Made by a program: the position numbers and the translations under genes
DNA from: Chitinivibrionales bacterium
GTDB taxonomy: Bacteria; Fibrobacterota; Chitinivibrionia; Chitinivibrionales; FEN-1185
Direction of reading: 5' to 3'
Assembly (NCBI GenBank): GCA_035516255.1
Contig: DATJAL010000052.1
Location: 1-64,000, forward strand
DNA length: 64,000 nucleotides
Notes under the pieces: model-generated
The model's database searches: none
Told to the model about the DNA's origin: nothing
What the model saw: only the letters and a program-made list of their open reading frames with translations
Part shown: positions 1 through 64,000 of the stretch, piece by piece
Layout: the number at the start of each line of letters is the position of its first letter
Position numbering within the stretch: position 1 is the first letter of the stretch

Positions 1-1
1 C

Positions 2-610
2 GACGGCGGTTTCGTGCACAAAGAGATCGCGGGGCTTGTTCTTAACAATTGCGATGACCGCATAGACCCCGCTACGGGCGTTTTTTTCGACCTCTACGGC
101 GTCGGAAGCAGCACGGCGCTGCTCAGCTCCTATTCCTACGTTCACGCCACGGCCCGGCTGGCCGGGTATGCAACACCGTTCAGGAAATTCGACCGCCTCG
201 TGGTCTTCGGCAGGCTCCTGGTGGATTACCTCCGCGGCGGCGCGCCGTTTTACGAATACGAAAACACCGTCGGATTTTCCCCGGAGGAGATTTTCGGCGG
301 GGAGGGAAGCATGCGCGGCATCCCCGAGTACCGTTTCAGGGACAGGTTCTCGTTTGTCATTACGCCCGAATGCAGACTCCGCGCGTTTCCGTTCAGCCTG
401 TTCGGCACCGATTACAACCTCGGTCCCGTCGTTTTTTCCGACATCGGCAACACCTTTCCGTCGCCGTTGTTGATGAAGCCCGTGCTGTACGTCACCTACG
501 GCACCGGCCTGCGCTTGAGATGGGACCACGATTTCGTCGCCACGCTCCAATTCGCGTTCTGGAAAAACACGCTGGGAGGGGTGTATCTGTCGTTTGACGA
601 GCAATATTGA
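2..610 (+). CDS. Omp85/BamA-family outer-membrane barrel protein, C-terminal part (truncated at window edge)
   Basis: The reading frame is open to the left edge of the window, so only the last 200 or so residues are seen. The visible part alternates hydrophobic and polar residues as a beta-barrel does. It holds a segment GGEGSMRGIPEYRFRD that resembles the conserved loop and strand near the end of Omp85 proteins (BamA, TamA and related surface antigens), where an RG motif is typical. The last strands end in an aromatic residue (FDEQY). Known members insert or translocate proteins at the outer membrane; which subfamily this is cannot be told without the missing POTRA region. Confidence 0.7.
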   Translation, partial: DGGFVHKEIAGLVLNNCDDRIDPATGVFFDLYGVGSSTALLSSYSYVHATARLAGYATPFRKFDRLVVFGRLLVDYLRGGAPFYEYENTVGFSPEEIFGGEGSMRGIPEYRFRDRFSFVITPECRLRAFPFSLFGTDYNLGPVVFSDIGNTFPSPLLMKPVLYVTYGTGLRLRWDHDFVATLQFAFWKNTLGGVYLSFDEQY

Positions 611-872
611 CTTAGTCCGCACTGGCGCGAAACATCATCCTATCCTTTACAAACCCGCCAAGCGATTCTCAGTGCAGGTCAAGTCACCCGTAAATTGTAG
701 ATCGTTGCGTGCCAGCCACTCCGGCGCTTTTGCTGCACCTATCCCGGTTTGTGGTTATTTTCTAAGGAATTGAAAAGGATGAGGAAAAATCCAGCATATC
801 TGATTAGCCTTGCTTTATAATAAAGGCATTTCTATTTTTTAGGAAAAAATATTTTCCATTTAGGAGTAATTG
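611..872. other. Intergenic region between the barrel gene and the small Cys protein
   Basis: About 260 bases without a convincing gene. A TATAAT at 816-821 has no good -35 box 17 bases upstream, so it is at best a weak promoter. A short imperfect stem (GCCTT/AAGGC around 808-827) is followed by a T-rich stretch at 829-840 and could be a weak terminator for the upstream barrel gene. Confidence 0.4.
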
Positions 873-1082
873 ATGGATACACTGTCTAGAGAACGCGGCT
901 ATGCCATGTGCGCGCTGATACGCGAGCAGAACCGCAGGCGGCCGATCAGCTTTTCTGCACTGTGGTGCCGGGGATGCACGACATTCACCGGCGGCGATCC
1001 GGAAAAACGGTGCGGAAAAACGTATGAATGCCCGCAAGTGATTGAAAGGTTTAAAAGGGAAGCGAGGCAGGAGACGAGGTGA
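873..1082 (+). CDS. Small cysteine-containing hypothetical protein (69 aa)
   Basis: I do not recognise the family. An ATG at 873 lies six bases after a clean AGGAG ribosome binding site at 862-866, the main reason to believe the gene. The product is basic at both ends. It carries four clustered cysteines (WCRGC at its centre, then RCGK and ECPQV), a pattern that could bind a metal or an iron-sulfur cluster. It stands alone, with no same-strand neighbour close downstream except a response-regulator remnant. Function is unknown and no signal peptide or membrane segment is visible. Confidence 0.5.
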   Translation: MDTLSRERGYAMCALIREQNRRRPISFSALWCRGCTTFTGGDPEKRCGKTYECPQVIERFKREARQETR

Positions 1083-1299
1083 TGTCAACCTTGACGGCAG
1101 GCAATGATATTTAAACGATAAAAAATATTGTCGGTTCCTCAACGTATTATTATTTTTCCTATATAGCAACCACCTTTTGGACGCAGCATGCAACGGCCTG
1201 ACTCCTACCTCGGCCTTAACAAGCTCGCGCAAACGCGATATTTCAATAATAAGTAATCAAAAGCATGACAAACCATGTCTGCAACCCCTTAAAAATACC

Positions 1300-1365
1300 G
1301 TGCGGGTCCTTGTCGTGGATGATGAACCCGCGATAACCCATCTTGTTCAAGGTGGATGCTCTTGA
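1300..1365 (+). pseudogene. Response-regulator receiver domain remnant
   Basis: The translated piece VRVLVVDDEPAITHLVQGG is a textbook start of a CheY-like receiver domain: a hydrophobic first strand followed by the acidic pair DDE that binds Mg2+. The frame stops about twenty residues later, before the phospho-acceptor Asp, so no functional receiver remains. Upstream codons in the same frame do not look coding. I read it as the 5' end of a deleted two-component gene. A strong hairpin follows at 1409-1440. Confidence 0.6.
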
Positions 1366-1408
1366 TATACATAGATAGCTCGCACACTTTATTTACAAGA
1401 TTTATTGC

Positions 1409-1440
1409 GGCCTCCGTTCCCTCGTGTCCGGAGGCCTTTT
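1409..1440. terminator. Rho-independent terminator between convergent units
   Basis: Perfect 8-bp stem GGCCTCCG (1409-1416) and CGGAGGCC (1429-1436) with a 12-base loop, followed by TTTT on the + strand. It lies exactly at the 3' end of the leftward MFS gene, so it may serve both strands, though the T run is only on the + side. Confidence 0.65.
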
Positions 1441-2798
1441 CACTTCCTCAACGCCCTTACCACCTGCCGTAAAATCTCCATCCCCACCTTGTATCCGGCC
1501 GATTCATTGACAATTTCAAAAGTTCCCTCCTCCACCCGCATTTCCGGTTGCCGGAATTTCCTGTAGAAAAACAGCACCACGAACAACCTGCATGCGAACG
1601 AAACCAGAAACAGCGTTTGCAATTGGTAATCGAACAGGGTGGGGAGTCGCGTGGCGAGAAACCCGCCCAGCAGGCTGAACACGAAAAGCCCAACGGCGGT
1701 GACGGCCGCGGCAAAGGCGATGTAATGGTCGGAGTTTTCCTTTTCGGTGGTGCGGAGGAGGTAGTTGAAATTCGCGATGTTGAAGCCGCCCCAGGCGATG
1801 CCTGAGAAAAAGTTCGCGGTCCAGACAAGCAGGGGGCTCGAGCCGAAAAGGTACGGCACGGGCACGAACGCGCACATGAGCGCGGTGAGGCGCAGCACGC
1901 GCGATGTGCCGATAAAATCGATAAGCCTGCCCCACGCGGGCAAAAACAGGATGGTACCCACAATCATCGAGGCGGTGCCGATGGTGAAGACAAGGTAATC
2001 GAACCGCAGGTCGCGCAGGAACCACACGTTGAAGAACGGTCCAGCAATGGCGGTTGTGCCCTGCAAAAGCGCCACCGACGCGCAGAACCACAGGAAATTT
2101 TTCGACGGCCTGAACCCGAACACTTCCGATCTGTCCGGCGGCTTTGACTGGGGCGGCTCGTACTGCCACGATAAAAACTGCCCGGATCCGAACCGGAACA
2201 GGCTTCCGATAAAAAATATGATCGTGAAAAACATCCACGGCGCGTTCTGTGAGCTGTATTTGCGCGAGAGGATGCCCGCTGTGATGGCGCACGCCAACTG
2301 GACAAGCGAGAAAAACCTGTTGCGCCAGGCGAAGTGCCTTCCGCGCACGCCGGCCGGCACGCAGTCGCGCAGCCACGACATCCAGATTCCCTGGAACAGG
2401 TTTCCCGACGATCCGTACAGGATGAAGGCCAGGACGTACGCCCAGGCATTGTATGGCGCCGGGAGCCATCCGGTGATGCCCGCGAGAATGAGGAACATGG
2501 CCTGCACCCGCACGCTCGCCACAACGTAATGCTTGCGGGTCTGGTTTTTGTTCAGGAACAGGGGCAGAAAGAACTGGCCGACTGACCCGATGAGCAGCGG
2601 AGCGCTGCCGAGGAGCGCTATGGTCATCGCGGGCGCGCGCAGGCGGACCGCGGCCGCGACCGAAAAGGTGTCGGCCAGCGCCACCATCACGCTGCAGAAC
2701 ATGCCGTCGGTAAGGCTGAACATGAGCGCCTTGCGGAGAAGCGGCGAACCCACGTCAACGCCGCCGAGAATCTGCTTTGCCGGTTTGGGGGCTGCCAT
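1440..2798 (-). CDS. Major facilitator superfamily (MFS) transporter
   Basis: A 452-residue polytopic protein with about 12 hydrophobic segments in two halves, the usual MFS size and layout. The N-terminal half contains the segment GSAPLLIGSVGQFFLPLFLN. A charged loop (VRGRHFAWRNRFF) lies between helices, as in the sugar or drug-type MFS proteins that resemble multidrug and melibiose carriers. The substrate cannot be told. It is the last gene of a leftward run, starting 9 bases after the prepilin peptidase gene, so the two are probably co-transcribed. It ends at the terminator at 1409-1440. Confidence 0.75.
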   Translation of the reverse strand: MAAPKPAKQILGGVDVGSPLLRKALMFSLTDGMFCSVMVALADTFSVAAAVRLRAPAMTIALLGSAPLLIGSVGQFFLPLFLNKNQTRKHYVVASVRVQAMFLILAGITGWLPAPYNAWAYVLAFILYGSSGNLFQGIWMSWLRDCVPAGVRGRHFAWRNRFFSLVQLACAITAGILSRKYSSQNAPWMFFTIIFFIGSLFRFGSGQFLSWQYEPPQSKPPDRSEVFGFRPSKNFLWFCASVALLQGTTAIAGPFFNVWFLRDLRFDYLVFTIGTASMIVGTILFLPAWGRLIDFIGTSRVLRLTALMCAFVPVPYLFGSSPLLVWTANFFSGIAWGGFNIANFNYLLRTTEKENSDHYIAFAAAVTAVGLFVFSLLGGFLATRLPTLFDYQLQTLFLVSFACRLFVVLFFYRKFRQPEMRVEEGTFEIVNESAGYKVGMEILRQVVRALRK

Positions 2799-2807
2799 GG
2801 CGAGGGA

Positions 2808-3638
2808 TCAGGAACCGATGAATTTGTCAAGCAGGGTCTGATACAATGCCACCAGTTTGTCGCCGACAAGCACGGCGATCCAGAGCCCTAGGGCGAGGAA
2901 CGGACCAAAGGGAATTTTATATCCCCGGGCGAATTTCTTGAAGCCGATCATGGCAAGCCCGCCCAGCGAACCGGTTATCGCGCCGAACATGATCGTAAGA
3001 ATCGCGATTTTCCAGCCGAACGCCGCGCCCACTGCCGCCATGAGCTTTATGTCGCCGCCGCCCATGGCCTCCTTTTTAAACACGTATTCGCCGACAAGCC
3101 CCACCGCGAACAGGCTGCCTCCGCCGGCTAGGATGCCGAGTCCGCATTGTAAAGGGGTTATTCCTCCGGGCAGAAAAGAGAGCGAAACCGCGAGCACAAG
3201 CAGGGGCAGGGTGATGATATCGGGAATGATGAGATGAAAAAGGTCGATGACGGCGACCGGGATCACCAAAAGGAGCACCGCTGTTTCCAGAACAACGAGC
3301 GCCACCTGTCCCGCCGTCTGCGGCGATGAGAGCGCGGGCGCGATCACCAGCAGATAAAGAACAAGGGCTGCCACGGCGGTGCACAGTTCAACAATGGGGT
3401 ACATAATCGAGATGCGGGCCCCGCATCCGGCGCATCGAGCGCGCAGGAAGATAAAACTCAGCACCGGAATGTTTTCCCACGCTTTGATGGGCCGTCCGCA
3501 TTTCGGGCAGTGCGAACCGGGCCACACGATGGATTCATGGCGCGGAATGCGGTAAATGAGCACGTTGAAAAACGAGCCGAGAACAAAGCCGAGCACCATC
3601 GCGACGACGACGAGGAAGGGGCCGGCGGCGGGATTCAT
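2808..3638 (-). CDS. pilD: Prepilin peptidase / type IV leader peptidase (A24 family)
   Basis: Inner-membrane aspartyl protease that cleaves, and in many members N-methylates, type IV prepilins and type II secretion pseudopilins. The 276-residue sequence starts with a hydrophobic helix carrying GSFFNVLIYRIP. It has the two zinc-binding CxxC pairs (CPKCGRP and CAGCG) of the full-length, methylating subtype. The A24 active-site Asp is in GGGDIKLMAA near residue 190, within about seven further membrane segments. Its ATG overlaps the cvpA stop by 4 bases, indicating translational coupling. No pilin or secretin genes are in this window, so its substrates lie elsewhere. Confidence 0.92.
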   Translation of the reverse strand: MNPAAGPFLVVVAMVLGFVLGSFFNVLIYRIPRHESIVWPGSHCPKCGRPIKAWENIPVLSFIFLRARCAGCGARISIMYPIVELCTAVAALVLYLLVIAPALSSPQTAGQVALVVLETAVLLLVIPVAVIDLFHLIIPDIITLPLLVLAVSLSFLPGGITPLQCGLGILAGGGSLFAVGLVGEYVFKKEAMGGGDIKLMAAVGAAFGWKIAILTIMFGAITGSLGGLAMIGFKKFARGYKIPFGPFLALGLWIAVLVGDKLVALYQTLLDKFIGS

Positions 3639-4282
3639 TTGGCACCGGTTGATGAAGGCGGTTTTGGCGCGGGTTTGGCCGCGGCGCGGCCGGGTTTTCC
3701 CGTTTGGCCCGCTGCCTTTGCCGCTGAATCCGCCGCCGCGGCGACATCGTGCAGCGCATCCTTGATCGCCGGAAGCGGGTTCGCCTTGAGCAGGTCCTGC
3801 ACCGGCCCGGTCTTGGGCATGAGGCCCTCGGCGCGGAGGCGCGGGGAAATCCCGCTGAAGAACGCGTAGGATTTCGAGGGCCTGAACCAGTTTTTGACCT
3901 TGTCAAACGGGAGCGATGCGATCGCGATCACCAGGATCCAGATGAGGATGAACACCTTGACAAAGCCGAGCACGCCGCCGCACATGCGGTCCATCCAGCC
4001 GAGCACCGTGAGGTGCACCACCTTCTTGATGATTTTTCCCAGCAGCACCACCGCAGCGACGCACGCCGTAAAGATCGCCAGGAAGGCGATCACCGAGAGC
4101 ACCGCGCCGGAAAGGTGAAGGAACTTGAGATGCGCCGCCGCGGGCCGGTACAGCGAAAACGCTGCGAAGAACGCGGCCACGACCGCGACCAGGCGGACGA
4201 TCTCCTCGACGAACCCGCGCCAGATCCCCACCAGGACAAAGACGCAGGCCAGGCCCGCGCAGATGATGTCGAACAGGTGCAT
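3635..4282 (-). CDS. cvpA: CvpA family membrane protein
   Basis: Four predicted transmembrane helices fill the first 160 residues. The helix pattern, starting GLACVFVLVGIWRGFVEEI, and the GWMDRMCGGVLGFVKVF segment are typical of CvpA (colicin V production) proteins, linked in other bacteria to colicin export and envelope stress. The C-terminal 70 residues are a low-complexity Ala/Pro/Lys-rich tail. I prefer the ATG at 4282 because an upstream in-frame start would run through the terminator at 4299-4328. It overlaps pilD by 4 bases. Function in this organism is not known. Confidence 0.8.
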   Translation of the reverse strand: MHLFDIICAGLACVFVLVGIWRGFVEEIVRLVAVVAAFFAAFSLYRPAAAHLKFLHLSGAVLSVIAFLAIFTACVAAVVLLGKIIKKVVHLTVLGWMDRMCGGVLGFVKVFILIWILVIAIASLPFDKVKNWFRPSKSYAFFSGISPRLRAEGLMPKTGPVQDLLKANPLPAIKDALHDVAAAADSAAKAAGQTGKPGRAAAKPAPKPPSSTGAK

Positions 4283-4298
4283 GAGGCCGCCTTTATAA

Positions 4299-4328
4299 AT
4301 AAAAAAGGCGAGATGCGTCTCCCGCCTT
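4299..4328 (-). terminator. Rho-independent terminator after the lipoprotein gene
   Basis: Read leftward, AAGGCGGGAG and CTCGCCTT form a GC-rich stem with one bulge around the loop ACGCAT, followed by TTTTTTAT. It sits between the lipoprotein stop (4355) and the cvpA start (4282), so it separates the GGDEF-STAS-lipoprotein unit from the cvpA-pilD-MFS unit. Confidence 0.75.
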
Positions 4329-4354
4329 AGAAGAATTGACAAAACGGAAACAGG

Positions 4355-4705
4355 CTATTTTTTCTTTGCCGTTTCAAGGATCCCCACGACGTGCTTTTCT
4401 TCGATGATGAATGTTTTCTTGCCGTTCTTGAAATAGATCCAGTTTTCCTGCGTCGCCCACGGCTGCTTCACGATATCAAGCCGGTCGGGTTTACCAAGGA
4501 GAAAATCGAGCGTCTCCACCTTCATGCCGATTTCGAACCTGCCGTCGTAGATGCACTGTTTGTCGAGATCCGGAAGGTCGGGATGCGCCTGCACGTACTT
4601 GTCGATGTCTTCCTGCTTCGGCTTGATGAACGGCTTCATGAAGCATCCTGCGGCGAAACACACGGCAACGATGAGAGCGATCGTTTTAAGCATGCTTGGT
4701 TTCAT
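4355..4705 (-). CDS. Small lipoprotein, hypothetical
   Basis: The ATG at 4705 follows a very strong ribosome binding site (AGGAGGAGTT, leftward strand) located inside the end of the upstream STAS gene; the two genes overlap by 20 bases. The product has a lysine-containing signal peptide and a lipobox ending AAGC, so it is probably lipidated and anchored in the inner or outer membrane. The mature part (about 95 residues) carries GMKVETLDFLLGKPD, which resembles the N-terminal helix of SmpA/BamE-like small lipoproteins, where a GM.. segment precedes a 'lGkPd' turn. That likeness is suggestive only. Confidence 0.65.
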   Translation of the reverse strand: MKPSMLKTIALIVAVCFAAGCFMKPFIKPKQEDIDKYVQAHPDLPDLDKQCIYDGRFEIGMKVETLDFLLGKPDRLDIVKQPWATQENWIYFKNGKKTFIIEEKHVVGILETAKKK

Positions 4706-5030
4706 TTTCGAACTCCTCCTCGGTTGCGTAGATTTTGACCAGTTTGTTGAGTCCAACAACGTCAAGGACGTCCTTGACGTATTCGTTCGGCTCGATCACC
4801 ACGAGCAGGCCTTCCCTTTTCTTCAGCGCGTTGTGGCTGTAGATGAGCACGTTGAGCGCCCCGCTGTCGAGGTAGGTGACCTGCGAAAGGTTGAGCGCGA
4901 TGCGCACGATATTTTTTTCCAGCTGGGTGTTTATGTAGGATTTGAGGATGATCGAGTCCTTGAGCCGGTCGATTTTCCCCGCAACGTCGATAACGTGGAA
5001 TTTATTGACCTCACGTCCGCCGATTTCCAT
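4686..5030 (-). CDS. STAS-domain anti-sigma factor antagonist-like protein
   Basis: A single STAS domain of 114 residues from the ATG at 5030, which has a GGTGG-type ribosome binding site. The strand-helix signature LSQVTYLDSGALNVLIYSHN contains the conserved D-S-G-A, where the Ser is the residue phosphorylated by an anti-sigma kinase in SpoIIAA/RsbV. The family switches partners between sigma factors, kinases and phosphatases. No kinase or phosphatase gene is adjacent. The neighbour upstream is a degenerate GGDEF protein, so a signalling role is likely but the partner is unknown. Confidence 0.85.
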   Translation of the reverse strand: MEIGGREVNKFHVIDVAGKIDRLKDSIILKSYINTQLEKNIVRIALNLSQVTYLDSGALNVLIYSHNALKKREGLLVVIEPNEYVKDVLDVVGLNKLVKIYATEEEFENETKHA

Positions 5031-5115
5031 AATGCCACCACCCTGGATTGATGGGAATAAAATCAACGTATAATATAATCAAATTCAACGGGATGGAAAA
5101 AGAAATATCTCTGTG

Positions 5116-5985
5116 TTACTCGCAGACATAGACCGCGTTCCGGCCCTTCTTTTTTCCCTCTTCGAGCCTGTACTCGAGTGATTTCATGAATTCGGGCGAC
5201 TTGTCCTCCTTCGACGACTGTCCCACCGAAAGGCTCACCGACACTCCGGCGGGCAGGGCCTTGATGCGCTTGGTCCGGTCCTGGATGTTTTGCCGCAGAC
5301 GTTCGGCGAGCTCCGCGGCTTCGCGTTTGTTGGTGTTGGGCAAAATCAGCAGGAACCGGTCGCCGGACGAGCGGGTGAGGATGTCGACGGCGCGCACGGT
5401 TTTTTTGATGATTTTGACGATGACGGTGAGGATCTCGTCGCCCATCTTGAAGGAGAAGTCCTGGTTGACTTTATGGAAATCGTCGACGTCGAGCAGGATC
5501 GCGGAGAGCGCGTGCTGGTACCGCTTGGCGCGCAGCATCTCCTCCTTGAGCTTTTCCATGTCGTACCCCGGCGCGTAGATCCGGTTGACCCATTCCTCCC
5601 GGTTGATGCCGTTGGAAAGCGATGCAAGCTCTTCCGCGGTCGTAGCCGGGCCGGTCCCGGTTTTGGGCGAGGCTATGGCGTCGAAATAATCGACGGCCGC
5701 GACGTTGATGTTCACGCGGCGGCCCAGCTTGGCCTGCATGTCTTGCTTGTGACCCAGCATGCGCTGCCAATGTTCCTTGGCCTCGCGGCCCTGGAATATC
5801 TTGCCGGTGAGCTTCTGGATGAGGATCCTGAAAGGATCGGCGGGCACGCCGGGAATGTCAAGAAATACTGTTTTAATCTGTTCGAACGAGCGCGGGTCGT
5901 CATTCTCGAGCGGCTCCTGCACCAGTTGCCTGAACCCCTCAAAGGGGAGTTCCGGCTGGTATTCCATGGGGAAAGTGGAGGGCAT
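5116..5985 (-). CDS. GGDEF-domain protein with a degenerate active site
   Basis: The C-terminal 160 residues form a GGDEF domain: the metal-binding start LLDVDDFHKVNQ, the MGDEIL helix and the ending strand with SLSVGQSS are all present. The signature itself reads SGDRF (residues 207-211) instead of GGDEF, so the acidic fourth position is an Arg and cyclase activity is unlikely. RAVD at 198-201 lies exactly five residues before it, as the inhibitory RxxD site does in active enzymes. The N-terminal 135 residues are not a domain I recognise. A likely role is c-di-GMP binding or protein interaction rather than synthesis. Confidence 0.8.
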   Translation of the reverse strand: MPSTFPMEYQPELPFEGFRQLVQEPLENDDPRSFEQIKTVFLDIPGVPADPFRILIQKLTGKIFQGREAKEHWQRMLGHKQDMQAKLGRRVNINVAAVDYFDAIASPKTGTGPATTAEELASLSNGINREEWVNRIYAPGYDMEKLKEEMLRAKRYQHALSAILLDVDDFHKVNQDFSFKMGDEILTVIVKIIKKTVRAVDILTRSSGDRFLLILPNTNKREAAELAERLRQNIQDRTKRIKALPAGVSVSLSVGQSSKEDKSPEFMKSLEYRLEEGKKKGRNAVYVCE

Positions 5986-6110
5986 AACCGAAAATCAAAT
6001 GGTTGAAGGACGGGACGAAATTATTCTACAAACTAATATTTTCAGGCGATAAAACAAAATCAATTAAAGAAACCGGCGCGTCTTCTCTCGTTTACAAGGT
6101 CGCTATTATG

Positions 6111-6215
6111 GCGCCTGCCGGTCACGGCACCGGCTCTCACTCCGGTCTCGGCTGACGCCTCGGGCCAGGGGAAACCACGAAGTGGCGTCCCATGGTGCCG
6201 TGACCCACAGGCGCC
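6111..6215. repeat. Long palindromic intergenic repeat, short copy
   Basis: The left arm at 6111-6131 (GCGCCTGCCGGTCACGGCAC plus C) and the right arm at 6194-6215 are inverted copies with two mismatches. The core between them contains CTCACTCCGGTCTCGGCTGA and AGGGGAAACCACGAAGTGG. Both core pieces occur again in the much longer element at 7943-8370, so this looks like an internally deleted relative. Confidence 0.8.
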
Positions 6216-6344
6216 ACATCATTGAATTACGAGACAGACTATCTGGCAAAATATTTTTCGTGATCAAATTATTCAGGAGTTATTTTACTACACCGGTGCC
6301 GCTCATACGGCGCCGCCCGTTATCGGATCCATGGAGGGAACGCC

Positions 6345-6629
6345 ATGAGCCTCTTCGAGATAAAATGTCCGCTCTGTAAAGGAACGCTCTGGGTTGACCA
6401 GTCCACCGGAAAGGTGGTCGACCACAAGTCCGCCGACCAGAAGAAGACCGATTTCGACGACTTCGTGAAAATGCAGAAGGAAAAAAGCTCCCAGTGGGAA
6501 GACAAGATCAAGAAGGCGGCGGAGGACAAGGCCAAGCGCAGGGCCGAAATCGAGGAGAAGTTCAAGACCGCCAAGGAAAAACCCGAGGAGCTTCAGGGCG
6601 ATTACGAGTCGCCGTTCAAGTGGGACTGA
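6345..6629 (+). CDS. Small CxxC zinc-ribbon-like hypothetical protein
   Basis: A 94-residue soluble protein starting at ATG 6345 after a GGAG-like site. The N-terminus IKCPLCKGTLWVDQSTGKVV looks like half of a zinc ribbon, with a single CxxC followed by a short strand pair. The rest is a highly charged Lys/Glu helix, probably a coiled coil, ending in DYESPFKWD. Short proteins of this shape are seen in several delta-proteobacteria-like genomes next to chaperones or isomerases, but no function is established that I know of. The next two genes on the same strand encode exported peptidyl-prolyl isomerases. Confidence 0.65.
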   Translation: MSLFEIKCPLCKGTLWVDQSTGKVVDHKSADQKKTDFDDFVKMQKEKSSQWEDKIKKAAEDKAKRRAEIEEKFKTAKEKPEELQGDYESPFKWD

Positions 6630-6637
6630 AAAAAACA

Positions 6638-6734
6638 GTTGGAGCGTTTATGCGTTCGAGCGTTTATGCGGTGGTAGGAAGCCCAATACTTTTCCATTAA
6701 CGCTCCAACGCTCGAACACTCTAACGCTTTAACG
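6638..6734. repeat. AGCGTT inverted repeat cluster
   Basis: GTTGGAGCGTT (6638-6648) and GTTCGAGCGTT (6654-6664) are mirrored by AACGCTCCAAC (6699-6709) and AACGCTCGAAC (6707-6717). Further TAACGCTTTAACGCC follows. A related run (GTTTGAGCGTTTGAGTGTTGG) occurs at about 19838-19858, after the HNH gene. Confidence 0.7.
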
Positions 6735-6755
6735 CCCAACATAAAGGAGGTTTTC

Positions 6756-7388
6756 ATGAACAGGCTGATTGCGCTTGCGTCAACAGTGGTTCTCGCCGTT
6801 TCCCTCTCGTCGTACGCCGCCAATCCCAAGGTGAAGATCGAGACCAGCAAGGGCGACATCGTGGTCGAGCTGTACCAGAAGTCGGCGCCCAAGACCGTCG
6901 CGAACTTTCTCGCTTATGTGAAGGACGGTTTCTACGACGGCACCATCTTCCACCGGGTCATCAAGGGATTCATGATCCAGGGCGGCGGATTCACCAAAGA
7001 CATGCAGGAAAAACCCACCAAGGCGCCGGTGGTCAACGAGGCCGACAACGGGCTCAAGAACGACATCGGCACCATCGCCATGGCGCGCACCGGCGATCCG
7101 CATTCGGCCACCGCGCAGTTTTTCATCAACACGGTGAACAACCAGGGGCTCAATTTCAGGAGCAAGGATGTTGACGGATGGGGATACTGCGTTTTCGGGA
7201 AAGTGGTGAGCGGCATGGACGTGGTGACCGCGATCGAGGGCGTGCCGGTCGCGGACCAGGGACCTTTTCAGGCCGTGCCCCAGACGCAGGTCGTGATAAC
7301 CAAGGTGTCCGCGGTCGGACCGGCCGTGACAAAAAAGACGCCGGAAAAAACAGCGGCGAAGGACACCGCTTCGCAAAAAGCAAAGTGA
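6756..7388 (+). CDS. Exported cyclophilin-type peptidyl-prolyl cis-trans isomerase
   Basis: A signal peptide (about 21 residues ending at SYAAN) is followed by a full cyclophilin domain. The segments [15 protein letters not shown] and [17 protein letters not shown] carry the Arg, Phe, Met, Gln and Asn residues of the proline pocket. The family catalyses cis-trans isomerisation of X-Pro bonds, here presumably in the periplasm. The C-terminal 30 residues are a Lys/Ala/Thr-rich tail. A good AGGAGG site precedes the ATG. The next gene, 26 bases on, encodes an FKBP-type isomerase, so two unrelated foldases form a unit. Confidence 0.92.
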
Positions 7389-7414
7389 TCAAAAACTTTT
7401 GAAAGGAATCGGGA

Positions 7415-7915
7415 ATGAGAAAAATACTTGCGTTCGCAATCGCGGCCGCGCTCGCGGCAGGGTGCGGCACTGCCAAAAAGCAGGAGGCGAAACCCGTCTC
7501 GCAGCCCGAGGCCGCTCCCGCCGCGCAGGCCCAGCCGGCCGCTCAACCGGCACGGGAGGCGTCGGCAAAAGCCTCCGACACGGCGACAACGGCCTCCGGA
7601 CTCAAATACGTCGTCCTTAAAAAAGGCGCCGGATCAACTCCAAAAGTCGGCCAGACCGTGATGGCATATTACACCGGCAAATTTCTTGACGGTAAAGTGT
7701 TCGACAGAACGGTCGCCCCCAGTGAGCCGTTTAAATTCACCGTGGGCACGAACAGCGTGATAAAGGGATGGGACGAGGCGTTTCTTGGCATGTCCAAGGG
7801 TGAAAAACGGGTGCTCATCGTTCCGCCGCAGCTCGCCTACGGGCAGGCGGGCGTTGGGCCCATTCCGCCCAACACGACGCTGGTGTTCGAGGTGGAACTG
7901 GTTGACTTTCAGTAA
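7415..7915 (+). CDS. FKBP-type peptidyl-prolyl isomerase, lipoprotein
   Basis: The first 18 residues are a signal peptide with a lipobox (LAAGC), so the protein should be membrane-anchored on the periplasmic side. An Ala/Pro/Gln-rich linker of about 40 residues follows. Then comes one FKBP domain: VMAYYTGKFLDGKVFDRT near its start, VIKGWDEAFLGMSKGEKR in the middle, and PPNTTLVFEVELVDF at the end, holding the pocket Tyr, Phe, Asp, Trp and Ile positions. It forms a likely operon with the cyclophilin gene upstream. Substrate proteins are not suggested by the context. Confidence 0.92.
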   Translation: MRKILAFAIAAALAAGCGTAKKQEAKPVSQPEAAPAAQAQPAAQPAREASAKASDTATTASGLKYVVLKKGAGSTPKVGQTVMAYYTGKFLDGKVFDRTVAPSEPFKFTVGTNSVIKGWDEAFLGMSKGEKRVLIVPPQLAYGQAGVGPIPPNTTLVFEVELVDFQ

Positions 7916-7942
7916 TTCATTTTTAGTATAGTCAATAATCAT

Positions 7943-8370
7943 GGCGTCTGCCGGTCACGGCACCGGTTCTCACTCCGGTCTCGGCTGACGCCTCGGGCCG
8001 CCACGGCGCTATGCCGCTTCGCGGCTGCGTCCGGGCGGCATCGCGCTCCAGCGCGACCTCCGCTCGCCCCTGACGTGAAACATCCCCTCTCTGTTTTACA
8101 AGCTCACCATGCAACCATGTCTATCGCCGCGAAGCTGCATACCGCTGAGGATGCGTTGCGAAGGGGCGACGCCTCGCGAGCTTTAATGCGAGCGAACTCG
8201 CGCGCCCCTTTGCAGGAAAGGGTGTGCCCCCGGATCGCCGCCGCGCTATCGTTGTGTGCGACATTTTGCGGCGGCGGAAGCCGGGGGCCAGGGGAAACCA
8301 CGAAGTGGTTTCCCCACCAGATAAAAGACCAATTGTTATTGGATGCACGGTGCCGTGACCGGCAGGCGCC
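7943..8370. repeat. Long palindromic intergenic repeat, full copy
   Basis: The 22-bp end at 7943-7964 and its inverted partner at 8349-8370 differ at one position. The 430-bp element carries the same internal sequences as the 105-bp copy at 6111-6215. It also carries a block at about 7998-8075 that matches the repeat family at 9681-9810 and 15815-15982. It contains no open reading frame that looks like a transposase. Confidence 0.75.
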
Positions 8371-8464
8371 AATATCATTCCGCTTTACTACGCTCCGATT
8401 GCACGAAATGCGGGCCGTAGGTTATCTTTTATACATGCTGCCGATCAACCCAACCGTTCGCGGC

Positions 8465-9319
8465 ATGCCGTTGCCTACAGCTTGGCGTGGGGCCGCCATG
8501 CTGTTTTTCGCCGGAGCTTTGTTTTATTCCTTTGCGGGCTCGCACCCTTCGCCCTCCGGCGACATAAAAATTTTTCTTCCCGAGCCCGGCGCCGAGAACA
8601 AGGCGGCCGATTCCGTTTCAGCCGATACCGCCGAACCCGGCGACGACGCCGAGAAGAAACAGGCCGCACCGCCCTCGCGCATCAACATGGCATGGATCGA
8701 GTCCGGCTGTTTTGTCATGGGCAGCCCCGACGGCGAGGGCGACCCGGACGAGCATCCGCAGCACCGTGTGTGCCTGAGCGGCTTCTACATGGACCGGTAC
8801 GAGGTGACGCAGGAGGAGTACCAGCGATTGACAAAGAAGAACCCGTCGGTGTTCTCGAAATGCCCCAACTGCCCCGTGGAATACGTGTCGTGGACCGAGG
8901 CGAAGGAATACTGCGAGCGGACGGGCAAGCGGCTGCCCACCGAGGCGGAATGGGAATACGCGGCGCGCGGCGGGACCCAGACGCGTTATTTCTGGGGAAA
9001 CTCAATGGACACCGCCTACGTATGGTACCAGGCGAACGCGGGGAACAAAACGCATCCGGTGGGGCAGAAACGGCCGAACCCCTTCGGCCTCTACGACATG
9101 CTCGGCAACGTGCGCGAATGGTGCAGCGACCGGTTCAGCGACAACACCTATCGAACGAGCACCGTGAACGACCCCGTTTCCGTGACCGGCCGATACCCCG
9201 TGATGCGCGGCGGCTCGTGGATGGACGATGCGAAAAAGGTGCGCTGCATGGCGCGGGCCAGCGAGAACCCGAAGACCAAGGACAGCATGATAGGGTTTCG
9301 CTGTGCCGCGGATAAATAA
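8465..9319 (+). CDS. Formylglycine-generating-enzyme-like (SUMF1/FGE-sulfatase domain) exported protein
   Basis: The C-terminal 220 residues are an FGE-sulfatase domain: MAWIESGCFVMGSPDGEGD, the RYEVTQEEY segment, CPVEYVSWTEAKEYC, LPTEAEWEYAARGG, LYDMLGNVREWCSD and the ending MRGGSWMDD...FRCA are all standard. True FGEs oxidise a sulfatase Cys to formylglycine; many bacterial relatives have other roles, and no sulfatase is near. A hydrophobic N-terminal segment (AAMLFFAGALFYSFAG) suggests export or anchoring. The start is uncertain: the open frame reaches back to 8075 through the palindromic repeat; ATGs at 8408, 8435, 8465 and 8498 are possible and none has a good ribosome site. Confidence 0.8.
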   Translation: MPLPTAWRGAAMLFFAGALFYSFAGSHPSPSGDIKIFLPEPGAENKAADSVSADTAEPGDDAEKKQAAPPSRINMAWIESGCFVMGSPDGEGDPDEHPQHRVCLSGFYMDRYEVTQEEYQRLTKKNPSVFSKCPNCPVEYVSWTEAKEYCERTGKRLPTEAEWEYAARGGTQTRYFWGNSMDTAYVWYQANAGNKTHPVGQKRPNPFGLYDMLGNVREWCSDRFSDNTYRTSTVNDPVSVTGRYPVMRGGSWMDDAKKVRCMARASENPKTKDSMIGFRCAADK

Positions 9320-9332
9320 ATAAAATTAAAAT

Positions 9333-9545
9333 GGGCGTTCCCCCGCTGCGCGGGGTCGGTCTCCTTACGGGCTCGGCTATTCGCCTCGTTGCCGGACCGC
9401 CCGAAGTCGCCTTCGTCTCGATACGCCGCTTAAAAGCGGCTGCTCGATGACCGCGGCGAAGGCCGGCATAAAATTGCGCGGAGCGCAACTACCTTTCATT
9501 AGGGAGCGAAGTGACAATTCGCTCTCGCTCACCCTCCAGTCCACC
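9333..9545. repeat. GGGCGTTCCCC-family interspersed repeat, copy A
   Basis: Begins GGGCGTTCCCCCGCTGCGCG and runs through CGGTCTCCTTACGGGCTCGG, the CGCCTCGTTGCCGGACCGCC block and an AGCGGCTGCTCGATG hairpin to CTCCAGTCCACC. The inverted copy at 26550-26692 has the same blocks in the same order. Confidence 0.75.
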
Positions 9546-9680
9546 TGACGCGCGGTATAAAGAATGCTGTTCTGTCAAGATGTAATATCTGCCCCACGTG
9601 GCATTCTTAAAAGTAAATGAATCCGCTTAGTAGGGCAAATATTATAATTGTGAAGATGCTTATCTGCCAAGCGCCAGGCA

Positions 9681-9810
9681 GGATTGGAGGCCGCGCTGGA
9701 GCGCGGTGCTGCCCGGCCCTCGCCGATAGGCATAGAGGGGCCGTGGCAGCCCGAGCCGAAGGCGAGACCGGAAGGACGGCCGCCGACGCGAAGCGACGGG
9801 GCGCCCAATC
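9681..9810. repeat. GGGCGTTCCCC-family interspersed repeat, copy B (inverted)
   Basis: Read on the minus strand it starts ATTGGGCGCCCCGTCGCTTC, passes CGCCTTCGGCTCGGGCTGCC and ends with GCGCGGCCTCCAATCC. It matches the copy at 15815-15982 block by block and abuts the 3' end of pdxA. Confidence 0.75.
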
Positions 9811-10818
9811 TTAATTATTAATTTTATTTTTCCACAGCAGAATAGCAGCTTCAATAGCTGCCAGCAAGCTCTTTTCCGACGCCACGCCTTTTCCTGCTTT
9901 GTCAAACGCGGTGCCGTGGCCCACCGAGGTGCGGATGATGGGCAGCCCGACCGTGATGTTGACCCCGCTCTCGAAGTCGCGCGACTTGAGCGCAACGAAG
10001 CCGTGGTCGTGCAGCATGGCCACCACGCCGTCGAACTCGCCTTTGAACGAGCGCGTGAACACCGTGTCGGGAGGGTAGGGGCCGCTCGCGTTGATGCCTT
10101 CCTTTTTCGCAAGGTCGATCGCCGGTGTAATGTGCTCGGTCTCCTCGTTGCCGAACAGCCCGTTCTCGCCCGCGTGCGGGTTGAGCCCGCCCACGGCGAT
10201 GCGCGGCGCCCTGACGCCGAGCCCGAGCAGCGTTTTGTAAAGCAGGCGGATGTTCATTAAAACCCTGTCCGCGGTAATGAGGCCGATGGCGTCGCGCAGG
10301 CTCACGTGCGTGGTCACGTGCACCACATAAACGTTTTCTACCGCGAACATCATGGAGAATTCCCTTGTGCCGGTCTTGTCCGCGAGGATTTCGGTGTGCC
10401 CGGGATAGTTGATGCCCGCCATATGCAGCGCCTCTTTGCTGATCGGGTTGGTGATCATGCCGCATATCTTTTTGTCAAGGCACAGTTCGATCCCCCTGAT
10501 CACGTATTCGTAGGAGGCCTTTCCGCAATTCGCCTGCGGCCTTCCCAAGGCGAAATTCCCGACCGTGATTTGCTTCATGTCAAGAACGTTGACGAGACCC
10601 TTTTGGAAATCCTCCGGCGAGGCCATGGCGTGGAATTTGTCCCTGCGCTTGAGGCGTTTTGCGGTTTCCGCAAGCACGCCGAGGTCGCCGATGATGAAAA
10701 TGCCCACGGCCTTGGGAAGTTTGGATGACGAAAGCGCCTTGAGCGCGATTTCCGGGCCGATGCCGGCCGGGTCGCCCATGGTGATGGCGAAGAGGGGAAT
10801 GGATGTTTTTTTTTGCAT
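9811..10818 (-). CDS. pdxA: 4-hydroxythreonine-4-phosphate dehydrogenase
   Basis: NAD-dependent enzyme of the DXP-dependent route to pyridoxal phosphate; it oxidises and decarboxylates 4-phosphohydroxy-L-threonine. The 335 residues match the family length. Visible landmarks are the start TMGDPAGIGPEIALKAL, the substrate loop MITNPISKEALHMAGINYPG, and the metal-binding His residues in PGHTEI, VTTHVSLRD and MLHDHGFVALK. GLNPHAGENGLFG completes the active site. A GGA-containing ribosome site (AAGGA) lies 8 bases before the ATG. No other vitamin B6 gene is near. A repeat element abuts its 3' end. Confidence 0.95.
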   Translation of the reverse strand: MQKKTSIPLFAITMGDPAGIGPEIALKALSSSKLPKAVGIFIIGDLGVLAETAKRLKRRDKFHAMASPEDFQKGLVNVLDMKQITVGNFALGRPQANCGKASYEYVIRGIELCLDKKICGMITNPISKEALHMAGINYPGHTEILADKTGTREFSMMFAVENVYVVHVTTHVSLRDAIGLITADRVLMNIRLLYKTLLGLGVRAPRIAVGGLNPHAGENGLFGNEETEHITPAIDLAKKEGINASGPYPPDTVFTRSFKGEFDGVVAMLHDHGFVALKSRDFESGVNITVGLPIIRTSVGHGTAFDKAGKGVASEKSLLAAIEAAILLWKNKINN

Positions 10819-10892
10819 TGATGATGATCCTTATTTATTTATGCGGCGGAAACACTCTTTATTACATTGGTATTTTATCTGGCGATATTCGT

Positions 10893-11114
10893 CTAACATG
10901 TCAGGCAATAAAAATGCCCCCAACGCCTCGGCATTTCCGTAATCCTTCCAATACATAAAAGTGAATCACCAAATAATTGATATTTCATATTGTAGACTGA
11001 TTCCGGAAATGTGTCAATTTCAATTAATTTCCCTATAATTTTTCTTGAATCAAATTCATATTTTGACTTTGTCCATGAACAGTTTATTACAACCGGTTTT
11101 TTCTCACTAACCAT
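10893..11114 (-). CDS. Small ORF in AT-rich patch, probably the 3' fragment of a broken gene
   Basis: A 73-residue frame that I cannot assign. It carries alternating strand-like segments (YEFDSRKIIGKLIEID, then YQLFGDSLLCIG) of the kind found in small lipocalin-like or beta-barrel proteins. In-frame stops lie just upstream of its ATG. The 84-residue secreted ORF ends only 41 bases earlier on the same strand. Together the two read like the N- and C-terminal parts of one small secreted protein separated by a stop and a shift of frame. Base composition is clearly more AT-rich than pdxA next door. Confidence 0.35.
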   Translation of the reverse strand: MVSEKKPVVINCSWTKSKYEFDSRKIIGKLIEIDTFPESVYNMKYQLFGDSLLCIGRITEMPRRWGHFYCLTC

Positions 11115-11155
11115 TCGCCCTTACCTTTAAATACTAATGTCCATAATTTGCCATA

Positions 11156-11410
11156 TTAATACAAAGTGGTATTAAAATATTTGTCCCTTGTAAAAACAAT
11201 TCCGTAATTGTCAATCATTTTGTAATCTTTGTCTTCGATGGAAATCCATTTTCCCATCAAACAATGATCGATTGCAAACGAGTCGGAATAGGGATTTTTA
11301 TTTTCGACAGAATCATATTCTTTGCAATCAGTAACATTACCGTCACCGAATAAAAGTGAATGAAGGCTTGCGATCAACAAGGTTGCTAAGAGTAAGATGT
11401 TAAAGTTCAT
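11156..11410 (-). CDS. Small secreted hypothetical protein (84 aa), possibly truncated
   Basis: I place the start at the ATG at 11410 because it opens a clean signal peptide (FNILLLATLLIASLHSLLF). The frame upstream of it runs through palindromic repeat DNA. The mature part has CLMGKWISIEDKDYKMIDN, where a GKW motif opens the first strand of many lipocalin-like domains, and stops soon afterwards at NTTLY. The domain is too short to be complete, and the ORF downstream (10893-11114) could be its other half. AT-rich compared with the surroundings; no ribosome site stands out. Confidence 0.4.
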   Translation of the reverse strand: MNFNILLLATLLIASLHSLLFGDGNVTDCKEYDSVENKNPYSDSFAIDHCLMGKWISIEDKDYKMIDNYGIVFTRDKYFNTTLY

Positions 11411-11534
11411 TTTTAGGATTTTTGGAGTATTTATGGAATATCTTCCGGACGTGATTCTCAATTTGCAGCAAATTATTGGTACACAACCTGCGCACAGGCG
11501 CGCTGCATTACCGATAGAAAATAGGTTCGTGTGC

Positions 11535-11553
11535 CACTGCCGTCCCGGCAGTG
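11535..11553. repeat. 19-bp hairpin repeat (CACTGCCG-N3-CGGCAGTG)
   Basis: Perfect 8-bp inverted repeat with a 3-base loop, in the sequence GTGCCACTGCCGTCCCGGCA and following GTG. A sister hairpin with the same layout lies at 11634-11652. Confidence 0.6.
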
Positions 11554-11633
11554 CTCTTGACCGTTGCATATAAACTAAATAATCACGCGGGCGGGAAACC
11601 AAACTTTGCTTTCAATGGATGCTATAAGAAGAA

Positions 11634-11652
11634 CACGGCCGAGACGGCCGTG
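11634..11652. repeat. 19-bp hairpin repeat (CACGGCCG-N3-CGGCCGTG)
   Basis: Perfect 8-bp inverted repeat with the 3-base loop AGA, followed by CCAC. Same size and flanking style as the hairpin at 11535-11553, so the two are probably members of one small intergenic family. Confidence 0.6.
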
Positions 11653-11751
11653 CCACACGAGGGCTTCTTTCCCCAAAAGCAAGTCTTCTTCCTCTTCGCT
11701 GCCTGCGGCAAGAAATAAAATCGGGAATATTTCTTCTGCCCGGCATTAGCA

Positions 11752-11876
11752 GGCCGTTGAAAAACCCCACATAGGATTTAAAATTGCTTGACTTTATGGC
11801 ATGAAATGGCGATTTTAAGCAAATTTAGCCAGCGCATTTGTCAAGAAAACGCCTCAAGGCAAGTTTTTCAACGGCC
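11752..11876. mobile_element. 125-bp MITE-like element with 13-bp terminal inverted repeats
   Basis: GGCCGTTGAAAAA (11752-11764) and TTTTTCAACGGCC (11864-11876) are perfect inverted repeats bounding 99 bases of non-coding sequence. This is the build of a miniature inverted-repeat transposable element. Ends resembling this are common on bacterial insertion sequences, but no transposase or target duplication is clear here. Confidence 0.6.
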
Positions 11877-11890
11877 CGGTAGGCAGACTG

Positions 11891-11944
11891 TAGGGCGCGC
11901 AAGAGCGCGTTGCCGGCCGACCCCGCAAAGCGGGGGAACGCCCG
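11891..11944. repeat. GGGCGTTCCCC-family repeat, short inverted copy D
   Basis: TAGGGCGCGCAAGAGCGCGT, then TGCCGGCCGACCCCGC and GCGGGGGAACGCCC. On the minus strand it starts with the family end GGGCGTTCCCCCGC but lacks most of the interior. Confidence 0.6.
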
Positions 11945-12014
11945 GGTTTTTTAAATTATTTAACGGCACTACAAACTGGTGCGGGGTTCCCAGATTTTTA
12001 TTTATTTCAAAAAT

Positions 12015-12050
12015 AGAAAAGAAAAGGGCGACCCACACGGATCACCCTTT
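12015..12050 (-). terminator. Rho-independent terminator of the beta-helix protein gene
   Basis: Leftward, AAGGGTGA and TCGCCCTT form an 8-bp stem with one G-U pair around the loop TCCGTGTGGG, followed by TTCTTTTC. It lies about 35 bases beyond the stop of the gene at 12082-14343. Confidence 0.7.
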
Positions 12051-12081
12051 CAATTTCACTAAACAAAATTTCAATCAAGAA

Positions 12082-14343
12082 TCAATGACCCACATAATCT
12101 CCGAATCTGATCATCGTGGGACTTGGATTTTTCACTGCGGCTCCCGTGTCGTTCACCGCATGTAAAATCGTTCCCTGGTCTCCGGCAAGCGCAAAGGTGA
12201 CCACGCGATGGACCGAGATTCCCGGAAGTTTCGGCGCCTCTATGGCATTCGTGGTGGTGATCGCGGCCCTTCTCATATAGGAATAGATGCCCAGTCCCCA
12301 TCCGTAGAATTTCGTGGCGCGGCTGGTCACCTTGATTGCGGGTATTCCCGGCACGGCGCCCTCCATCCACGACGCCTGGTTCGGCACGTCGTAGGGAAGC
12401 TCATTCTGATAGAAATACTGCTGGCCGTTTTCACCGTTCCATACCGTGTTGTATTTCTGCCAATGCTCCACCATTTGTCCGTAGGTGATGCAGTTGTTGC
12501 CGTTGATGTAAAGGCCGTCTCTGATTGTAGTGGAGTCCGCGTTCCATCCCGCGCCCGCCCCGTGGTCTGCGCGCCAGATCCAGGAATGGTCCAGGATGGT
12601 GTTGTTGCTGTTGAAGATCGCGCCGATTTTTGTGGTGCCTACAACGGAGCCGCCGCAGCGGGCAAACAGATCGAACACGAACGGCGGGTTGGCGCTATGG
12701 TCCGCAACGCTTCCAGAATCGCCAATTTGGAGCAAACAAGGCGAATCGCCGCCTGTACCGGCTTCATACAGAATATTGGCGACAATGATGCCGTCCGCAT
12801 CCGCTGTCTTGAGGCAGATTGAGCCGTTCTGCGCCTGCAGCGTGGCCATGCCCAAGCCCAGCACCACGGTGTTGGGACGCTGGACAAGGATCGGCGTGCT
12901 GACCACGTAAATTCCAGGGGTGAGGATGAGGTTCTTGCCCTGGGCGAGCGCCGCGTTAATGGTGGTGGCATTGTCGGTTCCCGCGATTGCAATGTAAAAT
13001 TGATCGATCGGCAACAGATCGCCGGCAGGCGTGCCGTTGTCCCACGTTATACCCTGGCTGTTCGTGCGCAGGGCGGGAACGAACACTGAGTATGTTTGGG
13101 CGTTGTTGTCAAACACCACATAGGGTTTCTCACGCACCAACGGGGTTTTGGCGACCACGCTGATGCCGCCCGAGGGCCAGTTTTCCGCCGGGGGATTGTC
13201 GCAGCCTTGAACCAGAAAGTTCCAGATGCCGCTGGAAGGGATTCCATTGAGAACGCTGTTTCGAATGTAAAACTGTTGCGCGCAGCCGGTTGAAATCGCG
13301 CCGTCGATTTTGGAATCGGATATGAATCCGCCGCTGGCGCCGCTGTTGCAAATGCTCATGGTTCCTTTCACGTGCATGCGTCTAAAGGGGTCGGCCTGCG
13401 AAACGGCCCAGACTTCCTGGCCGCCCGTCGGCGTGACCGAAAAGCCTTCCACACCGCGCCAGAACGATCCCGTCCCATCCTCGGTCGCCTGTACCGTTCC
13501 CGTTACCTGTACGTCCTCGGGAGACATACCCAATCCATACGCCTGCATGTAATACCTGACCGTGATGTTCACGGAATAGCTGCCGGGTTTGAAGAAGAAC
13601 GCGGCCCGGTTGGTTCCAAACTGGCTTGACGCAGTGTGCGCCGCGTCGAGAACGCCCTGGATCGAGCTCGACGACATCGTTGCGTCGAAGATATGGGTGT
13701 TGGGACCGAAATCGGGAGCGGCCGGCAATACGCCGAGCGTGAAATTGACCGTGGTATTGTAGGAATCCAAGGTCTGGATCACCGAGGCAAAGCCGGACTT
13801 GCTCGCCTGAATCCAGTCCAAGGCCGCGGTTTTGGAAAGTCTTTCCGTTTTGGAAAGCGAACCGGAAACGGCGAAGTGGTCGGCGGCGGTGGAAACCAGC
13901 ATGCTTTTCGCTTCTTTGTCCCCGATTGCCACACGCAACACCAGCATGGCTTTTCCAAGTTTGTCCACGCTGAAGGAGACCTTGGTGGTACCCTGTGTGA
14001 GAAGTCCGGAAAACACCTTGGCGACCAACCTGCCGCGGACGTCGTACAATGCTGCCGAGGCAGGCATGTCGGCCGGTCCGTTAAAAGTGAAAATACCGTT
14101 TTTGTAATTAAGGCTGTATGCTGTCTGATGAACGGCATTGCCGGCCGGCAGAGTGCCCACCTGGCCTGTCAGCAGATACGTCCCGTCGGAATTCGAGGTG
14201 CAGGACAACGGCGTATTGAAGATTTTAATCACCGCGCCGGCGATGCCCTGTCCTGAAGTGTTTGAAACTTTTCCGGTAATGTTGACGGTCTGGCCGAGAA
14301 GGAGCGATACAAAAAGAAGGATGTATAATGATGCTTTTCTCAT
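12082..14343 (-). CDS. Large secreted beta-helix-like protein with CarboxypepD_reg-like N-terminus and internal sorting-like module
   Basis: 753 residues. A signal peptide (to about residue 18) leads into a CarboxypepD_reg-like domain starting VNITGKVSNTSGQGIAGAVI. A sorting-tail-like module with LYDVRGRLVAKVF lies at about 95-155, well inside the protein. From about residue 215 the sequence resembles a family of secreted proteins common in actinobacteria and often mislabelled 'adenylyl cyclase' or 'coagulation factor 5/8 type'. Landmarks are FFFKPGSYSVNITVRYYMQA, QADPFRRMHVKG, REKPYVVFDN, QGKNLILTPGIYVVSTPI, HSWIWRADHGAGAGWN and FYQNELPYDVPNQASW. A right-handed beta-helix acting on polysaccharide is my inference. 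The ribosome site AGGAGG is strong; a TATAAT at 14434-14439 may be its -10. Confidence 0.75.
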   Translation of the reverse strand: MRKASLYILLFVSLLLGQTVNITGKVSNTSGQGIAGAVIKIFNTPLSCTSNSDGTYLLTGQVGTLPAGNAVHQTAYSLNYKNGIFTFNGPADMPASAALYDVRGRLVAKVFSGLLTQGTTKVSFSVDKLGKAMLVLRVAIGDKEAKSMLVSTAADHFAVSGSLSKTERLSKTAALDWIQASKSGFASVIQTLDSYNTTVNFTLGVLPAAPDFGPNTHIFDATMSSSSIQGVLDAAHTASSQFGTNRAAFFFKPGSYSVNITVRYYMQAYGLGMSPEDVQVTGTVQATEDGTGSFWRGVEGFSVTPTGGQEVWAVSQADPFRRMHVKGTMSICNSGASGGFISDSKIDGAISTGCAQQFYIRNSVLNGIPSSGIWNFLVQGCDNPPAENWPSGGISVVAKTPLVREKPYVVFDNNAQTYSVFVPALRTNSQGITWDNGTPAGDLLPIDQFYIAIAGTDNATTINAALAQGKNLILTPGIYVVSTPILVQRPNTVVLGLGMATLQAQNGSICLKTADADGIIVANILYEAGTGGDSPCLLQIGDSGSVADHSANPPFVFDLFARCGGSVVGTTKIGAIFNSNNTILDHSWIWRADHGAGAGWNADSTTIRDGLYINGNNCITYGQMVEHWQKYNTVWNGENGQQYFYQNELPYDVPNQASWMEGAVPGIPAIKVTSRATKFYGWGLGIYSYMRRAAITTTNAIEAPKLPGISVHRVVTFALAGDQGTILHAVNDTGAAVKNPSPTMIRFGDYVGH

Positions 14344-15001
14344 ATCAACAAACCTCCTAGAGGGGGTGAGAAGGTTAATTAAGCGATAAAGTGTTATTCG
14401 GTTATTTTTGTATCAAAAAACCATTTCATTATTATTATATACCAATTTGCAGAATTGTTCCATGATATCATTATTCATTGATGCTGATATCCATAATATA
14501 ATAATATAATATCCAAAGGTGATAGATTTTTTATTAGGTCAATTAAAATATTTGCGAACATATTTCTTTGTAACATATTGATTATAAATAGCAAAATAAT
14601 AATTTATCCCTGCGAACATAAAATTTTCGCGAACAATCTGCTTGCAGGTTTGCAAATAAAAATCTCCTTACTTATCCGCTTAAGACTAATGTCAGGTGAT
14701 ACAGGACAAGGCTGTTTGATTAATCCTGCCCCATCCCAGGCGGTATTTTCCGCTTATCTTTTCAACCATGCCGGAAAACAGGGAAGGATATTTATTGACG
14801 GCATGCGACAGGCTTATGCAATTACTGTTGCGATTCCCCGCGGCATTGCGCCATGAGATGCATGATTTCGTGGCAGATCGGCGGCAAGAGCATGGGCGGG
14901 AAAACACTTGTCACGGAAGAATGACGATTCGAAAAGAACCCGGGGCAGTTTTCGAGGCGGGCTTTCATCATCGGACGGCTTCTCCTGAATGACGCGGCCA
15001 T
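14344..15001. other. AT-rich intergenic region between divergent genes
   Basis: About 650 bases. The first 300 are very AT-rich and contain the probable leftward promoter of the beta-helix gene (TATAAT on the minus strand at 14434-14439, poor -35). The rest (about 14690-15000) has short open frames on both strands, none with a ribosome site or recognisable sequence. I see no gene I would defend. Confidence 0.4.
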
Positions 15002-15030
15002 TTGACTTTGTCCGGCAATGAATTTATATT
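15002..15030 (+). promoter_or_regulatory. Sigma70-type promoter of the LRR protein gene
   Basis: TTGACT at 15002-15007, a 17-base spacer, then TATATT at 15025-15030. The predicted start of transcription near 15037 leaves a leader of about 50 bases before the ATG at 15088. Confidence 0.7.
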
Positions 15031-15087
15031 AATTACTACATACTTTACAAATAGTAGAATGGCAACAGTTTCAGCAAGGGGGACCGT

Positions 15088-15786
15088 ATGAAAAAGACCA
15101 TGTTCCTTCTCCTCGCCGCGGCGTTCACGCTGGGGTGGTGCCAGCCCAAGCCCGACGAGACAGCCCTGGTGCGGGCCATCCTCGACAGCGCGGGCCGCTC
15201 CTCCGTGACCGTGGAAAGCGTCACCAAGGTTGATTCCCAGGGACGAATCACCGTTCTCGACCTTACCAACAAGGAAATGGAAAAGGGAGGGATCAAAAGC
15301 ATCCCTTCCGAGATAGGGAACCTCAAGGCCCTGGCCACGCTCCTGCTCGGCAGGAACGAAATAGCCGAGATCCCGCCGGAAATCGGCCAGCTCAAATCGC
15401 TTGTCAAGCTCGACCTCCAGTACAACGACCTCAGCGAACTGCCGCCGGAAATCGGCGGGTGCGTCAGCCTGCAGGAACTCGACGTGCGCCAGAACCAGCT
15501 CTCCAAGCTGCCGCGGGAGCTCTTTTCGCTCAAGTCGCTCAGGGTGCTGCAATTGTGGGGCAACCGCTTCACGTCGTTGCCCGAGGAAATTGGAAAGCTC
15601 ACGTCCCTCAGGGAGCTCTACCTCATGAACAACAGGCTCATGACGCTCCCGCCGGCCCTCACCAAAATGAAAGGGCTCACCTACGTTGACTTTCAGGACA
15701 ACAAGCTCTGCACGCCCAATGCCGAACTCGCGGCTTGGCTCAAGAAATGGGACGACACGTGGAAGTCGAAGCAGAAATGCTGGTAA
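15088..15786 (+). CDS. Secreted leucine-rich-repeat protein
   Basis: A signal peptide ending near GWCQ is followed by about six 23-residue leucine-rich repeats of the bacterial 'plant-like' type, each built as LPPEIGxLxSLxxLxLxxNxL; examples are LPPEIGGCVSLQELDVRQN and LPEEIGKLTSLRELYLMNN. Such repeats form a curved protein-binding surface. The C-terminal cap has two Cys residues (LCTPN and QKCW) that could form a disulfide outside the cytoplasm. It stands alone behind its own promoter. A cell-surface or periplasmic adhesion or binding role is a reasonable guess; no partner is indicated. Confidence 0.85.
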   Translation: MKKTMFLLLAAAFTLGWCQPKPDETALVRAILDSAGRSSVTVESVTKVDSQGRITVLDLTNKEMEKGGIKSIPSEIGNLKALATLLLGRNEIAEIPPEIGQLKSLVKLDLQYNDLSELPPEIGGCVSLQELDVRQNQLSKLPRELFSLKSLRVLQLWGNRFTSLPEEIGKLTSLRELYLMNNRLMTLPPALTKMKGLTYVDFQDNKLCTPNAELAAWLKKWDDTWKSKQKCW

Positions 15787-15814
15787 TTGCTAAATAAGAA
15801 TATTTAAATAAATT

Positions 15815-15982
15815 GGGCGTTCCCCCGGGTAATAGGGGCGAAAAATATTTCGCACCTATAACCGGGGTCGGTTCTCCTTCCGGTCCCGCCTTCGGCTCGG
15901 GCTGCCACGGCCCGATGGCGCTTGCGCGCCGGGGTCCGGGCAGCACCGCGCTCCGGCGCGGCCTCCAGTCGCCCCTAACGCG
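15815..15982. repeat. GGGCGTTCCCC-family interspersed repeat, copy C
   Basis: Begins TTGGGCGTTCCCCCGGGTAA and carries a small internal palindrome (AATAGGGGCGAAAAATATTT, then CGCACCTATAACC). It continues with CCGCCTTCGGCTCGGGCTGC and ends with GCGCGGCCTCCAGTCGCCCC. It is the + strand counterpart of the copy at 9681-9810. The rest of the 15.8-16.14 kb gap shows no gene. Confidence 0.75.
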
Positions 15983-16144
15983 TCGGCGAACTTCTTATTA
16001 ATCAACAACCTTCATTGACTCCATCGACCTGCTCCTTTATTTACCATCAAGAAGTCCGGTGTATATTTCCAAGTACAAAGTCGGCGGAGACATTTCGATC
16101 ACTCCTTATTTTTTTTATCCAAAGTTTATCAATTCCTTCTTTCG

Positions 16145-17944
16145 ATGAAATCAAATAATTTTCATTCCATGGATACAATTCCCGTAAAACCGGTTGCCAT
16201 GGGAACATTTCTGCCCACGACGCGGGAAGAGATGCGGCAGCAGGGCATTGATCAACTCGACGTCATCATCGTGACGGGCGATGCCTACGTCGACCATCCG
16301 GCGTTCGGCGCTGCGCTGGTGGGGCGGTACCTCCAGTCGCTCGGAGCGACGGTCGGCATCATCGCGATGCCTGATGTCAAGAACCCTTCGGATTTCACCG
16401 CGCTCGGCGCGCCGCGGTATTTCTTCGGGGTCACCGCAGGAAACGTTGATTCCATGATTTCACTATTCACCGCGCAAAAGAAACCGCGCAGCGACGACCC
16501 GTATGTCCCCGGCGGTGCCGCGGGGCGCAGGCCAGCCCGCGCCACCATCGCCTTTTGCAATGCACTCAAGCAGGCGTTCAAGGGCGTGCCCATCGTGATC
16601 GGCGGGGTGGAGGCGAGCCTGCGCCGCATCGTCCATTACGATTTCTGGTCGGACACCATTCGGCAGCCGCTATTGCTCGACTGCAAGGCCGACATTCTCG
16701 CCTATGGGATGGCCGAGCATCCGCTGCGCTCCCTTGTCTCGCGCTGCAAACATGGAGAGCCGCTCGATAACGCGCTCGATATTCCCGGCACCGCCGTGCG
16801 CCTGGGACAGGCGCAGCTCCAACAGGTTCTTTCAGATCCTCGGCAACGTTTCGTACGGCTCCCGTCGTACGACGAGATCCTGAAATCGCGGGCCGCATTT
16901 TCCCGAATGACAAGGCTGTTCTACGAAAACCCCGAGTCGGCATTTCTCCAGGAATGCGGCACGCTCGCCGTGCTGGTCAACAAACCGGCCGAGCCGCTCA
17001 CCCAGGGCGAGATCGACCGCGTGTACGAGCTGCCGTTCACCTATCATCCGCACCCGTCGTATACGCGAGCGATTCCAGCCTACGAGCAGATAAAGGATTC
17101 GGTCACCGTGGTGCGCGGCTGCTTTGGCGGGTGCAACTTTTGCGGCCTGGGCGCGCACCAGGGGAAAACCATGCAGAGCAGGTCAAAGGAATCGGTGGTG
17201 CGGGAGATCAGGCGGCGGGCGATGATTCCCGGATGGAAAGGGATCGTTTCGGACCTCGGCGGCCCCACGGCAAACATGTACGGCCTCTTCTGCAGGCGGC
17301 CGAAGGACGGAAAACCCTGCGGCCGGAGGAGCTGCCTTTCGCCCGCAGCATGCGGCTATCTGCAGACGAGCCAGGCCGCATTCGCCGACCTCATCCGCAC
17401 GGTGTGCGGGCTTGACATGGTGAAACACGTGTCGATCAACTCGGGCGTGCGCATGGACCTCGCGCTTCTGTGGCCCGAGATCATCGAGGTGGTGGCGAAA
17501 AAAGCAACCGGCGGCCAGCTCTCGGTGGCGCCTGAGCACCTTGCGCGGCACGCGCTGCGGGCCATGGGCAAACCCGAAGAGACGGGATGGCAGCGTTTCG
17601 AAGAACTTTTTTCGGCCGCAAGCAGCCGGGCTGGCAAGCAGCAGTACCTTGTGCCGTATTTCATCGCCGGCCATCCGGGAAGCACGATCGACGACGCGCG
17701 CGAGCTCGGCCAGTATCTCAAGCGCAGGGGCATAAAGGCGCGCAACGTGCAGGAATACATCCCCATTCCCATGACCGTGTCGTGCTCCGTATATGCCACG
17801 GGCGAGGACCCGTTTACCGGCAAGCCGGTGCCGGTTTCCTATAAGTTAAGCGATGTGCGGCGGCAGAAGGATCTCATCATGTGGTGGCAGACGCCGGAGC
17901 AGCCCCGGCACCCCCGCAGGCAACTCGGGGGCTTCCGCCGATGA
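16145..17944 (+). CDS. ygiQ: YgiQ-family radical SAM protein
   Basis: 599 residues, the usual length. The N-terminal domain begins with PTTREEMRQQGIDQLDVIIV and DAYVDHPAFGAAL, characteristic of YgiQ. The radical SAM cluster motif is VRGCFGGCNFCGLGAHQG (CxxxCxxC) near residue 325. LGGPTANMYG and a later Cys-rich run (CRRPKDGKPCGRRSCLSP) are also family marks. The enzyme uses a 4Fe-4S cluster and S-adenosylmethionine; its substrate is unknown to me. Start at 16145 or the ATG at 16169; neither has a good ribosome site. It overlaps the next radical-SAM gene by 4 bases, so the two are coupled. Confidence 0.9.
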   Translation: MKSNNFHSMDTIPVKPVAMGTFLPTTREEMRQQGIDQLDVIIVTGDAYVDHPAFGAALVGRYLQSLGATVGIIAMPDVKNPSDFTALGAPRYFFGVTAGNVDSMISLFTAQKKPRSDDPYVPGGAAGRRPARATIAFCNALKQAFKGVPIVIGGVEASLRRIVHYDFWSDTIRQPLLLDCKADILAYGMAEHPLRSLVSRCKHGEPLDNALDIPGTAVRLGQAQLQQVLSDPRQRFVRLPSYDEILKSRAAFSRMTRLFYENPESAFLQECGTLAVLVNKPAEPLTQGEIDRVYELPFTYHPHPSYTRAIPAYEQIKDSVTVVRGCFGGCNFCGLGAHQGKTMQSRSKESVVREIRRRAMIPGWKGIVSDLGGPTANMYGLFCRRPKDGKPCGRRSCLSPAACGYLQTSQAAFADLIRTVCGLDMVKHVSINSGVRMDLALLWPEIIEVVAKKATGGQLSVAPEHLARHALRAMGKPEETGWQRFEELFSAASSRAGKQQYLVPYFIAGHPGSTIDDARELGQYLKRRGIKARNVQEYIPIPMTVSCSVYATGEDPFTGKPVPVSYKLSDVRRQKDLIMWWQTPEQPRHPRRQLGGFRR

Positions 17945-18942
17945 ATGACGCGATTGCGGGCCAACCGCCCCTAAAGCAACGAAACACGATTTCACACCAC
18001 GTGCAAAAAGGCGAATTCTGGAAACCCTGTCCGGGAACGACCGCAGGTTATTTGTGCTGCGGCTACCAGATTCTCACCCCGCTCACCGGCTGCGGCATGT
18101 ACTGCCGGTACTGCGTGCTCCAGTCCTACCTGGAAAACCAGTGCCAGGTCGTATTTGACAATTTCTCCGACCTTGAAAAGGAGGTCAGGGATAAGCTTTC
18201 CCGCCAAAAAGGCGTTGTCCGTTTCGGCACCGGCGAGTTCGGCGACAGCCTGTATCTCGAGGACAAACTTCACTTTTGCGAAAAAATTGCAGGCTTGCTT
18301 GATCCCTTTCCCAATGCGCTTGTTGAGTTCAAGACAAAAAGCGCAAACGTTGGCGGCCTTGCGGGAATAAAAAATCCGCAAAAGGTCGTTGTCGGATTTT
18401 CAATGAACACGCCGCGCATGATTTCCCTGTTCGAGCGTGGAACTGCGTCACTTGACGAACGGCTCAAAGTAGCAAAGCAATGCCTCGGCATGGGGTTCTG
18501 GGTCGCGTTCCACTTCGACCCGATGTTCTGGTACCCCGCATGGGAAAAGGAATACCGCGGCGTCGTTTCCGAACTATTGTCAACGGTTGCCGATTCGTCA
18601 AGAATAGCGTGGTGGAGCATGGGCGGATTCCGTTCGCCCGCCGCGCTCAAGGCGCTGCTGAAAAAAACGAACAACCACCTGCCGCTGTACGCCATGGGCG
18701 AGCTGGTGCAGGGCGAAGACGGCAAGGTCCGGTATTTCAGGCCGGTGCGGGTCGAGTTCTATTCCGCTCTCCGCGACGAAGTAGAAAAGCATGACCCGGC
18801 AATTCCGCTTTATTTATGCATGGAGAGTCCGGAGGTGTGGGAGGAGTCGGGGATGATGGGGCGAATACCGCGCGGGCTGGTGCGGTATTTGGATGCGAGG
18901 GCGGAGAAAATGCTGGGAATAGTAAGGCATCCGCCCGCATAG
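17941..18942 (+). CDS. Radical SAM protein related to spore photoproduct lyase (SplB-like)
   Basis: The ATG at 17941 overlaps the ygiQ stop (ATGA). The 333-residue product has the cluster motif TGCGMYCRYCVLQSYL near residue 50, with the CxxxCxxC spacing and the 'YC.LQ' continuation typical of spore photoproduct lyases. FGTGEFGDSLYLED and VVGFSMNTPRMISLFERGT, then the C-terminal YLCMESPEVWEES, fit the same family. Real SplB repairs the spore thymine dimer. No spore genes are in view, so a related DNA or RNA repair or modification job is possible. The last codons overlap a perfect 18-bp palindrome. Confidence 0.8.
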   Translation: MNDAIAGQPPLKQRNTISHHVQKGEFWKPCPGTTAGYLCCGYQILTPLTGCGMYCRYCVLQSYLENQCQVVFDNFSDLEKEVRDKLSRQKGVVRFGTGEFGDSLYLEDKLHFCEKIAGLLDPFPNALVEFKTKSANVGGLAGIKNPQKVVVGFSMNTPRMISLFERGTASLDERLKVAKQCLGMGFWVAFHFDPMFWYPAWEKEYRGVVSELLSTVADSSRIAWWSMGGFRSPAALKALLKKTNNHLPLYAMGELVQGEDGKVRYFRPVRVEFYSALRDEVEKHDPAIPLYLCMESPEVWEESGMMGRIPRGLVRYLDARAEKMLGIVRHPPA

Positions 18943-18959
18943 CGGGCGGATGCCTTACT
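18921..18959. repeat. Perfect 18-bp palindrome across a stop codon
   Basis: AGTAAGGCATCCGCCCGC (18921-18938) and its exact inverse (18942-18959) flank the three bases ATA. The TAG stop of the SplB-like gene lies inside (18940-18942). No T run follows on either strand, so it does not look like a standard Rho-independent terminator. Confidence 0.75.
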
Positions 18960-19100
18960 GAAAAATTGTACCGAGCACGAAATAATTATCATAAAAATAT
19001 TTTTTTAAATCTCAAGCCCGGAAAGAGGCCCTCCCGAGCTTGAGGCATGAAGACCAGGGGAACGCCTGCGTCCATTTCATGCATTTATCAACCACTTACA
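18960..19100. other. Intergenic region left of the HNH segment
   Basis: Contains an AT-rich stretch and a short GGGGAACGCC fragment of the GGGCGTTCCCC repeat family near 19058-19067. No gene is visible before the 19-bp repeat at 19101. Confidence 0.3.
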
Positions 19101-19119
19101 ACGGCGAAATCGATTTCGT
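19101..19119. repeat. 19-bp direct repeat, left copy (contains the palindrome CGAAATCGATTTCG)
   Basis: ACGGCGAAATCGATTTCGT occurs here and again at 21234-21252 in the same orientation. The pair brackets the HNH, small-protein and methyltransferase genes. The 14-bp core is a perfect palindrome. Confidence 0.65.
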
Positions 19120-19279
19120 TGCCTTGTTATTGCCTCACAGGGTATAATCTGCCTTAGAGTGGCCCTTTTGTTTCCATAATCTACCTTCGGCAAGCAGCGC
19201 AAAAAGGTGGTTGCGCTGCAAAGGGGCGAACGCGGTGCGTCGCCCCGCCGGGGTATTTACAAAAAAGAACCATTTTCCC

Positions 19280-19828
19280 ATGCCGCCAAGATACGTGCAC
19301 ACCATCGAACAGGAGCTGTTCTACGAATACGCCAAGCTCATGTCGCGCTCCGCATTCAACGGCGCAATAAATTACGGGTTCGTCACCGACCGGTTCGAGG
19401 CGCTGGTGTCCGGAGCCATCACCATGTCCGGCACCATACGCGAATGGCAGCGCGAGCGCGAGCTCCCCGACGCCTGCGTGTTCTGCGGCGCAAAGGACAA
19501 CCTCACCGTAGACCACCTCATTCCATGGTCGCGCGGCGGCAACGGCTCGTCCGATAATGTCGTGTTCTCCTGCAAGTCCTGCAACTCGTCGCGCGGTGAC
19601 AGGGGCATTTTCCAGTGGCTCGGGCTCACGAAAAAAAACAAGCTGCACAGGGTCGTGGCCGGCAAGTACCTCAAGGAACTTTACAAAATGCACAAGGAGA
19701 TGGGCACCCTCAGTGTATCGACGCGGACACTCGACACGCTGTGCAAGAACTGCAAGAACCCGCAGACCTGCAGGGAATGGGGCACGATTGGCAAGCTGAC
19801 GAGTCTTTGCCTGGAAAGCGTGTTCTGA
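19280..19828 (+). CDS. HNH endonuclease domain protein
   Basis: The HNH core is CVFCGAKDNLTVDHLIPWSR followed by NVVFSCKSCNSSRGDRG: two CxxC pairs hold a structural zinc, and the DH pair and the downstream Asn give the metal-dependent nuclease site. The N-terminal 75 residues, starting MPPRYVHTIEQELFYEYAK, and a C-terminal Cys cluster (LCKNCKNPQTC) belong to a stand-alone HNH family seen in several bacteria and archaea, not to a known restriction enzyme I can name. The start is the ATG at 19280; an earlier in-frame start would run through repeat-like DNA. No methylase-specificity partner is adjacent. Confidence 0.8.
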   Translation: MPPRYVHTIEQELFYEYAKLMSRSAFNGAINYGFVTDRFEALVSGAITMSGTIREWQRERELPDACVFCGAKDNLTVDHLIPWSRGGNGSSDNVVFSCKSCNSSRGDRGIFQWLGLTKKNKLHRVVAGKYLKELYKMHKEMGTLSVSTRTLDTLCKNCKNPQTCREWGTIGKLTSLCLESVF

Positions 19829-20098
19829 AAAGAAAAAGTTTGAGCGTTTGAGTGTTGGAGAGTTGACGCATGGAAGAGCTAAGAATGACGGAAGATAAAT
19901 TGTGTCAGTCATTCCATCATTCCTCAACCGAGAATCGATTTCCAATTAAGCCACGGCCTTTGGTGGCGCTCGCTTGCTGAGAATGAATGACATCTGCGCA
20001 AGTTGATTTGCGGGATGACTTCCGACATGATGAATGGAGTCGCAAGAAAACCGGTATAGCGAAAGCCTTGGCATAGCCCTGTGAATTGAACAATAACA

Positions 20099-20311
20099 AT
20101 GTACCTTTTCACCTGCACCCCTTCCTCCGACCTCACGCTTTCCGGCGGCTGCGGCGAGGACATAACCGGCCCCTCGCTCGACGAGGTCGTTTCCGGCGTT
20201 GTGGCGCATTTCCACGCTGAGCACGGCTTTGCCCAGATCGAGGCGTATAACAAAGAGGAATTTGAAAAGTTCCGCAAAAAAGTGGCTGAACAGGTGAAGA
20301 AGGCGCGGTAG
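20099..20311 (+). CDS. Small hypothetical protein (70 aa)
   Basis: A 70-residue soluble protein; family not recognised with certainty. It begins MYLFTCTPSSDLTLSGGCGE and continues with a helix containing VVAHFHAEHGF, where two His residues and the helix shape recall the small DUF1059-type proteins, a weak likeness. The C-terminus is a charged helix rich in Lys and Glu. The ATG at 20099 has no obvious ribosome site. Its stop abuts the promoter of the methyltransferase gene that follows. Confidence 0.5.
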   Translation: MYLFTCTPSSDLTLSGGCGEDITGPSLDEVVSGVVAHFHAEHGFAQIEAYNKEEFEKFRKKVAEQVKKAR

Positions 20312-20340
20312 TTGACAATCCCCCCGCAAACCGATATTTT
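20312..20340 (+). promoter_or_regulatory. Sigma70-type promoter of the methyltransferase gene
   Basis: TTGACA at 20312-20317, 17-base spacer, TATTTT at 20335-20340. It starts on the base after the stop codon of the small upstream gene; the ATG at 20375 would have a leader of about 28 bases. Confidence 0.65.
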
Positions 20341-20374
20341 CTTCCTTTGATAATAGCCGTTGTACCTGTTCAAT

Positions 20375-21205
20375 ATGCCTGAAAAACTAAAAATCTCCCT
20401 TGGCGAAGTACAGAAGACGCTTTTACTGCCCCTCTGGGGCCGCGCGCTGGAAACAAAAAGCCAAAACCCGCTCATCCGCGACCCCATGGCCTGCGAGATC
20501 GTGGGCCGACTGGATTTCGACTTCGACGACATGACCCGCCGCGTGCCCATGCAACTGCGGATCAACAGCGCTATCCGCGCGTTTCATTTCGACGCCGCGC
20601 TTCGGCAGTTCATCGCCGAATGTCCGGACGCGACCGTGGTGAACATCGGCGCGGGGCTCGACACCACGTTTTTCCGCGTTGACAATGGGAAAATATTTTG
20701 GTACGATCTTGACCTGCCCGACACCATGGCCCTTCGGCGCGGCCTGATACCGGAAGGGGAGCGCAACAGGTGTATTGTGAAATCGGTCTTTGACCGTGCC
20801 TGGTTCAACGACGTCGCGGTGCGGCGCTCAAAGGTCTTTTTCATGGCAGCCGGGGTCTTCTTTTACCTTAAGGAAGACGATATCCGTCGATTGTTTCTCG
20901 ACCTCATCGACGAATTCCCCGGCAGCCAGATCATGTTCGAGGCGTATTCGAAGTTCATGCTGCGCATCAGGAACCGCACCATAAAAAAGCAGCGGGACGC
21001 CTCGCCGTTTCTCGCGGCCGCTCAGTGGGCGGCGGGCTCCAGCGCGCCAATTGCGAAATGGAGTCCCCGCATAAAAGTTATCGATGATTTTCCGTATTAT
21101 TCCAGGGTCGACATGGCACGGCACTGGGACAAAAAACTCCTGTTTCCGCTCCGGGTGATACATTTTCTCAACGGGGTGAGAATGGTGCGCCTGGGGTTGG
21201 GCTGA
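20375..21205 (+). CDS. PPM1/TCMP-type (leucine carboxyl methyltransferase-like) O-methyltransferase
   Basis: 276 residues. The SAM-binding strand and loop read TVVNIGAGLDTTFFRVD, and the acidic second strand is WYDLDLPDTMALRRGLIP; this pair defines the LCM/TCMP methyltransferase family, together with FFMAAGVFFYLKEDDI. Members methylate small-molecule hydroxyl or carboxyl groups, often in secondary metabolism; substrate here is unknown. I use the ATG at 20375 rather than a TTG at 20360. It has its own promoter. With the HNH gene and the 70-residue gene it lies inside a segment bounded by 19-bp direct repeats. Confidence 0.82.
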   Translation: MPEKLKISLGEVQKTLLLPLWGRALETKSQNPLIRDPMACEIVGRLDFDFDDMTRRVPMQLRINSAIRAFHFDAALRQFIAECPDATVVNIGAGLDTTFFRVDNGKIFWYDLDLPDTMALRRGLIPEGERNRCIVKSVFDRAWFNDVAVRRSKVFFMAAGVFFYLKEDDIRRLFLDLIDEFPGSQIMFEAYSKFMLRIRNRTIKKQRDASPFLAAAQWAAGSSAPIAKWSPRIKVIDDFPYYSRVDMARHWDKKLLFPLRVIHFLNGVRMVRLGLG

Positions 21206-21233
21206 AAGGCATTCTAAAACTGCAGTATGCAGT

Positions 21234-21252
21234 ACGGCGAAATCGATTTCGT
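21234..21252. repeat. 19-bp direct repeat, right copy
   Basis: Exact second copy of ACGGCGAAATCGATTTCGT, 2,133 bases after the left copy at 19101-19119, with different bases immediately outside on both sides. Confidence 0.65.
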
Positions 21253-21305
21253 CGACTTTTAATAAGTTCAGATATATAATAACTCATGTAAATATGAAAC
21301 TTGCT

Positions 21306-21333
21306 AAAAAGGGAAACCGTACTCAGACGGTTT
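21306..21333 (-). terminator. Rho-independent terminator of the candidate small RNA
   Basis: Leftward: AAACCGT, loop CTGAGT, ACGGTTT, then CCCTTTTT. A clean 7-bp stem followed by a T run ends the transcript predicted from the promoter at 21464-21492. Confidence 0.75.
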
Positions 21334-21457
21334 GCACAAAGTTGCAATAGAGCCTCATGGGAGCTGTTTATCCGCATAAAAGCGGGAGGCGGCAACCTCT
21401 GCTAGAAGAACTGCCACCCCCCTGGGCGTTGCACATGTAGGGCATATGCAGACGCTT
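21306..21457 (-). ncRNA. Candidate structured small RNA of about 150 nt
   Basis: No open frame explains this stretch, yet the minus strand has a full transcription unit: a promoter at 21464-21492, a predicted start near 21457 and a Rho-independent terminator at 21306-21333. Inside, GGGGGGTGGCA and TGCCGCCTCCC (21412-21422 and 21384-21394 on the + strand) can pair over 11 bases with two G-U pairs. An inner CTTCT/AGAGG stem around AGC extends that hairpin, and a smaller CCGC/GCGG hairpin follows. I could not match it to 6S, SRP, tmRNA, RNase P or a riboswitch by eye. Confidence 0.5.
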
Positions 21458-21463
21458 GAGTAT

Positions 21464-21492
21464 ATTATACTGCAAATTACCCGCCAATTCAA
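21464..21492 (-). promoter_or_regulatory. Sigma70-type promoter of the candidate small RNA
   Basis: On the minus strand, TTGAAT (21487-21492), a 17-base spacer and a perfect TATAAT (21464-21469). No protein gene lies downstream on this strand before the terminator. Confidence 0.65.
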
Positions 21493-21656
21493 GTCTCCTA
21501 AGATGGCCTATCACGGCACAGGTAAAATCCGTTTTTAACAAGGATAGGTAAAATTGAGAAATTTAGGAACGTAGTACGGTTTTTTGGTTATGGACTTTCA
21601 AAGCGCATCGTTTTCAATAAAAATCTTTTTTCCCGGGGTTGGAAGGACGCATTAAA

Positions 21657-21806
21657 TGGACTGGAGGGTGCGCAAGAGCGCATTGTCACTTCGTTCCTGA
21701 ATGAAGGTAGTTGCGCTCCGCGCATTCAATTATATCATCTGCATTTTGCCGGCCGGCCCCCTTGTAAAGGCGAAGCATGCCTTTACAAGAGGGGAACGCC
21801 CGGATC
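21657..21806. repeat. GGGCGTTCCCC-family interspersed repeat, copy E (inverted)
   Basis: Starts TGGACTGGAGGGTGCGCAAG, has the TGCCGGCCGG block and ends GAGGGGAACGCCCGGATC. It includes a local hairpin made of CTTGTAAAGGC and GCCTTTACAAG. It lies just downstream of the GH12 gene stop. Confidence 0.7.
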
Positions 21807-21823
21807 TTACCGGCTTATCACTG

Positions 21824-23116
21824 TCAATTCGAATTAATCGAAAAATCCGTGAACTTGAACACCGCGTTCGTGCTGTTCGTCGAAACGATTTCCACGCCGA
21901 AACACAATTGCCCCAGCGTCGAATTCGCCGCGAGCCATCCCTTTGACATTGTCCACTTGAAGATTGCGAGCACGTCGATGGTGCCCGACGTGAACACGGC
22001 CGTTGGCACGAAGGCGATATAACCGTTGCTTGACGTTTTCCATACATTGTAGAGCCGGCCGCCGACAGTCACCGTATCCGCCTTGCTGCCTGACGGCACC
22101 TGGCCGTAGTTCTCGGTCCAGATCATGAACTCGGTGCACCCGGGCGTTGCGACGCCGTTGGTCCAGATGTCGTACGCCACGTCGTAGATGCCCACGTGCG
22201 GGCTCGCGGCCGCGAACGAGCTCGTGAGGGAATTGAACGAGCTGATCGCCACGTTGCTGTAGTCCATGTGGACGTTCGGATACGTCTTGACCGCGCCGTC
22301 GCCGCTGTTGTTGTTCATGTTGCCGACCACGTACCAATTGTGGTACGAGCACGCGTACAGGGTTTCGGCGCACGCATAGGAGCCGCAGTTCCACATATTG
22401 TTGTGGACATAATAGCCGCCGTTGTTCCAGCCGCCGTTCGGGTCGCCGGTCTTGAACGCGGGGTTCGTGCATGCGGCGACCAGGGAAATGACGCACACCT
22501 GGTTTACAAGCGAATAGGAGGAAATGAACTTCTTGAACGTGGTATACCCGGGTTTTGTTGCGGTAAGCGTGTCGGCAACGGCACTTATTTTATCAAGCGA
22601 GGGTCCTTGCGGCCCGGCAGGCGTCCGGATTCCGGTCCCGGAGGCCAAGGAGCCGTACAGGGACATTTTAAAAAGTTCCGTCCAATCGCCGATCCCAAGT
22701 TTGACAAGGTACACTCCCGCCCGCAGCTGCCGCGACGGGAGCACAAGCGAATATGCGCCTCTGTCAAGCATCCGGTCCAGCGCCTGGGAAACGAGCCGGC
22801 CGTCCATGGAATAGACGGCGATGTTCACCGCAGCGGGGTTGGGGACAAAAAAATGCGCCGCGCCGCCTGCGATAAATGCGGAGATTGAATTCCCGTGCGG
22901 CCGCATTGAACCGATAACGGAGCTCTTTACCAGCGCGAATATGCCGTTTGCGTTTGAGGTGGACGAGACGCCGGCGCTCACCAGGCTCACGGTCGCGCCG
23001 GGGACGGCATTGTTCGAGTCGTCTACAACGGTGCCCGTGATGTTGATGTCCTGGCCTTGTGCGTGAAGTGCAGCCGCCGTAAGAAACGAGAATAGGATGG
23101 TTATTTTTTTGGTCAT
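21824..23116 (-). CDS. Secreted GH12-family endoglucanase with CarboxypepD_reg-like and internal sorting-like modules
   Basis: 430 residues: signal peptide (about 1-21), a CarboxypepD_reg-like domain starting INITGTVVDDSNNAVPGATV, then a sorting-tail-like module with NIAVYSMDGRLVSQ at about 95-155. The catalytic domain starts near residue 220. GH12 marks are NGGYYVHNNMWNCGSY, DGAVKTYPNV, the nucleophile Glu329 in TEFMIWTENYG and the acid/base Glu409 in CFGVEIVST. The 80-residue distance between the two Glu is close to that in fungal Cel12A. Known GH12 enzymes retain configuration and cut beta-1,4-glucan or xyloglucan. It has its own promoter and probably works outside the cell on plant polysaccharide. 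Confidence 0.85.
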   Translation of the reverse strand: MTKKITILFSFLTAAALHAQGQDINITGTVVDDSNNAVPGATVSLVSAGVSSTSNANGIFALVKSSVIGSMRPHGNSISAFIAGGAAHFFVPNPAAVNIAVYSMDGRLVSQALDRMLDRGAYSLVLPSRQLRAGVYLVKLGIGDWTELFKMSLYGSLASGTGIRTPAGPQGPSLDKISAVADTLTATKPGYTTFKKFISSYSLVNQVCVISLVAACTNPAFKTGDPNGGWNNGGYYVHNNMWNCGSYACAETLYACSYHNWYVVGNMNNNSGDGAVKTYPNVHMDYSNVAISSFNSLTSSFAAASPHVGIYDVAYDIWTNGVATPGCTEFMIWTENYGQVPSGSKADTVTVGGRLYNVWKTSSNGYIAFVPTAVFTSGTIDVLAIFKWTMSKGWLAANSTLGQLCFGVEIVSTNSTNAVFKFTDFSINSN

Positions 23117-23172
23117 TCCTGCCCCCTGTTGAAGGAAAAAGGCCGGACGAGCATCAGGCTGCTCCAGGAGGA

Positions 23173-23201
23173 AATATAGGCGTTTTAACGGTGATTGTCA
23201 A
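23173..23201 (-). promoter_or_regulatory. Sigma70-type promoter of the GH12 gene
   Basis: On the minus strand, TTGACA (23196-23201), a 17-base spacer and TATATT (23173-23178), about 57 bases before the start codon. Confidence 0.75.
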
Positions 23202-23393
23202 ATCTGAAAACTCGCCGTGATTTCAACCGGTTCAAATGGATTGTTTTGGATCGGCAATCAATGACGGATATAGAACCGCGCCTTGAGGCGGCGCGGGGCG
23301 GCGTATCTGCAGCGGGGAAACCCCCGGACGGTCATAAATTTTTAGGACGAAATAAACTAAAAACCCCCGTTTCCCATCAATCATTTTTAAACC

Positions 23394-24104
23394 ATGAAAC
23401 CCGTTTCAATAGGCAGCGTCGCCCTCGGCGAAATCCCGCGCGTGGTCGCCATCGTCGACGAGTTTTTCGACATGCGGCGCATCGGCGAGCTTAAAAAAAC
23501 AGGCGTTGATATTCTTGAAATACGGGTTGACAAGCTCGGCGCCGACATCCCGGCGCTGTGCGTTTTCATTGACAAGATAAAAAAGACTTTCGCGTTCCCG
23601 TGCATCGGCACGGTGCGCGAGACCGCCGAAAACAAGGACAAACGGATTGACATCTTCACGGCGATCACGCCCTTTGTCGACGCCGTCGACATCGAGGGCG
23701 ACACGCCGATAAACCGGCAGGTGATCGCCCTTGCGGCGGGGAAAACGGTCATCGTGTCGGAGCACGATTTTGAGAAAACGCCCGACGCGGCGCACCTCGA
23801 GGCGCTCGCGGCAAGGGCTGAGTCGCTCGGCGCGGACATCGTCAAAATCGCGGCCATGGCCAAAAGCCGGCACGACGTGGCGCGCCTCATGGCGTTCACG
23901 GCGGCCGCAAACAGGAACATGGTCGCCATCGCCATGGGGGAATTCGGCGCCATCTCCCGCGTTCTGGCGCCGGTGTTCGGCTCGCTCTTTACTTACGGGT
24001 ATGTGACCAGGTCCGTTGCGCCGGGCCAGCTGCCGGTGGCACGGCTCGTGGATGAACTGCGTCTTTTCTACCCGGCATTCAAGGCGAAAGGCGGAACGCC
24101 ATGA
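23394..24104 (+). CDS. aroD: Type I 3-dehydroquinate dehydratase
   Basis: Third step of the shikimate pathway: 3-dehydroquinate to 3-dehydroshikimate by a Schiff-base mechanism. The 236-residue sequence has the substrate-binding LEIRVDKLGAD, the catalytic His124 in VSEHDFEKTP and the Schiff-base Lys151 in ADIVKIAAMAKS. Their spacing of 27 residues is the same as in the E. coli enzyme (143 and 170). GYVTRSVAPGQLPV near the end is the usual substrate loop. The stop overlaps the start of the E2-like gene by 4 bases, so the two are translated together even though no functional link is obvious. Confidence 0.93.
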   Translation: MKPVSIGSVALGEIPRVVAIVDEFFDMRRIGELKKTGVDILEIRVDKLGADIPALCVFIDKIKKTFAFPCIGTVRETAENKDKRIDIFTAITPFVDAVDIEGDTPINRQVIALAAGKTVIVSEHDFEKTPDAAHLEALAARAESLGADIVKIAAMAKSRHDVARLMAFTAAANRNMVAIAMGEFGAISRVLAPVFGSLFTYGYVTRSVAPGQLPVARLVDELRLFYPAFKAKGGTP

Positions 24105-25264
24105 TGGCGCAGGGGCTTGCGGCCGGGAAAAACGGGGTAACGGCGAGCGTGAATACATCGCCGCCAAGGAATCCGAAGAGCGCCGAGCTGCGGCTACAGC
24201 GCCTTCTCGCCGAGCACGAACTGCTGAAAAAATTCATCGCCACGCATTTGTATATCCACATCAAGGAGGAGTTCGGGTTTCCGCCCGAAAAATACCACCT
24301 TGTCTTCCGGGTGGACGGCCTGCTTCAGGCGGGGAAGTCGATCGAGCCGAAAAGCGAGCACATCGTTGAAATACTCCTGCCCGACGATTATCCGGAAACG
24401 CCGCCCGTGTGCTCGATGCTGTCGCCGATATTTCACCCCAACATCTCTGACGAGAGAATTGACATAAAAGAAGAATGGAACCCCGAGACCACGGTCGCCG
24501 ACCTCGTGGTCAAGATCGGGCAGATGATCGTTTTCCAGCGGTATTCGGCGAAGGCCCCGCTCAACAAGGATGCCGCGCAATGGGCGGTGAACAACGGCAG
24601 GCTGCTGCCCCTGTCCGCCGTCGATTTCACCCGCACGGCCGAGGCGGCGCCGGCTCCCCCCGCGAAGGCGTCCGCGCCCGCCAGGCCGCAACAAGTTGCG
24701 GTTGTAAAGGAGCAGGGGGATGCGGAAACGATCGTGCTTGAAGGCGCATTGGCACCGCTGGCAAAAGACGCCGCGCCCCGCGAGGACGATACGGCGCAGC
24801 TTGCTCTGGAGGCGATAGCGTCCACGGTGGCGGCGGAAGCTGCGGCGGGGACGCGGCAGGTTTCCGCACCAAAACCCGTCCAGGCCCCGGCGGTTTCGCG
24901 GCCGGGCGTGACCGCCGAAAAAAAACCGGCCGCGCCGCGAGCGGCGCCGATTGCGCAGACCGCGGCGCCTGCGATGCCGGTGAAGCGGCCGCAGGAAAGA
25001 CAACTTTTTAGAGGACCGGTAACCGAGCCTGAGCGTAAATTACTTGTTGAACGAATTGCGGCCGTTTTTAAAATCGAATGCATCTTCTGCGTGCGCTGCG
25101 GAAAAAGGCACGACGCAGAAACGGTTTTCTGTTCCCGCTGCGGCGCAAGGCTTTACAAGAGGGATCCGAAACGGATCACGAAAATGGCGCTCGCCGTCTG
25201 CGCGGTTGTCGCGCTGTTTCTTGCCGCAGAGGCCGGGATTCTCACGGTTCTGATAAACCTGTGA
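24101..25264 (+). CDS. Ubiquitin-conjugating-enzyme-like (UBC/E2 fold) protein with zinc ribbon and C-terminal membrane anchor
   Basis: Residues 28-165 follow the E2 pattern: helix 1 (RLQRLLAEHELLKKF), the strand YHLVFRVDG, ILLPDDYPETPPVCSMLSPI, the HPN motif at 112-114, a Trp at 126 and the closing APLNKDAAQWAVNN. Where E2 enzymes carry the catalytic Cys, this protein has Asp121 (RIDIKEEW) and the loop is shorter, so thioester chemistry is unlikely. A 140-residue Ala/Pro-rich linker follows, then a zinc ribbon (CVRC 330-333, CSRC 344-347) and one transmembrane helix (362-385) right at the end. The layout is that of a tail-anchored cytoplasmic protein. It is coupled to aroD and followed by an FHA-PATAN gene. 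Confidence 0.75.
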   Translation: MMAQGLAAGKNGVTASVNTSPPRNPKSAELRLQRLLAEHELLKKFIATHLYIHIKEEFGFPPEKYHLVFRVDGLLQAGKSIEPKSEHIVEILLPDDYPETPPVCSMLSPIFHPNISDERIDIKEEWNPETTVADLVVKIGQMIVFQRYSAKAPLNKDAAQWAVNNGRLLPLSAVDFTRTAEAAPAPPAKASAPARPQQVAVVKEQGDAETIVLEGALAPLAKDAAPREDDTAQLALEAIASTVAAEAAAGTRQVSAPKPVQAPAVSRPGVTAEKKPAAPRAAPIAQTAAPAMPVKRPQERQLFRGPVTEPERKLLVERIAAVFKIECIFCVRCGKRHDAETVFCSRCGARLYKRDPKRITKMALAVCAVVALFLAAEAGILTVLINL

Positions 25265-25357
25265 GCCGCTCCCGAACCCGTGTCGAAACTTGACCCACAA
25301 CGGGAGAGCAGCTATTTTTCCTTAACAGGCCTACCATTTGACGGGTGGTGTTCCGCT

Positions 25358-26161
25358 ATGCCGAATTTATTTCTTGTCCGTTATCCCGACGCGCCCATCC
25401 CGGTTTCACCCACGGGAAAGGTGACCATCGGCCGGTCGAATCTCAACTCGACCGTTCTCATGGAAATGCGCGTGAGCCGCTTTCACGCGCAGATCGAATG
25501 GCAGGAGTTCCTCAATTATTTCATCCTCACCGACCTCGGCAGCGCGAACGGCACCTACCTCAACGGAAAGAAAATCAGGCCGCGCGAGCTGCACCCGCTC
25601 AAGGATTGGGACAAGATCCGCATCGCCTCCACGGTGTTCACCTCCCGTTTCGTGGATGACCCGCAGGCCATCACGGGCGAATTTGATGACCTCACCGAAA
25701 AGGCATCGCATGACAAAACGGAAGTGATCGAGCTTTCGAAAATCAAGGCCCTCGACCAGCAGCCGGCGTTCTCGGGCGACCTGGAGCACCTGTGCGCCAT
25801 CGAGATTTTCCAGATCCTCGAGGCGGGCGCCAAGACCGGCCTGCTCACCATAAAAACAAACATCGGCGACGGCAGCTATACGATCCTGAAGGGAAAGGTG
25901 CTCACCGCGCAGTTCAAGGATTTTCTCGGCGAGAAGGCCGTGTTCGAAATCCTGAAATGCACGAGGGGCACCTTCGAGTTCCTGCCCGAGATCGTCGATA
26001 TCAAAAATCCGCAGATCGAGCTCGCCACCTCCATGCTCCTTATGGAGGGCTGCCGGCTGCTCGACGAGGCCAACCTGCAGGCCTCGCGTTCGGCCGCCGC
26101 ACGCCAGCCGTCGGCACCGCTGACGGGCAACCCGACGCAGACAAGTTTTCCCACAATATAA
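25358..26161 (+). CDS. FHA domain plus PATAN (DUF4388) domain protein
   Basis: 267 residues from the ATG at 25358, which has a GGTGG site and opens directly into the FHA domain. VTIGRSNLNSTVLMEMRVSR with FHAQIEW, DLGSANGTYLNGKKI are the phosphothreonine-binding loops (GR, SRxH, NG). From about residue 135 a PATAN domain follows (FSGDLEHLCAIEIFQILEAG, TGLLTIKT, GKVLTAQF, GTFEFLP), a helix-strand module common in response-regulator-linked adaptor proteins. An adaptor that reads Ser/Thr phosphorylation is likely. No kinase is next to it; the gene upstream encodes the E2-like protein. An alternative GTG start at 25280 adds 26 unexplained residues. Confidence 0.85.
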   Translation: MPNLFLVRYPDAPIPVSPTGKVTIGRSNLNSTVLMEMRVSRFHAQIEWQEFLNYFILTDLGSANGTYLNGKKIRPRELHPLKDWDKIRIASTVFTSRFVDDPQAITGEFDDLTEKASHDKTEVIELSKIKALDQQPAFSGDLEHLCAIEIFQILEAGAKTGLLTIKTNIGDGSYTILKGKVLTAQFKDFLGEKAVFEILKCTRGTFEFLPEIVDIKNPQIELATSMLLMEGCRLLDEANLQASRSAAARQPSAPLTGNPTQTSFPTI

Positions 26162-26549
26162 ATATATTCTGAGTCAGGTTTTAATTTTGGCGGGGGAGGT
26201 CTCCCCCCGGGGGTGCGGCTTCCGCCGCCTCCTTGACAAAAATGAATTCTGGAAGGCGGCGGCGATCTGCCATTTCATTTGGTCTTGGTATGGTATCGGT
26301 GCTTCGCACTATTTTATTATGCCTTTTGCCAAGTGCACCCACACCCCCTCTTTGGCGCCGATACTCCCGTGATTCGCGGATAGACTTAGTGGCTGGCGAG
26401 ACTGCGACGGTAGCGCGTGCTATTATTACAAGGAAGAAGACAATAATTGTAAAATAAAAATACCTCTTATTGTTTCGATGAATTCCTTACTGCACGATTG
26501 GCGCCACGGGATATTATTTGCAAACAAGAAACTTGCCGCCGCGTTAGGT
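26162..26549. other. Intergenic region after the FHA gene
   Basis: About 390 bases with no gene I can support. It starts with a GC-rich patch (CCCCCCGGGGGTGCGGCTTC at about 26203-26222, then CGCCGCC) able to form a hairpin, then becomes AT-richer. Short open frames lack ribosome sites. Confidence 0.3.
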
Positions 26550-26692
26550 GGACCGGAGGGGGAGCCAGGGCGAATTGCCGGCCGACCCATCGCCGAAGGC
26601 GACCTCGGGCGGTCCGGCAACGAGGCGAACAGCCGAGCCCGTAGGGAGACCGACCCGAGCCTGAGTCTTGACGAAGGCGAGGGGAACGCCCA
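26550..26692. repeat. GGGCGTTCCCC-family interspersed repeat, copy F (inverted)
   Basis: Starts GGTGGACCGGAGGGGGAGCC and ends GGCGAGGGGAACGCCC. The interior GGCGGTCCGGCAACGAGGCG and GCCGAGCCCGTAGGGAGACC is the reverse complement of the matching blocks in the copy at 9333-9545. Confidence 0.75.
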
Positions 26693-26717
26693 GCTCATAA
26701 ATAAATTTTAAATCAAA

Positions 26718-27386
26718 TCACGCTTTCACTACGCCCGGCTTCTTTTTCTGCCGGTACATCACCAGCCGTATCACGATGCTGATGACGAGCGCGATGACCG
26801 TGAAGACGATGGAAATTGTCAATTGGTAATCGATGTTCCTGAACACCCTCAGGTCATGCCGCTGCTTGAGCCCGTCCAGGTAATGCAGCCGGCCGTCGAG
26901 CGTATCGAACTGTTCCCTCATGCGGCCGTTGATGATGCCGAGCGCCTGGCCGTCGTCCCCCGATTTCGAAATATCGACAAGCGAATCGATGGCGGTTGCG
27001 CATTCCGCAAAGAGCCTGCCCGCATCCCCGACCAATTGGACGCTTCTCCGGGAACGGTATAATTGTTTCGATTTGGCGAGCAGCGACTCCACGTCGCGCC
27101 TGTCCGCGAGGATCTTTCCGGCGGCGGCGTCTCGCGCTCCTGAATCGGCGAGCTGGAACAGATTGTGGACGTCCTTGTGGATGGAAAGAATTTTGATCCT
27201 GGCCGACTGAATGCAGTCCCTGGCGGTAAGGTCCGTGGTGAACATGGCCTCGAGGTCGTTCTGGAGCGACACGATGTAAACGATCGTGGAGATGTTGGCG
27301 ACCAGCGCGATGGCCACCGCGATCACCAGGCCCCAGGTGGGGCTCCTGAAAAGCGTCGCGGCGATTTTTCGGATAAAAGCTATCAT
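26718..27386 (-). CDS. Membrane protein with periplasmic helical (four-helix-bundle-like) sensor domain and no output domain
   Basis: Two transmembrane helices (about residues 18-40 and 188-210) bracket a 145-residue helical domain rich in heptad-like repeats (ILSIHKDVHNLFQLADSG, TAIDSLVDISKSG). This is the layout of the N-terminal half of a chemoreceptor or histidine kinase with a 4HB_MCP-type sensor. After the second helix only about 12 residues (YRQKKKPGVVKA) remain: no HAMP, kinase or signalling domain. It is not cut by the window or by a visible frameshift, so the short form seems real. It starts 10 bases after the trpD stop and may share its transcript. Confidence 0.65.
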   Translation of the reverse strand: MIAFIRKIAATLFRSPTWGLVIAVAIALVANISTIVYIVSLQNDLEAMFTTDLTARDCIQSARIKILSIHKDVHNLFQLADSGARDAAAGKILADRRDVESLLAKSKQLYRSRRSVQLVGDAGRLFAECATAIDSLVDISKSGDDGQALGIINGRMREQFDTLDGRLHYLDGLKQRHDLRVFRNIDYQLTISIVFTVIALVISIVIRLVMYRQKKKPGVVKA

Positions 27387-27396
27387 ATCCGGTTAT

Positions 27397-28416
27397 TTAT
27401 TTCCCACCCGTCTTTGCCGCCAGTTTCTGCAGCTTCTCCATTGCTTTCCCCTTGTCAATCGCTTCCTGCGCCATGGCGATTCCCTGCTTCGGGTCGGCCG
27501 CGAGGCCGCTGGCCGCTACGGCGAACCCCGCGTTGAGCACCACGATGTCGCGGCGCGGGCCTTTTTTTCCGTTCAGCACATCCTTGACAATTGCGGCATT
27601 CTCCCGCGCCGTGCCGCCGGCGATGTCCGCCAAAGCGGCGCGGTTGATGCCGAAGTCCTCGGGCCTGATGTCGTAGGAGGTCACGTTGCCGTTTGAAAGC
27701 TCGGCGACGCGCGTTTCGGCGGTGACCGTGATTTCGTCGAGGCCGTCGCCGCCGTGCACCACATAGGCCCTGGCGCTTCCCAGGTTCAGCAGCGCCGTCG
27801 CCATCACGTCGGTGAGCTGCGGCGAGAACACGCCGAGGAGCTGCGCCCTGGCAAGGGAAGGGTTGGTGAGCGGCCCGATGATGTTGAAGATGGTGCGGAT
27901 GCCGATCTCCTTGCGCGGGCCGATGGCGAATTTCATGGCCTTGTGGAACGACGGCGCGAACAAAAAGCAGATGCCGATTTCGTCAAGACATTGCTTCATG
28001 ATCGCCGCGTCGGCGCCGATGTTCACGCCGAGCGCCTCGAGCACGTCGGCGCTGCCACATTTGCTCGACACGCTGCGGTTGCCGTGCTTGGCGACCAAGG
28101 CGCCCGCGCCCGCGGCGACAAAGGCCGCGGCGGTGGAGATGTTGAACGTGTGCGCGCCGTCACCGCCGGTGCCGCACGTGTCAACCACGTGCCGGTCGTC
28201 GGCCGGGACCACGCGTGCCGCCTTTTCGCGCATCGCCGCGGCCGCGCCCGTGATCTCGTCGGGCGTTTCGCCCTTCATGCGCAGCGCCGTGATGAACGAG
28301 CCGATCTGCGCGTCGGTGGCGCTGCCGCTCATGATCGCGTCGAACGCGTCGCGCGCCTGGGAAACGGTAAGGTTTTTTCCCGCGATGATTTCCTTGATCG
28401 CTTCCTGGATGGTCAT
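27397..28416 (-). CDS. trpD: Anthranilate phosphoribosyltransferase
   Basis: Second step of tryptophan synthesis: transfers the phosphoribosyl group of PRPP to anthranilate. The 339-residue length is typical. The PRPP-binding loop is DTCGTGGDGAHTFNISTAAA, followed by KHGNRSVSSKCGSADVLEAL, with FAPSFHKAMKFAIGPRKEIG and RTIFNIIGPLTNP later, all family signatures. The start ATG has a GAAGGA site. No other trp genes are here; downstream is a sensor-only membrane protein. The gene is divergent from engB, and the two starts are only about 110 bases apart. Confidence 0.95.
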   Translation of the reverse strand: MTIQEAIKEIIAGKNLTVSQARDAFDAIMSGSATDAQIGSFITALRMKGETPDEITGAAAAMREKAARVVPADDRHVVDTCGTGGDGAHTFNISTAAAFVAAGAGALVAKHGNRSVSSKCGSADVLEALGVNIGADAAIMKQCLDEIGICFLFAPSFHKAMKFAIGPRKEIGIRTIFNIIGPLTNPSLARAQLLGVFSPQLTDVMATALLNLGSARAYVVHGGDGLDEITVTAETRVAELSNGNVTSYDIRPEDFGINRAALADIAGGTARENAAIVKDVLNGKKGPRRDIVVLNAGFAVAASGLAADPKQGIAMAQEAIDKGKAMEKLQKLAAKTGGK

Positions 28417-28491
28417 GGGGTGTCCTTCCGGTCAATGGAAACGCAAACAGGAACAAAATATATTTTGTAATCGCAATTAATGGCCCATCTC

Positions 28492-28520
28492 TTGATAAAT
28501 CATCACGATAGTTGTACAAT
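28492..28520 (+). promoter_or_regulatory. Promoter of engB, placed for a leaderless or nearly leaderless transcript
   Basis: TTGATA (28492-28497), 17-base spacer, TACAAT (28515-28520). The ATG of engB at 28526 is only five bases after the -10 box, so transcription would begin at about the start codon. Confidence 0.55.
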
Positions 28521-28525
28521 AGGAT

Positions 28526-29140
28526 ATGCCTGAAAAAGATTTATCGCGATTGCTGAGCGCTGAGTTCCTGTCGTCGGCCGCGCAGTACGAAGATATTCCC
28601 CAAAGCAGCGCCACGGAGTTCTGCGTTCTGGGGCGCTCCAACGTGGGAAAGTCGTCGTTCATCAACCACGTGTTCGGCGACCGCGGGCTTGCACGCGTGT
28701 CAAAAACGCCGGGCAAGACCACGCTCGCGAATTTCTACAAGGTGAGCGACGGCAGCGTATGGGCCGACATGCCCGGCTACGGGTACGCGCAGCGGGCGAG
28801 GGACGAGCAGGTGCGCTGGTCAAAGCTCATCGCCGACTACTGCGAAAACAGGAAGAACCTGCAGGGCGTGATCTGGCTGTGCGACATGCGCCATCCGGGA
28901 TTGAACATTGACAAAGAGGCATACTCGTGGCTCGCGTCGCTTTCCCTGCCCGTGCTTGCCGTGCTCACCAAGGCCGACAAGCTCAGCCGCGGGGAGCAGC
29001 GGAAGCGCATCGGGCTTTACCGGCGCGAATTTAATTTTCCGGTCGATCCCGTGCCGTATTCGACCCAGGGCGGCGGCAGCCGGGGGCTTTTCTGCGGACG
29101 GTATTATGCCTGGACCGCGGCTCTTAACAAGGCGGAATGA
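28526..29140 (+). CDS. engB: YsxC/EngB ribosome-biogenesis GTPase
   Basis: A TRAFAC-class GTPase that acts in large-subunit assembly. The G1 loop is GRSNVGKSSFINHVFG (residues 36-51), G2 is the threonine in TPGKTTLANF, G3 is DMPGYGYAQ and G4 is TKADK. The spacing and the YGYA variant of G3 are characteristic of EngB. At 204 residues the length is normal. It shares a 4-base overlap (ATGA) with mlaE, so a housekeeping GTPase heads the lipid-transport operon. There is no ribosome site upstream, in line with the leaderless promoter placement. Confidence 0.92.
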   Translation: MPEKDLSRLLSAEFLSSAAQYEDIPQSSATEFCVLGRSNVGKSSFINHVFGDRGLARVSKTPGKTTLANFYKVSDGSVWADMPGYGYAQRARDEQVRWSKLIADYCENRKNLQGVIWLCDMRHPGLNIDKEAYSWLASLSLPVLAVLTKADKLSRGEQRKRIGLYRREFNFPVDPVPYSTQGGGSRGLFCGRYYAWTAALNKAE

Positions 29141-29949
29141 AGAGCATGAACAGGTTTCTGCAGCTTGTCGACCGGCTTGGCGCATGGGCGGCATCCATGG
29201 GCAAAACGGCGTTCGACGTCATTGCGCTGTTCTACGACACCGTCACCGCGATTTTCGTGGGCGGGAAAAAAGGCATCGCCGCCTCGCTCAAGCAGACCGT
29301 CAACCAGATCCTGTTCACCGGCGTGGAGGCGTTCTGGCTCGTGGGCATCATCGGGCTTCTGTGCGGCATCACCATCATCATCCAGGCCATGACCACCATG
29401 CCCAAGTTCGGCGTGGGCGAATATTTCGGGAACATCCTCGTCATGGTGGTGGTGCGCGAGCTGGGCCCGTTTTTCACGTCGCTCGTGGTGGTGGGCAGGT
29501 CGGGCTCGGCGCTGGCCGCCTACATCGGCAACATGCGCGTGGCAAAGGAGCTCTCGGCGCTCGAGATGATGGGCATCGACCCGGTCCATTTCATCGTGAT
29601 GCCGGCCTTTTTCGCCATGGTGGTGTCCATGGTGTGCCTGTCGGTGTATTTCGACGTGATCGCGATCATCGGGGGGTATTTTATCGCACAAGTCAAGGTG
29701 AGCATCCCGTTCGGCTTTTTCATGGGCACCGTGCTCGACTCGCTTCGGCCGAACGACATCATCATATCGATTTTTAAAAACGTGCTGTTCGGATCAATCG
29801 TCGCGCTCATGAGCTGCTATCACGGCCTGGCGGTCACCAACATGCGCGAGGTGCCCCAGGCGGCGCTCAAGAGCGTGGTGAGCTGCATGATCATCACGCT
29901 GCTGATCAATATTCTGGTGACGTTTTTCACGTTCTTCCTTTCATTGTGA
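29137..29949 (+). CDS. mlaE: Mla-type lipid ABC transporter permease
   Basis: Inner-membrane permease of a phospholipid transporter between the inner and outer membranes. The 270-residue sequence has the MlaE core: VVRELGPFFTSLVVVGRSGS with ALAAYIGNMRV, and LEMMGIDPVHFIVMPAFFA, which bind the ATPase and line the cavity, within five or six hydrophobic segments. An N-terminal amphipathic stretch precedes them. It is part of engB-mlaE-mlaF-mlaD-TPR; no mlaB- or mlaC-like gene is present, which is usual outside proteobacteria. The 4-base overlap with engB implies coupled translation. Confidence 0.92.
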   Translation: MKSMNRFLQLVDRLGAWAASMGKTAFDVIALFYDTVTAIFVGGKKGIAASLKQTVNQILFTGVEAFWLVGIIGLLCGITIIIQAMTTMPKFGVGEYFGNILVMVVVRELGPFFTSLVVVGRSGSALAAYIGNMRVAKELSALEMMGIDPVHFIVMPAFFAMVVSMVCLSVYFDVIAIIGGYFIAQVKVSIPFGFFMGTVLDSLRPNDIIISIFKNVLFGSIVALMSCYHGLAVTNMREVPQAALKSVVSCMIITLLINILVTFFTFFLSL

Positions 29950-30017
29950 CAAGCGGATTGCAAAAGGGCAATTGCATGATACCTGTGGCATTTTTCAAAA
30001 ACATGAGTGTATGATAT

Positions 30018-30749
30018 ATGGCTGACGCATTCTCCGCCGTTGACCTGCGGTTCTCGTTTGGCGGCCAGGCCTTGATTGATGGGGTTGGCTTCGGCGTCCC
30101 GCAAGGCGGCCTGTTCGTGATCACCGGAAGGAGCGGAAGCGGCAAGAGCACGCTGCTCGAACTGTGCTCGGGCCAGCATGCGCCCGAAAGCGGCAGGGTG
30201 CTGTGGGACGGCGCGTGCATCGCCGATCTGAATCACGACGAACTGGTGAGGGCGAAGCAGCGCATCGGGTATGTGTTTCAGAAGCCAGCGCTGGTCCATA
30301 ACTTTACCATATACGACAACCTCGCGCTGCCGCTGCGGTACCACCGCGACCTTGCGGAACGCGACATACGCGCAACGGTTCATGCGTGCATGGAGGAGAT
30401 GGGGCTTTTCAACGTCGACGCGAAATATCCCAACGAGCTGTCGGCCGCGCAGTCTCGGTGCGCGGCGATCGCCCGTGCGCTGGTGATGGGGCCGTCGCTC
30501 CTTTTCCTCGACGAGCCAACGTCGGGCGTTGACCCGGTGACGGCCCGCGGCATAGCCGGCGTGCTCAAGGGGCTCAACGCCTCGCGCGGGATCGCGATGG
30601 TCGTGGTGTGCACCAGCATCGAGTTCTTAAAAGGACTGCAATGCCCGGTGACGGTGCTGCAGGACGGAAAATTGCATGATTACCGCGACCCTGCGGTCGT
30701 GTCCGCGGGCGCGGGGGACATGTTTTCATTGCTTCGGGAAGCGCTATGA
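30018..30749 (+). CDS. mlaF: Mla-type ABC ATPase with degenerate signature and switch residues
   Basis: ATP-binding partner of MlaE. Walker A is GRSGSGKST at residues 37-45, the Q-loop is in GYVFQKPALVHNFT, and Walker B is LLFLDEPTSGVD near 161-172. The ABC signature reads LSAAQ where most have LSGGQ. The switch histidine, expected in the 'SHD' of MlaF, is replaced: VVVCTSIEF. Both changes should weaken ATP hydrolysis unless compensated, or they may be a tolerated lineage variant. It follows mlaE by 68 bases and overlaps mlaD by 4. The 3' half of the product is standard in length. Confidence 0.88.
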   Translation: MADAFSAVDLRFSFGGQALIDGVGFGVPQGGLFVITGRSGSGKSTLLELCSGQHAPESGRVLWDGACIADLNHDELVRAKQRIGYVFQKPALVHNFTIYDNLALPLRYHRDLAERDIRATVHACMEEMGLFNVDAKYPNELSAAQSRCAAIARALVMGPSLLFLDEPTSGVDPVTARGIAGVLKGLNASRGIAMVVVCTSIEFLKGLQCPVTVLQDGKLHDYRDPAVVSAGAGDMFSLLREAL

Positions 30750-31669
30750 ACAGATCCTCGGACATTTCTCGGCCCTCGGGCGAGGCGTTCCACCGGCGAT
30801 ACCGGAACCTGTTCGTGGGCGTTTTCATTTTGATCGTCGTGGTCATCCTGGCCATCCTGTTTCTTTTCACCGTCTTCCGCGACCGGCTTGAAAAATGGGA
30901 CCACCTGTTTGTCAAGTACGACACGGCAAGCGGCCTCGCCAGCAACGGCGCGGTGACGATCTTGGGGATGAAGGTGGGCAGCATCGAAAAGGTTTCACTC
31001 AACCCGGCGGGCCACATCGAAGTGAAGCTGAAAATCAAGCGCATGTACACGCCGTATATACACCGCGACAGTAGGGCCAGGCTCCAGCAGAAGAATGTGG
31101 CCATCGGCGACTGGGAAATCGACCTCACGCGGGGGAGCCCCGATTCGCCGTCGGTGAAAAGCGGCGACACGCTGTTGTCCGAGGTGCAGGCGCCGCTCGC
31201 GAAAACGCTCGACCAGGTGACCAAGACGGTGGAGGTGCTGCAGAAAATCCTGCAGGACATATCCGAGGGGAAGGGCACCGTGGGCAGGCTCATCAAGGAG
31301 GACACGCTGCTGGTGCTCGCCCACAGCACGGCGCGCAACGCCAACGGCCTCATCCTGCGCGCGTACACGACGCTCGCCCGCCTCGACACCATTTTGGCCA
31401 AGGTAGCGCAGATCGGCGAGAAGGGCAAGGACATCGCGGATTCGGTGAAGACCATCGCCTCGAAAGTCGGGACGCTCGTCTCTGATGTCAACCTGCTTGT
31501 CAAAAGCGTGCACTCCATGTCGCAGGACCTTCCCTCGGTCATGACCAGGGTGCAGGCCGACATCACCGAGGTCGAGCTCCTGCTCAAGGCGCTCCAGAGC
31601 AATTTCATCATCAAGAGCGGCATCAACAGCCAGGCCGACCCGCTCATGAACGACAACCCTTCAAGATGA
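30746..31669 (+). CDS. mlaD: MCE-domain (MlaD-like) lipid-binding protein
   Basis: A single N-terminal transmembrane helix (VGVFILIVVVILAILFLF) anchors the protein in the inner membrane with the rest in the periplasm. The MCE domain follows: VKYDTASGLASNGAVTILGM with KVGSIEKV, then EVKLKIKRMYTPYIHRDSRA and VAIGDWEIDL, as in MlaD and PqiB/YebT proteins that form lipid-conducting hexameric rings. The C-terminal 140 residues are helical and coiled-coil-prone, like the tails that form a tunnel in longer MCE proteins. Together with mlaE and mlaF this should be a complete core transporter. Confidence 0.92.
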   Translation: MNRSSDISRPSGEAFHRRYRNLFVGVFILIVVVILAILFLFTVFRDRLEKWDHLFVKYDTASGLASNGAVTILGMKVGSIEKVSLNPAGHIEVKLKIKRMYTPYIHRDSRARLQQKNVAIGDWEIDLTRGSPDSPSVKSGDTLLSEVQAPLAKTLDQVTKTVEVLQKILQDISEGKGTVGRLIKEDTLLVLAHSTARNANGLILRAYTTLARLDTILAKVAQIGEKGKDIADSVKTIASKVGTLVSDVNLLVKSVHSMSQDLPSVMTRVQADITEVELLLKALQSNFIIKSGINSQADPLMNDNPSR

Positions 31670-31682
31670 CAGGGGAGAAACG

Positions 31683-32528
31683 GTGAAACGCTGGATAATG
31701 ACCGGTGCCCTGTGCGGATGCGCGATGCTGCTCTTCTGCGCCAACCCGCTCAAGGGAAAGCCGCCGTACTGGTACAACGGGTACGTGTACGGCACGCGCG
31801 CGGCCGGTTTTTTCGAGGAAGGCAAGCTCCAAAGCGCGCTCCTGTTCTACAAAAAGGCGCTCGCCCAGGCGCAGAGCCACGACATTCCCGAGCAGGCGGC
31901 CCTGTACCGCTTCAACCTGGGACGCTGCCTCATGGAGCTTGACTCGTGCGACAGCGCGGCCGCCTGCTTCGCGGCCGCGCACCGTGAATTCGCGCTTGCG
32001 GGAAAGCAGAACGAGGCGCGCCAGGCCGCCGGGTTCGCGGCGCTTTCGCATGCCGCCGCCGGCCGCAGCGACAGCGCGCTTGCGTGGTACAAGATCGGCG
32101 CCATCACGCCGGAAAAAACCGCGGACAAATCCTTCTGGCTCATGGTGCACGGCAGGCTCGCGTGGCTGCGCGACCACACCAGGGAGGCGCTCGCGTACCT
32201 CGACGAGGCGTATGACCTTTACAAAAAGCAAAAGGCCTGGCACGGCGCGGCCGACGCGTGCCTCCGCCGCGCGGTCGTGTACCACTACTTCGGCGATTAT
32301 GACGAAGCCGCGAAGCTGCTTGACGAGGCGCTTGCACTCGGCGACAAGACGCAGCTGCGCTTTGACCGCTGGCGCATCCTGCTTGCCGCGAGCGTGGTGA
32401 GCACCTGCAAAAAGGACGTGGAAAAAGCTCAATGGTTCTATGAACGGGCGGAAAAGTGCATCGTTGAAGGAAAAAAGGTCCCGCAAAAGGAAATGGTTTT
32501 GTCATGTATGAAAGAGATTCCCTGGTAA
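31683..32528 (+). CDS. TPR-containing exported protein of the mla operon
   Basis: 281 residues beginning with a signal sequence and a Cys at residue 19 (MLLFCANPL) that might be lipidated, although Phe before the Cys is unusual for a lipobox. The rest is a string of helical pairs of TPR character: AGFFEEGKLQSALLFYKKAL, YRFNLGRCLMELDSCDSAAA, HGRLAWLRDHTREALAYLDE and YHYFGDYDEAAKLLDEALAL. It starts 13 bases after mlaD, so it is almost surely co-expressed with the lipid transporter. Its role may be scaffolding of the complex; that is an inference from position only. Confidence 0.75.
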   Translation: MKRWIMTGALCGCAMLLFCANPLKGKPPYWYNGYVYGTRAAGFFEEGKLQSALLFYKKALAQAQSHDIPEQAALYRFNLGRCLMELDSCDSAAACFAAAHREFALAGKQNEARQAAGFAALSHAAAGRSDSALAWYKIGAITPEKTADKSFWLMVHGRLAWLRDHTREALAYLDEAYDLYKKQKAWHGAADACLRRAVVYHYFGDYDEAAKLLDEALALGDKTQLRFDRWRILLAASVVSTCKKDVEKAQWFYERAEKCIVEGKKVPQKEMVLSCMKEIPW

Positions 32529-32610
32529 CTATTGATTTGTAGATGTGCTGCTTGATGATTTTCTTCATATTTTTTTTCCTTGAATTATCAATCCATCCAC
32601 CCTGTAAAAG

Positions 32611-32639
32611 TTGACAAACATTCCAATTGGCCTTATATT
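32611..32639 (+). promoter_or_regulatory. Sigma70-type promoter of the beta-propeller-like protein gene
   Basis: Perfect TTGACA (32611-32616), 17-base spacer, TATATT (32634-32639); it lies 48 bases before the start codon at 32687. One of the best promoters in the window. Confidence 0.75.
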
Positions 32640-32686
32640 TTCAAGTGAAACTCACCTCTTGGATTAATGGTTGATCGGATGGCAAC

Positions 32687-34156
32687 GTGAAAGCTCGATC
32701 ATGCTTGAATTTTGGATTTCTGATAAAGAAAGGGTCGATTTCCTTGGCTTTGTTGATCTGCTGCTGCTTCCTGCACAATACTCACGCCCAAATAAACGCG
32801 CGTATCGTCCCGTCGGCGCAGCAGGTGCGGGATTTTGCCGGGTCGAGCCAGGTGAAGCTTGTGTTTGTCAATGGCCTTGACTCCGCGGCCTGGTATGTGT
32901 ATTATGTCGATTTTTCCGAGTCCGCGCCGGTCTTCCACAAGATCGCCGCAACCCAGGGCGCCTGGAACACGAGCATTTCGCCTGACGGAAACTATGTTGC
33001 ATATTCGACGGGCGCCGAGGGAACCCCGGCGGTCTCAGCCTGGGTGTGCCGGCTCGCCGAAAACGCGACGCCGGTTCTTGTCACGCAGGGGCGCGCGCAC
33101 GAGCCGCGGTTTGTCAAGGACACCGCGGCGCGCCAGGTGATATACCAAACCACGTGGCAGACGGGCGACTGGAACGGCCTCGGCCAGACCATGATAAGGG
33201 GCATTACGGGTTCTGGGCCCTCGCCACGGGACTCGGTACTGTACGCCGCGGGCAGTTTTCACTGCGGCCTGTCAGTTGATAAAAGATATCTTGCCACCAC
33301 GATGTTCGAGCCGAATCCCAGAATGGCCGACCTGGCCACCGGCGCCGTGTACACCCTTCATTCCCTGTTGTGCAAAAACAAAACAACGCAGGCGGACACC
33401 GTCATCAATCCGCAGGCCTGCAACGGTTCCGTTTCGTCAAGCGGCATTTTCACCAATGTGATGCTGTACATGGATTTCGGGATTCCCTCGCAATACACGC
33501 ACCAGGTTCTCGGCTCATGGGGATTTCACCAGCGGATCTTTGCCGCCTCCACCGCAGGAGACATCATCCGGTGGTATGATTTTCCGGATTCGCTCCTGCC
33601 TGTCAATCATGACAATGTCACGTTCGGGGGATGGACGCATTCGGAATGGTCGGTCAACCATCCGTATTACGGCGTGGCATCCAATCTTGTCTCGCGGTAT
33701 TTCCAGAACGGCGGCAGCTATGAAACCACCGAACTGTGCGAAGATGTCTACGCGATCAACCTGAAGACCGCGACGTACCTCAAACTGGTGGAATCGACCG
33801 ACAATTCCCTGACGTCAACAACGCACCTGGAATGGCCGGGGCTGTGGATTCAATTGCCCGCGTCATTTACGGAAGACACGACGTGGCTGGCGAACCAGTC
33901 GGCGGTGAGACAGAATCGGGTGCATGGTTCAGGAATGAAGAGATCCGTTTGGATTTCCGGGCATACGGTATGGTCAAGGGAGCCAATTGCTGGAGTGGAG
34001 GGGTTTGATGTGGAGGGAAGGTTGATTTTTGGGAAGAAGTATGATGGTGGGGTTCACAGCATTAGACTAGAGGAAATTATGCCAGTAGGGATTTGTATAG
34101 TACAGATTGAAACAGAATCGAGGAGGCAGTTGCTTAAGTGTGTTGAGGCACGATAA
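32687..34156 (+). CDS. Secreted TolB-like beta-propeller protein with C-terminal sorting-like module
   Basis: 489 residues starting at a GTG (no in-frame ATG is available near the signal peptide). The signal sequence runs to about residue 35 (HAQ). The N-terminal half has repeats such as WNTSISPDGNYVAYSTGAEG, CGLSVDKRYLATTMFEP and SEWSVNHPYYGVASN; the 'SPDG' turns are typical of TolB/WD40-like propeller blades. The last 70 residues (GVEGFDVEGRLIFGKKYDGG, then GICIVQIETESRRQLLKCV) look like a Por-type sorting domain, which in other phyla directs secretion through the type IX system. Catalytic residues are not evident, so binding of a carbohydrate or protein is as likely as catalysis. Confidence 0.7.
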   Translation: MKARSCLNFGFLIKKGSISLALLICCCFLHNTHAQINARIVPSAQQVRDFAGSSQVKLVFVNGLDSAAWYVYYVDFSESAPVFHKIAATQGAWNTSISPDGNYVAYSTGAEGTPAVSAWVCRLAENATPVLVTQGRAHEPRFVKDTAARQVIYQTTWQTGDWNGLGQTMIRGITGSGPSPRDSVLYAAGSFHCGLSVDKRYLATTMFEPNPRMADLATGAVYTLHSLLCKNKTTQADTVINPQACNGSVSSSGIFTNVMLYMDFGIPSQYTHQVLGSWGFHQRIFAASTAGDIIRWYDFPDSLLPVNHDNVTFGGWTHSEWSVNHPYYGVASNLVSRYFQNGGSYETTELCEDVYAINLKTATYLKLVESTDNSLTSTTHLEWPGLWIQLPASFTEDTTWLANQSAVRQNRVHGSGMKRSVWISGHTVWSREPIAGVEGFDVEGRLIFGKKYDGGVHSIRLEEIMPVGICIVQIETESRRQLLKCVEAR

Positions 34157-34250
34157 AATTATTTCAGAATATAGCTGCATATAAACGGCTGTCAATTGAT
34201 GCCTGCGATAGTATATCATGTAAATGACAAAAAGCGCATTAACACTATTT

Positions 34251-35558
34251 CTACAACCCCCTAATCATCTCCTTCAACGCCCTCATCGACTTTCCCGCGG
34301 CCTCCCAGAAAAACAATCCATACGGTATCTGCACCGCGTTTTCGTACGCCTTTTCAAACGCGACTCCCTGGTGCCGCGACAGCGGCTTGTGGGAGGCGTC
34401 ATCGATGGCGATGTCGTCTTCGACCCGCAGCAGGGTGTCTTCGGTTTCGTCGCGCGCGAACGAGGACACCTGGCTGGTCATGGAGATGTACAGGTCGGTC
34501 TTGCCGCCCGGCACGGCCGGGGTGAGGAAGCACGAGTCGTGGAGGTATTTGTTGACATAGGTGTCGCCCGCGAAGTCTTTCGGGATGGAAACGACGCTCA
34601 CCGCGTTGGCCCTGTACGAGAGCTCGTAAGTGGCGGGGATGATGTTGAACATGAGCTGCTGGTCGGGCAGGTTGATGCCGAGGTCGCGCGCGTCAAACGG
34701 CGTGACGCCGGGGATGCCGGCCGCGAAGTCGGGCTTGAGCATGAGCGAGGAGCCCTTGGCCACGTAGGGGATCCTGAAGTCCCTGAATTCCACCGAGCCG
34801 TCGGGACCGGTCACGCCGCCGCACACTTTCTTGCCGCCGGGCAGCACGCCCACGATGGTTATGGCGGGCAGGGGCGTGGTGTCGATGAACGCCTGTACCT
34901 TGAGCGGCGCTGCGAGCACGGTGCCCGGTTTCCCGGTGATGATGTACTCCTCGGACCGCAGCGAGAACTTGTTGAAGTACGCCTGCATCACGGCTCGCGC
35001 GTCGTCAAGCAGGGTCGAGCGGGGGGTCGATTCGTCGGTGGAAACGCCGCCGATGGGCGATCCCATGCGGCCCAGCGTGTAATAGATGGCAAGGATCCCC
35101 AGGTTATACATGCGGGAATATGCCTTCTCTTCCAGCGCCGACTTCATGAGCGTGTAGAACCGCAGCGAGATGGCATAGTACTTGGTGTTGGATTCCTCGA
35201 GCATCCTCTTGACCTCGTCGCCCGGCACCGTGAAGGACAGCGTGACGTCGCGGCCGGCGAGCGACTGCGCGCTTTTTGCCCTTCCGAGACAAGAATCGGC
35301 GAAGGTGTTGAAATGGAAGCGCTGGATGGCGTTTGCGGTGTCCACGCTCACGTCGGCCTCTTCTGCCATCCATTGCCATAAGTCAATCTTAAAGGCGGTG
35401 ACGGCCGCGCTGCGCAGCTGGTCGGCGACGTCCTTGGTGAGGGGCTTCTTGAGCTTGATGGTGGTTGCGCCGGTAACGGGGCGCGGCCCGCTTGAAGGCT
35501 GTGCGAAAAGCGCTGCCGCGAAAACCAGGATGATCAATACAAGACTTTTCCGTCGCAT
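34251..35558 (-). CDS. Secreted hypothetical protein (LPP20-like region)
   Basis: From the ATG at 35558, with a strong AGGAGAGG site, the protein has a 19-residue signal peptide ending ALFAQ and about 415 mature residues. The N-terminal half is alpha/beta with many repeats of charged helix (DVADQLRSAAVTAFKIDLWQ), somewhat like LPP20 lipoprotein domains. The middle includes DTTPLPAITIVGVLPGGKKV, strand-rich, and the end has VAFEKAYENAVQIPYGLFFW. I do not recognise the family with confidence. It is transcribed leftward between two secreted or envelope-related genes; its upstream neighbour is glmM, 110 bases away. Confidence 0.6.
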   Translation of the reverse strand: MRRKSLVLIILVFAAALFAQPSSGPRPVTGATTIKLKKPLTKDVADQLRSAAVTAFKIDLWQWMAEEADVSVDTANAIQRFHFNTFADSCLGRAKSAQSLAGRDVTLSFTVPGDEVKRMLEESNTKYYAISLRFYTLMKSALEEKAYSRMYNLGILAIYYTLGRMGSPIGGVSTDESTPRSTLLDDARAVMQAYFNKFSLRSEEYIITGKPGTVLAAPLKVQAFIDTTPLPAITIVGVLPGGKKVCGGVTGPDGSVEFRDFRIPYVAKGSSLMLKPDFAAGIPGVTPFDARDLGINLPDQQLMFNIIPATYELSYRANAVSVVSIPKDFAGDTYVNKYLHDSCFLTPAVPGGKTDLYISMTSQVSSFARDETEDTLLRVEDDIAIDDASHKPLSRHQGVAFEKAYENAVQIPYGLFFWEAAGKSMRALKEMIRGL

Positions 35559-35667
35559 CAGTCCTCTCCTTGGGCCGCGAAACCTTATTTTACCGTTTAA
35601 CCGGCGTGTTGGCAACCCCTAAAGATACATCCGCCACTTTTTTAGCGGCAAGGGTTGACGGGGACGT

Positions 35668-37008
35668 TCAGCGCGGGATTTTTTCCATCATCATCCGGGC
35701 AAGCGCGCGGGCCTGCTGCTCGGTGGGTGCCTCGGCAATGCAGCGGACAATGGGCTCGGTGTTCGACGGCCTCACATGCACCCAACCGTTACTGCGGATG
35801 ATCTTGAGTCCGTCCTGCGTGTCAATGGTTTCGTTTGCGAACCGGCCCGCGAGCGCGGCGATGACGTCGCCGGGGTTGCTGCCGCAGGGGATCTTTTCCT
35901 TGACAATGGAATAACTGGGCCAGCGCGCCGCGAGCGCGGTCACCGGTTTTTTACGCTTTGCCATGAGTTCGAGGATGAGCGCCATGGCGGTCAGGCCGTC
36001 GCGCACCGTGGAAACCGCGGGATAAATCACGCCGCCGTTGCCTTCGCCGCCGATTGCGCAGCCGTTTGCCGCCATTGCCTCGACCACGTTCGCCTCGCCG
36101 ATTTTCGTGCGGAAAACCCGAACGCCGAATTCCCTGGCAACGTCATCGACCATCATTGAGGTCGAAAGGTTGGTTGCCACGTCGGATTTTTTCTTGGAAA
36201 GAACGTTTTCGAGCGCAAGCACGAGCGTGAGCTCTTCGGTAAGGGGCTGTCCGGCCTCGCCCATGAGCGCGAGCCGGTCCGCGTCCGGGTCGAACGCGAA
36301 ACCGCACCACAGGCCGTTTGTTGAGGCGAGCAGGCGCGAAAGGTCCTGGAGGTGCTCGGGCCGGGGCTCCGGATTATGCGCGAAATCGCCGTCGAGCTTG
36401 TTGTGCACGCCCACCCAATCCACGCCGAGCCGCTCGAGCAGCTGGGGGAACATCGCGCCCGCCGCTCCGTTGATGGAGTCAACGGCCACCGTGATGCGCG
36501 CCTTGCGGATTGCCTTTGTGTCAATCGCGCCGAGGATGCGCTCGAGGTGCGGACGTATCGCGTCTTTTTTCTGCGGCAGGGTGCCGGGTGCGGTGATCGC
36601 GGCGTCGGCTCCCTGGAGCGCGAAGGCGCGATAGACCTCGTCGCATTCCTTTCCTGTAAAGAGCCTTCCGCCGGCGTGGACCATTTTGTACCCGTTGTAG
36701 GGGAGCGGGTTGTGGCTCGCGGTGATCATGACGCCCGACGAGGCGCGGAAATGGTCAACGGCAACGCACGCGGTGGGCGTGGGCGCTATGCCGATGTCAA
36801 CGGCAATGCCGCCGCCGGCGGCGATGCCGTCGTAGATCGCGGCGGCAAGCATGGGGCCTGTCGGACGCGTATCGCGCGACACGACAACATCGCCGCCGCC
36901 GGCAAGCCGCGTCTGGATGCGCGCGATGGTGTAAACCAGGTGCGGCGTCAGCGTTTCGCCGATAATGCCGCGTATGCCCGACACGCTCATGATGGGAAGG
37001 CTTGGCAC
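35668..37008 (-). CDS. glmM: Phosphoglucosamine/phosphomannomutase (alpha-D-phosphohexomutase superfamily)
   Basis: Makes glucosamine-1-phosphate for UDP-GlcNAc, the first committed precursor of peptidoglycan, or converts mannose phosphates; sequence alone does not decide. The phosphoserine loop is TASHNPLPYNGYK, the Mg2+ site is FDPDADRLAL and the sugar loop is GGEGNGGVIYP, a form common in archaeal-type GlmM enzymes rather than the classic GGEQSGH. The phosphate-binding end is RPSNTEPIVR. Length 446 is normal. A GTG at 37008 with an AGGAG site is the start. It stands close to, but divergent from, the coiled-coil gene and the dcw cluster beyond. Confidence 0.88.
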   Translation of the reverse strand: MPSLPIMSVSGIRGIIGETLTPHLVYTIARIQTRLAGGGDVVVSRDTRPTGPMLAAAIYDGIAAGGGIAVDIGIAPTPTACVAVDHFRASSGVMITASHNPLPYNGYKMVHAGGRLFTGKECDEVYRAFALQGADAAITAPGTLPQKKDAIRPHLERILGAIDTKAIRKARITVAVDSINGAAGAMFPQLLERLGVDWVGVHNKLDGDFAHNPEPRPEHLQDLSRLLASTNGLWCGFAFDPDADRLALMGEAGQPLTEELTLVLALENVLSKKKSDVATNLSTSMMVDDVAREFGVRVFRTKIGEANVVEAMAANGCAIGGEGNGGVIYPAVSTVRDGLTAMALILELMAKRKKPVTALAARWPSYSIVKEKIPCGSNPGDVIAALAGRFANETIDTQDGLKIIRSNGWVHVRPSNTEPIVRCIAEAPTEQQARALARMMMEKIPR

Positions 37009-37185
37009 GGCTATTTTCTCCTGGCAATAAAATTAAATCATTTCACGCCCGTGTTTTTGAAATCATTGCCGGTACCTTTCCTTGACGGCGTTAAAAAAAG
37101 ATTCCTATGATTCCATCTTTTTTTTATAAACGCAGTATATTATAATTAATCCGAAAAGCAATCCATTCTGAAGCGCTGCAAATCT

Positions 37186-37755
37186 ATGCCCATCGAACTG
37201 CTTTACATCATCCCGATTTTGGCCATTGTCGCGCTCGGATTTTTAGTTATCATGAATGCGCAAAAGCGCTCCATGGGCGCGCAACAGCCAGGTGTTCCGG
37301 CCGCTGCGCCGTGGGGAAAGCTTCCGGGCGACACCAAATTCCTCGCGGCCCAGAAATCCACCGAAGAACGGCTCAACGAGTACGAGCAGACCATTGCGCA
37401 GATTAACAAATCGCTTTCAAACCAGCACCTGGTGATAGAGAAAATCCAGGAGGAAAACGTCACCAACAACGACCAGATAGAAAAACTGCAGACAAAGCTG
37501 CGCGAACTGCACAAGGAATACGACATCGTCATCAGCGAGAATTATTCGCTGCGCGCAAAGGTAAAGAGCCTCCAGAAGAAACTCGAGACCGCTCCTGCGC
37601 TCCCTGGCATGGCCGATGCCGCGGCGGAAGCTGTTCCGTCCTCGCAGGCGGCGTCGGGCAAGGAGCATGTCGAGATGAACATGAATCTCTACGAAGATAC
37701 GCGCCTCTTCAATTCCGATGACGGCAGCGAAATTGAAATTTCCGATCTCAAGTAA
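37186..37755 (+). CDS. Single-pass membrane coiled-coil protein, hypothetical
   Basis: 189 residues. An N-terminal transmembrane helix (IELLYIIPILAIVALGFLVI) is followed by a long coiled coil rich in Glu, Lys, Gln and Leu heptads (EERLNEYEQTIAQINKSLSN, IEKLQTKLRELHKEYDIVIS, SLRAKVKSLQKKLE). The tail is acidic. The layout with one membrane anchor and a cytoplasmic coiled coil recalls division or envelope scaffold proteins, and it lies just upstream of the dcw cluster, but I cannot name it. An AT-rich stretch with TATAAT at 37141-37146 may supply its promoter. The -35 box is weak. Confidence 0.65.
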   Translation: MPIELLYIIPILAIVALGFLVIMNAQKRSMGAQQPGVPAAAPWGKLPGDTKFLAAQKSTEERLNEYEQTIAQINKSLSNQHLVIEKIQEENVTNNDQIEKLQTKLRELHKEYDIVISENYSLRAKVKSLQKKLETAPALPGMADAAAEAVPSSQAASGKEHVEMNMNLYEDTRLFNSDDGSEIEISDLK

Positions 37756-37951
37756 TCCCTCTTCTTTCCGTCCCAACATCTTTTAACGCAGCTTTAGCAC
37801 CGTTTTTTCCGCATTTTCCGCAAGTTCATAAAAGACAATATATTGTGCTTGTAACTATGAAATTACGCAATATATTGTGGTTTTTCATCTCACAGGCGCT
37901 TTTTTGTCTTTTAAAGGAAAAAAATATCGGAGCAAAATAATTAAAAAAAAC
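37756..37951. other. AT-rich region upstream of the dcw promoter
   Basis: About 195 bases, falling from average to very AT-rich composition, ending in a run of A (37943-37950). A direct repeat of ACAATATATTG/GCAATATATTG (around 37835-37844 and 37868-37877) is visible. The first part may hold a 3' end for the coiled-coil gene, but no clear hairpin is seen. Confidence 0.35.
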
Positions 37952-37980
37952 TTGACATCCTTTCCTCTATTTAGTATTCT
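37952..37980 (+). promoter_or_regulatory. Sigma70-type promoter of the dcw cluster
   Basis: Perfect TTGACA (37952-37957), a 17-base spacer and TATTCT (37975-37980), about 44 bases before the mraZ ATG at 38024, after an A-rich run that may act as an UP element. Confidence 0.8.
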
Positions 37981-38020
37981 AAAGGGAGATAAAGGTAAAA
38001 TTAGGGAAATTTAGGGAAAC
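37981..38020 (+). promoter_or_regulatory. Four tandem 10-bp repeats, probable MraZ operator
   Basis: Successive decamers AAAGGGAGAT, AAAGGTAAAA, TTAGGGAAAT and TTAGGGAAAC follow the -10 box directly and stop three bases before the mraZ start codon. MraZ is known to bind short G-rich direct repeats of one helical turn upstream of its own gene. Here they cover the transcription start and the ribosome binding site. Identification as the operator is an inference from position and period. Confidence 0.7.
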
Positions 38021-38023
38021 ACC

Positions 38024-38479
38024 ATGCGTTTTAGAGGTACCTTCGAAGCCAGCGTTGACAATCAGGGACGCGTGAGCATCCCCGTCAAATTCCGCAATGC
38101 TCTGGAGGCGCAGGCCAAGAAAACGTTCGTGATCTGCCGCGCGCCCGGCGGGTGCCTTCGCGCGTACGCGCAAAACATGTGGAACAAATACGAAGACGAG
38201 ATATCCGCATGGCCGCAGACGCCGGCAACCGTGCTCCTCAAAACCACGCTCTATCGCACCCTGCAGGAATCATCGCTTGACCCGCAGGGAAGAATTGCGT
38301 TAAGCCCTTCGCAGATGGCGATGGTGGGCATCGGGAGAAACGTCACCCTTATCGGCCAGCTCGGCTTTATCGAAATCTGGGACACCGCCCGTCTCAATAA
38401 ATACGTCGGGGACCAGAAGGATTTTGACAAGGTGTTCTTCAAATCCGTTGACGCCGCGGCGAGGAATGTTGGACGCTAA
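38024..38479 (+). CDS. mraZ: Transcriptional regulator MraZ
   Basis: First gene of the dcw cluster; in other bacteria it represses its own operon by binding tandem repeats. The 151-residue sequence opens with FRGTFEASVDNQGRVSIPVK, the first SpoVT/AbrB-like half, and has YRTLQESSLDPQGRIALSPS in the second half, with the D-x-Q/P-G-R motif twice. QLGFIEIWDTARLNKY ends the second module. The start codon follows the 10-bp repeats at 37981-38020. It overlaps rsmH by 14 bases. Confidence 0.95.
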   Translation: MRFRGTFEASVDNQGRVSIPVKFRNALEAQAKKTFVICRAPGGCLRAYAQNMWNKYEDEISAWPQTPATVLLKTTLYRTLQESSLDPQGRIALSPSQMAMVGIGRNVTLIGQLGFIEIWDTARLNKYVGDQKDFDKVFFKSVDAAARNVGR

Positions 38480-39407
38480 CGAAGTCTACCATGTTCCCGT
38501 GCTCCTCAAAGAGAGCGTGGAAGCGCTTGCGGTGAAACCGGAGGGGACCTATCTCGACGCGACGGTGGGAGGCGGCGGGCACTTCAGGGAAATACTTTCG
38601 CGTCTCGACAAAAGGGGAACCGCCATTGGAATCGACAGAGACCCCGACGCAATTGAATGGTGCCGCGCCGCCACGGGCGGGAACGCGGCGACCGTCATCC
38701 TCGAGCAATGCGCGTTTTCACGGTTCGGCACAGTTCTTGACAAACACGACATCGGCGCCCTTGACGGGCTGCTGCTCGACCTCGGCGTTTCGTCCCGCCA
38801 GATCGATGCGGCCAACCGGGGGTTTTCGTACATGAAGGATGCCGCGCTCGACATGCGGATGGACCCTTCGGCGGACATGACCGCGGCAAGGTATTGCGCG
38901 CAGGCGAGCGAGCATGAACTCGCAAACGCCCTTGCGACCTACGGGGAAATAACGAACCCGACGCGCATGGCCGCCGCCATCAAGAAATGCCAGGCGACGC
39001 GCCCGCTGCGCACCTCCGCCGACCTGGTGGGGTGCCTTAAACGGGAATACGGCCCCGCACTCGCCGTGAAGGTGATCGCGAAGGTGTTCCAGGCGCTCAG
39101 AATAGCCGTGAACGGCGAGCTTTCCGAGCTTGCGGCCTGCCTGGACGCGGCGTTGTCGTATGTAAAGAAGGGCGGCAGGATCGTGGTCATTTCCTATCAT
39201 TCGCTCGAGGACAGGATCGTGAAGAATTTTTTCCGGGACAATGAGCAGGCCTGCACCTGCCCTTCGGTTTTTGAACGCTGCCGGTGCGGAAAAAAAATAA
39301 TGGTTAAGCGCCTAAACAAAAAAGTGATCCGGCCCTCGGAAGACGAAGTGAGAAAAAATCCCCGCGCAAGAAGCGCGCGGCTGCGCGCGGCCGAGAAGGT
39401 CGCTTAG
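38466..39407 (+). CDS. rsmH: 16S rRNA (cytosine1402-N4)-methyltransferase
   Basis: Also called MraW. It methylates the exocyclic N4 of C1402 in 16S rRNA. I set the start at the ATG at 38466, inside the end of mraZ, because YHVPVLLKESVEAL is the normal N-terminus of the family and a GCGAGG site overlaps. The SAM loop is LDATVGGGGHFREIL, followed by IGIDRDPDAI. DGLLLDLGVSSRQID and the C-terminal VISYHSLEDRIVKNFFRD are strong family marks. The position second in the cluster is the usual one. Confidence 0.95.
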   Translation: MLDANEVYHVPVLLKESVEALAVKPEGTYLDATVGGGGHFREILSRLDKRGTAIGIDRDPDAIEWCRAATGGNAATVILEQCAFSRFGTVLDKHDIGALDGLLLDLGVSSRQIDAANRGFSYMKDAALDMRMDPSADMTAARYCAQASEHELANALATYGEITNPTRMAAAIKKCQATRPLRTSADLVGCLKREYGPALAVKVIAKVFQALRIAVNGELSELAACLDAALSYVKKGGRIVVISYHSLEDRIVKNFFRDNEQACTCPSVFERCRCGKKIMVKRLNKKVIRPSEDEVRKNPRARSARLRAAEKVA

Positions 39408-39423
39408 AACACGGAAGCATCGC

Positions 39424-39831
39424 ATGCAACAGAAAACAAAATTAAAAACATCCCAGGGGCAGACGCATGCTCCGGTGCTCAAGCTCCGCCAGCTCATCGC
39501 GGGAACCGTATGCGTCGCGTTCCTCATCATCTGGCCGCTGTTCATGGTGTCGAAGCAGATATTCATCACCGATCTTTCCATGCGGGAAAGCGCGCTGGCC
39601 GACAGCCTCTCTGCAGCGGGCAAGGAGCTTGCCGCGCTTCGGCTCTATAACGAAAAGCTGTCGAGCACCGCGCGCATCGAGGCGATCACGCGGGAGCACC
39701 GCGGCCTTGAATATCCCGCGGCGGCGCAAATCGTCGTGATACGCGAAACCAGGAACTGCGCGGCAAACGGAAAAAAAGGAACGGGCTTTTTCACCTTCAT
39801 CAAAATGCCGTTTTTCAGGGGGAGAGGATAA
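39424..39831 (+). CDS. ftsL: FtsL-like cell-division membrane protein
   Basis: A 135-residue bitopic protein with a short cytoplasmic segment, one membrane helix (LIAGTVCVAFLIIWPLFMV) and a periplasmic coiled coil (MRESALADSLSAAGKELAAL). In E. coli FtsL joins FtsB and FtsQ to control FtsI and FtsW. Sequence similarity is always weak in this family, so the name rests on size, topology and position between rsmH and ftsI. The C-terminal part with CAANGKKGTGFFTF is less usual. The stop and the ftsI ATG share one base. Confidence 0.8.
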   Translation: MQQKTKLKTSQGQTHAPVLKLRQLIAGTVCVAFLIIWPLFMVSKQIFITDLSMRESALADSLSAAGKELAALRLYNEKLSSTARIEAITREHRGLEYPAAAQIVVIRETRNCAANGKKGTGFFTFIKMPFFRGRG

Positions 39832-41819
39832 TGCCCACCTTCAAGGCGCGGATGCTTTGCATCGTCCTCCTCCTGACGCTCTGCGCCGCGGGTATCGTGG
39901 CGCGGCTTTTTTACATCCAGGTGCTGCGCAACAAGGAGTTCGCCGCCGAAAGCAGGAAGCAGGCGCAGCAGCGCGTGATCCTGGTTGCGAAGCGCGGCGA
40001 CCTCCGCGACAGGAGGGGCCGCGTGCTTTCGACGAGCGTGGGCAGCCAGCTGGTGCTGCCGGCCGAGATGCTCGGGCCGCAGGACCTGCCCGCCGATTCG
40101 GCGCGCCAGCGGATAGCGCTGCGCCGCGTCTATCCCTTCGGCGACGCGGCGGGCGCCGTGCTCGGGTACGTGGGCAAGGACGGCTCGGGCCTGGGCGGCG
40201 CCGAGTTCTTTTTTGACAAGCAACTCCGTGGGGAAAACGGCTGGGCCATCGTGATGCGCGACGGCCGCAACCGGAAATACCCCACGATCGACCTGCCGAG
40301 AAAGCAGCCCGAGCCCGGCGCCGACGTGTACCTCACCCTCGACATCGACATCCAGAAGATCGCGGAGAACGTGGTGCGCCAGTCGGTGGCGGCACTGGCC
40401 GCGAAGGGCGGCATGTGCATCGTGATGGAGCCGGCCAGCGGCGCCATCCTCGCCATGGTGAACGAGCCGGCCTTCAACCCGAACATGCCGGCCCGCTACG
40501 CCCTCGATGCCCGGCTTAACAAATGCATCGGCTATACCTTCGAGCCCGGCTCCACGTTCAAGACGGTCACCGCGGCGTGCGCCCTGCAGGAGGGCGTGCG
40601 GAAGGAGACCGACATCATCGACGGGAACCAGGGCGTTTACGAGGTGTATGATGAAAAGATCCGCGACGAGAAGCCCTACGGCAGGCTAACGTTTTCCGAC
40701 GCGCTGGCCTATTCGAGCAACGTGTGTTTCGCCAAGGTGGCCAACGACATCGGCAACGACCGCCTTTACAAATACGCACGCGATTTCGGGTTCGGTTCCC
40801 AGACTGGCGTCCAGCTTCCCGGCGAGGAATGCGGCGTGGTGCATCCCATCGAAAAATGGTCGGGCCGCACGCGCGTGACCATGGCCATCGGCCAGGAGGT
40901 GGGCGTGACGCTGCTGCAGATGTCGCTGCTGTTCGCCGCGATCGCCAACGGCGGCGTGCTCGTTGAACCGAGGATAGTGGGGACCGTCCGCGCGGCCGGC
41001 GGGACCATGCTTGACAGCACGGCAGTAAAGCCGGTGCGCCGCGTGGTCTCAAGGGAGGTGGCCGGCCGGCTCACCGCCATTTTGCGCACCGTGGTCACCA
41101 AAGGGACCGGCGTCAAGGCCGCGATCCCCGGGATCGCCGTGGCGGGCAAGACCGGGACCGCGCAGAAGTTCGACAAGGAGGCGGGCACATATTCGAACCT
41201 TCTGGGCTGGGCGTCGTTCATCGGGTTCGCGCCCGCCGAAAACCCCCTGCTGCTCTGCGCGGTGGTGATTGACGAACCGCAACACGGCGAGATGGGCGGC
41301 ATGGCGGCGGCGCCGGCGTTCCAGAAAATCATGAGCCAGATCATTTCGCACCCGCAGCTCGAGTTCGCCGAGAAGATACTCGGCCGGCCGGGGGCGGACG
41401 GCGCGATCGAGGCGGAGGAGGGAACGCCGGTGCCCGATCTCGTGGGCATGCCTTCGGAGATGGCCGCCGCGGCGCTGAAGGCCGAAAACATCCCGTTTGA
41501 GATCGTGGGCGGCGGGAAAGGGAAAATTGCTTTTCAGGAACCGGAGGGGAAAAATCTTCTCGCTCCTACACGGAAGCTTTTGCTCTATACCACGGTTCAG
41601 GATTCGGCAAAGCCCGGGCGCGGCGACATCGCCATGCCCAGCTGCGTGGGCAAGGACCTGCGCGAAGCGGTGAACGCGATGAACCTGAAAGGGCTTTCGC
41701 CCTATGTGATCGGCGCCGGCATCGTCACACGCCAGGGGCCCATCGCGGGCAACCTCGTGCACCATGCCGAGGCCTGCACGCTCGTGTGCTCGTTTGGCGC
41801 ACCGGCCGGAAAAATGTAG
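39831..41819 (+). CDS. ftsI: Division-specific peptidoglycan transpeptidase (PBP3/FtsI type) with two PASTA domains
   Basis: Cross-links septal peptidoglycan. An N-terminal membrane helix is followed by the dimer domain (AKRGDLRDRRGRVL) and a transpeptidase domain with all three catalytic boxes: SxxK in EPGSTFKTVTAA near residue 241, SxN in AYSSNVCFA near 294, and KTG in VAGKTGTAQ near 438. Two PASTA domains end the protein (TPVPDLVGMPSEMAAAALKA and AMPSCVGKDLREAVNAM), as in Gram-positive PBP2x and in some Gram-negative groups. At 662 residues it is longer than E. coli FtsI because of them. PASTA domains can bind muropeptides or the active site. Confidence 0.95.
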   Translation: MPTFKARMLCIVLLLTLCAAGIVARLFYIQVLRNKEFAAESRKQAQQRVILVAKRGDLRDRRGRVLSTSVGSQLVLPAEMLGPQDLPADSARQRIALRRVYPFGDAAGAVLGYVGKDGSGLGGAEFFFDKQLRGENGWAIVMRDGRNRKYPTIDLPRKQPEPGADVYLTLDIDIQKIAENVVRQSVAALAAKGGMCIVMEPASGAILAMVNEPAFNPNMPARYALDARLNKCIGYTFEPGSTFKTVTAACALQEGVRKETDIIDGNQGVYEVYDEKIRDEKPYGRLTFSDALAYSSNVCFAKVANDIGNDRLYKYARDFGFGSQTGVQLPGEECGVVHPIEKWSGRTRVTMAIGQEVGVTLLQMSLLFAAIANGGVLVEPRIVGTVRAAGGTMLDSTAVKPVRRVVSREVAGRLTAILRTVVTKGTGVKAAIPGIAVAGKTGTAQKFDKEAGTYSNLLGWASFIGFAPAENPLLLCAVVIDEPQHGEMGGMAAAPAFQKIMSQIISHPQLEFAEKILGRPGADGAIEAEEGTPVPDLVGMPSEMAAAALKAENIPFEIVGGGKGKIAFQEPEGKNLLAPTRKLLLYTTVQDSAKPGRGDIAMPSCVGKDLREAVNAMNLKGLSPYVIGAGIVTRQGPIAGNLVHHAEACTLVCSFGAPAGKM

Positions 41820-41843
41820 CGGCCGTCAAGGGGGAAAACGGCT

Positions 41844-42062
41844 ATGGCAAACGGTTTGCAGGAGTACATGGAAGCGGAAATCAACGTGATGCTTCAGGAA
41901 ATTGGGCCGTGCGACAATACCGAGTCGAAGTTTTTCACGGAACAGGCAATAGCGTGGATACAGAAAAACGCCGCCGGTTTCAGAATGAAGTGGGACAAGA
42001 AAAACGGGAAGATCGTCAAACGAACAAAAAAGCGGCCGGCTGAAAAACATGACGTGGAATGA
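41844..42062 (+). CDS. Small ORF within the dcw cluster (72 aa), hypothetical
   Basis: A 72-residue frame starting at ATG 41844 after a GGGGGA site and overlapping the murE start by 14 bases, the same tight packing as its neighbours, which argues it is real. It has one Cys in EIGPCDNTESKFF, then a run that becomes very Lys-rich (MKWDKKNGKIVKRTKKRPAE). No membrane segment. I know of no standard dcw gene of this size in this position. Its role cannot be told from sequence. Confidence 0.6.
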   Translation: MANGLQEYMEAEINVMLQEIGPCDNTESKFFTEQAIAWIQKNAAGFRMKWDKKNGKIVKRTKKRPAEKHDVE

Positions 42063-43521
42063 TCTGACAAAGCAGCTCGAGGTGCGCCAAAGCGGCGGCG
42101 GCCAAAACCCGGTTCTCACCGGCGTCACCTGCGATTCGCGCACCGCCGGGCCGGGCTCGCTGTATGTGAGTATTCAGGGCTTCAAGGTGAATGGCGACGC
42201 GTTCATTAAGAGTGCCGTTGACAAAGGCGCAAGCGCGGTGCTGTCGGAGAACCCGCAGCCGGCCTGTCCCGTGGCGTGGGCGCAGGTGCCGAGCGCGCGC
42301 CGCGCGCTCGGCCTTGCGAGCAGGGCGGTGTACGGCATCGACATGGCGAAAATCAGGAGCGTGGGCGTGACCGGTACCAACGGCAAGACCACCACCGCGC
42401 ACCTGCTGCAGACGCTGCTTCAGCTCGTTCACGGTAACGACGCCGTATGGATGTTCGGAACAATCAAATATTATGAGGCCGGCAAGACCGCGGCCGCGCA
42501 CAATACCACGCCCGAGGCGGTTGAAATTTTCCGCGACATCGCGGCCGCGGAAAAAAAGCCGGCGGCGATCGTGATGGAGGTGTCGTCGCATTCGCTGGCG
42601 CTCCACCGGGTTGCCGGGCTGGCATTCGACTGCGGGCTGTTCACGAACCTCACGCAGGACCATCTGGATTTTCACGCGTCAATGGAAGAATATTATCATG
42701 CGAAAAAAATGCTTTTCACCGAATACCTGAAACCCGGCGGCAGGGCCGTGATCAACACCGACGACCCGTACGGGCAGCGACTGGCCAGGGAGCTTGCGGG
42801 AAACCCCCTGGTGACCTTCGGCAGGAACGAAGCGGCCGACGTGCGCATCGTTGACTGGCAATGCGGGTGGGGCGCCACGACCGTCACGCTGAGCTTGAAG
42901 GGACGGCGCGAAATTCTCACCTCAAGGCTCGCCGGGTTCTTCAACGTTTACAACATGACCGCGCTCGCGGCAGCGGCAACGGCGCTCGGCATCGGCATGG
43001 ATACGGTGCGGCGCTGCTGCGAGGCTGTGGAGACCGTTCCCGGCCGCATGGACCGCGTGCCGCTCGACGCCCCGTTTTCGGTGTTCGTGGACTACGCGCA
43101 CACGCCCGACGCGCTTGTCAACGTGCTTTCCACGGTGAAGAAGATCGGCGCGGGCAGGCTCATCTGCGTGTTCGGCTGCGGCGGCGACCGGGACAAAACC
43201 AAGCGTGCACTCATGGGGCGGGCGGTGGCTGAAAACGCCGACGAGGCCGTGGTGACGTCGGATAACCCGCGCAGCGAAGATCCGCAGGCAATCGTGCGCG
43301 ACATCTTGAGGGGCATCCCGCTCGATTTCCCTCACACGGCTATTGTTGACAGGAGAGAAGCGATACGCAAGGCGCTTTCCATGGCCCGGCCGGGCGACTG
43401 CGTGGTGGTTGCGGGCAAGGGCCACGAGGACTATCAGGAGATAAAGGGCGTTCGCCATCATTTTGACGACCGGGAAGAAGTGATAAAGGCTTTTTCGGAG
43501 GCGAAGGCGCATGCGCGTTGA
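42049..43521 (+). CDS. murE: UDP-MurNAc-L-Ala-D-Glu ligase adding the third residue (meso-DAP type)
   Basis: Cytoplasmic Mur ligase that adds the third stem-peptide amino acid. The ATP loop is GVTGTNGKTTTAHLLQTL near residues 103-120. The specificity motif DNPR in SDNPRSEDP near 405 marks meso-diaminopimelate use, as in most Gram-negative bacteria; lysine-type enzymes have a different loop. VMEVSSHSLALHRV, FVDYAHTPDALVN and VVAGKGHEDYQE are further family signatures, and KHDVE of the small upstream ORF overlaps the start. Length 490 is normal. Its stop lies 11 bases inside the next gene. Confidence 0.96.
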   Translation: MTWNDLTKQLEVRQSGGGQNPVLTGVTCDSRTAGPGSLYVSIQGFKVNGDAFIKSAVDKGASAVLSENPQPACPVAWAQVPSARRALGLASRAVYGIDMAKIRSVGVTGTNGKTTTAHLLQTLLQLVHGNDAVWMFGTIKYYEAGKTAAAHNTTPEAVEIFRDIAAAEKKPAAIVMEVSSHSLALHRVAGLAFDCGLFTNLTQDHLDFHASMEEYYHAKKMLFTEYLKPGGRAVINTDDPYGQRLARELAGNPLVTFGRNEAADVRIVDWQCGWGATTVTLSLKGRREILTSRLAGFFNVYNMTALAAAATALGIGMDTVRRCCEAVETVPGRMDRVPLDAPFSVFVDYAHTPDALVNVLSTVKKIGAGRLICVFGCGGDRDKTKRALMGRAVAENADEAVVTSDNPRSEDPQAIVRDILRGIPLDFPHTAIVDRREAIRKALSMARPGDCVVVAGKGHEDYQEIKGVRHHFDDREEVIKAFSEAKAHAR

Positions 43522-46309
43522 GGCAAAAAAGGCGGGCGCCGGGCTTACGCTCGGCCGGTTCGCCGACTACAGCGGCGGAACATCGCGGTTTTCCCCGCAT
43601 GAGCGGGCGAAACGTATCAGCGCCGTGTGCAACGATTCGCGCAAAATCCAAAAGGGCGATGTGTTTGTCGCCCTCGAAACGGAAAGCGACGACGGGCACA
43701 AGTACGTGAAGAGCGCGCTTGACCACGGCGCAACGGCGGCCCTGGTATCGAAAAAGAAGTTCGGCTTGTTTTCGGACGCGGAAAAGGCAAAGTGCATCGT
43801 GGTCAATGACCCGCTCGCGGCGCTGCAGCGCGCGGCGTCAAAGTATCGCGCGACGCTCGGGTGCAAAATGGTGGGTATCACGGGAAGCAGCGGCAAGACA
43901 ACGGCGCGCGCCTTTATTTCGTCCGTGCTCAAGCAGACGCAGACGGTTTCCGAAACGCGCGGCAACCTCAACAACCACATCGGCGTGCCGCTCTGCGTGC
44001 TCGGCTTTACCGGCAAAGAAACGGCCGGCGTCCTCGAAATGGGGGCCAACCACCACAGGGAAATCCACGTGCTCTCGAGCATCGTGCGGCCGGACATCGG
44101 CGTGATCATGAACATCGGCTACGCGCACATCGGGTATTTCGGCTCGCTTGACAACATCGCAAAGGCGAAGTTCGAGATCGCCGACGGCATGAAAAAAAAC
44201 GGCGTGCTCGTGCTGAACGGCGACGATCCGCTGCTCGTGAAAAAAGGGAAAAAGGCGAAAATGAACGTGGTGTATTTCGGCATGGCAAAGCACTGCCAAG
44301 TGCGCGCGAGCGACGTGCGGCTCACCGCCGAAAGGCACGCGCGGTTCACTGTTGATAAAGAAGAATTCGAACTGCCCATGCCCGGAGCGCATTTCATATA
44401 CGCGGCGCTTGCCGCAATCGCCGTGGGACGGCAGTTCGGCGTGGGCGCCTATGCGATGCGCGCGGCGTTTTCGGCCATGAAACCGGAGCCCCTGCGCGGC
44501 ACCATCGAGGAAAAAGCGGGAAAAACGTTCATTGTTGACTGCTACAACGCAAACCCGTCGTCAATGAAAAGCGGCATAGACCTGCTCGTCGCGGTGGCCG
44601 GTAAAAAACCGAAAGTGGCGATCGTGGGCGACATGCTGGAGCTGGGAAAATACTCGTCACGGCTGCACGCGGCGCTCGGCCGGCAGCTTGCCGCCGCGGG
44701 CGTCGACCGCATCATTGCTATTGGGGAATTTGCGCAGACCGTGGCCAAAGCCGCGGCAGCGGGCGGCGTGAAACAGAAAAATATCCTTACCGCCAAAACC
44801 AGCGAAGCCGCCGTGGCGTCCGCAAAGGCGATGCTCAAGCCGGGCGACACCGTGCTGCTCAAGGGCTCGCGCGGCATACATCTCGAGACCGTGTATCAGG
44901 GACTTGACGCGGCGGCCATGTCGGTGAAATCATTGTCCCTTCCCAAGTCGTACCTACCGAAGCGCGCGGCAATCATCGGCGCGGCCCGAAGCGGCATCGG
45001 CGCGGCGAAATTCCTGATGCGCAAGGGCGTGGAGGTGTTCATCAGCGACATCTGTGCACGGGAAAAGCTCGACAAGCTGCTTGCCTCAGCCGGCCTTGAC
45101 GGCATCGGCCGCGAAGGGGGCAGGCACAGCGACCTGGTGCTCGCGAACGACGTCGTCATCCTGTCGCCCGGCGTTCCGTCGGACCTCCCGATCCTCACGG
45201 AGGCAAAACGCCGCGGCATTCCGGTGTGGTCGGAGATCGAGCTTGCCTACCGGTTCACCGACGCGCAATTCCTCGCCGTCACCGGGTCAACGGGAAAAAG
45301 CACCACCACGAGCCTGCTCGGTGCCGCTTTGGAGGCCGCGGGCAGAAAATACGCGGTGGCGGGGAACATAGGAATCCCGCTTGTCAATGCCGTGGAAGGG
45401 CTGTCTTCCGACGCATTGGTGGCGGCCGAGATTTCGAGCTTCCAGCTCGAGAACATCGATTTGTTCAGGCCCAAGGCCGCCGCCGTGCTCAACCTCATGA
45501 AAAACCATCTTGACAGGTACGAAAGTGAAGAGGCCTACTACAACGCCAAGAAGCAGATCGCCCGCAACTTCACCTTCGACAACCTGCTGGTGCTTAACTC
45601 TCGCGACGCGCGCCTCGTGGCATGGGCGCACGAGATGATCGTGAAGACCAACGTTTGCTTTTTCGGCGCGCCCGCCGAGGGCCGCGACTGCGTGTGGCAT
45701 GAAAACGGCGTGATGTGGGCGCGCTTCGGCGACAAGGCCCGCGCCCTGTTCCGGGTGACCGACATGTTCCTGAGCGGGCCGCACAACTACGACAACGCCT
45801 GCGCCGCGGCCGCGCTCGCGATCGCCGCCGGCATCGACGACAAGGCGATCGCTTCCGGCATCTGCGCCTTCAAGGGGCTGCCGCACCGGCTCGAATACGT
45901 CGGCGAGGTGAGCGGCGTGAAATACTACAACGATTCCAAGGCGACCACGGCCGAGTCGGTGCAAAGCGCCGTGACCGCGTTCGGCCGCAACGTGCACCTG
46001 ATCGCGGGCGGCCGCGACAAGGGCTGCGATTTTTCTATTGTCAAGGATGCGATCAAAATGAACACGCGGGGCGTGTACCTGATCGGCGAGGCCGCCGGCC
46101 GCATGGCGGCCGAATGGAAGGGACTCACGCGGATCGCCGTGTTTAAATCGCTTGAAGCGGCCATGCGCGGCGCGAAAAACAACGCCCGGCCCGGCGACGT
46201 GGTGGTGCTGTCGCCCGGATGTTCGAGCTTCGACATGTTCGACAACTTCGAGCACCGCGGACAGGTGTTCGCGTCGCTCGTGCGCAAACTGAAAGGGGAG
46301 GCACGGTGA
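43511..46309 (+). CDS. murF-murD: Fused MurF-MurD bifunctional Mur ligase
   Basis: One 932-residue frame holds two complete Mur ligases. Residues 1 to about 465 are MurF (adds D-Ala-D-Ala): ATP loop GITGSSGKTTARAF at 122-135, ETRGNLNNHIGVPLC, VDCYNANPSSMKSGID and LKGSRGIHLE. A linker of about 20 residues follows. From about 483 MurD (adds D-Glu) begins: AAIIGAARSGIGAAKF, ATP loop VTGSTGKSTTTSLL near 591, AGNIGIPL, AAEISSFQLE, NLMKNHLDRY, and the last-domain YYNDSKATTAESVQSA. No stop, frameshift or spare start is seen at the join. In the common order mraY lies between these genes; it is not here. Confidence 0.9.
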   Translation: MRVEAKKAGAGLTLGRFADYSGGTSRFSPHERAKRISAVCNDSRKIQKGDVFVALETESDDGHKYVKSALDHGATAALVSKKKFGLFSDAEKAKCIVVNDPLAALQRAASKYRATLGCKMVGITGSSGKTTARAFISSVLKQTQTVSETRGNLNNHIGVPLCVLGFTGKETAGVLEMGANHHREIHVLSSIVRPDIGVIMNIGYAHIGYFGSLDNIAKAKFEIADGMKKNGVLVLNGDDPLLVKKGKKAKMNVVYFGMAKHCQVRASDVRLTAERHARFTVDKEEFELPMPGAHFIYAALAAIAVGRQFGVGAYAMRAAFSAMKPEPLRGTIEEKAGKTFIVDCYNANPSSMKSGIDLLVAVAGKKPKVAIVGDMLELGKYSSRLHAALGRQLAAAGVDRIIAIGEFAQTVAKAAAAGGVKQKNILTAKTSEAAVASAKAMLKPGDTVLLKGSRGIHLETVYQGLDAAAMSVKSLSLPKSYLPKRAAIIGAARSGIGAAKFLMRKGVEVFISDICAREKLDKLLASAGLDGIGREGGRHSDLVLANDVVILSPGVPSDLPILTEAKRRGIPVWSEIELAYRFTDAQFLAVTGSTGKSTTTSLLGAALEAAGRKYAVAGNIGIPLVNAVEGLSSDALVAAEISSFQLENIDLFRPKAAAVLNLMKNHLDRYESEEAYYNAKKQIARNFTFDNLLVLNSRDARLVAWAHEMIVKTNVCFFGAPAEGRDCVWHENGVMWARFGDKARALFRVTDMFLSGPHNYDNACAAAALAIAAGIDDKAIASGICAFKGLPHRLEYVGEVSGVKYYNDSKATTAESVQSAVTAFGRNVHLIAGGRDKGCDFSIVKDAIKMNTRGVYLIGEAAGRMAAEWKGLTRIAVFKSLEAAMRGAKNNARPGDVVVLSPGCSSFDMFDNFEHRGQVFASLVRKLKGEAR

Positions 46310-47454
46310 ACGGCAAGCTGTCGCGCATCGACCTGGGATTGTTCATCGCCACGCTCGTGATGGTCGGCCTGAGCATCGTGATGGTGTACAGCTCGTCGTT
46401 CGCGCTCGCGCAAAGCAAGTTCGGCGGCTCGGATTTCTTCCTCGCGCGCCAGCTCGTGCGCGCCGGGCTGGCCCTGGCGTGCTTTATGGTATTTATCAAC
46501 GTTGACTACCATTTCTGGGGACGCCACAGCACCGGCGCATACTTCGGCGTTATCGCGCTTTTGCTGTTCGTGCTCGTGGCGCCGGCCGCAAGGGCGATCC
46601 ACGGCGCGCGTAGATGGATTTCCCTCGGGTTCATCCAGTTCCAGGTTTCGGAGCTCGCGCTTCTCGTTCTGGTCATCCTGCTCGCGGCGCAGCTTTCTCG
46701 GGCGGGCGAGGAAATAAAAGACACCAAGAAGCTCGCGGGCTTTCTCGTGAAAATAGGGGTCGTGTGCGGCCTTATCGGGCTGGAGCCCAATTTTTCGACC
46801 GCAGCGTTGGTGGCGGCCATCGGTGTCGTGCTGCTGTTCGTGGCAGGCGCCCGCATCTCGCACCTAGCGGCGCTGATTGGCGCGGCGATTCCGTTCGGCG
46901 TTCTCGCGGCATTCGGCGCCGGATACCGCAGGCACAGGATTTTCGCTTTTTTGCACACGCCCGGCCATTCCGGCGATGTGGGGTACCAGGCGTATCAGGC
47001 GCTCATCGGGCTCGGCAACGGCGGCTTGTTCGGCGTGGGCATTGGCCAGGGCGATCAGAAATATTTCTACCTGCCCGAGCCGCACACCGATTTCGTGTTC
47101 TCGATACTTGGCGAGGAAATCGGGTTCGTGGGACTTCTTCTCGTTCTCCTGCTGTTCGCGTTCATCGTTTACTGCGGAATAAAAATCGCGCTGTCCGCGC
47201 CCGACACCATGGGACGGCTCATGGCGTTCGGGTTCACGTTCGTGTGCGCGATTTACGCGCTGATACACGCGGCCGTCAACGTGGGGCTCGTGCCCACCAC
47301 CGGCATCCCGCTGCCGTTTTTAAGCTACGGCGGCATGAGCCTGGTATTCACCGTGGGCAGCATGGGCATCCTGCTCAACATTTCGAGCCAGGGGCGGCGT
47401 ATGCCGTCGATGCAGTTCAGGAAAATTCACCATCTGCCGCGGGACAGGGGTTAA
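46306..47454 (+). CDS. ftsW: FtsW, SEDS-family peptidoglycan glycosyltransferase
   Basis: Septal glycan polymerase working with FtsI. The start is a GTG at 46306 with a GGGGAGG site, overlapping the murF-murD stop by 4 bases; the longer frame to 46219 is antisense-like. About ten membrane helices; SEDS motifs are RRWISLGFIQFQVSELALLV (loop before the catalytic helix), PEPHTDFVFSILGEEIGFVG (carrying the essential Asp/Glu in loop 4) and VPTTGIPLPFLSYGGMSLVF. 382 residues is the usual size. The position between murD and murG is standard. Confidence 0.95.
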   Translation: MNGKLSRIDLGLFIATLVMVGLSIVMVYSSSFALAQSKFGGSDFFLARQLVRAGLALACFMVFINVDYHFWGRHSTGAYFGVIALLLFVLVAPAARAIHGARRWISLGFIQFQVSELALLVLVILLAAQLSRAGEEIKDTKKLAGFLVKIGVVCGLIGLEPNFSTAALVAAIGVVLLFVAGARISHLAALIGAAIPFGVLAAFGAGYRRHRIFAFLHTPGHSGDVGYQAYQALIGLGNGGLFGVGIGQGDQKYFYLPEPHTDFVFSILGEEIGFVGLLLVLLLFAFIVYCGIKIALSAPDTMGRLMAFGFTFVCAIYALIHAAVNVGLVPTTGIPLPFLSYGGMSLVFTVGSMGILLNISSQGRRMPSMQFRKIHHLPRDRG

Positions 47455-47455
47455 T

Positions 47456-48553
47456 ATGGCGGGTGTTTCGAATCCATTGATCGTGATTGCCGCGGGCGGC
47501 ACGGGCGGCCACATTTTTCCCGCGCTGTCGGTTGCGCTCGAGCTGCGCAGCCGCATGCCGGCTGCGTCGCTTTTGTGGATCGGAACGAGCCGCAGCCGCG
47601 AGAAGGAACTGTGCGAGCGGAACGCAATACCGTTGGAGATTCTTGACGTGGAAGGAATTCGGCGCGCATTGAGCCTGAGCGTTTTGCGCGCAACTGTCCG
47701 GTTTGTCAATGCATTTTGTACAATGGTTAAGCGGTTCGGAAAAAACAGGCCGTCCGCGGTCGTGGCGTTCGGCGGCTACGTGTGCGCTCCCGTGCTGAGC
47801 GCGGCGCGGCTGCGGCGCGTACCGTATTACCTGCAGGAACAGAACACCATTCCCGGCCTTGTCAACCGGCTGTTTGCGCGCAATGCGGCCGGGGTGTTCC
47901 TCGGGTTCCCGCTTGCGGGAAAGCGCCGGTTGGCCGGCATTGGCGAGGTTACCGGAACGCCGGTGCGGTCCGGCGAAAAATCATATGACGGATTCAACTA
48001 TCCGGATGGCTTTGACAAAACGAGAAAGGCCATTCTGGTATGCGGCGGCAGCCAGGGCGCGCAGAGCATGAACGCGCTGCTTGCCGCCCCGGTCGACAAA
48101 TGGGCCACAGCCGGCACGCAGGTGGTGTGGCAGACCGGCGGCCCGTCGTTTGCCGGACTGTCGGAGCGTTTCAAACGGCGGAAAGGAATGTTTTTGTTCC
48201 CCACGATAACGGATCTGTACCCATTTTACGCGGCCGCGAAGCTGGTGATCGGCCGCGCCGGCGCATCGACGCTCTCCGAGGTGAGTTACTTCGGCCTGCC
48301 GTGCGTGCTCATCCCGCTGCCGTGGGCTGCCGAAAACCACCAATGGGTCAACGCCGGTCTGGTGGAGGCGCAGGGATGGGGGATTCGCGTGGCGCAGGAC
48401 GATGCGTGCGGCGCGAACGTGGAAAAAGCCGTGGAGACGATATTGTCAAATGAGAAGACGTTTAACACGATGCGCATGAGGGCGCTCGACAACAGCCCGG
48501 CCGACGCGGCGAAAAAAATCGCCATGGCGCTTTCGAAAGACCTGGGACTATGA
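47456..48553 (+). CDS. murG: UDP-GlcNAc:lipid I N-acetylglucosaminyltransferase
   Basis: Makes lipid II on the inner face of the cytoplasmic membrane. The two GT-B halves are visible: the glycine-rich IVIAAGGTGGHIFPALS at the start, YLQEQNTIPGLVNRLFA in the acceptor side, then the second half with VCGGSQGAQSMNALLA and the UDP-GlcNAc site GRAGASTLSEVSYFGLPCVL. PLPWAAENHQWVNAGLV closes the donor site. It needs lipid I from MraY, whose gene is missing here. The start ATG directly follows the ftsW stop, and the gene overlaps murC by 4 bases. Confidence 0.96.
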   Translation: MAGVSNPLIVIAAGGTGGHIFPALSVALELRSRMPAASLLWIGTSRSREKELCERNAIPLEILDVEGIRRALSLSVLRATVRFVNAFCTMVKRFGKNRPSAVVAFGGYVCAPVLSAARLRRVPYYLQEQNTIPGLVNRLFARNAAGVFLGFPLAGKRRLAGIGEVTGTPVRSGEKSYDGFNYPDGFDKTRKAILVCGGSQGAQSMNALLAAPVDKWATAGTQVVWQTGGPSFAGLSERFKRRKGMFLFPTITDLYPFYAAAKLVIGRAGASTLSEVSYFGLPCVLIPLPWAAENHQWVNAGLVEAQGWGIRVAQDDACGANVEKAVETILSNEKTFNTMRMRALDNSPADAAKKIAMALSKDLGL

Positions 48554-49929
48554 TGCTGCTCAACCAGAGGAAAACGGTTCATTTTATCGGCATCGGCGGC
48601 GTGGGCATGAGCGGCCTTGCCGAGTTTCTGCGCACGGCCGGCTACACCGTGACCGGCAGCGACCGCCAGTCGTCCGCGATCACGAAACGCCTCGAATCGC
48701 TGGGCATTACAATTCAGTACGGCCATGCACCGAACCTGGTGCGCGACGCGCACCTCGTGGTGTATTCGAGCGCGATAAAAGAAGAAAACCCGGAACGGGC
48801 GTACGCGCGCGACAATAAAATTCCGGTCATGCGGCGCGCAGAGATGCTCGGCGAGCTCATGCGCATGAAGTTTTCCATCGCAGTTGCGGGAACGCACGGC
48901 AAGACAACGACCACGTCGCTCATCGGGCAGATTTTCAACGATGCGGGCATGACGCCGACGGTGATCGTGGGCGGGATCCTGCGGCGCTACGACACCAACG
49001 CGCTCGTCGGAAAGGGAGACATCCTGGTGGCGGAGGCGGACGAATTCGACCGGTCGTTTCTGAAAATGTTCCCGTCGGTCGCGGTGGTGACCAACATCGA
49101 GGCCGACCATCTGGATTGCTATTCAGGAATTGACGACATAAAGGCGGCATTTCTGCAGTTCGCCAACCTCGTGCCGTTTTACGGCGCGCTGGTCGCCTGC
49201 GCCGACGAGCCCGGCGTGCGCGAGCTGCTGGCGGGCTACGCGAAGACGGCGATCACCTACGGCGTGTCGCGGGAGGCCGATTATTCGGGCCGGGACATAC
49301 GGTTTACAGGAGGGAAAACTGCCTTCACGGTCCATAAGAAGGCGCAGAAACTGGGCGTCCTCGAGCTCACCATTCCGGGGCTCCACAATGTCAAGAATGC
49401 GCTTGCCGCATGCGCGGTGGCGACCGAGCTCGGGGTTGATTTTGGCAAAATCGCCAGGAGCCTCGCCGGTTTCGGCGGGATCAAACGGCGTTTCGAAATA
49501 GTGGGGCAAAAGGCGGGCGTCACCGTGATCGACGATTACGCGCACCATCCGAGCGAAATCGCGGCGACCATCGCGGCGGCGCGCAGCGCCGGCTACAGGC
49601 GCGTCGTGGCGGTGTTCCAGCCGCACCTGTACACGCGAACGCGCGACTTTCTCGACGGGTTCGCGCAGGCGCTGTGCGCCGCCGACGAACTCGTGGTCAC
49701 CGCGATTTACCAGTCGCGCGAGGAGCCGATTGCGGGCGTCAACAGCCTCGCCATCGTGGAAAAAGCGAAAAAACTCGGGCATGCCCATGCCCGTTACATA
49801 GAGAAAAAGGCCGACATCGCGGCGCAGCTCGCGCCTGAGTGCAGGGCGGGCGACGCGGTGGTGGTCATGGGCGCGGGCGACATCAATAAGATATGCAAAG
49901 ACATACTCTCGGGGATCCGGGATGCATAA
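48550..49929 (+). CDS. murC: UDP-N-acetylmuramate-L-alanine ligase
   Basis: First Mur ligase of the stem peptide. The N-terminal Rossmann-like part is VHFIGIGGVGMSGLAEFL, the ATP loop is AVAGTHGKTTTTSLIGQI near residue 115, and EADEFDRSFL with VTNIEADHLDCYSG lies at the metal site. The C-terminal domain has IDDYAHHPSEIAATI and VFQPHLYTRTRDFLDGFA. Length 459 is normal and no MurB or Ddl gene follows, unlike E. coli. The last 8 bases overlap ftsQ. Confidence 0.96.
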   Translation: MMLLNQRKTVHFIGIGGVGMSGLAEFLRTAGYTVTGSDRQSSAITKRLESLGITIQYGHAPNLVRDAHLVVYSSAIKEENPERAYARDNKIPVMRRAEMLGELMRMKFSIAVAGTHGKTTTTSLIGQIFNDAGMTPTVIVGGILRRYDTNALVGKGDILVAEADEFDRSFLKMFPSVAVVTNIEADHLDCYSGIDDIKAAFLQFANLVPFYGALVACADEPGVRELLAGYAKTAITYGVSREADYSGRDIRFTGGKTAFTVHKKAQKLGVLELTIPGLHNVKNALAACAVATELGVDFGKIARSLAGFGGIKRRFEIVGQKAGVTVIDDYAHHPSEIAATIAAARSAGYRRVVAVFQPHLYTRTRDFLDGFAQALCAADELVVTAIYQSREEPIAGVNSLAIVEKAKKLGHAHARYIEKKADIAAQLAPECRAGDAVVVMGAGDINKICKDILSGIRDA

Positions 49930-50734
49930 GCATGTCGGTGCGAACCGGCGCAGAAGGCACGGTGAAAAACGCCGCGCGGCCGGCCGGGCCATGGGAAAAG
50001 CGGCGTCCGGGCTTTTGCGATACGCGAAGTTCGCCGTCATCGCGCTCCTGGTGTGCGGCGGCGGCATTGTCGCGGCGGTAAAGCTCGTGCCGTGGGTCAA
50101 CCGCTCCTCGCTGTTCACGGTGAAGACCATCGTGGTTGACGGGTGCGTGCGCGTTGACAAGGCGGAGGCGGTGCGGCTGATCGGCATCGCTCCGGGCATG
50201 CGCATGACGCAGGTGAAGCCCGCCGCGGTGCGGCAGGCGCTCGAGCGAATGCCGTGGGTGCGGCGGGCGCACGTGGCGCGGCGCTTCCCCAGCACCGTGG
50301 CGATCCGCATCGAAGAGCGGCAGCCGATTGCGCTTGTCAATTGCGGCCGCGTGAAATACCTCGACGCCGACGGTGTGATGCTGCCCTTGTTCGCCGCCAC
50401 GTATTCGAACCTTCCCGTGGTGTCGGGGTTCTGGCCCGACAGCGCGGGGCGGCTCAGCGAGACCGCGCTCTGCCGCGTTAAACAGTTTCTGGCGGACTGC
50501 GAAGCGTCGAACGCGTCGGCGGCGAAGCGCATCTCGCAGGCGGATTTTTCCCTGCCGCGGACCGTAAGGATAACACTCGAGGACGCGCCCGCGGTGATTG
50601 AAATCAACGAGGCTCAGACAGCGGAACTGCTGCGGCGGCTGCAGCAGATCGTGCAGGGCGAACAGAACGCCGCCAGGGGGCTGCCCAAAAGGATCAACCT
50701 GTGCTACGAAAACCTGGCGTACCTGCAATGGTAA
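49922..50734 (+). CDS. ftsQ: FtsQ/DivIB-type cell-division protein
   Basis: Bitopic inner-membrane protein of the divisome. The cytoplasmic N-terminus is short and extremely basic (VGANRRRRHGEKRRAAGRAM). One membrane helix follows (FAVIALLVCGGGIVAAVKLV), then the POTRA domain: FTVKTIVVDGCVRVDKAEAV and LERMPWVRRAHVARRFPSTV with IRIEERQPIALV, as in FtsQ. The beta domain and tail complete 270 residues. FtsQ normally binds FtsL and FtsB. Its position between murC and ftsA is the expected one once murB and ddl are absent. Confidence 0.92.
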   Translation: MHKHVGANRRRRHGEKRRAAGRAMGKAASGLLRYAKFAVIALLVCGGGIVAAVKLVPWVNRSSLFTVKTIVVDGCVRVDKAEAVRLIGIAPGMRMTQVKPAAVRQALERMPWVRRAHVARRFPSTVAIRIEERQPIALVNCGRVKYLDADGVMLPLFAATYSNLPVVSGFWPDSAGRLSETALCRVKQFLADCEASNASAAKRISQADFSLPRTVRITLEDAPAVIEINEAQTAELLRRLQQIVQGEQNAARGLPKRINLCYENLAYLQW

Positions 50735-50802
50735 AGGAAACTATCAGTCCCTGTCCGGTTGGGCGGGACCATCATATACCATTATTCTAGTGGAGGAGTA
50801 CC

Positions 50803-52038
50803 ATGGAAGACAACAGTTTCATTGGCCTCGATATAGGGACAACTAAGATCGCGTGCATCATATCGGAGATCGGCGCCAATGACGAGCTCAAGATCGTGGG
50901 CGTGGGAGTGAGCCCGTCCGACGGGCTGCGAAAGGGCGTGGTGGTGAACATCGACAAAACCGTCCATTCCATTCAGAAGGCGGTGGAGGAGGCCGAGCTC
51001 ATGGCCGGCGTGGACGTCGAGTCGGTGTATGTCGGCATCGCGGGCGACCACATCCGCGCCATCAACAGCAAGGGAGTGGTGGCCATCTCGCGCGAAGACA
51101 ATGAGATCGCGGAACTTGACGTGGTGCGCGCCATCGACGCGGCAAAGGCAGTGTCGATCCCCATGGACCGGGAGATTTTGCACGTGATCCCGCAGGAGTT
51201 CGTCGTCGACGAGCAGAAGGGCATCAAAGACCCCATTGGCATGTGCGGGGTGCGGCTGGAGACCCAGGTGCATATCATCACGGGCGCGGTGACGAGCGCG
51301 CAGAACATTTACAAGAGCGTGGAGAAGGCCGGTCTCAAGGTGCGCGACCTGGTGCTGGAACCGCTGGCGTCGAGCTACGCCGTGCTCGAGAAGGACGAGA
51401 AGGAGCTCGGCGTGGCGCTCATCGACATGGGCGGCGGCACCACCGATATCGCCATTTACTTCGACGAGAGCATCAGGCACACGGCCGTGGTGGGGCTGGG
51501 CGGCAAGAACGTGACGAGCGACATCGCCATCGGCATCCGCACGCCCATCGAGCGGGCCGAGGAGATCAAGAAGCAGTTCGGCTGCGCCTACTCGCCGCTT
51601 GTCAAGGGCGACCAGTACATCAGCGTGCCGGGCGTGGGCGGCCGCGAGCAGCGCGAGGTGAGCAAGGCGGTGCTGTCGTCTATCATCGAGCCTCGGCTCG
51701 AAGAGATTCTGTCGCTTGCGCTGCGGGAAATAAAGCGCACCGAATACGCCGACATGCTCGGCGCGGGCGTGGTGCTCACGGGCGGCGGCGCGCTCATGGA
51801 GGGCATCCAGGAGCTGGCCGAAAAAGTGTTCGAGATGCCGGTGAAGATCGGCGTGCCCACCGGGTTCGGCGGCCTCACCGAGGCGGCCAAGTCGCCGATC
51901 CACGCGACGGGCGTGGGCCTGTGCATCTACGGCGTGAAGCACGGACGCGGCAAAAAGACCAAGAGAAGCCTTGCCGGCGAGGACAGCTTCAAGAAGATAT
52001 TCGACCGGATGAAAGCGTGGGTGAAGGAGTTCTTTTAG
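50803..52038 (+). CDS. ftsA: FtsA, actin-like membrane tether of FtsZ
   Basis: ATP-binding, actin-fold protein. The phosphate-1 loop is FIGLDIGTTKIACIISEIGA at the start, the 1C subdomain follows, and the phosphate-2 region reads ALIDMGGGTTDIAIYFD; the adenosine motif is VVLTGGGALMEGIQELA. The C-terminus is basic and amphipathic (KKIFDRMKAWVKEFF), the membrane-targeting helix that anchors FtsZ. The start has a strong GGAGG site. 68 bases separate it from ftsQ, and about 105 from ftsZ, so there is room for a promoter in each gap, though none is compelling. Confidence 0.95.
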   Translation: MEDNSFIGLDIGTTKIACIISEIGANDELKIVGVGVSPSDGLRKGVVVNIDKTVHSIQKAVEEAELMAGVDVESVYVGIAGDHIRAINSKGVVAISREDNEIAELDVVRAIDAAKAVSIPMDREILHVIPQEFVVDEQKGIKDPIGMCGVRLETQVHIITGAVTSAQNIYKSVEKAGLKVRDLVLEPLASSYAVLEKDEKELGVALIDMGGGTTDIAIYFDESIRHTAVVGLGGKNVTSDIAIGIRTPIERAEEIKKQFGCAYSPLVKGDQYISVPGVGGREQREVSKAVLSSIIEPRLEEILSLALREIKRTEYADMLGAGVVLTGGGALMEGIQELAEKVFEMPVKIGVPTGFGGLTEAAKSPIHATGVGLCIYGVKHGRGKKTKRSLAGEDSFKKIFDRMKAWVKEFF

Positions 52039-52143
52039 GGGAAGAGGGGCTGGGGGCGAAGGGGTGAGGTCGGAAACGAGAAAAACAAAATGAACAGAAT
52101 TTCCTATATATCAATCACACTCTACCTTTAACAGGGGGTTCGT

Positions 52144-53529
52144 ATGGTTTTCACACTGGACGAGAATTTCGGCGCCAAGGCCAAGATGAAGGTGGTCGGC
52201 GTCGGAGGCGCGGGCGGCAACGCGGTAAACCGCATGGTGGCGGCAGGGCTTTCGGGCGTCGAGTTCATAGCGATCAACACCGATGCGATGGCGCTCGACA
52301 ACAACAAGGCGACCCACCGCATCCAGATCGGCGACAAGATCACTAAAGGCCTGGGCGCCGGCGCAAACCCGGAAATCGGCCGCATCGCCATGGACGAGGA
52401 CCGCGAAAAGGTCTCGGCCATGCTCGAAGGAGCCGATATGGTGTTCATCACCGCGGGCATGGGCGGCGGCACGGGCACGGGCGGCGCGCCGATCATCGCA
52501 GAAATCGCGCGCGAGCTGGGGATTCTCACGGTCGCGATCGTGACGCGTCCCTTCTTATTCGAGGGCAAGGTGCGCGACCGCAACGCGCGCAAGGGCATTG
52601 ACGATTTGCGCAAGAACGTGGACACGATCATCGTGATTCCCAACCAGAAGCTTTTGTCAATTGTTGACCGCACCACGTCGCTCATTGACGCCTTCAAGAT
52701 CGCAGATGACGTGCTGTACCAGGCCACCAAGGGCATTTCGGACCTGATCTCGGTGCACGGCCTGGTAAACCTCGACTTCGCGGACGTGCGCACCATCATG
52801 AACGGCATGGGCGACGCGCTCATGGGAACCGGCTACGCCGAGGGCGAGAACCGGGCGCCTACCGCGGCCGACAACGCGATCCACAGCCCGCTGCTCGACG
52901 ACATCTCCATCATCGGCGCAAAGGGCATCCTCATCAACATCACGGGCGGCGAGGACATGACGTTGTACGATGTCAACGACGCCACCCAGACCATCTACGA
53001 CGCCGTGGGCGAAGATGTTGAGACCAACATCATTTTCGGCGCGGTGACCGACCCTGCCATGAGCGGCAAGATCCGCGTCACGGTGATCGCCACCGGCTTC
53101 AGCGAAGAACGGCTTGAGAAGAAAAAGGAAGAGGTCAATGCGACCAAGCTTTCCATCAAGCTGCCGACGCCCCCGCAGAAGGCGCACGCGGAGCATGCCG
53201 CGGAGCAGATGTCGTTCAATCTTGCAAGCGCGGCGGCGCCCAAGGTCGAGGAAAAGCCGTTTGTTGAGGCCGCGATCAAGGAGGAAAAGGAAGAGCCAAA
53301 CCTTCAGGTGCTTTCCGGCGCGCCGGAAGAAACTCCAAGGCAGGTGGTGCATGTTGTTGCCAACAACAACGCGGCAACGGCCTCGCAGCAGCTTGAGTTC
53401 CCGGCGTTCCTTAAAAAGGAAAAGACGGCAAAGAAAGACGCACATTTTGTGGTCTCAAAAGGCAACATCATCGAGCACTATGAGGACGACATGGATGTGC
53501 CGACCTTTTTAAGAAAACAGATGCAGTAA
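52144..53529 (+). CDS. ftsZ: Cell-division GTPase FtsZ
   Basis: Tubulin-like GTPase that forms the Z-ring. The N-terminal GTP fold is intact: VGVGGAGGNAVNRMV, the tubulin signature GMGGGTGTGGAPIIAEIA and DVNDATQTIYDAVG. The T7-loop and GTPase C-terminal part (RVTVIATGFSEERL) follow, then a linker of about 130 residues rich in Glu, Lys and Ala. The conserved C-terminal peptide, DMDVPTFLRKQMQ, is the docking site for FtsA and other partners. 461 residues is on the long side, due to the linker. A GGGGG ribosome site precedes the ATG. Confidence 0.97.
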   Translation: MVFTLDENFGAKAKMKVVGVGGAGGNAVNRMVAAGLSGVEFIAINTDAMALDNNKATHRIQIGDKITKGLGAGANPEIGRIAMDEDREKVSAMLEGADMVFITAGMGGGTGTGGAPIIAEIARELGILTVAIVTRPFLFEGKVRDRNARKGIDDLRKNVDTIIVIPNQKLLSIVDRTTSLIDAFKIADDVLYQATKGISDLISVHGLVNLDFADVRTIMNGMGDALMGTGYAEGENRAPTAADNAIHSPLLDDISIIGAKGILINITGGEDMTLYDVNDATQTIYDAVGEDVETNIIFGAVTDPAMSGKIRVTVIATGFSEERLEKKKEEVNATKLSIKLPTPPQKAHAEHAAEQMSFNLASAAAPKVEEKPFVEAAIKEEKEEPNLQVLSGAPEETPRQVVHVVANNNAATASQQLEFPAFLKKEKTAKKDAHFVVSKGNIIEHYEDDMDVPTFLRKQMQ

Positions 53530-53541
53530 CTCATCCACCGG

Positions 53542-53568
53542 CCCCCTTCTCTCAATGAGAGAAGGGGG
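53542..53568. terminator. Stem-loop after ftsZ, end of the dcw cluster
   Basis: CCCCCTTCTCTC (53542-53553) and GAGAGAAGGGGG (53557-53568) form a perfect 12-bp stem with the 3-base loop AAT, 12 bases after the ftsZ stop. There is no T run, so it may protect the 3' end or act as a weak terminator. Confidence 0.55.
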
Positions 53569-53618
53569 AGAAAGGGAGGAAGACAGTCCGTTCACTTCAG
53601 CAATCATGAGGAGCATTC

Positions 53619-53819
53619 ATGACCGAGCTTGAAGAGAAACTGATGAGTCAGGCAAACGCGATACACGACAGGATTTTCCCGTGTGCGTCGCGGAAGGAGT
53701 TCCAGTATTGCTTTACCCGCGAGAACGACCAGCTGTTCTTCTGGTACAACACCGAAGACCAGAGCACGCACGTGATCGCGGCCGATCTCAGACAGTGTGA
53801 AGAGAAAATGTGCAGTTAG
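53619..53819 (+). CDS. Small hypothetical protein (66 aa) after ftsZ
   Basis: A 66-residue frame with a good GAGGAG site six bases before its ATG. The product is soluble, has four Cys (FPCASRKEFQYCFT, QCEEKMC) and an aromatic strand stretch DQLFFWYNTEDQSTHV. I do not recognise the family. It follows the ftsZ stem-loop and ends before a GC-rich hairpin, so it could be a separate small unit. Whether it is real rests mainly on the ribosome site. Confidence 0.55.
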   Translation: MTELEEKLMSQANAIHDRIFPCASRKEFQYCFTRENDQLFFWYNTEDQSTHVIAADLRQCEEKMCS

Positions 53820-53893
53820 TGGAGTGTAGGGTGTAAGTTCCCCGTAAAAGTTCCTCAACCCGGGTTTTAGGGTGCCCGGGTATCTGCCGGTAC

Positions 53894-53915
53894 GCGGGGG
53901 CCATGGGGCCCCCGC
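53894..53915. repeat. GC-rich hairpin downstream of the small post-ftsZ gene
   Basis: GCGGGGGCC (53894-53902) and GGCCCCCGC (53907-53915) pair perfectly around the four bases ATGG. A C-rich then TTTA stretch follows, so it might terminate the gene at 53619-53819. Confidence 0.55.
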
Positions 53916-53971
53916 ACCCCCTTTACAGAATTGCTGATTCCGGAGCGCGGGTATATGTATTTTCTTTTTAA

Positions 53972-54997
53972 ATGAAAAACCGCAGTCCAACCGCTTCAAC
54001 AAAGAGGAATATTTTGGAAGGATTCAGGAAGTTGTTTCCCAGGATATTGTTTTTATCTTCTGGAACAGCAGTGTTGCTTTTGGGTTTATTCCTGGTTTAC
54101 TCCTTTGCCTTGATTTCACCTTCACCCCAGTTCTCCCTCCGTCTGTTTTTAACAGCACTGTTTACGCGGGGTTCCCTTGTGGTCGAGGGCAACAATGGTT
54201 GGCTGTTTTTCAGGCAAGGGTTTTCCTATGAAGTAATGCCGTGGCCGAAGGAAAATGGCGTAACGATTATTGATTTTAACCGGAAGCTGCAAATGAAGGG
54301 CATTCGGCTCTTCGTTGTTCCCGTGCCCGATAAGAGCGATGTTTATCCGGAGTTGCTGAACCTGGGTGACCCTGTGACGGTCAGCGTACAACGCGAAAGC
54401 CTGATCAGGAATCTGCGAGAATCTAATGTCAATGTCATTGACCTTCTCCCGGTCTTTCGGTCTTTGAAAGGCCGGGATACCTTGTACTTTAAGTATGATT
54501 CACACTGGAATCAAACAGGCATAATCATTGCGGCCAAAGTAATTTCTGGTGAAATAATGAAATTGGAGCCCGCGTTGTCAAAGCAACTGGACTTGCAATC
54601 AGTAGACACCGTTGGGGGGCGCTTCGAAGACCTCTACACCGCTCTGAATAAGGGCGCGCAACGTGGTAGGGAAACCCCTGCTGCTTGGAAGGCAGTAGTT
54701 TCAGGTGACGGGCAAATATTCAAAGGTGGCAAGGACGCTCCAATTATGATTTTTGGCGATAGTTTTACCGAGATCGGCCGAAGCTATGGCGCGCAATTGA
54801 GTTCACAGATAGCCCTGTTTTCAGGGATTCCTGCGCGGACCTTTTTTAGCTTGGGCGCCAACCTTGATGGGCCGCCCATACTCGCCTCGTTTTTAAAACA
54901 AGCGAAGACCAAACCTAAAATCGTAGTGTGGGTTTTTATTTCGCATGCTCTGCAAAAAAAATTAAATTCCTTTGAATCCCAAAGAAATCTTCAATGA
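53972..54997 (+). CDS. AlgX/AlgJ-like SGNH-type polysaccharide O-acetyltransferase-like protein
   Basis: One N-terminal membrane helix (ILFLSSGTAVLLLGLFLVYS) followed by an SGNH-hydrolase-like domain of the AlgX/AlgJ kind. The marks are NNGWLFFRQGF, FVVPVPDKSDVYPELL, YFKYDSHWNQTGIIIAA, where Asp and His of the DSHW box are catalytic, and MIFGDSFTEIG, which carries the serine nucleophile. These proteins transfer acetyl groups to exopolysaccharides such as alginate, taking them from an MBOAT partner. No MBOAT gene is nearby, so it is an orphan here. The gene is visibly more AT-rich than ftsZ or its other neighbours. No convincing ribosome site. Confidence 0.8.
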   Translation: MKNRSPTASTKRNILEGFRKLFPRILFLSSGTAVLLLGLFLVYSFALISPSPQFSLRLFLTALFTRGSLVVEGNNGWLFFRQGFSYEVMPWPKENGVTIIDFNRKLQMKGIRLFVVPVPDKSDVYPELLNLGDPVTVSVQRESLIRNLRESNVNVIDLLPVFRSLKGRDTLYFKYDSHWNQTGIIIAAKVISGEIMKLEPALSKQLDLQSVDTVGGRFEDLYTALNKGAQRGRETPAAWKAVVSGDGQIFKGGKDAPIMIFGDSFTEIGRSYGAQLSSQIALFSGIPARTFFSLGANLDGPPILASFLKQAKTKPKIVVWVFISHALQKKLNSFESQRNLQ

Positions 54998-55334
54998 AAG
55001 TGTTTTTTTAGCACCGCGGATGGAAGAGCGATATCGCGAGAAGTGAAACGGCGAAGCAACCGCTCCTAAATCCTGTCAAAAACACGAGCTGCTTCGCTCA
55101 CAATGACAAACCGCGCCTTTGAATCCCATAGCGAGCGACTATAAGTATGTTTTCCCTCCATAGGAATGGAAAGCTTCCCCGCAGCTCGCTGCGAGGTTTT
55201 TCAATTTTTGGAGGTTCCCTCAAATAAATTCGGAGGATAATTGCTTGAGGATAAAATATATCCTTTTAGCGGCAAAGTAACGGCCTGGGTTCGTCATTCT
55301 GTTCATGATCCCCATTGCGCCGTTGCTTAATAAG
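54998..55334. other. Intergenic region between the AlgX-like and LPP20-like genes
   Basis: About 335 bases. It starts with TTTTTTTA after a short gap, but has no convincing terminator stem. A short motif GCAGCTCGCTGCGAG near 55179-55193 forms a small hairpin. No gene is supported. Confidence 0.3.
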
Positions 55335-55364
55335 TTGACACGTTCCCCACGTGCGCCGTATTTT
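55335..55364 (+). promoter_or_regulatory. Sigma70-type promoter placed to start transcription at the start codon
   Basis: Perfect TTGACA (55335-55340), an 18-base spacer and TATTTT (55359-55364). The ATG at 55372 lies seven bases after the -10 box, so the transcript would be leaderless; no ribosome site precedes the ATG. Confidence 0.6.
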
Positions 55365-55371
55365 ATCATCC

Positions 55372-56280
55372 ATGACAAATAACCAATCCATCCCTGCCGG
55401 CACACAGACCAACGTCCTGCGGAAATGGCATTCCCTTGCCGCTGCATTTAGAATCGCCCTTTATTCGACCGCCGTCCTTGTTGCGGCGGTTCTGTTCCTG
55501 TATTCGTCCGTCCGGGGCAGCGAGGAAATCATCGACATATCGGTCAAGGGCATCAGCGACAACCACAAGGACGGCGCGCAAAAGGACCGCATGGAGGCCA
55601 TCCTCGACGCCAAGCGCCAGGCCTGCGAAAAAGCCGGCATCACCATTTCCGCGAAAACAACGGTCGAGAACTTCAAATTGGTCTATGACTACGTTGAATC
55701 GCAGGCAAAGGCGGTGCTGCTGCCCGGGTTCCAGGTGATCGACGTGGGATACATGGAAGACGGCACGTATGCGGTCGTGCTCATCGGGAAGATCAAAAAA
55801 AGCGACGCACCCACGGGCGACCGGGCGCAATTCACCTTTCTGATCTGGCTCACCGACAACGGGAAGGACTTCCCCGACAAAGCCGCGGCAGTTGACAAGC
55901 TGTACCAGTGGTTCACCTCCTTCAAATGCGAAAGCAAATTCGGCGAGGTTCCCCTTGATAAAATGGAAACGGAGCTCACCGCCGTCGCGCGGAACGACTC
56001 CCTGTATTACGGCGGCCGGCGCTTTTACGCGTTCACCTACACCTGCCCGCCCGCCGACTATGTTTATACCCAGCGCACGCCCATGACCAACGGCAAGACC
56101 GAAGTCGCCGATTTCAAGATACGCCTGCGTCCCGGCAAACGGTATATCATGGACATCGCGCACAGCAATGCGGTGTATTTCGACGAACCGCAGGCCTATG
56201 AGGGCACGTTCAAGCACCCGAGGGAAAAACTTGCCTTTCCCGACGATTTCAAGCCGCTGTTTACAACGGATAAAAAATGA
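55372..56280 (+). CDS. Membrane-anchored or exported protein with LPP20/FlgT-like region
   Basis: From the ATG at 55372 the protein has about 28 hydrophilic residues, a hydrophobic helix (IALYSTAVLVAAVLFLYSS) and then a 240-residue extracytoplasmic part. The first section with DRMEAILDAKRQACEKAGIT and DYVESQAKAVLLPGFQVIDV looks like the LPP20-type fold also found at the start of flagellar protein FlgT. The remainder is strand-rich with TYAVVLIGKI and RRFYAFTYTCPPADYVYTQR. I cannot assign a role. It shares a 4-base overlap (ATGA) with the next gene, an acetyltransferase-like enzyme, so the two are coupled. Confidence 0.65.
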   Translation: MTNNQSIPAGTQTNVLRKWHSLAAAFRIALYSTAVLVAAVLFLYSSVRGSEEIIDISVKGISDNHKDGAQKDRMEAILDAKRQACEKAGITISAKTTVENFKLVYDYVESQAKAVLLPGFQVIDVGYMEDGTYAVVLIGKIKKSDAPTGDRAQFTFLIWLTDNGKDFPDKAAAVDKLYQWFTSFKCESKFGEVPLDKMETELTAVARNDSLYYGGRRFYAFTYTCPPADYVYTQRTPMTNGKTEVADFKIRLRPGKRYIMDIAHSNAVYFDEPQAYEGTFKHPREKLAFPDDFKPLFTTDKK

Positions 56281-57125
56281 CCCGCCGCGTTCACGACGCG
56301 CCATGGCTCCAGGTGCGCGATACGGAAATCTTTTCTGACTTTTGCGCCAGAACGGGGATACGCCCCGGCCGGCAGCGCGACCTGCTCATACCGCAGGTCG
56401 CCGCCGCGTTTAAAAATCTGCCGTTCGAGAACCTGACGAAAATTCTCAAGGCCGACACGGTGATCAGCGCGTCCTCGGCCATGCGCTACCCGGACGAACT
56501 GCTCGGTGATTTTTTGAAATGGGGAACCGGCGGCACATGCTTTTCCCTCACCGCAAGCGTTGTTGCCATGTTCGATCGCCTCGGCATCGAAGCGTACCCG
56601 GTGCTGGCCGACCGGCATTACGGTCCCGACACCCATTGCGGACTCGTCATCGTGCAGCCGGGCGGCGTACTGCTGCTCGATCCGGGATACCTGCTGTTTG
56701 CACCGGTCAATGTGCCTGTTGAGAAGCCGGCGTTTATCGAAACAGGGTTCAACACCGTGGAACTGCGGCCGGCAAACGGCGGCCGGCTCGAGCTTTACAC
56801 GAGCGTCAAGGGAAACCGCAAGCTGCGGCTTACGTTCAAACTGGGGCCGGTGAGCGACAGTGCATTCGGCAAGGCGTGGGAGCAGTCGTTTGCATTCGAG
56901 ATGATGAGCTATCCGGTGCTGACGCGCACCGTGAACGGCCGCCACCGGTATCTGCAGGGCAATGTGCTCGCGGAGCGCGATTCCCAGGGAACCAAGCGCC
57001 TCATCCTCACGCAGGAAAAACAAATTGAATTTTTCTCCGCCATCGGCGGAATGGACAAAAACATCGTCACCCGCGCACTGGAGATCGTGAAGTATGGCCT
57101 CGACTCAAAAGCCGCCGTTCGTTAA
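56277..57125 (+). CDS. Arylamine N-acetyltransferase-like enzyme
   Basis: 282 residues with the layout of the NAT family. A Cys-His-Asp triad can be read as Cys88 in KWGTGGTCFSLTAS, His120 in GPDTHCGLVIV and Asp135 in VLLLDPGYLL; the 15-residue distance between His and Asp matches classical NATs. NLPFENLTKIL near the start is the family's usual N-terminal motif. Real NATs move acetyl from CoA to aromatic amines; many bacterial relatives form amides in antibiotic synthesis. The C-terminal half is less typical, so the substrate may differ. It overlaps both neighbours, by 4 and by 32 bases. Confidence 0.82.
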   Translation: MTRRVHDAPWLQVRDTEIFSDFCARTGIRPGRQRDLLIPQVAAAFKNLPFENLTKILKADTVISASSAMRYPDELLGDFLKWGTGGTCFSLTASVVAMFDRLGIEAYPVLADRHYGPDTHCGLVIVQPGGVLLLDPGYLLFAPVNVPVEKPAFIETGFNTVELRPANGGRLELYTSVKGNRKLRLTFKLGPVSDSAFGKAWEQSFAFEMMSYPVLTRTVNGRHRYLQGNVLAERDSQGTKRLILTQEKQIEFFSAIGGMDKNIVTRALEIVKYGLDSKAAVR

Positions 57126-57636
57126 ATATTTCATTGCGGTGCTGTTGAAGGACCCTGCCGTCCTGGAAAAGGTGCGACCGCTGTTCGTTGAAGAATGGGG
57201 TGCGATTGATTTTGAAGGAGCCGATCATGCGTTTGATGTCACCGATTATTACGAGCCGGAAATGGGAGCGCCGCTGTACCGCCGGCTGCTCGCGTTTGAA
57301 AAACTGGCAGAGCCCGGTTTGCTGGCTGACATGAAACTCGAATGCAATAAAATTGAGAACCAACTGGCCGTTGGCGGCAAAAGAACGGTCAATTGCGACG
57401 CAGGGTACCTTGACCACAACAAAGTGGTGCTCGCATCCGCAAAGGAAGCCGGCCAGAAGATTTACCTCGATAAGGGAATTTACGCCGATCTTGCGGGAAG
57501 GTACAAGGCGGGGAAGTACCAGCCGTTTGAATGGTCGTTCCCGGATTTCAAGGATGGGAGGTATGACCGGGACCTTATTGAAATTCGAAATAAATATTTG
57601 GATCAAGTCAAGAAATGCAAGAAGGAAACAGCATGA
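57094..57636 (+). CDS. DUF4416 family protein
   Basis: 180 residues with the spread of features that define this unstudied family: KYFIAVLLKDPAVLEKVRPL, FDVTDYYEPEMGAPLYRRLL, NCDAGYLDHNKVVLASAKEA and YLDKGIYADLAGRY with the closing WSFPDFKDGRY. No known catalytic motif. The start ATG at 57094 lies 32 bases inside the end of the acetyltransferase gene, a longer overlap than the usual 4 bases, but the family's N-terminus begins here. It is the last gene of this rightward group. Confidence 0.85.
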   Translation: MASTQKPPFVKYFIAVLLKDPAVLEKVRPLFVEEWGAIDFEGADHAFDVTDYYEPEMGAPLYRRLLAFEKLAEPGLLADMKLECNKIENQLAVGGKRTVNCDAGYLDHNKVVLASAKEAGQKIYLDKGIYADLAGRYKAGKYQPFEWSFPDFKDGRYDRDLIEIRNKYLDQVKKCKKETA

Positions 57637-57701
57637 AAGAGTGGCATGGTAAATAATCAGAACATTATAATCTGTCAACTAATCGATTTCGGGTCAGTTA
57701 C

Positions 57702-59099
57702 CTACCAATTGTCATGATTCTCAAGCAATATTTCCTTTGAATCATCCAAATATTTTTTACTGTTCAGGCTCCGGCCCTTAAACAGCACCTCGCGGGCGAT
57801 AATCCATATCTGGCCCAAAAGCAGCGATACTTCTTCCGTCAGCGGTAGGTTCGACAGCAGCGGGAAACCTGTACCCGATAGCTCGGCATCGAGAAAAAAT
57901 GACGCCGGCTTCACGCTGATGCCGTTCGACGCCTGCCATTGGGAATCTGAAAGGTTGACATACAGCGTCGCGCCTTCGAATTTTTGACGGACAAGGTTCC
58001 TGCCGGTCAAAGCAAAACACCGCCGTCCACGGAGAGCGATTGCGCCGTCGGAAACGATCCTCACGATCGAGTTTGCCGGCAAATTGGCTATAGTTGCCGT
58101 GTCATGATAAGTCTCTATTGCGCAAAGGTCGGAAGTCAAATGCACCGGTCGGTCAAACACCACCTGTAGGGAATCAACCGGCGTAGTATTCGTGTTGACA
58201 ATCCAAAAACGATTTCTCTCATGCAGAATAAAGACTCCTTGGATCAAACGAAGCCGTTTCATCGTGTTCGAAACGGTGTCTATGCGCAGGGCATTATTTG
58301 ACAATAGCGACTCGACCGCGTCCGTGAAACTCCTTTTGAGGCTGCCTCCATTCGGGCCGGCATACCGGTGGAGGTACTGATACAGGACCGTGAGGCCGTT
58401 TTCCCTGATGAGCCGTTCCTGCTCTTCTTTTCCGGCGCAATCGGCAAGCGACCGTTTCGTGGCCGAAAACCATCCATTGACAAGCGGGCGTTGCCTGCAG
58501 TGGTACGGCATCGAGGGATTCTTTTTCAGCGTGTTTATCCGCCTTGTCCGGTACAGGCGGATCTGGTTTACGGCGATGCGGCACATATCGCCCCAGAAAT
58601 ACGGGCTTGTTCGGGTCTCGCCGCTGCATTCGAATCCCGAGAATGCCTTAAGAAGTTGATGAAACGGAAACAGGGAGGTTATTTTTTCATTCCAGTAAAT
58701 GTTTTCGGCGTTCTTGGAATGGCAGATGAACGTGTCGGAAGGCCCTAATTCCCTTTGAAGAAACTCAAGGGCTTTTCTTGTGGATTCTCTAAGATTGTTT
58801 CCGGCCGACGCGCCGTGCAGGCACAGCTCGTAGCCCATGGCGCGCAGCTTCTTGCAGTAATCAAGATAGCGGGCATCCTGCAGGGTGACGCCCCGCAGCG
58901 TCGAAGCGGGAGCGGGAGGGATGCCGCAGTTGTCGGAGGGCTCAAACGGCCAGACCGTTTTTGTGGTCAGGAAATGCCGTGACGAGAGAAAGTCATACAC
59001 CGCTGTTATCTGTTCGAAGGTGGCGGCATCGGTGTCATCGGTGACGCAGAACCCCGCCTTGTAGGGGTGGGGAGGCCAGATGACTTTCCCGTTTGTCAT
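57702..59099 (-). CDS. Polysaccharide-deacetylase-like (NodB-fold) protein, probably not active as a standard deacetylase
   Basis: 465 residues. The N-terminus YKAGFCVTDDTDAATFEQIT resembles the first strand and Asp pair of NodB-type deacetylases, and MGYELCLHGASAGNN gives the His position, but a second metal His (H-x3-H/D) is not clear. The C-terminal third is rich in strands and may bind a carbohydrate. No signal peptide is seen, so it may work in the cytoplasm or at the membrane. It overlaps the upstream methyltransferase gene by 4 bases, so the two probably share a pathway, such as glycan or glycolipid synthesis. Confidence 0.6.
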   Translation of the reverse strand: MTNGKVIWPPHPYKAGFCVTDDTDAATFEQITAVYDFLSSRHFLTTKTVWPFEPSDNCGIPPAPASTLRGVTLQDARYLDYCKKLRAMGYELCLHGASAGNNLRESTRKALEFLQRELGPSDTFICHSKNAENIYWNEKITSLFPFHQLLKAFSGFECSGETRTSPYFWGDMCRIAVNQIRLYRTRRINTLKKNPSMPYHCRQRPLVNGWFSATKRSLADCAGKEEQERLIRENGLTVLYQYLHRYAGPNGGSLKRSFTDAVESLLSNNALRIDTVSNTMKRLRLIQGVFILHERNRFWIVNTNTTPVDSLQVVFDRPVHLTSDLCAIETYHDTATIANLPANSIVRIVSDGAIALRGRRCFALTGRNLVRQKFEGATLYVNLSDSQWQASNGISVKPASFFLDAELSGTGFPLLSNLPLTEEVSLLLGQIWIIAREVLFKGRSLNSKKYLDDSKEILLENHDNW

Positions 59100-59875
59100 T
59101 TTTTGACGCCCTTGATCATGATGATCCCGGCAAAATCGGCGGCAAAGGGAACCTTCTCAAGGACGGTTTCCGCCGCTTTGAGGAGTGGCAGCAATGACGA
59201 GGGAAACCTTTTTGAAATGAACAGGAACTTCTTGATTCTCCTTACGCCGAATCCGGCATCCAGGAACAACCTTTGCGCTTCGACGGTGGAAAAAAGATGG
59301 TCGAAAATATGCCTGTTGATCCCCGCCGCCCGCTTGATAAAGATATGCCACGGTGAAAGCCTGTTGGGGAAATCGATGACGGCAATACCGCCGGGCTTCA
59401 GTTTTTTATGAATGGCTTTCAGCGCCTCGTGCGGGCGCGGACAAAACCGTATGGTGGAGAATGAGAATACGACATCGAACGCGTCGTCGGGAAGGCGGGA
59501 CAGTGTTTCGGCATCATCGGCAATAAAAGTGACATTGGCGATGCCGTAATGCTTGAGCCGCTTTTCCGCGATTTTTATGCTTTCGGGGGAAATGTCCACC
59601 GCGGTCAGCGAATCGAATTTCTTCGAAAGCAGGGCGGTCATGTGGCCGAAGCTGCATCCGATTTCCAGGGCCCTTGACGCGCGGGAAACATCGGTGCCGC
59701 ACAGCCTGAGCGCCTCCGCCACCTTGCGGTCTATGAAATAGTGCGCGGCGGGCGATTCCGGGACGCGTTCGGTGCCGCCCTGTTGCAGCCATTCCCGGGT
59801 GTCCTTGTTTATCGCCTCCCGGTCGTATTTTGCAATGATCTTCTGCTTGATGTTCTCTGCGGGCTCGTTCATCAC
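59096..59875 (-). CDS. Class I SAM-dependent methyltransferase
   Basis: 259 residues with a Rossmann-type SAM fold: motif I is ALEIGCSFGHMTALLSKKF, the acidic strand end SLTAVDISPESIKIAEKR holds the ribose contact, VTFIADDAETLS is motif II and DVVFSFSTIRFC motif III. It resembles the UbiE/Methyltransf_11 group, with no close family that I can name. It precedes the NodB-like gene by a 4-base overlap and follows yciB-like DNA with a 25-base gap, so a shared leftward transcript from yciB is possible. The substrate is not indicated. Confidence 0.85.
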   Translation of the reverse strand: MMNEPAENIKQKIIAKYDREAINKDTREWLQQGGTERVPESPAAHYFIDRKVAEALRLCGTDVSRASRALEIGCSFGHMTALLSKKFDSLTAVDISPESIKIAEKRLKHYGIANVTFIADDAETLSRLPDDAFDVVFSFSTIRFCPRPHEALKAIHKKLKPGGIAVIDFPNRLSPWHIFIKRAAGINRHIFDHLFSTVEAQRLFLDAGFGVRRIKKFLFISKRFPSSLLPLLKAAETVLEKVPFAADFAGIIMIKGVKK

Positions 59876-59900
59876 GCGCTCCTTGTCAAAAGCAACAAGT

Positions 59901-60440
59901 CTACGGTTTCGCCTTGCCTTTTTCCTTCATCTCAATCACCAGGCCCTGCGCCACCGCAAACACCGCAATGCACCCCATGATGCCGAACAGCTTGAAGTTC
60001 ACCCAGGTGTCGGTTGAAAAATTATAGGCCACGAACAGGTTGACGCATCCGATCAGGGCAAAAAAAACACCCCAACTCATATTCAACGCGGCCCAAGATT
60101 TGTCCGGCAGGCTCATCTGTTTTCCGAGAAGGCCTTTCATGGCGTTTTTCCGGAAAAACATCTGGCCGCCAAGAAGCACGGCGCCCATGAGCCAATACAG
60201 AATGGTGGGCTTCCATTTGATATACGTTTCGTTGTGCAGCAGAATGGTGGCGCCGCCGAACACCGCGATGATAGCAAGACTGGCCCACATCATGGGCTCG
60301 ACTTTTTTTCGCCTGACAAGCATCCAGCCGATCTGGAGCGCGCTTGCCGCGATCGCCACACCCGTGGCGACGAAGATCCCCTTCAGTTTGAAGGCGGCAA
60401 AGAACAGGATGACGGGAAGGAGGTCGAAGAGAAGTTTCAT
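59901..60440 (-). CDS. yciB: YciB/IspZ intracellular septation protein A family
   Basis: A 179-residue inner-membrane protein with five hydrophobic helices. The start [20 protein letters not shown] and later [20 protein letters not shown] with [20 protein letters not shown] are typical of YciB. In other bacteria it interacts with division and elongation proteins and affects envelope integrity. It lies well away from the dcw cluster, downstream of which there is an unrelated block. A leftward start at the ATG at 60440 fits the family N-terminus. Confidence 0.93.
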
Positions 60441-60670
60441 AAAGAAAAAGGCTTTCTAATGAAAAAACTGTTCGGCAATCAATAGGGGAAAATAACTGTT
60501 CCGTAAAGTAACAGCGTAACAAAGAGACATGAAAACCAAGTTGTAATCAACCGGTCCATAGATGATCCTATTCAATTCAGAAGCGCAGAATTTCCTTGCA
60601 TCCGGAGAAATTATCGGGTAAAATGTAGCAGAGAAAAGGATCGGAACCATCTTCCCGCAAAAGGCGCCAT

Positions 60671-61033
60671 GTGAACCACAGGGAACGCCGCAAACACCCC
60701 CGGATCAAGAAACAGCTCCGCGTTGTTCTTTACAAGAAGAAGTTTCTATTCATCTGGGACGGCAGGCATGTCGCCGAGCTGGTTGACATCAGCCTGGGCG
60801 GCGCGCAGGTCAGCACGAAAAAGCCGCTTAAACTGGGCGACCGGGTCGTGATGTCCCTGCAGCCCAGGGCCTACAGCCCTGCGGTGCATTTCCACGGCAA
60901 GGTGGTGTGGGTGAAAACACAATACGCACAGGACCACCGATACATGCAGGCTGGCGTCGAGTTCACCACCGTGGGATCGGCGCATCGAAAAGTGTTGAAG
61001 CGTCTGTCAAGCGGGGCTGCTCCCGCGGAATAG
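60671..61033 (+). CDS. PilZ-domain c-di-GMP-binding protein
   Basis: A single PilZ domain of 120 residues. The c-di-GMP loop is RRKHPRIKKQ (R-x3-R type) at the start, and the second motif is VDISLGGAQV (D-x-S-x2-G) about 40 residues later; both are present, so binding is likely. The rest is a six-strand barrel with RVVMSLQPRAYSP. The start is a GTG at 60671. It is convergent with the methyltransferase gene on its right. With the degenerate GGDEF protein at 5.1-6.0 kb, it hints at c-di-GMP signalling in this organism. Confidence 0.88.
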   Translation: MNHRERRKHPRIKKQLRVVLYKKKFLFIWDGRHVAELVDISLGGAQVSTKKPLKLGDRVVMSLQPRAYSPAVHFHGKVVWVKTQYAQDHRYMQAGVEFTTVGSAHRKVLKRLSSGAAPAE

Positions 61034-61080
61034 CGCGTAATAAATCATCAATGAACTCCGGTGAGCCCTGCGCCGGCTTT

Positions 61081-61719
61081 TTATTTCTCCGCGACAAAGC
61101 AATGCCCGAGCATTTCCCTTCCGGCCCGTGTCTCGACCGCTGATTCGCACGTGACTGTTTTAAATCCGCCCCTTTGCATGACCGGAAGGAATTCTTCTGC
61201 GGTGTATTTGCGGAACACGCCCGTATTGGTGTAGGGGACCGTGTCCATGGCGAGCCGGTCGGAAAAATAAAGCACGGCCCTGCCGCCGGGTTTGAGCATC
61301 CGGAAAATTTCGCCGAGCTCGCGCTCGGGCAGCGGCCAGAAATAAACGACATTGACCGCGAATATCCTGTCGAAAAAGTTATCCGGAAACGGCGCGGGAT
61401 CCATGTCCCCGAACATGAGCTCGGCCTTGCCCGACTTTATGAGCTGCCGGCTGCGCCGTGAAGCTTTTTTCACCATGGATCGCGAAAAATCCAGCCCGAA
61501 TATTTTGCCGGACTTCAGCCGCTGCGCCGCAAGGGCGATGCCGATCCCCGGGCCGAACCCGATTTCAAGGACCGTGTCGGCCTCCCGTATTTCGCATTTG
61601 TCTATCGCCCGTTCTATCCTGGCACGGTTGTTCTTCTCCATGAACCGCACCGCGTACAGTGCAAGAAGGCCGGAAGGCCTGCGGAACTGGCGCGCGAGAA
61701 TATGGGCGAAAAAATTCAT
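61081..61719 (-). CDS. Class I SAM-dependent methyltransferase
   Basis: 213 residues from the ATG at 61719 (a GTG at 61731 is the alternative). Motif I is TVLEIGFGPGIGIALAAQRL, the next strand gives IFGLDFSRSMVKKASRR and motif II reads LMFGDMDPAPFPDNFFDRIF, with ILMLKPGG-like FRMLKPGGRAVLYF after it, the usual Methyltransf_11 order. An N-terminal amphipathic stretch (FRRPSGLLALYAVRFMEKNN) suggests membrane association. It follows the flavodoxin-like gene closely, so the pair is probably a unit. Substrate unknown. Confidence 0.85.
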   Translation of the reverse strand: MNFFAHILARQFRRPSGLLALYAVRFMEKNNRARIERAIDKCEIREADTVLEIGFGPGIGIALAAQRLKSGKIFGLDFSRSMVKKASRRSRQLIKSGKAELMFGDMDPAPFPDNFFDRIFAVNVVYFWPLPERELGEIFRMLKPGGRAVLYFSDRLAMDTVPYTNTGVFRKYTAEEFLPVMQRGGFKTVTCESAVETRAGREMLGHCFVAEK

Positions 61720-61733
61720 ACAGGGAGCCACGC

Positions 61734-62312
61734 TTATTTCTGATGAAGTTTTTTAAGCACCCAGGCGATGTTTTTCCCGAGCGTGTCCATGGTCGCAATC
61801 CCTTCCTGGTCTTTTTCAACCTCGCCCTTTTCGCGTCCCATGCCGATGTTCCAGTACGAGGAGCCGACGATGATCATCTGGGTGATGGTGAAGAAGTGGT
61901 TGATTGAATCGAACGCGTGGATCGCGCCCGCGCGGCGCACCGCGACCACGGCCGCGCCCACTTTGCGCTTGAACAGGTCGCCGCCGGCGCGTGCCACAAA
62001 CCCGGCGCGTTCCATGAGCGCCTTGGTCGCGGCGGTGCAGTCCGCGAAATAGGTGGGTGAGCCGAGGATGATGGCGTCGGCGTCGCGCATTTTCCCGATG
62101 AGTTCATTTGCGCAATCGTCACCCTGCGCGCAACGGCCGTTTTTGGAGTCAAAGCATTTGTAGCAGGCAATGCATCCGCTGATTTTTTTGCCGCCGAGCT
62201 GGATCAGTTCCGTCTGGATTCCTTCTTTTTCCAGTTCAGCAAGCACGCGGTTTATCAGAATGGCGGTGTTGCCGTTGCTGCGGGGGCTGCCGTTGATGGC
62301 AAGGGCTTTCAT
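61734..62312 (-). CDS. NADPH-dependent FMN reductase / iron-sulfur flavoprotein-like
   Basis: A 192-residue flavodoxin-fold protein from the ATG at 62312, which has a clean AAAGGAG site. The FMN-phosphate loop is INGSPRSNGNTAIL and the isoalloxazine loop GSPTYFADCTAATKALMERA. Between them, CIACYKCFDSKNGRCAQGDD has a Cys cluster (CxxCxxC with a later Cys) of the kind that carries a 4Fe-4S centre in iron-sulfur flavoproteins. Likely an electron carrier or quinone/metal reductase. It is upstream of the methyltransferase gene on the same strand. Confidence 0.85.
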   Translation of the reverse strand: MKALAINGSPRSNGNTAILINRVLAELEKEGIQTELIQLGGKKISGCIACYKCFDSKNGRCAQGDDCANELIGKMRDADAIILGSPTYFADCTAATKALMERAGFVARAGGDLFKRKVGAAVVAVRRAGAIHAFDSINHFFTITQMIIVGSSYWNIGMGREKGEVEKDQEGIATMDTLGKNIAWVLKKLHQK

Positions 62313-62418
62313 GTGAACTCCTTTATTCAATGGAAATCACAATTTGATGATCATGAAAAATACTTTCGGATTTGAGATCAAAGTGAATGCGCGGAAAAAA
62401 ATGAGGATGAATGGCGGA

Positions 62419-62997
62419 TCAGCGCCTGCAAAAGGAAAAAACAAGGTCCTTGGTGGGCATGAACACCTTCTTAGAAAAGAAATACACCGTTGAATCTTTG
62501 CGCGTAAAAACCGAGTCGCTTTCGTAGGATAAGAAATTAAGGATGGCATGCGACGGAACGGTAATAAAATAATTGCTGTTGCCGAGCGGCTTCCGCCAGG
62601 TCTGGGTGGTGGTGAGGATGTAACGTCCCGAGTTCTTTTTGAGTTTCTGGCGATACACGACGGTGGTTTTGCCCGTGTCGTTTTTGGCGATTGAGACCGG
62701 GATGAGGATCATCGCCTGCCCGGGATTGGATTGAAAGGCGACCGGTCCGGCCTTGTCGCGCACGCGTATCAAGCAGGGAAAATTGATGGACGAATCAACA
62801 GGAAAGGGGTACATGACCGTCGTGTGGATGGCCGAACCGTCCGTGGAGGCAAAGAAATATTCGCCCTTGACGCACATGGTGTCGGGAAGGACGAGGGAGA
62901 TGAAGATGTTTTCCTTGACAAAGTCGATGTTGCCGGCAAAATTGCGCGCGGGGGCAAGAAGTAAAAAGATTGCAATAACGGAAAGCGCGCGGATCAT
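62419..62997 (-). CDS. Secreted hypothetical protein
   Basis: 192 residues with a signal peptide (LSVIAIFLLLAPARNFAG) and a strand-rich mature part with VKENIFISLVLPDTMCVKGE, TTVMYPFPVDSSINFPCLIR and YILTTTQTWRKPLGNSNYFI. It has no motif I recognise; two Cys might pair. The ATG overlaps the stop of the gene to its right by 4 bases (ATGA), so it belongs with that gene, which has a Por-type sorting-like tail. Its own C-terminus lacks such a tail. Location outside the cytoplasm is fairly sure; function is not. Confidence 0.65.
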   Translation of the reverse strand: MIRALSVIAIFLLLAPARNFAGNIDFVKENIFISLVLPDTMCVKGEYFFASTDGSAIHTTVMYPFPVDSSINFPCLIRVRDKAGPVAFQSNPGQAMILIPVSIAKNDTGKTTVVYRQKLKKNSGRYILTTTQTWRKPLGNSNYFITVPSHAILNFLSYESDSVFTRKDSTVYFFSKKVFMPTKDLVFSFCRR

Positions 62998-63998
62998 CTG
63001 ATTGAAAAGCGTTTTTCAATCGAAGATGATGGGGATTGGATTCTGGCGACATAGGTCCCCGACGGCGGTGCATTGTACCAACTGACAGAATACGTGCCAG
63101 GGCCTGAGTTGAAAACTGTTGTGGAATGCATCCTTTTCCCGTTGAGGGAAAAAATATCAATGGTATAGTCGCCGGTTGCATCACCGCCATTAAAAACTAT
63201 AAGTGCGCCAGCATTGGTTTTCGTGACGCCAACTATCTTTATCGAGGAGGGGGTTGAACGAAAAACCGGATTGTTCGATGCTGTTGCGATGTAATCATCA
63301 AACTTGCACACCACGCTGAGGGTGCATTCGGGAACCACGGAAAAGGGGCCGAAATTGCCGCCATACTTAGAAGAGAAAAATGAAAACTTGTATGACGAAA
63401 CCAGATTTGGCCAAAAGAAACGCCCGTTGGTGTCTGTTTTAATAGACATCTGCATACCGTTAAGGAGTCCGGGAAACGGATTGTAATATGCAAGTTGAAA
63501 ATTCGGAATTGGAATACTATCACCGTCGCAAACAAGACCTTTTAGACAACCGTAAATACCGGTTGAATCATTTGCATATCCTAACGTCGGAGTTGCATCC
63601 AAACACCAGAGAACGCTTGCGTACGTTCCGTAACCACCCTGGTAAAATCCCTGGTACGCTGCCATGGATTGCGTCGGCTGAAGCCTGCGGTCTATAATAC
63701 ATTCCCAGTTAAAGCTGCCAAAGTGATTCCATTGAAGCGTGACCGTGTCGCCCGGATGGAGCTGCAGCGTGGGATATTGTTGAGGAGTTATGAGGCCATA
63801 GCCGTTCTTTTTTATTGGGATTTTCGGGTGATAGCTTGTATCAATGCTCTTGTTTACAAGCGAAAAATCGTAGGTAAAGGTATCGGACAAAAGGGTGACG
63901 GCATTGAACTTGTTCGAATAAAGAAACTCCACCGTCCAGTGAGTGGGGTCAATAATCTGAACTTCCGACAGCACAACGTACTGAGTCGGAGAAATCGG
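62994..63998 (-). CDS. Secreted protein with C-terminal sorting-like module, truncated at window edge
   Basis: The frame is open to the right edge, so the N-terminus is missing. What is visible (about 334 residues) is strand-rich, with phrases such as TLQLHPGDTVTLQWNHFGSF and the CarboxypepD_reg-like CLKGLVCDGDSIPIPNFQLA. The last 75 residues form a sorting-type module: IDIFSLNGKRMHSTTVFNSG and PGTYSVSWYNAPPSGTYVAR, ending KRFSIR. The same module occurs inside the two large secreted proteins at 12-14 and 21-23 kb, but here it is in the normal C-terminal place. It is followed by a small secreted gene with a 4-base overlap. Confidence 0.7.
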   Translation of the reverse strand, partial: PISPTQYVVLSEVQIIDPTHWTVEFLYSNKFNAVTLLSDTFTYDFSLVNKSIDTSYHPKIPIKKNGYGLITPQQYPTLQLHPGDTVTLQWNHFGSFNWECIIDRRLQPTQSMAAYQGFYQGGYGTYASVLWCLDATPTLGYANDSTGIYGCLKGLVCDGDSIPIPNFQLAYYNPFPGLLNGMQMSIKTDTNGRFFWPNLVSSYKFSFFSSKYGGNFGPFSVVPECTLSVVCKFDDYIATASNNPVFRSTPSSIKIVGVTKTNAGALIVFNGGDATGDYTIDIFSLNGKRMHSTTVFNSGPGTYSVSWYNAPPSGTYVARIQSPSSSIEKRFSIR

Positions 63999-64000
63999 GT

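Follow-up and report, generated by a model that had tools for sequence, protein, structure and literature searches.

A candidate three-copy small RNA family in a Chitinivibrionales genome

Features of the intergenic locus

The candidate sRNA locus lies in intergenic DNA on the minus strand, at positions 21306-21492 of the window (by which we mean the whole 64,000-nucleotide stretch of DNA that was analysed). Its upstream neighbour on the same strand is a gene for a GH12-type secreted protein (21824-23116, with its 3′ end at 21824). On its 3′ side a gene for an LCM-type methyltransferase runs convergently and ends at 21205, in agreement with the first-pass annotation, which had noted that no gene follows the candidate. 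The 3′-side gene is likewise convergent at the two paralogous loci described below, and a co-directional downstream gene is present at none of the three; this arrangement argues against a leader or riboswitch. The 5′-side genes encode secreted-type proteins at every copy (the GH12-like protein in the window, a CE2/GDSL esterase-like protein at L022 3803-5185, and an unassigned lipoprotein-like protein at L021 584-1726 beside the third copy), a pattern that, with n = 3 only, may be due to chance.

Promoter boxes of the form TTGAAT-17-TATAAT are present on the minus strand just as first described (21492-21464), and the strong hairpins claimed for the transcript are present as well: the predicted RNA (about 150 nt, from approximately 21457 to 21306, minus strand) is more stable than 200 of 200 shuffled sequences (z −3.85). 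The terminator, which had been called clean, fares less well: the hairpin and a five-T run reaching 21306 do exist, but they are no better than regional chance and are confined to the window copy. Within the surrounding 2.9 kb there are six promoter-like sites where 2.2 (sd 1.4) were expected and six terminator-like sites where 4.4 (sd 2.0) were expected, so that neither signal is convincing by itself; the locus rises above chance through the position of the promoter and both hairpins, which are retained in two paralogues. Contrary to the initial statement that the transcript contains no coding frame, an ATG-initiated frame, 25 codons long, runs across the hairpin sequences. The coordinates of all of these features are collected in Table 1.

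Table 1. Features of the candidate sRNA locus, in window coordinates
Feature	Position	Strand	Remarks
−35 box TTGAAT	21487-21492	minus	TTGAA invariant in all three copies
−10 box TATAAT	21464-21469	minus	17-nt spacer from the −35 box
Hairpin 1, loop CCCUA	21426-21455	minus	holds the 20-nt ATGCCCTACATGTGCAACGC, identical in all three copies
Hairpin 2, 12 + 5 bp	21384-21422	minus	pairing retained in paralogues
Copy-specific 3′ part	21311-21383	minus	without paralogous sequence
Terminator-like hairpin AAACCGTCTGAGTACGGTTT (21333-21314), then CCC and TTTTT	21306-21333	minus	predicted 3′ end
Family-conserved unit (promoter region and hairpins 1 and 2)	21369-21500	minus	two same-genome paralogues
25-codon ATG frame over the hairpins	21368-21445	minus	coding doubtful

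Several other elements were observed nearby. Among the six promoter-like sites is a second one that, like the candidate's own promoter, scores 10/12; it lies on the plus strand (21252-21280, TCGACT-17-TATAAT) and points into the same intergenic region from the opposite side. A 39-bp inverted repeat that is 92% self-complementary (18921-18959) adjoins the end of the reading frame at 17881-18942. The palindrome GAAATCGATTTCG, found near two of the copies, was set aside as a genome-wide intergenic repeat outside the conserved unit. Palindromes close to GGCGAAATCGATTTCGTCG occur in intergenic DNA at 21235-21254 and 19105-19118 of the window and at C1:29201, C14:42300, C16:106264, and C2:171368; the palindrome's 13-mer is found seven times genome-wide, once in what seems to be coding sequence, against none for the reversed control, and GGCGAAATCGATTTCGTCG-like palindromes are possibly terminators or REP-like repeats.

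Two paralogues and the evidence for a conserved fold

Two paralogues of the locus lie elsewhere in the genome, each on a separate contig (C47 1958-2090, plus strand, and C2 171477-171609, minus strand), and are 79-81% identical to the window copy over approximately 117 bp. The similarity begins just upstream of the −35 box and stops at the end of hairpin 2, leaving the 3′ part outside. Both paralogues carry promoter-like boxes at the same position (TTGAAA-17-GATGAT and TTGAAT-18-TAAAAT), and ATGCCCTACATGTGCAACGC has no further site in the genome at up to three mismatches. Neither paralogue has a terminator immediately 3′ of hairpin 2. For the C2 copy (L022, approximately 3492-3437, minus strand), a stretch 3′ of hairpin 2, TGCCGGGAGTC, can by eye be paired with GACTCCCGCA, the 3′ arm of that hairpin, which would give an alternative fold. 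Near the copies the three neighbourhoods have no gene family in common; the one protein match between them is weak and lies several kb off.

The three copies fold better than shuffled sequences on the transcript strand (z −5.1 for the 76-nt two-hairpin core of the window, −5.7 and −2.1 for the others, the fold of the C2 copy being only modestly better than its shuffles), against z −1.95, −1.0, and −0.65 on the opposite strand. Substitutions among the copies retain nearly all base pairs, often by way of G-U. Placed on a consensus structure, they break 0 and 1 pairs where random placement breaks 5.1 and 5.9 (p = 0.0007 and 0.003). Because that consensus was derived from the tested sequences themselves, the pairing test was rerun with the window's own fold and with substitution types kept, giving 1 and 2 broken pairs where 3.9 and 5.2 were expected (p = 0.015 each); all of these values come from three related sequences, in two comparisons that have one reference in common. 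Only one pair has changed on both sides, so the substitutions agree with the fold without amounting to rich covariation. Five G-U pairs and no A-C pairs are present in each of the three copies, and this, together with the strand-specific folding, favours an RNA of the predicted strand over a DNA hairpin. Divergence rates are similar in the promoter and RNA parts, so that recent duplication alone accounts for part of the conservation. Taken at the level of sequence comparison, strand-specific, pair-preserving copies support a conserved RNA read from the minus strand of the window. The stand-alone structured RNA of the first-pass annotation thereby gains paralogue pairing and a strand-specific fold, and is weakened by a terminator in one copy only and by the short frame.

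Searches for related sequences

Searches against Rfam 15, at the gathering threshold and at E 10, returned nothing credible for the window copy or for either paralogue, in line with the earlier remark that the RNA fits neither 6S, SRP, tmRNA, RNase P nor a familiar riboswitch. Across 167 genomes of the phylum, our covariance models R1 and R2 recovered only the three copies of the genome itself; the other 166 include a same-genus genome, 98% complete, which gave no match. Matches at order level with E 0.02-0.5 per genome were taken as chance. An exact 18-mer scan of GTDB contigs gave one match, inside a dehydrogenase-like reading frame, which we likewise attribute to chance. The same 18-mer was absent from IMG/VR viral contigs, where a looser pattern had a single chance match in a coding stretch. 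As the GTDB and IMG/VR scans required near-exact sequence, relatives may exist elsewhere. Phages yielded only weak 41-bp matches to the promoter region, and plasmids no match. In terms of synteny, the LCM neighbour gene was not found in comparison genomes G001 or G002, and the S41 gene of the C2 locus has, in G001, a different next gene and no copy beside it. A lack of conservation in relatives, which the first-pass annotation had named as a refuting outcome, is what the other species searched show, but it does not hold for the two same-genome paralogues, in which pairing is retained.

Interpretation and comparison with known RNAs

We lean toward the reading that the locus is a stand-alone sRNA gene belonging to a three-member family, so far confined to this species. 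Multicopy trans-acting sRNAs occur as at least two stand-alone paralogues in a genome, as is the case here; an intrinsic terminator for each copy, which is usual for that class without being strictly defining, is not found, and the absence of a common terminator from the paralogues is the main weakness of the sRNA reading.

A rather unlikely account of the same data is that the locus is a MITE-like element, a short non-autonomous stretch of mobile or repetitive DNA with hairpins that are incidentally transcribed or used in transposition. Such an element would suit the dispersal of three copies of approximately 130 bp through one genome and their absence from the same-genus genome, the unrelated flanks of the three copies, and the large serine recombinase gene that lies approximately 250 bp from one of them. 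However, the recombinase is near that copy only, inspection by eye revealed neither terminal inverted repeats nor target duplications, the copies are approximately 20% diverged, and strand-specific, G-U-rich pairing suits RNA better than a DNA hairpin.

More doubtful still is a decaying duplicate of a longer gene or leader, in which the fold and promoter match would be functionless remnants. The unconserved 3′ part, the terminator lacking in two copies, and the absence of a copy from every relative searched would fit such decay, but pair-keeping substitutions and 20 invariant nucleotides persist despite approximately 20% divergence elsewhere.

A short-peptide gene (MPYMCNAxGxGSSSxRGC) with a structured mRNA, or a dual-function RNA, has little probability in our judgment, and translation of the 25-codon frame is possible though not likely. 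The ATG at 21445 opens MPYMCNAQGGGSSSSRGCRLPLLCG, the stop ends at 21368, and the frame is open upstream to 21541. It is open in all three copies, and the differences between the window and C47 copies fall at codon positions one, two, and three in the numbers 0, 2, and 8 (8 of 10 in third positions), with p = 0.0096 for amino-acid changes, uncorrected and from one of 18 frame tests. The other two copy comparisons in those tests show no clear bias (p = 0.35 and 0.24), however, and the C2 frame stops after 18 codons. The leader of approximately 12 nt has no Shine-Dalgarno sequence, the start codon sits inside the stem of hairpin 1, and the first 20 nt of the frame are invariant with third positions included, which fits RNA constraint. 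Similarly improbable is a reading in which the lineage-restricted family reuses one invariant 5′ two-hairpin module with exchangeable 3′ ends that carry different specificities, the whole perhaps having spread as a small mobile RNA gene.

Returning to the sRNA reading, the family would be transcribed from its own sigma-70-type promoter, and hairpin 2 may protect the 5′ module. The putative recognition site is the C-containing loop of hairpin 1 (GCCCUAC), which is invariant and could base-pair with mRNAs at G-rich translation-initiation regions or bind a protein, and the unrelated 3′ parts might serve mainly as terminators or confer specificity on each sibling. On this reading the three copies form a lineage-restricted sRNA family that probably acts in trans through the invariant CCCUA loop. 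If transcribed, they would constitute an undescribed multicopy sRNA family, not in Rfam 15, and, being missing from the same-genus genome, an example of an sRNA that is rapidly gained or lost.

Among known RNAs, 6S RNA (RF00013) likewise stands alone, has a promoter of its own and measures 150-200 nt, but it folds into a single long rod interrupted by a central bubble, whereas the candidate forms two separate hairpins; 6S RNA was rejected for the locus, which lacks a rod structure and gave no match to the covariance model even at E 10. Elsewhere in the genome there is a weak 6S RNA candidate (L061, G000:C2:70336-70507), which scores 20.5 bits where the gathering threshold is 46.4. The protein-sequestering RNAs of the CsrB/Rsm type are also multicopy hairpin RNAs, but the GGA motif is missing from both loops that the candidate exposes (CCCUA in hairpin 1, and that of hairpin 2). 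LhrC1-5 of Listeria monocytogenes (PMC4132741) resemble the candidate in having several stand-alone copies per genome and stem-loops with C-containing loops that may bind Shine-Dalgarno sequences, a capacity that is putative here. They differ in being virtually identical to one another, where the present copies are approximately 80% identical, and in that the 3′ ends here are unrelated and have no common terminator loop; we claim no sequence similarity. LhrC binds a Shine-Dalgarno region via CU-rich motifs in its loops (PMC4132741), and it is by analogy with such multicopy sRNAs that we propose the CCCUA loop as the binding site.

Follow-up and report, generated by a model that had tools for sequence, protein, structure and literature searches.

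At positions 24101 to 25264 of the forward strand of the window, i.e. the whole stretch of 64,000 nucleotides analysed here, an open reading frame encodes a 387-aa protein. The frame is a real gene: its ATG and the stop of the upstream aroD overlap in ATGA, and related genomes have the UBC region too, with 45–49% identity between the window protein and its relatives. The protein belongs to a family, hereafter f1, of four proteins in three genomes, namely the window genome (G000), G001 and G002. The features of the locus are as follows.

23394 to 24104, + strand: aroD (type I 3-dehydroquinate dehydratase), upstream and overlapping; TIGR01093, 144.8 bits.
24101 to 25264, + strand: Cys-less E2-like, zinc-ribbon, predicted tail-anchored protein, 387 aa; open reading frame and Pfam.
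24173 to 24616, + strand: UBC (E2-fold) domain, residues 25–172; UQ_con 42.1 bits, AlphaFold pLDDT 94.4, the listed PDB fold matches being E2s.
24434 to 24442, + strand: HPN motif, residues 112–114; invariant in alignments with relatives.
24461 to 24463, + strand: codon of Asp121 at the catalytic Cys position; alignment of relatives and profile alignment to UBE2C.
24626 to 25078, + strand: Pro/Ala-rich linker, residues 176–326, predicted disordered; pLDDT mostly <50.
25088 to 25153, + strand: zinc ribbon CxxC-x10-CxxC, residues 330–351; PF13240 above cut-off, the four Cys invariant in all four f1 proteins.
25184 to 25258, + strand: predicted C-terminal membrane helix, residues 362–386, preceded by the basic stretch YKRDPKRITK; hydropathy 2.45, helix in the model.
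25358 to 26161, + strand: FHA-DUF4388 (PATAN) gene, downstream; Pfam FHA 63 bits, DUF4388 60 bits.

Pfam comparison matched UQ_con to residues 89–165 (E 8.5e-11, 42.1 bits against a cut-off of 27), a match found in none of 14 control genomes, while the RWD model stayed at 12.6 bits, under its cut-off of 22.8, and the Prok-E2 models gave no Pfam match in the protein. AlphaFold modelling of residues 24–181 with 45 sequences yielded a mean pLDDT of 94.4 and a pTM of 0.89, and a PDB fold search with this model returned 399 matches at E ≤ 0.001, the best 50 of which were all E2 enzymes or E2-containing complexes (TM ∼0.6–0.67). The family profile matched 259 PDB sequences, with UBE2C as the best and UBE2C/UBE2N types among the best ones, and its Cys column aligned on the UBE2C Cys. 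The UBC fold put forward by the original prediction is thus confirmed both by structure prediction, with high confidence, and by the HMM comparison with E2 and RWD families, and the window protein is a member of this fold. Its zinc ribbon, also proposed originally, was recognised by Zn_Ribbon_1 (residues 329–351, 26.3 bits, cut-off 25). The proposed tail-type anchor holds as a prediction: the C-terminal hydrophobic segment reaches 2.45 on the Kyte-Doolittle scale in a 19-residue window, and residues 356–386 are helical in the full-length model. That model is of low confidence overall, being usable only for parts of the UBC domain and, less so, for the zinc ribbon and the membrane helix. By the positive-inside rule, the basic flank of a membrane helix lies on the cytosolic side, so the basic stretch before the helix suggests that the UBC domain and the zinc ribbon are located in the cytosol. 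The window protein matched no PADLOC model.

Position 121, which aligns with the E2 Cys, is occupied by Asp (Asp121), just as the original prediction had read it. In window numbering, C121, D124, R138 and S152 are invariant in 40 of 40 Cys-bearing relatives, and all four residues are missing from the four f1 proteins, each of which carries Asp121; no consistent residue replaces D124, R138 and S152, and the HPN motif and fold residues are kept despite the active-site loss. Judged by these residues, the window protein lacks the catalytic Cys of E2 enzymes, and it is, like UEV and RWD domains, an E2 fold without that Cys. The shortened active-site loop reported earlier is indeed seen, but it is common to the whole bacterial family including the Cys-bearing members and not peculiar to the window protein.

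The window genome encodes two E2-like proteins, both on one 345-kb contig. The paralogue (L002), with 643 aa, comprises a UBC domain, a longer Pro/Ala linker, a zinc ribbon, a membrane helix and a TPR-like C-terminus. At this locus (L002:76-2004, − strand), ∼150 residues with the TPR-like repeat follow the membrane helix and are predicted outside the cytosol, unlike the window copy, which ends directly after its helix. Single relatives occur in G001, a 98% complete genome of the same genus, and in G002, a 79% complete one of the same family, and a scan of 168 genomes of the phylum gave matches only in the three f1 genomes and in G029, a member of another family of the same order that has Cys at the site where f1 members have Asp. 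In the trees, f1 formed one clade with a support of 99/97, or 99/98 when the active-site columns were removed, and its branches were long. Pairwise identities within f1 were 45–64% in the UBC domain and 18–24% in the linker, except for 45% in the linker of the syntenic pair; the frames are intact in the three genomes, and the zinc ribbon and membrane helix are kept in all four proteins. The syntenic pair consists of the paralogue L002 and its orthologue L006, each of which is encoded close to a metallo-beta-lactamase gene and to a block common to the two loci. For their UBC domain, dN was 0.25 and dS 1.22, i.e. a dN/dS near 0.2 that covers the paralogue and its orthologue only, not the window copy, and that indicates purifying selection on the domain in this pair. 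In G001 (L108:7073-10506), the E2-like gene lies directly after same-strand genes reading as earP and efp (elongation factor P), which is not so in the window genome.

By scanning 84,980 species genomes with a five-sequence alignment, we obtained 190 relatives, of which the best 80 were kept; a single-sequence query of genome contigs gave no matches, so that relatives were recovered by the alignment query only, and none were found in viral contigs. The best 80 of the 190 came mostly from Planctomycetota, the other phyla being Verrucomicrobiota, Lentisphaerota, Kiritimatiellota, Acidobacteriota, Myxococcota, Riflebacteria, Bacteroidota and others. Together with the presence of a relative in 38 of 392 Planctomycetota genomes, these 190 relatives from one scan speak against the earlier view that E2-fold proteins are rare in bacteria, at least as very rare ones. 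Bacterial E2 operons in Planctomycetes have already been mentioned in a review (PMC4197634), and planctomycete E2s are attributed to Arcas 2013 as cited in PMC5493775.

Among the 76 relatives with a parsed site (from the best 80 of 190), 73 have Cys, two Asp (both f1) and one Leu. The f1 UBC domain shares 36–43% identity with the Cys-bearing bacterial E2s, whose genes recurrently lie in the same-strand order UBL - E1 - JAB - FHA - zinc/RING proteins - E2 (Pfam names YukD for the UBL, ThiF for the E1, JAB, FHA, Prok-RING_1 and UQ_con). A conserved PEITAG is found close to the end of the operon UBL. In PADLOC, the operon E1 and JAB matched nothing but generic E1-E2/JAB defence models, and G029 retains part of such an operon at a contig end (L080). 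Identity and tree together point to kinship with the E2s of the UBL-E1-JAB-FHA-RING-E2 operons, and at the sequence level the f1 UBC domain descends from this Cys-bearing family. Many operon E2s already have the linker and the C-terminal zinc ribbon, so these parts are not new in f1; what is new is the strong membrane helix, equalled in strength in 0 of 73 parsed Cys-bearing members. Five Cys-bearing operon E2s (L057, L028, L036, L020 and L027) end in long CxxC arrays that resemble multi-RING stretches, and are perhaps E2-E3 fusions.

Profiles of the operon UBL, JAB and RING found nothing convincing in the three f1 genomes, of which G002 is only 79% complete, and such profiles could miss a very divergent UBL. 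In the window genome, the best UBL match scored 12.6 bits and the best RING match 17 bits, and JAB had no match, as compared with 241 bits for JAB and 234 bits for RING in the Cys-bearing G029 of the same order. The UBL was not seen in G029 because the UBL end of its operon lies beyond the contig, and G168 (158 bits) and G169 (164 bits) were used as the UBL-positive comparison genomes. The E1 matches in the window genome span the ThiF core only and, from the sequence by eye, read as TcdA-like and as a short ThiF-type protein; no UBL gene was seen next to either of its E2-like copies. The search for UBL, E1 and JAB genes suggested with the original prediction therefore returned only generic ThiF-type proteins, and the window genome appears to have neither an operon-type UBL nor a cognate E1. 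At the sequence level, f1 has lost both the catalytic constellation and the partner genes.

Cys-less forms were also met in Planctomycetota. Among the loci read, the Cys site holds Tyr in G194 (L135) and His in G364 (L149) and G307 (L150), and in G169 a copy with Leu (L076/L130) occurs alongside one with Cys. The Cys-less forms of these four genomes have a short linker, a zinc ribbon and a similar QA(E/K)TTPS stretch. The UBL profile had no match in G194, G364 and G307, genomes for which completeness is not given. Since the Planctomycetota forms are not clearly grouped with f1, Cys loss accompanied by UBL absence seems to have happened more than once, in a few cases. A single origin of all Cys-less forms was tried and set aside: f1 and the Planctomicrobium Leu form grouped weakly (54/45), and placing all eight Cys-less rows in one clade fitted worse, with a marginal p-AU of 0.045.

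As for the neighbourhood, aroD is probably no more than a co-transcribed neighbour of the E2-like gene. The downstream gene was rightly recognised in the original prediction as FHA-PATAN, as its Pfam FHA and DUF4388 matches attest, and probably starts at ATG 25358, the ATG common to its paralogues, which would put it 93 bp 3′ of the E2-like gene. It is of a different type (FHA-DUF4388) from the FHA gene of the operons, and operon partners of the window protein were not detected. Three close paralogues of it, with 51–68% identity, occur in the window genome, none adjoining an E2-like gene at the loci read, and the E2-like paralogue L002 has no FHA neighbour, leaving the adjacency to the window copy only. 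Conservation of the aroD-E2-FHA order, another suggested check, did not emerge: the E2-like paralogue and its orthologue have other neighbours, and the contig of the sister genome G001 ends just behind aroD, making the E2-FHA spot unreadable there. As no gene context is conserved across the E2-like copies, we treat the association of the E2-like and FHA genes as hypothetical. In the linkers of the paralogue and its orthologue, T-x-hydrophobic-hydrophobic motifs, which resemble FHA ligands, exceeded shuffles (p 0.003 and p 0.025, respectively), and the linker of the window protein showed no such excess (p 0.20); as the pattern was picked post hoc, this enrichment is only a lead. In 6 of 6 FHA-DUF4388 copies read (window 25358–26161, L118, L119, L120, L121 and L122), a T-(E/D)-(V/I)-I stretch that looks like a phosphothreonine ligand site is found between FHA and DUF4388, and TEVI also occurs in the linker of the E2 paralogue.

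We consider it fairly probable that the window protein serves as an adaptor without catalysis, tethered to the membrane, and has survived the conjugation system from which it came. In f1, a UBC domain that once belonged to a ubiquitin-like conjugation system of bacteria has lost its catalytic site and would have persisted as a pseudo-E2 after the other components disappeared. It would then have acquired an anchor in the cytoplasmic membrane, its UBC domain and zinc ribbon being cytosolic on a long flexible linker. There, the UBC domain would bind a partner protein and hold it near the membrane in a docking or adaptor role, the linker giving reach and the zinc ribbon stabilising the arrangement or adding contact; a plausible partner pathway would be FHA-based phospho-threonine signalling via the neighbouring FHA-PATAN protein. 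Because the active site is lost and ubiquitin-like partner genes are undetectable, the E2 fold seems to be kept for binding rather than for chemistry. In eukaryotes, the E2 fold serves for binding in UEV and RWD domains, and it is from the kept fold and the way these domains work that we infer a binding function, while the orientation and the FHA link are similarly deduced and the membrane signalling role suggested originally is hypothetical. More tentatively, the retention of an inactive E2 after loss of the entire ubiquitin-like conjugation system, and its reuse as an adaptor, may have occurred independently in several bacterial lineages; in f1, the result would be a membrane-anchored zinc-ribbon scaffold linked to FHA phospho-signalling, to which the paralogue adds TPR.

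Four other explanations were weighed against the adaptor. It is rather unlikely that the window protein still serves a ubiquitin-like pathway by binding non-covalently, in UEV style, an unrecognised or housekeeping UBL (ThiS/MoaD/YukD-like) for regulation at the membrane: operon-type UBL, JAB and RING were not found in the three f1 genomes, nor a UBL gene beside either copy, even though the fold is kept with high model confidence, the window genome has ThiF-type E1-like proteins, and binding of Ub moieties has been proposed for the inactive E2-like domains of Ub-like operons (Iyer 2006, PMC1779556). The missing partner genes and long branches might suggest a remnant of a vanished conjugation operon, now functionless and in decay, but we think this improbable: the frames are intact in three genomes, one of which has two copies, dN/dS is near 0.2 for the paralogue and its orthologue, none of the four proteins has lost the zinc ribbon or the membrane helix, and the UBC domain is modelled with high confidence. 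A different chemistry supported by Asp121 on the E2 fold, e.g. hydrolase-like or acyl-transfer, deserves equally little credence; the invariance of Asp in 4 of 4 f1 proteins is not random, yet the enzyme-invariant D124, R138 and S152 are also gone without consistent replacement, Leu, Tyr or His stands in place of the Cys in other Cys-less lineages, and we know of no E2-fold enzyme with a catalytic Asp. Least credible is a genuine functional counterpart of the tail-anchored Ubc6/UBE2J in membrane protein quality control, which the shared order of UBC, linker and C-terminal anchor would fit, as there is no catalytic Cys, UBL or RING were not detected, and the nearest relatives are bacterial E2s that lack this kind of anchor, UBE2J being absent among the 60 listed of the 259 PDB sequence matches of the family profile.

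Pseudo-E2s such as UEV and RWD are central in eukaryotes, where the step from an active E2 to a binding module is hard to reconstruct. The same step appears to have taken place in bacteria, probably in more than one lineage and with enzyme-bearing relatives and operons available for comparison, which makes testable what the E2 fold does without ubiquitin chemistry. The case also cautions against reading a UQ_con match in a bacterium as proof of a ubiquitin-like pathway.

Earlier work had already described E2 operons in bacteria, as well as E2s without activity that lie within Ub-like operons, and the orphaned, tail-anchored form is new: no description of such a bacterial pseudo-E2 was found in the literature searched, the coverage of which was incomplete. 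With the operon E2s, the window protein shares the UBC domain sequence, HPN, the SPLN/APLN ending and, in many of them, the linker and zinc ribbon, whereas these E2s have their own Cys and operon and, among the 73 parsed, no equally strong C-terminal membrane helix. Eukaryotic UEV and RWD domains resemble it in using the E2 fold for binding without catalysis, but are of other origin, the RWD match being below cut-off. The inactive E2/RWD-like domains of bacterial polyUbl operons (Iyer 2006, group 6e, PMC1779556) are likewise bacterial E2 folds without Cys; they reside in polyUbl and JAB-E1 operons, whereas the window protein is orphaned and matches UQ_con but no Prok-E2 model. Finally, the likeness to Ubc6/UBE2J drawn originally stands for the order of parts, UBC, linker and a single C-terminal anchor, the last as a prediction only, and finds no support as kinship: Ubc6/UBE2J are active enzymes, the window protein, without Cys, is not an active E2 of that subfamily and shows no specific kinship to them, and, with relatives that are bacterial operon E2s and a membrane helix added within f1, its layout is only analogous to that of the eukaryotic enzymes.

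Follow-up and report, generated by a model that had tools for sequence, protein, structure and literature searches.

A predicted bifunctional MurF-MurD fusion encoded in the dcw cluster of a Chitinivibrionales genus

The window, a stretch of 64,000 nucleotides from a Chitinivibrionales (Fibrobacterota) genome, contains a dcw cluster on the forward strand with the gene order ftsI-murE-murF/murD-ftsW-murG-murC. Within this cluster, murF and murD occupy a single open reading frame encoding 932 aa (43511-46309, + strand), as identified from ORF, Pfam, and NCBIfam matches, and the same fusion is found in a second genome, G001. The only stop codon in frame 0 is the terminal one, and the other two frames contain 27 and 17 stops. 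The upstream gene murE (42049-43521, + strand), whose product catalyses the step between those of MurD and MurF, overlaps the start of the fusion by 11 bp, with the fusion ATG at 43511 and the murE stop codon at 43519-43521. Downstream, ftsW (46306-47454, + strand) likely starts at a GTG at 46306, which forms a GTGA overlap with the fusion stop and is preceded by GGGGAGG. Its best match is to TIGR02614 (333 bits, cutoff 337.5), and a longer mechanical ORF starts at 46219. The cluster continues with murG (47456-48553, + strand; TIGR01133) and murC (48550-49929, + strand; TIGR01082). An ftsQ-like gene (window positions 49922-50734) lies directly after murC with neither murB nor ddl between them; many dcw clusters carry murB and ddl between murC and ftsQ. 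The window and families f1, f5, and f7 have murG between ftsW and murC, unlike several genomes of family f3 (L139, L141, L142, L145, and L146), in which no murG match was found at this place and the gene may have moved.

The initial annotation, made from the sequence alone, had described a true fusion of MurF and MurD, 932 residues long and with all catalytic motifs of both ligases, and this description is borne out by profile matches above cutoff for both enzymes in the one frame. The MurF half (43511-44908, + strand; aa 1-466), delimited with the NCBIfam match and an AlphaFold2 model, matches the murF profile TIGR01143 at residues 42-463 (475.6 bits, cutoff 288.6, profile positions 2-416 of 418) and contains the P-loop GSSGKTT at aa 125, NIGYAHIGYFGS at 201, IAKAKFEI at 216, NANPSSM at 346, GDMLELG at 373, and KGSRGIHLE at 451. 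The MurD half (44963-46306, + strand; aa 485-932), delimited with the NCBIfam match, PDB alignments, and an AlphaFold2 model, matches the murD profile TIGR01087 at residues 487-926 (498.2 bits, cutoff 211.95, profile positions 3-441 of 441). Its motifs are the P-loop GSTGKSTTT (592), EISSFQLE (640), NLMKNHLDRY (661), AYYNAKKQ (675), which holds the position of the carbamylated Lys, GLPHRLE (789), NDSKATT (807), and LSPGCSSFDMFDNFEHRG (900). Two Mur_ligase_M and two Mur_ligase_C domains were found in the fusion protein with Pfam.

Near-invariant columns, defined for each half as those at least 97% conserved across about 100 unfused homologues, are retained without exception in the two fused proteins (from the window genome, G000, and from G001), at 21/21 columns in the MurF half and 45/45 in the MurD half. 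The latter include the P-loop, the carbamylated Lys position, and NDSKAT, and alignments to E. coli MurD agree. The halves were aligned and folded separately; a joint alignment of MurF, MurD, and fusion sequences had matched MurD sequences to the MurF half of the fusion. The AlphaFold2 model of the MurF half (pLDDT 93.6) best matches the A. baumannii MurF structure 4qf5 (Z 43.3, 441 residues, 1.9 A), and that of the MurD half (pLDDT 92.1) best matches the E. coli MurD structure 8v8w (Z 41.0, 424 residues, 2.6 A). Together these results indicate that the frame encodes a complete MurF followed by a complete MurD, joined by a short flexible linker, and that each half is a complete three-domain ATP-dependent Mur ligase that should act on its own substrate.

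The asparagines of the HNxxN motif are missing from the MurF half, which reads HFIYAALAA at this place, and we considered and rejected a defect of the fusion as the explanation, since their absence is common to unfused relatives in the order. The HNxxN of many other MurFs is HFxY order-wide (HFIYAAL in the fusion; window positions 44390-44416, aa 294-302), in fused and unfused proteins alike.

The linker (44900-44962, + strand; aa 464-484) was placed using the HMM borders and low pLDDT, with a disordered core at about aa 470-482. Its length by HMM borders, 20-24 residues, agrees with the initial estimate of about 20. Values of pLDDT fall below 50 at residues 470-480 in the model of the MurF half and at 467-473 in that of the MurD half. 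An in-frame ATG (44918-44920, + strand; aa 470) lies at the start site of unfused murD genes and is possibly a relic murD start.

G001, which belongs to the same genus and was assembled separately, encodes the same fusion at 67% identity with no internal stop, such that both of the two genomes compared in this genus are fused. The linkers of G000 and G001 differ in sequence, and that of G001 is longer by 4 codons, yet both are in frame; comparison with a related genome, which had been proposed as a check on the fusion and its linker, supports the fusion. NG86 estimates of dN/dS between the two genomes are 0.28/1.16 for the MurF half, 0.21/0.92 for the MurD half, and 0.69/1.38 for the linker (16 codons). 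On these codon comparisons, both halves are under purifying selection, and the linker is loosely constrained and fast-evolving.

In order to place the fusion among its relatives, 40 Chitinivibrionales genomes were surveyed. The genes are fused in two of them (G000 and G001), and in 33 they are adjacent but unfused, with no mraY between them. The state of the junction is not readable in the other five, including G002, the one further genome of the family, where murD is cut off by the contig end. Five of the 33 unfused pairs (G004, G007, G014, G015, and G032) lie in the same frame with one stop codon between the genes, and the junction in G007, LETVFQGYGG*ARDAVMNKQVPKEYMPK, aligns with LETVYQGLDAAAMSVKSLSLPKSYLPK of the fusion, apart from the stop. 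Because the G007 junction lines up with the fusion linker, loss of a stop codon between in-frame genes is the simplest step and probably produced the fusion. Four states are available for comparison as evolutionary intermediates: mraY between the two genes, genes abutting out of frame, genes abutting in frame with a stop, and genes fused.

Other phyla were searched for the same arrangement. Among 297 Acidobacteriota, surveyed at the default limit, a stop-free joined MurF-MurD frame was found in none. Three further phyla were surveyed at E <= 1e-115 with only joined matches listed, and none was found: those to which a Bacteroidetes MAG (395 genomes), a Clostridiaceae MAG (398 genomes), and a candidate division GN15 (Zixibacteria-type) MAG (132 genomes) belong. 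The sole positive control for these searches comes from Acidobacteriota, whose in-frame pairs, 36% identical, gave joined matches with E values of 1e-162 to 1e-173. In the Acidobacteriota genomes G446 and G368, murF and murD lie in one frame with a stop between them, an independent parallel. The dcw clusters of G446, G368, and G216 (L192, L193, and L194) lack mraY and murG matches, and murF-murD and ftsW-murC are adjacent, a layout that parallels family f3. Long murD frames in Acidobacteriota (G357, G385, G342, G388, and others) were rejected as fusions: the murF match is never in the frame of murD, mraY mostly lies between the two genes, and these are chance open frames. An 857-aa frame over murF (L034/G170) was likewise rejected as a MurE-MurF fusion, the MurE match being in a different frame.

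Described fusions of this pathway include MurE-MurF, MurB-MurC, MurG-MurC, MurC-Ddl, and MraY-MurG (PMC6420597). The closest in kind is MurE-MurF of Bordetella and others (NF008896; PMC6420597), which likewise combines two ATP-dependent Mur ligases, one of them MurF, in one dcw-encoded polypeptide, but which joins neighbouring genes and consecutive steps, whereas here MurF is N-terminal and its partner MurD acts two steps earlier. Tested against NF008896, the fusion scores 446 bits (cutoff 1023), with the best stretch covering the MurF part only (516-957 of 965) and no MurE half ahead of it. MurC-Ddl (NF011171), MurG-MurC, MurB-MurC, and MraY-MurG (PMC6420597) are also fusions of peptidoglycan enzymes, none of which joins MurD; MurG-MurC and MurC-Ddl resemble MurF-MurD in pairing non-consecutive steps. 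MurF is N-terminal in the MurF-alanine racemase fusion (NF008897) as it is here, but its partner there is a racemase and not a ligase, and the fusion scores only 215 bits against a cutoff of 804. The unfused murF-murD pairs of Chitinivibrionales and some Acidobacteriota have the same order and no mraY, and differ in that a stop or frame change separates the genes; those of Acidobacteriota arose independently. Models for MurE-MurF, MurC-Ddl, and MurF-Alr exist in NCBIfam, and none for MurF-MurD was among the matches shown. No description of a MurF-MurD fusion was found in a search of the literature outside subscription journals. As in Mur fusions generally, two peptidoglycan enzymes are encoded in one frame in more than one genome (G000 and G001), and the pairing, which we did not find described, belongs to the known class of fused Mur enzymes, with a narrow distribution.

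In dcw clusters, murD is normally separated from murF by mraY. The window cluster contains no mraY, as had been noted initially, and a search of the whole genome, proposed at the same time for mraY and for separate copies of murF and murD, recovered one MraY-like gene elsewhere and no second copy of either ligase gene. Other close matches to the fusion in this genome are limited to murC, murE, and one distant ligase-like gene. A 467-aa open frame at C52:100551-100985 is weakly similar (29%) to the MurD half and Mur-ligase-like. The MraY-like gene, the only PF00953 gene of the genome, lies at C30:82250-83383 on a contig of 88,912 bases and encodes a protein of 378 aa whose PDB matches are MraY chains only and which contains HHH, GDSGAVGLGG, and NGVNFTDGFD. 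Its score against TIGR00445 is 189.9 bits, 2 bits below the MraY equivalog cutoff of 192.05, and we take the gene as a probable working MraY because murG is present.

In 38 of the 40 Chitinivibrionales genomes, an mraY homologue was detected outside the cluster, in G038 only as a scrap; none was found in G031 and G033, both of which are incomplete. A class I methyltransferase-like gene (G000:C30, L135:7488-9383) adjoins mraY at most of the loci in this order, those of the distant family f7 among them, a neighbourhood not seen in the other Fibrobacterota sampled. Since mraY lies away from the cluster across the order and murF and murD are unfused neighbours in 33 genomes, the displacement of mraY is much older than the fusion, which is confined, as far as seen, to one genus. 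The initial proposal that mraY moved away and the flanking genes merged therefore holds in that mraY is elsewhere and the genes did merge, but it does not hold as one event, given the 33/40 genomes in which the genes are adjacent and unfused.

MurD adds D-Glu onto UDP-MurNAc-L-Ala, MurE then adds a diamino acid, and MurF then adds D-Ala-D-Ala. The two fused activities are thus non-consecutive, as the initial annotation had stated, with MurE acting between them. We hold with good confidence that the frame encodes a bifunctional enzyme, an N-terminal MurF tethered to a C-terminal MurD, which arose through displacement of mraY, abutment of the flanking genes, and loss of a stop codon. Since the genome has no other murF or murD, a cell that makes peptidoglycan would depend on the fusion for both activities. 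A working bifunctional enzyme is very likely. In the proposed sequence of events, mraY would have left its place between the two ligase genes, or been lost from it, ahead of the diversification of the order, and a distant locus would have supplied a divergent MraY; murF and murD would then have abutted, sometimes in the same frame, and the ancestor of the genus would have lost the intervening stop, giving a fusion since kept under purifying selection. The MurF half (fourth ligase step) and the MurD half (second step) would act separately, with free MurE carrying out the step between, and no direct channel between MurD and MurF is expected because the intermediate must leave for MurE. The fusion may provide MurD and MurF in a 1:1 supply, co-localisation with MurE, and probable translational coupling to MurE.

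Separate genes could have been joined in the data by a stop or frameshift missed at the junction, given that the fusion was read from a single MAG and that close relatives have a same-frame stop at this very spot. Such an error of assembly or consensus is very unlikely, since the fusion recurs in the separately assembled G001 with a different in-frame linker, purifying selection, and the same conserved residues, and traces of a stop or frameshift are absent from both genomes. It is also improbable, if less so, that the fusion is made while MurD, or both parts, works separately through an internal start at ATG 44918 or proteolysis of the linker. The position of this ATG at the start site of unfused murD genes and the disordered, exposed linker agree with separate products, but the ATG has no clear Shine-Dalgarno sequence upstream, the G001 linker contains no ATG and only an in-frame GTG near the MurD domain, and a free MurF would require cleavage, as no stop ends MurF.

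In nearly all Fibrobacterota, MraY belongs to a single divergent clade encoded outside the dcw cluster (L105-L134, L148-L161), at least 42% identical to that of the window genome and about 31% identical to the canonical MraY that family f9 (G041, L144:11887-12993) has in place between murF and murD; mraY and murD are both gone from the cluster in the f8 and f10 genomes sampled. This divergence would fit deletion of the cluster mraY after the divergent MraY of another lineage took over, in which case mraY did not move. We regard such a replacement as conceivable but the less probable history: the MraY comparison turned up no donor lineage, and a single Fibrobacterota MraY clade including f9 is not rejected by an AU test (p 0.587), although the tree cannot show common origin either, such that moving over replacement is unproven. 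In a tree built from four concatenated cluster proteins, f9 falls beside the order with moderate support (85), a position that would need two losses of mraY from the cluster or an early two-copy stage. Evidence on Mur assemblies is mixed, and it is doubtful that the fusion, instead of being near-neutral, was selected for building a MurD-MurE-MurF (and MurG) assembly in which precursors are passed on. The overlap of murE with the fusion start is consistent with such an assembly, as are the binding of MurG to MurD, MurE, and MurF in Thermotoga (as cited in PMC6420597) and to the MurE-MurF fusion in B. pertussis (PMC6420597). Conversely, the Mur ligases of M. tuberculosis showed no mutual interaction in a protein-fragment assay (PMC3605390), the active sites in the MurE-MurF fusion of B. 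pertussis are flexible and lie ~35 A from each other (PMC6420597), the linker is fast-evolving, and relatives with the same gene order thrive unfused. A broader idea, which seems unlikely, is that the linkage of steps 2 and 4 with MurE left free reveals a Mur assembly that is advantageous in these bacteria, the fusion having been made possible when mraY was displaced or replaced long ago throughout the phylum. A selected benefit of the fusion is unproven.

The fusion provides a natural setting in which to test whether Mur ligases function as an assembly; in other respects it is an ordinary gene fusion. For researchers working on MraY inhibitors, the divergent, displaced MraY found in most Fibrobacterota may be of interest.
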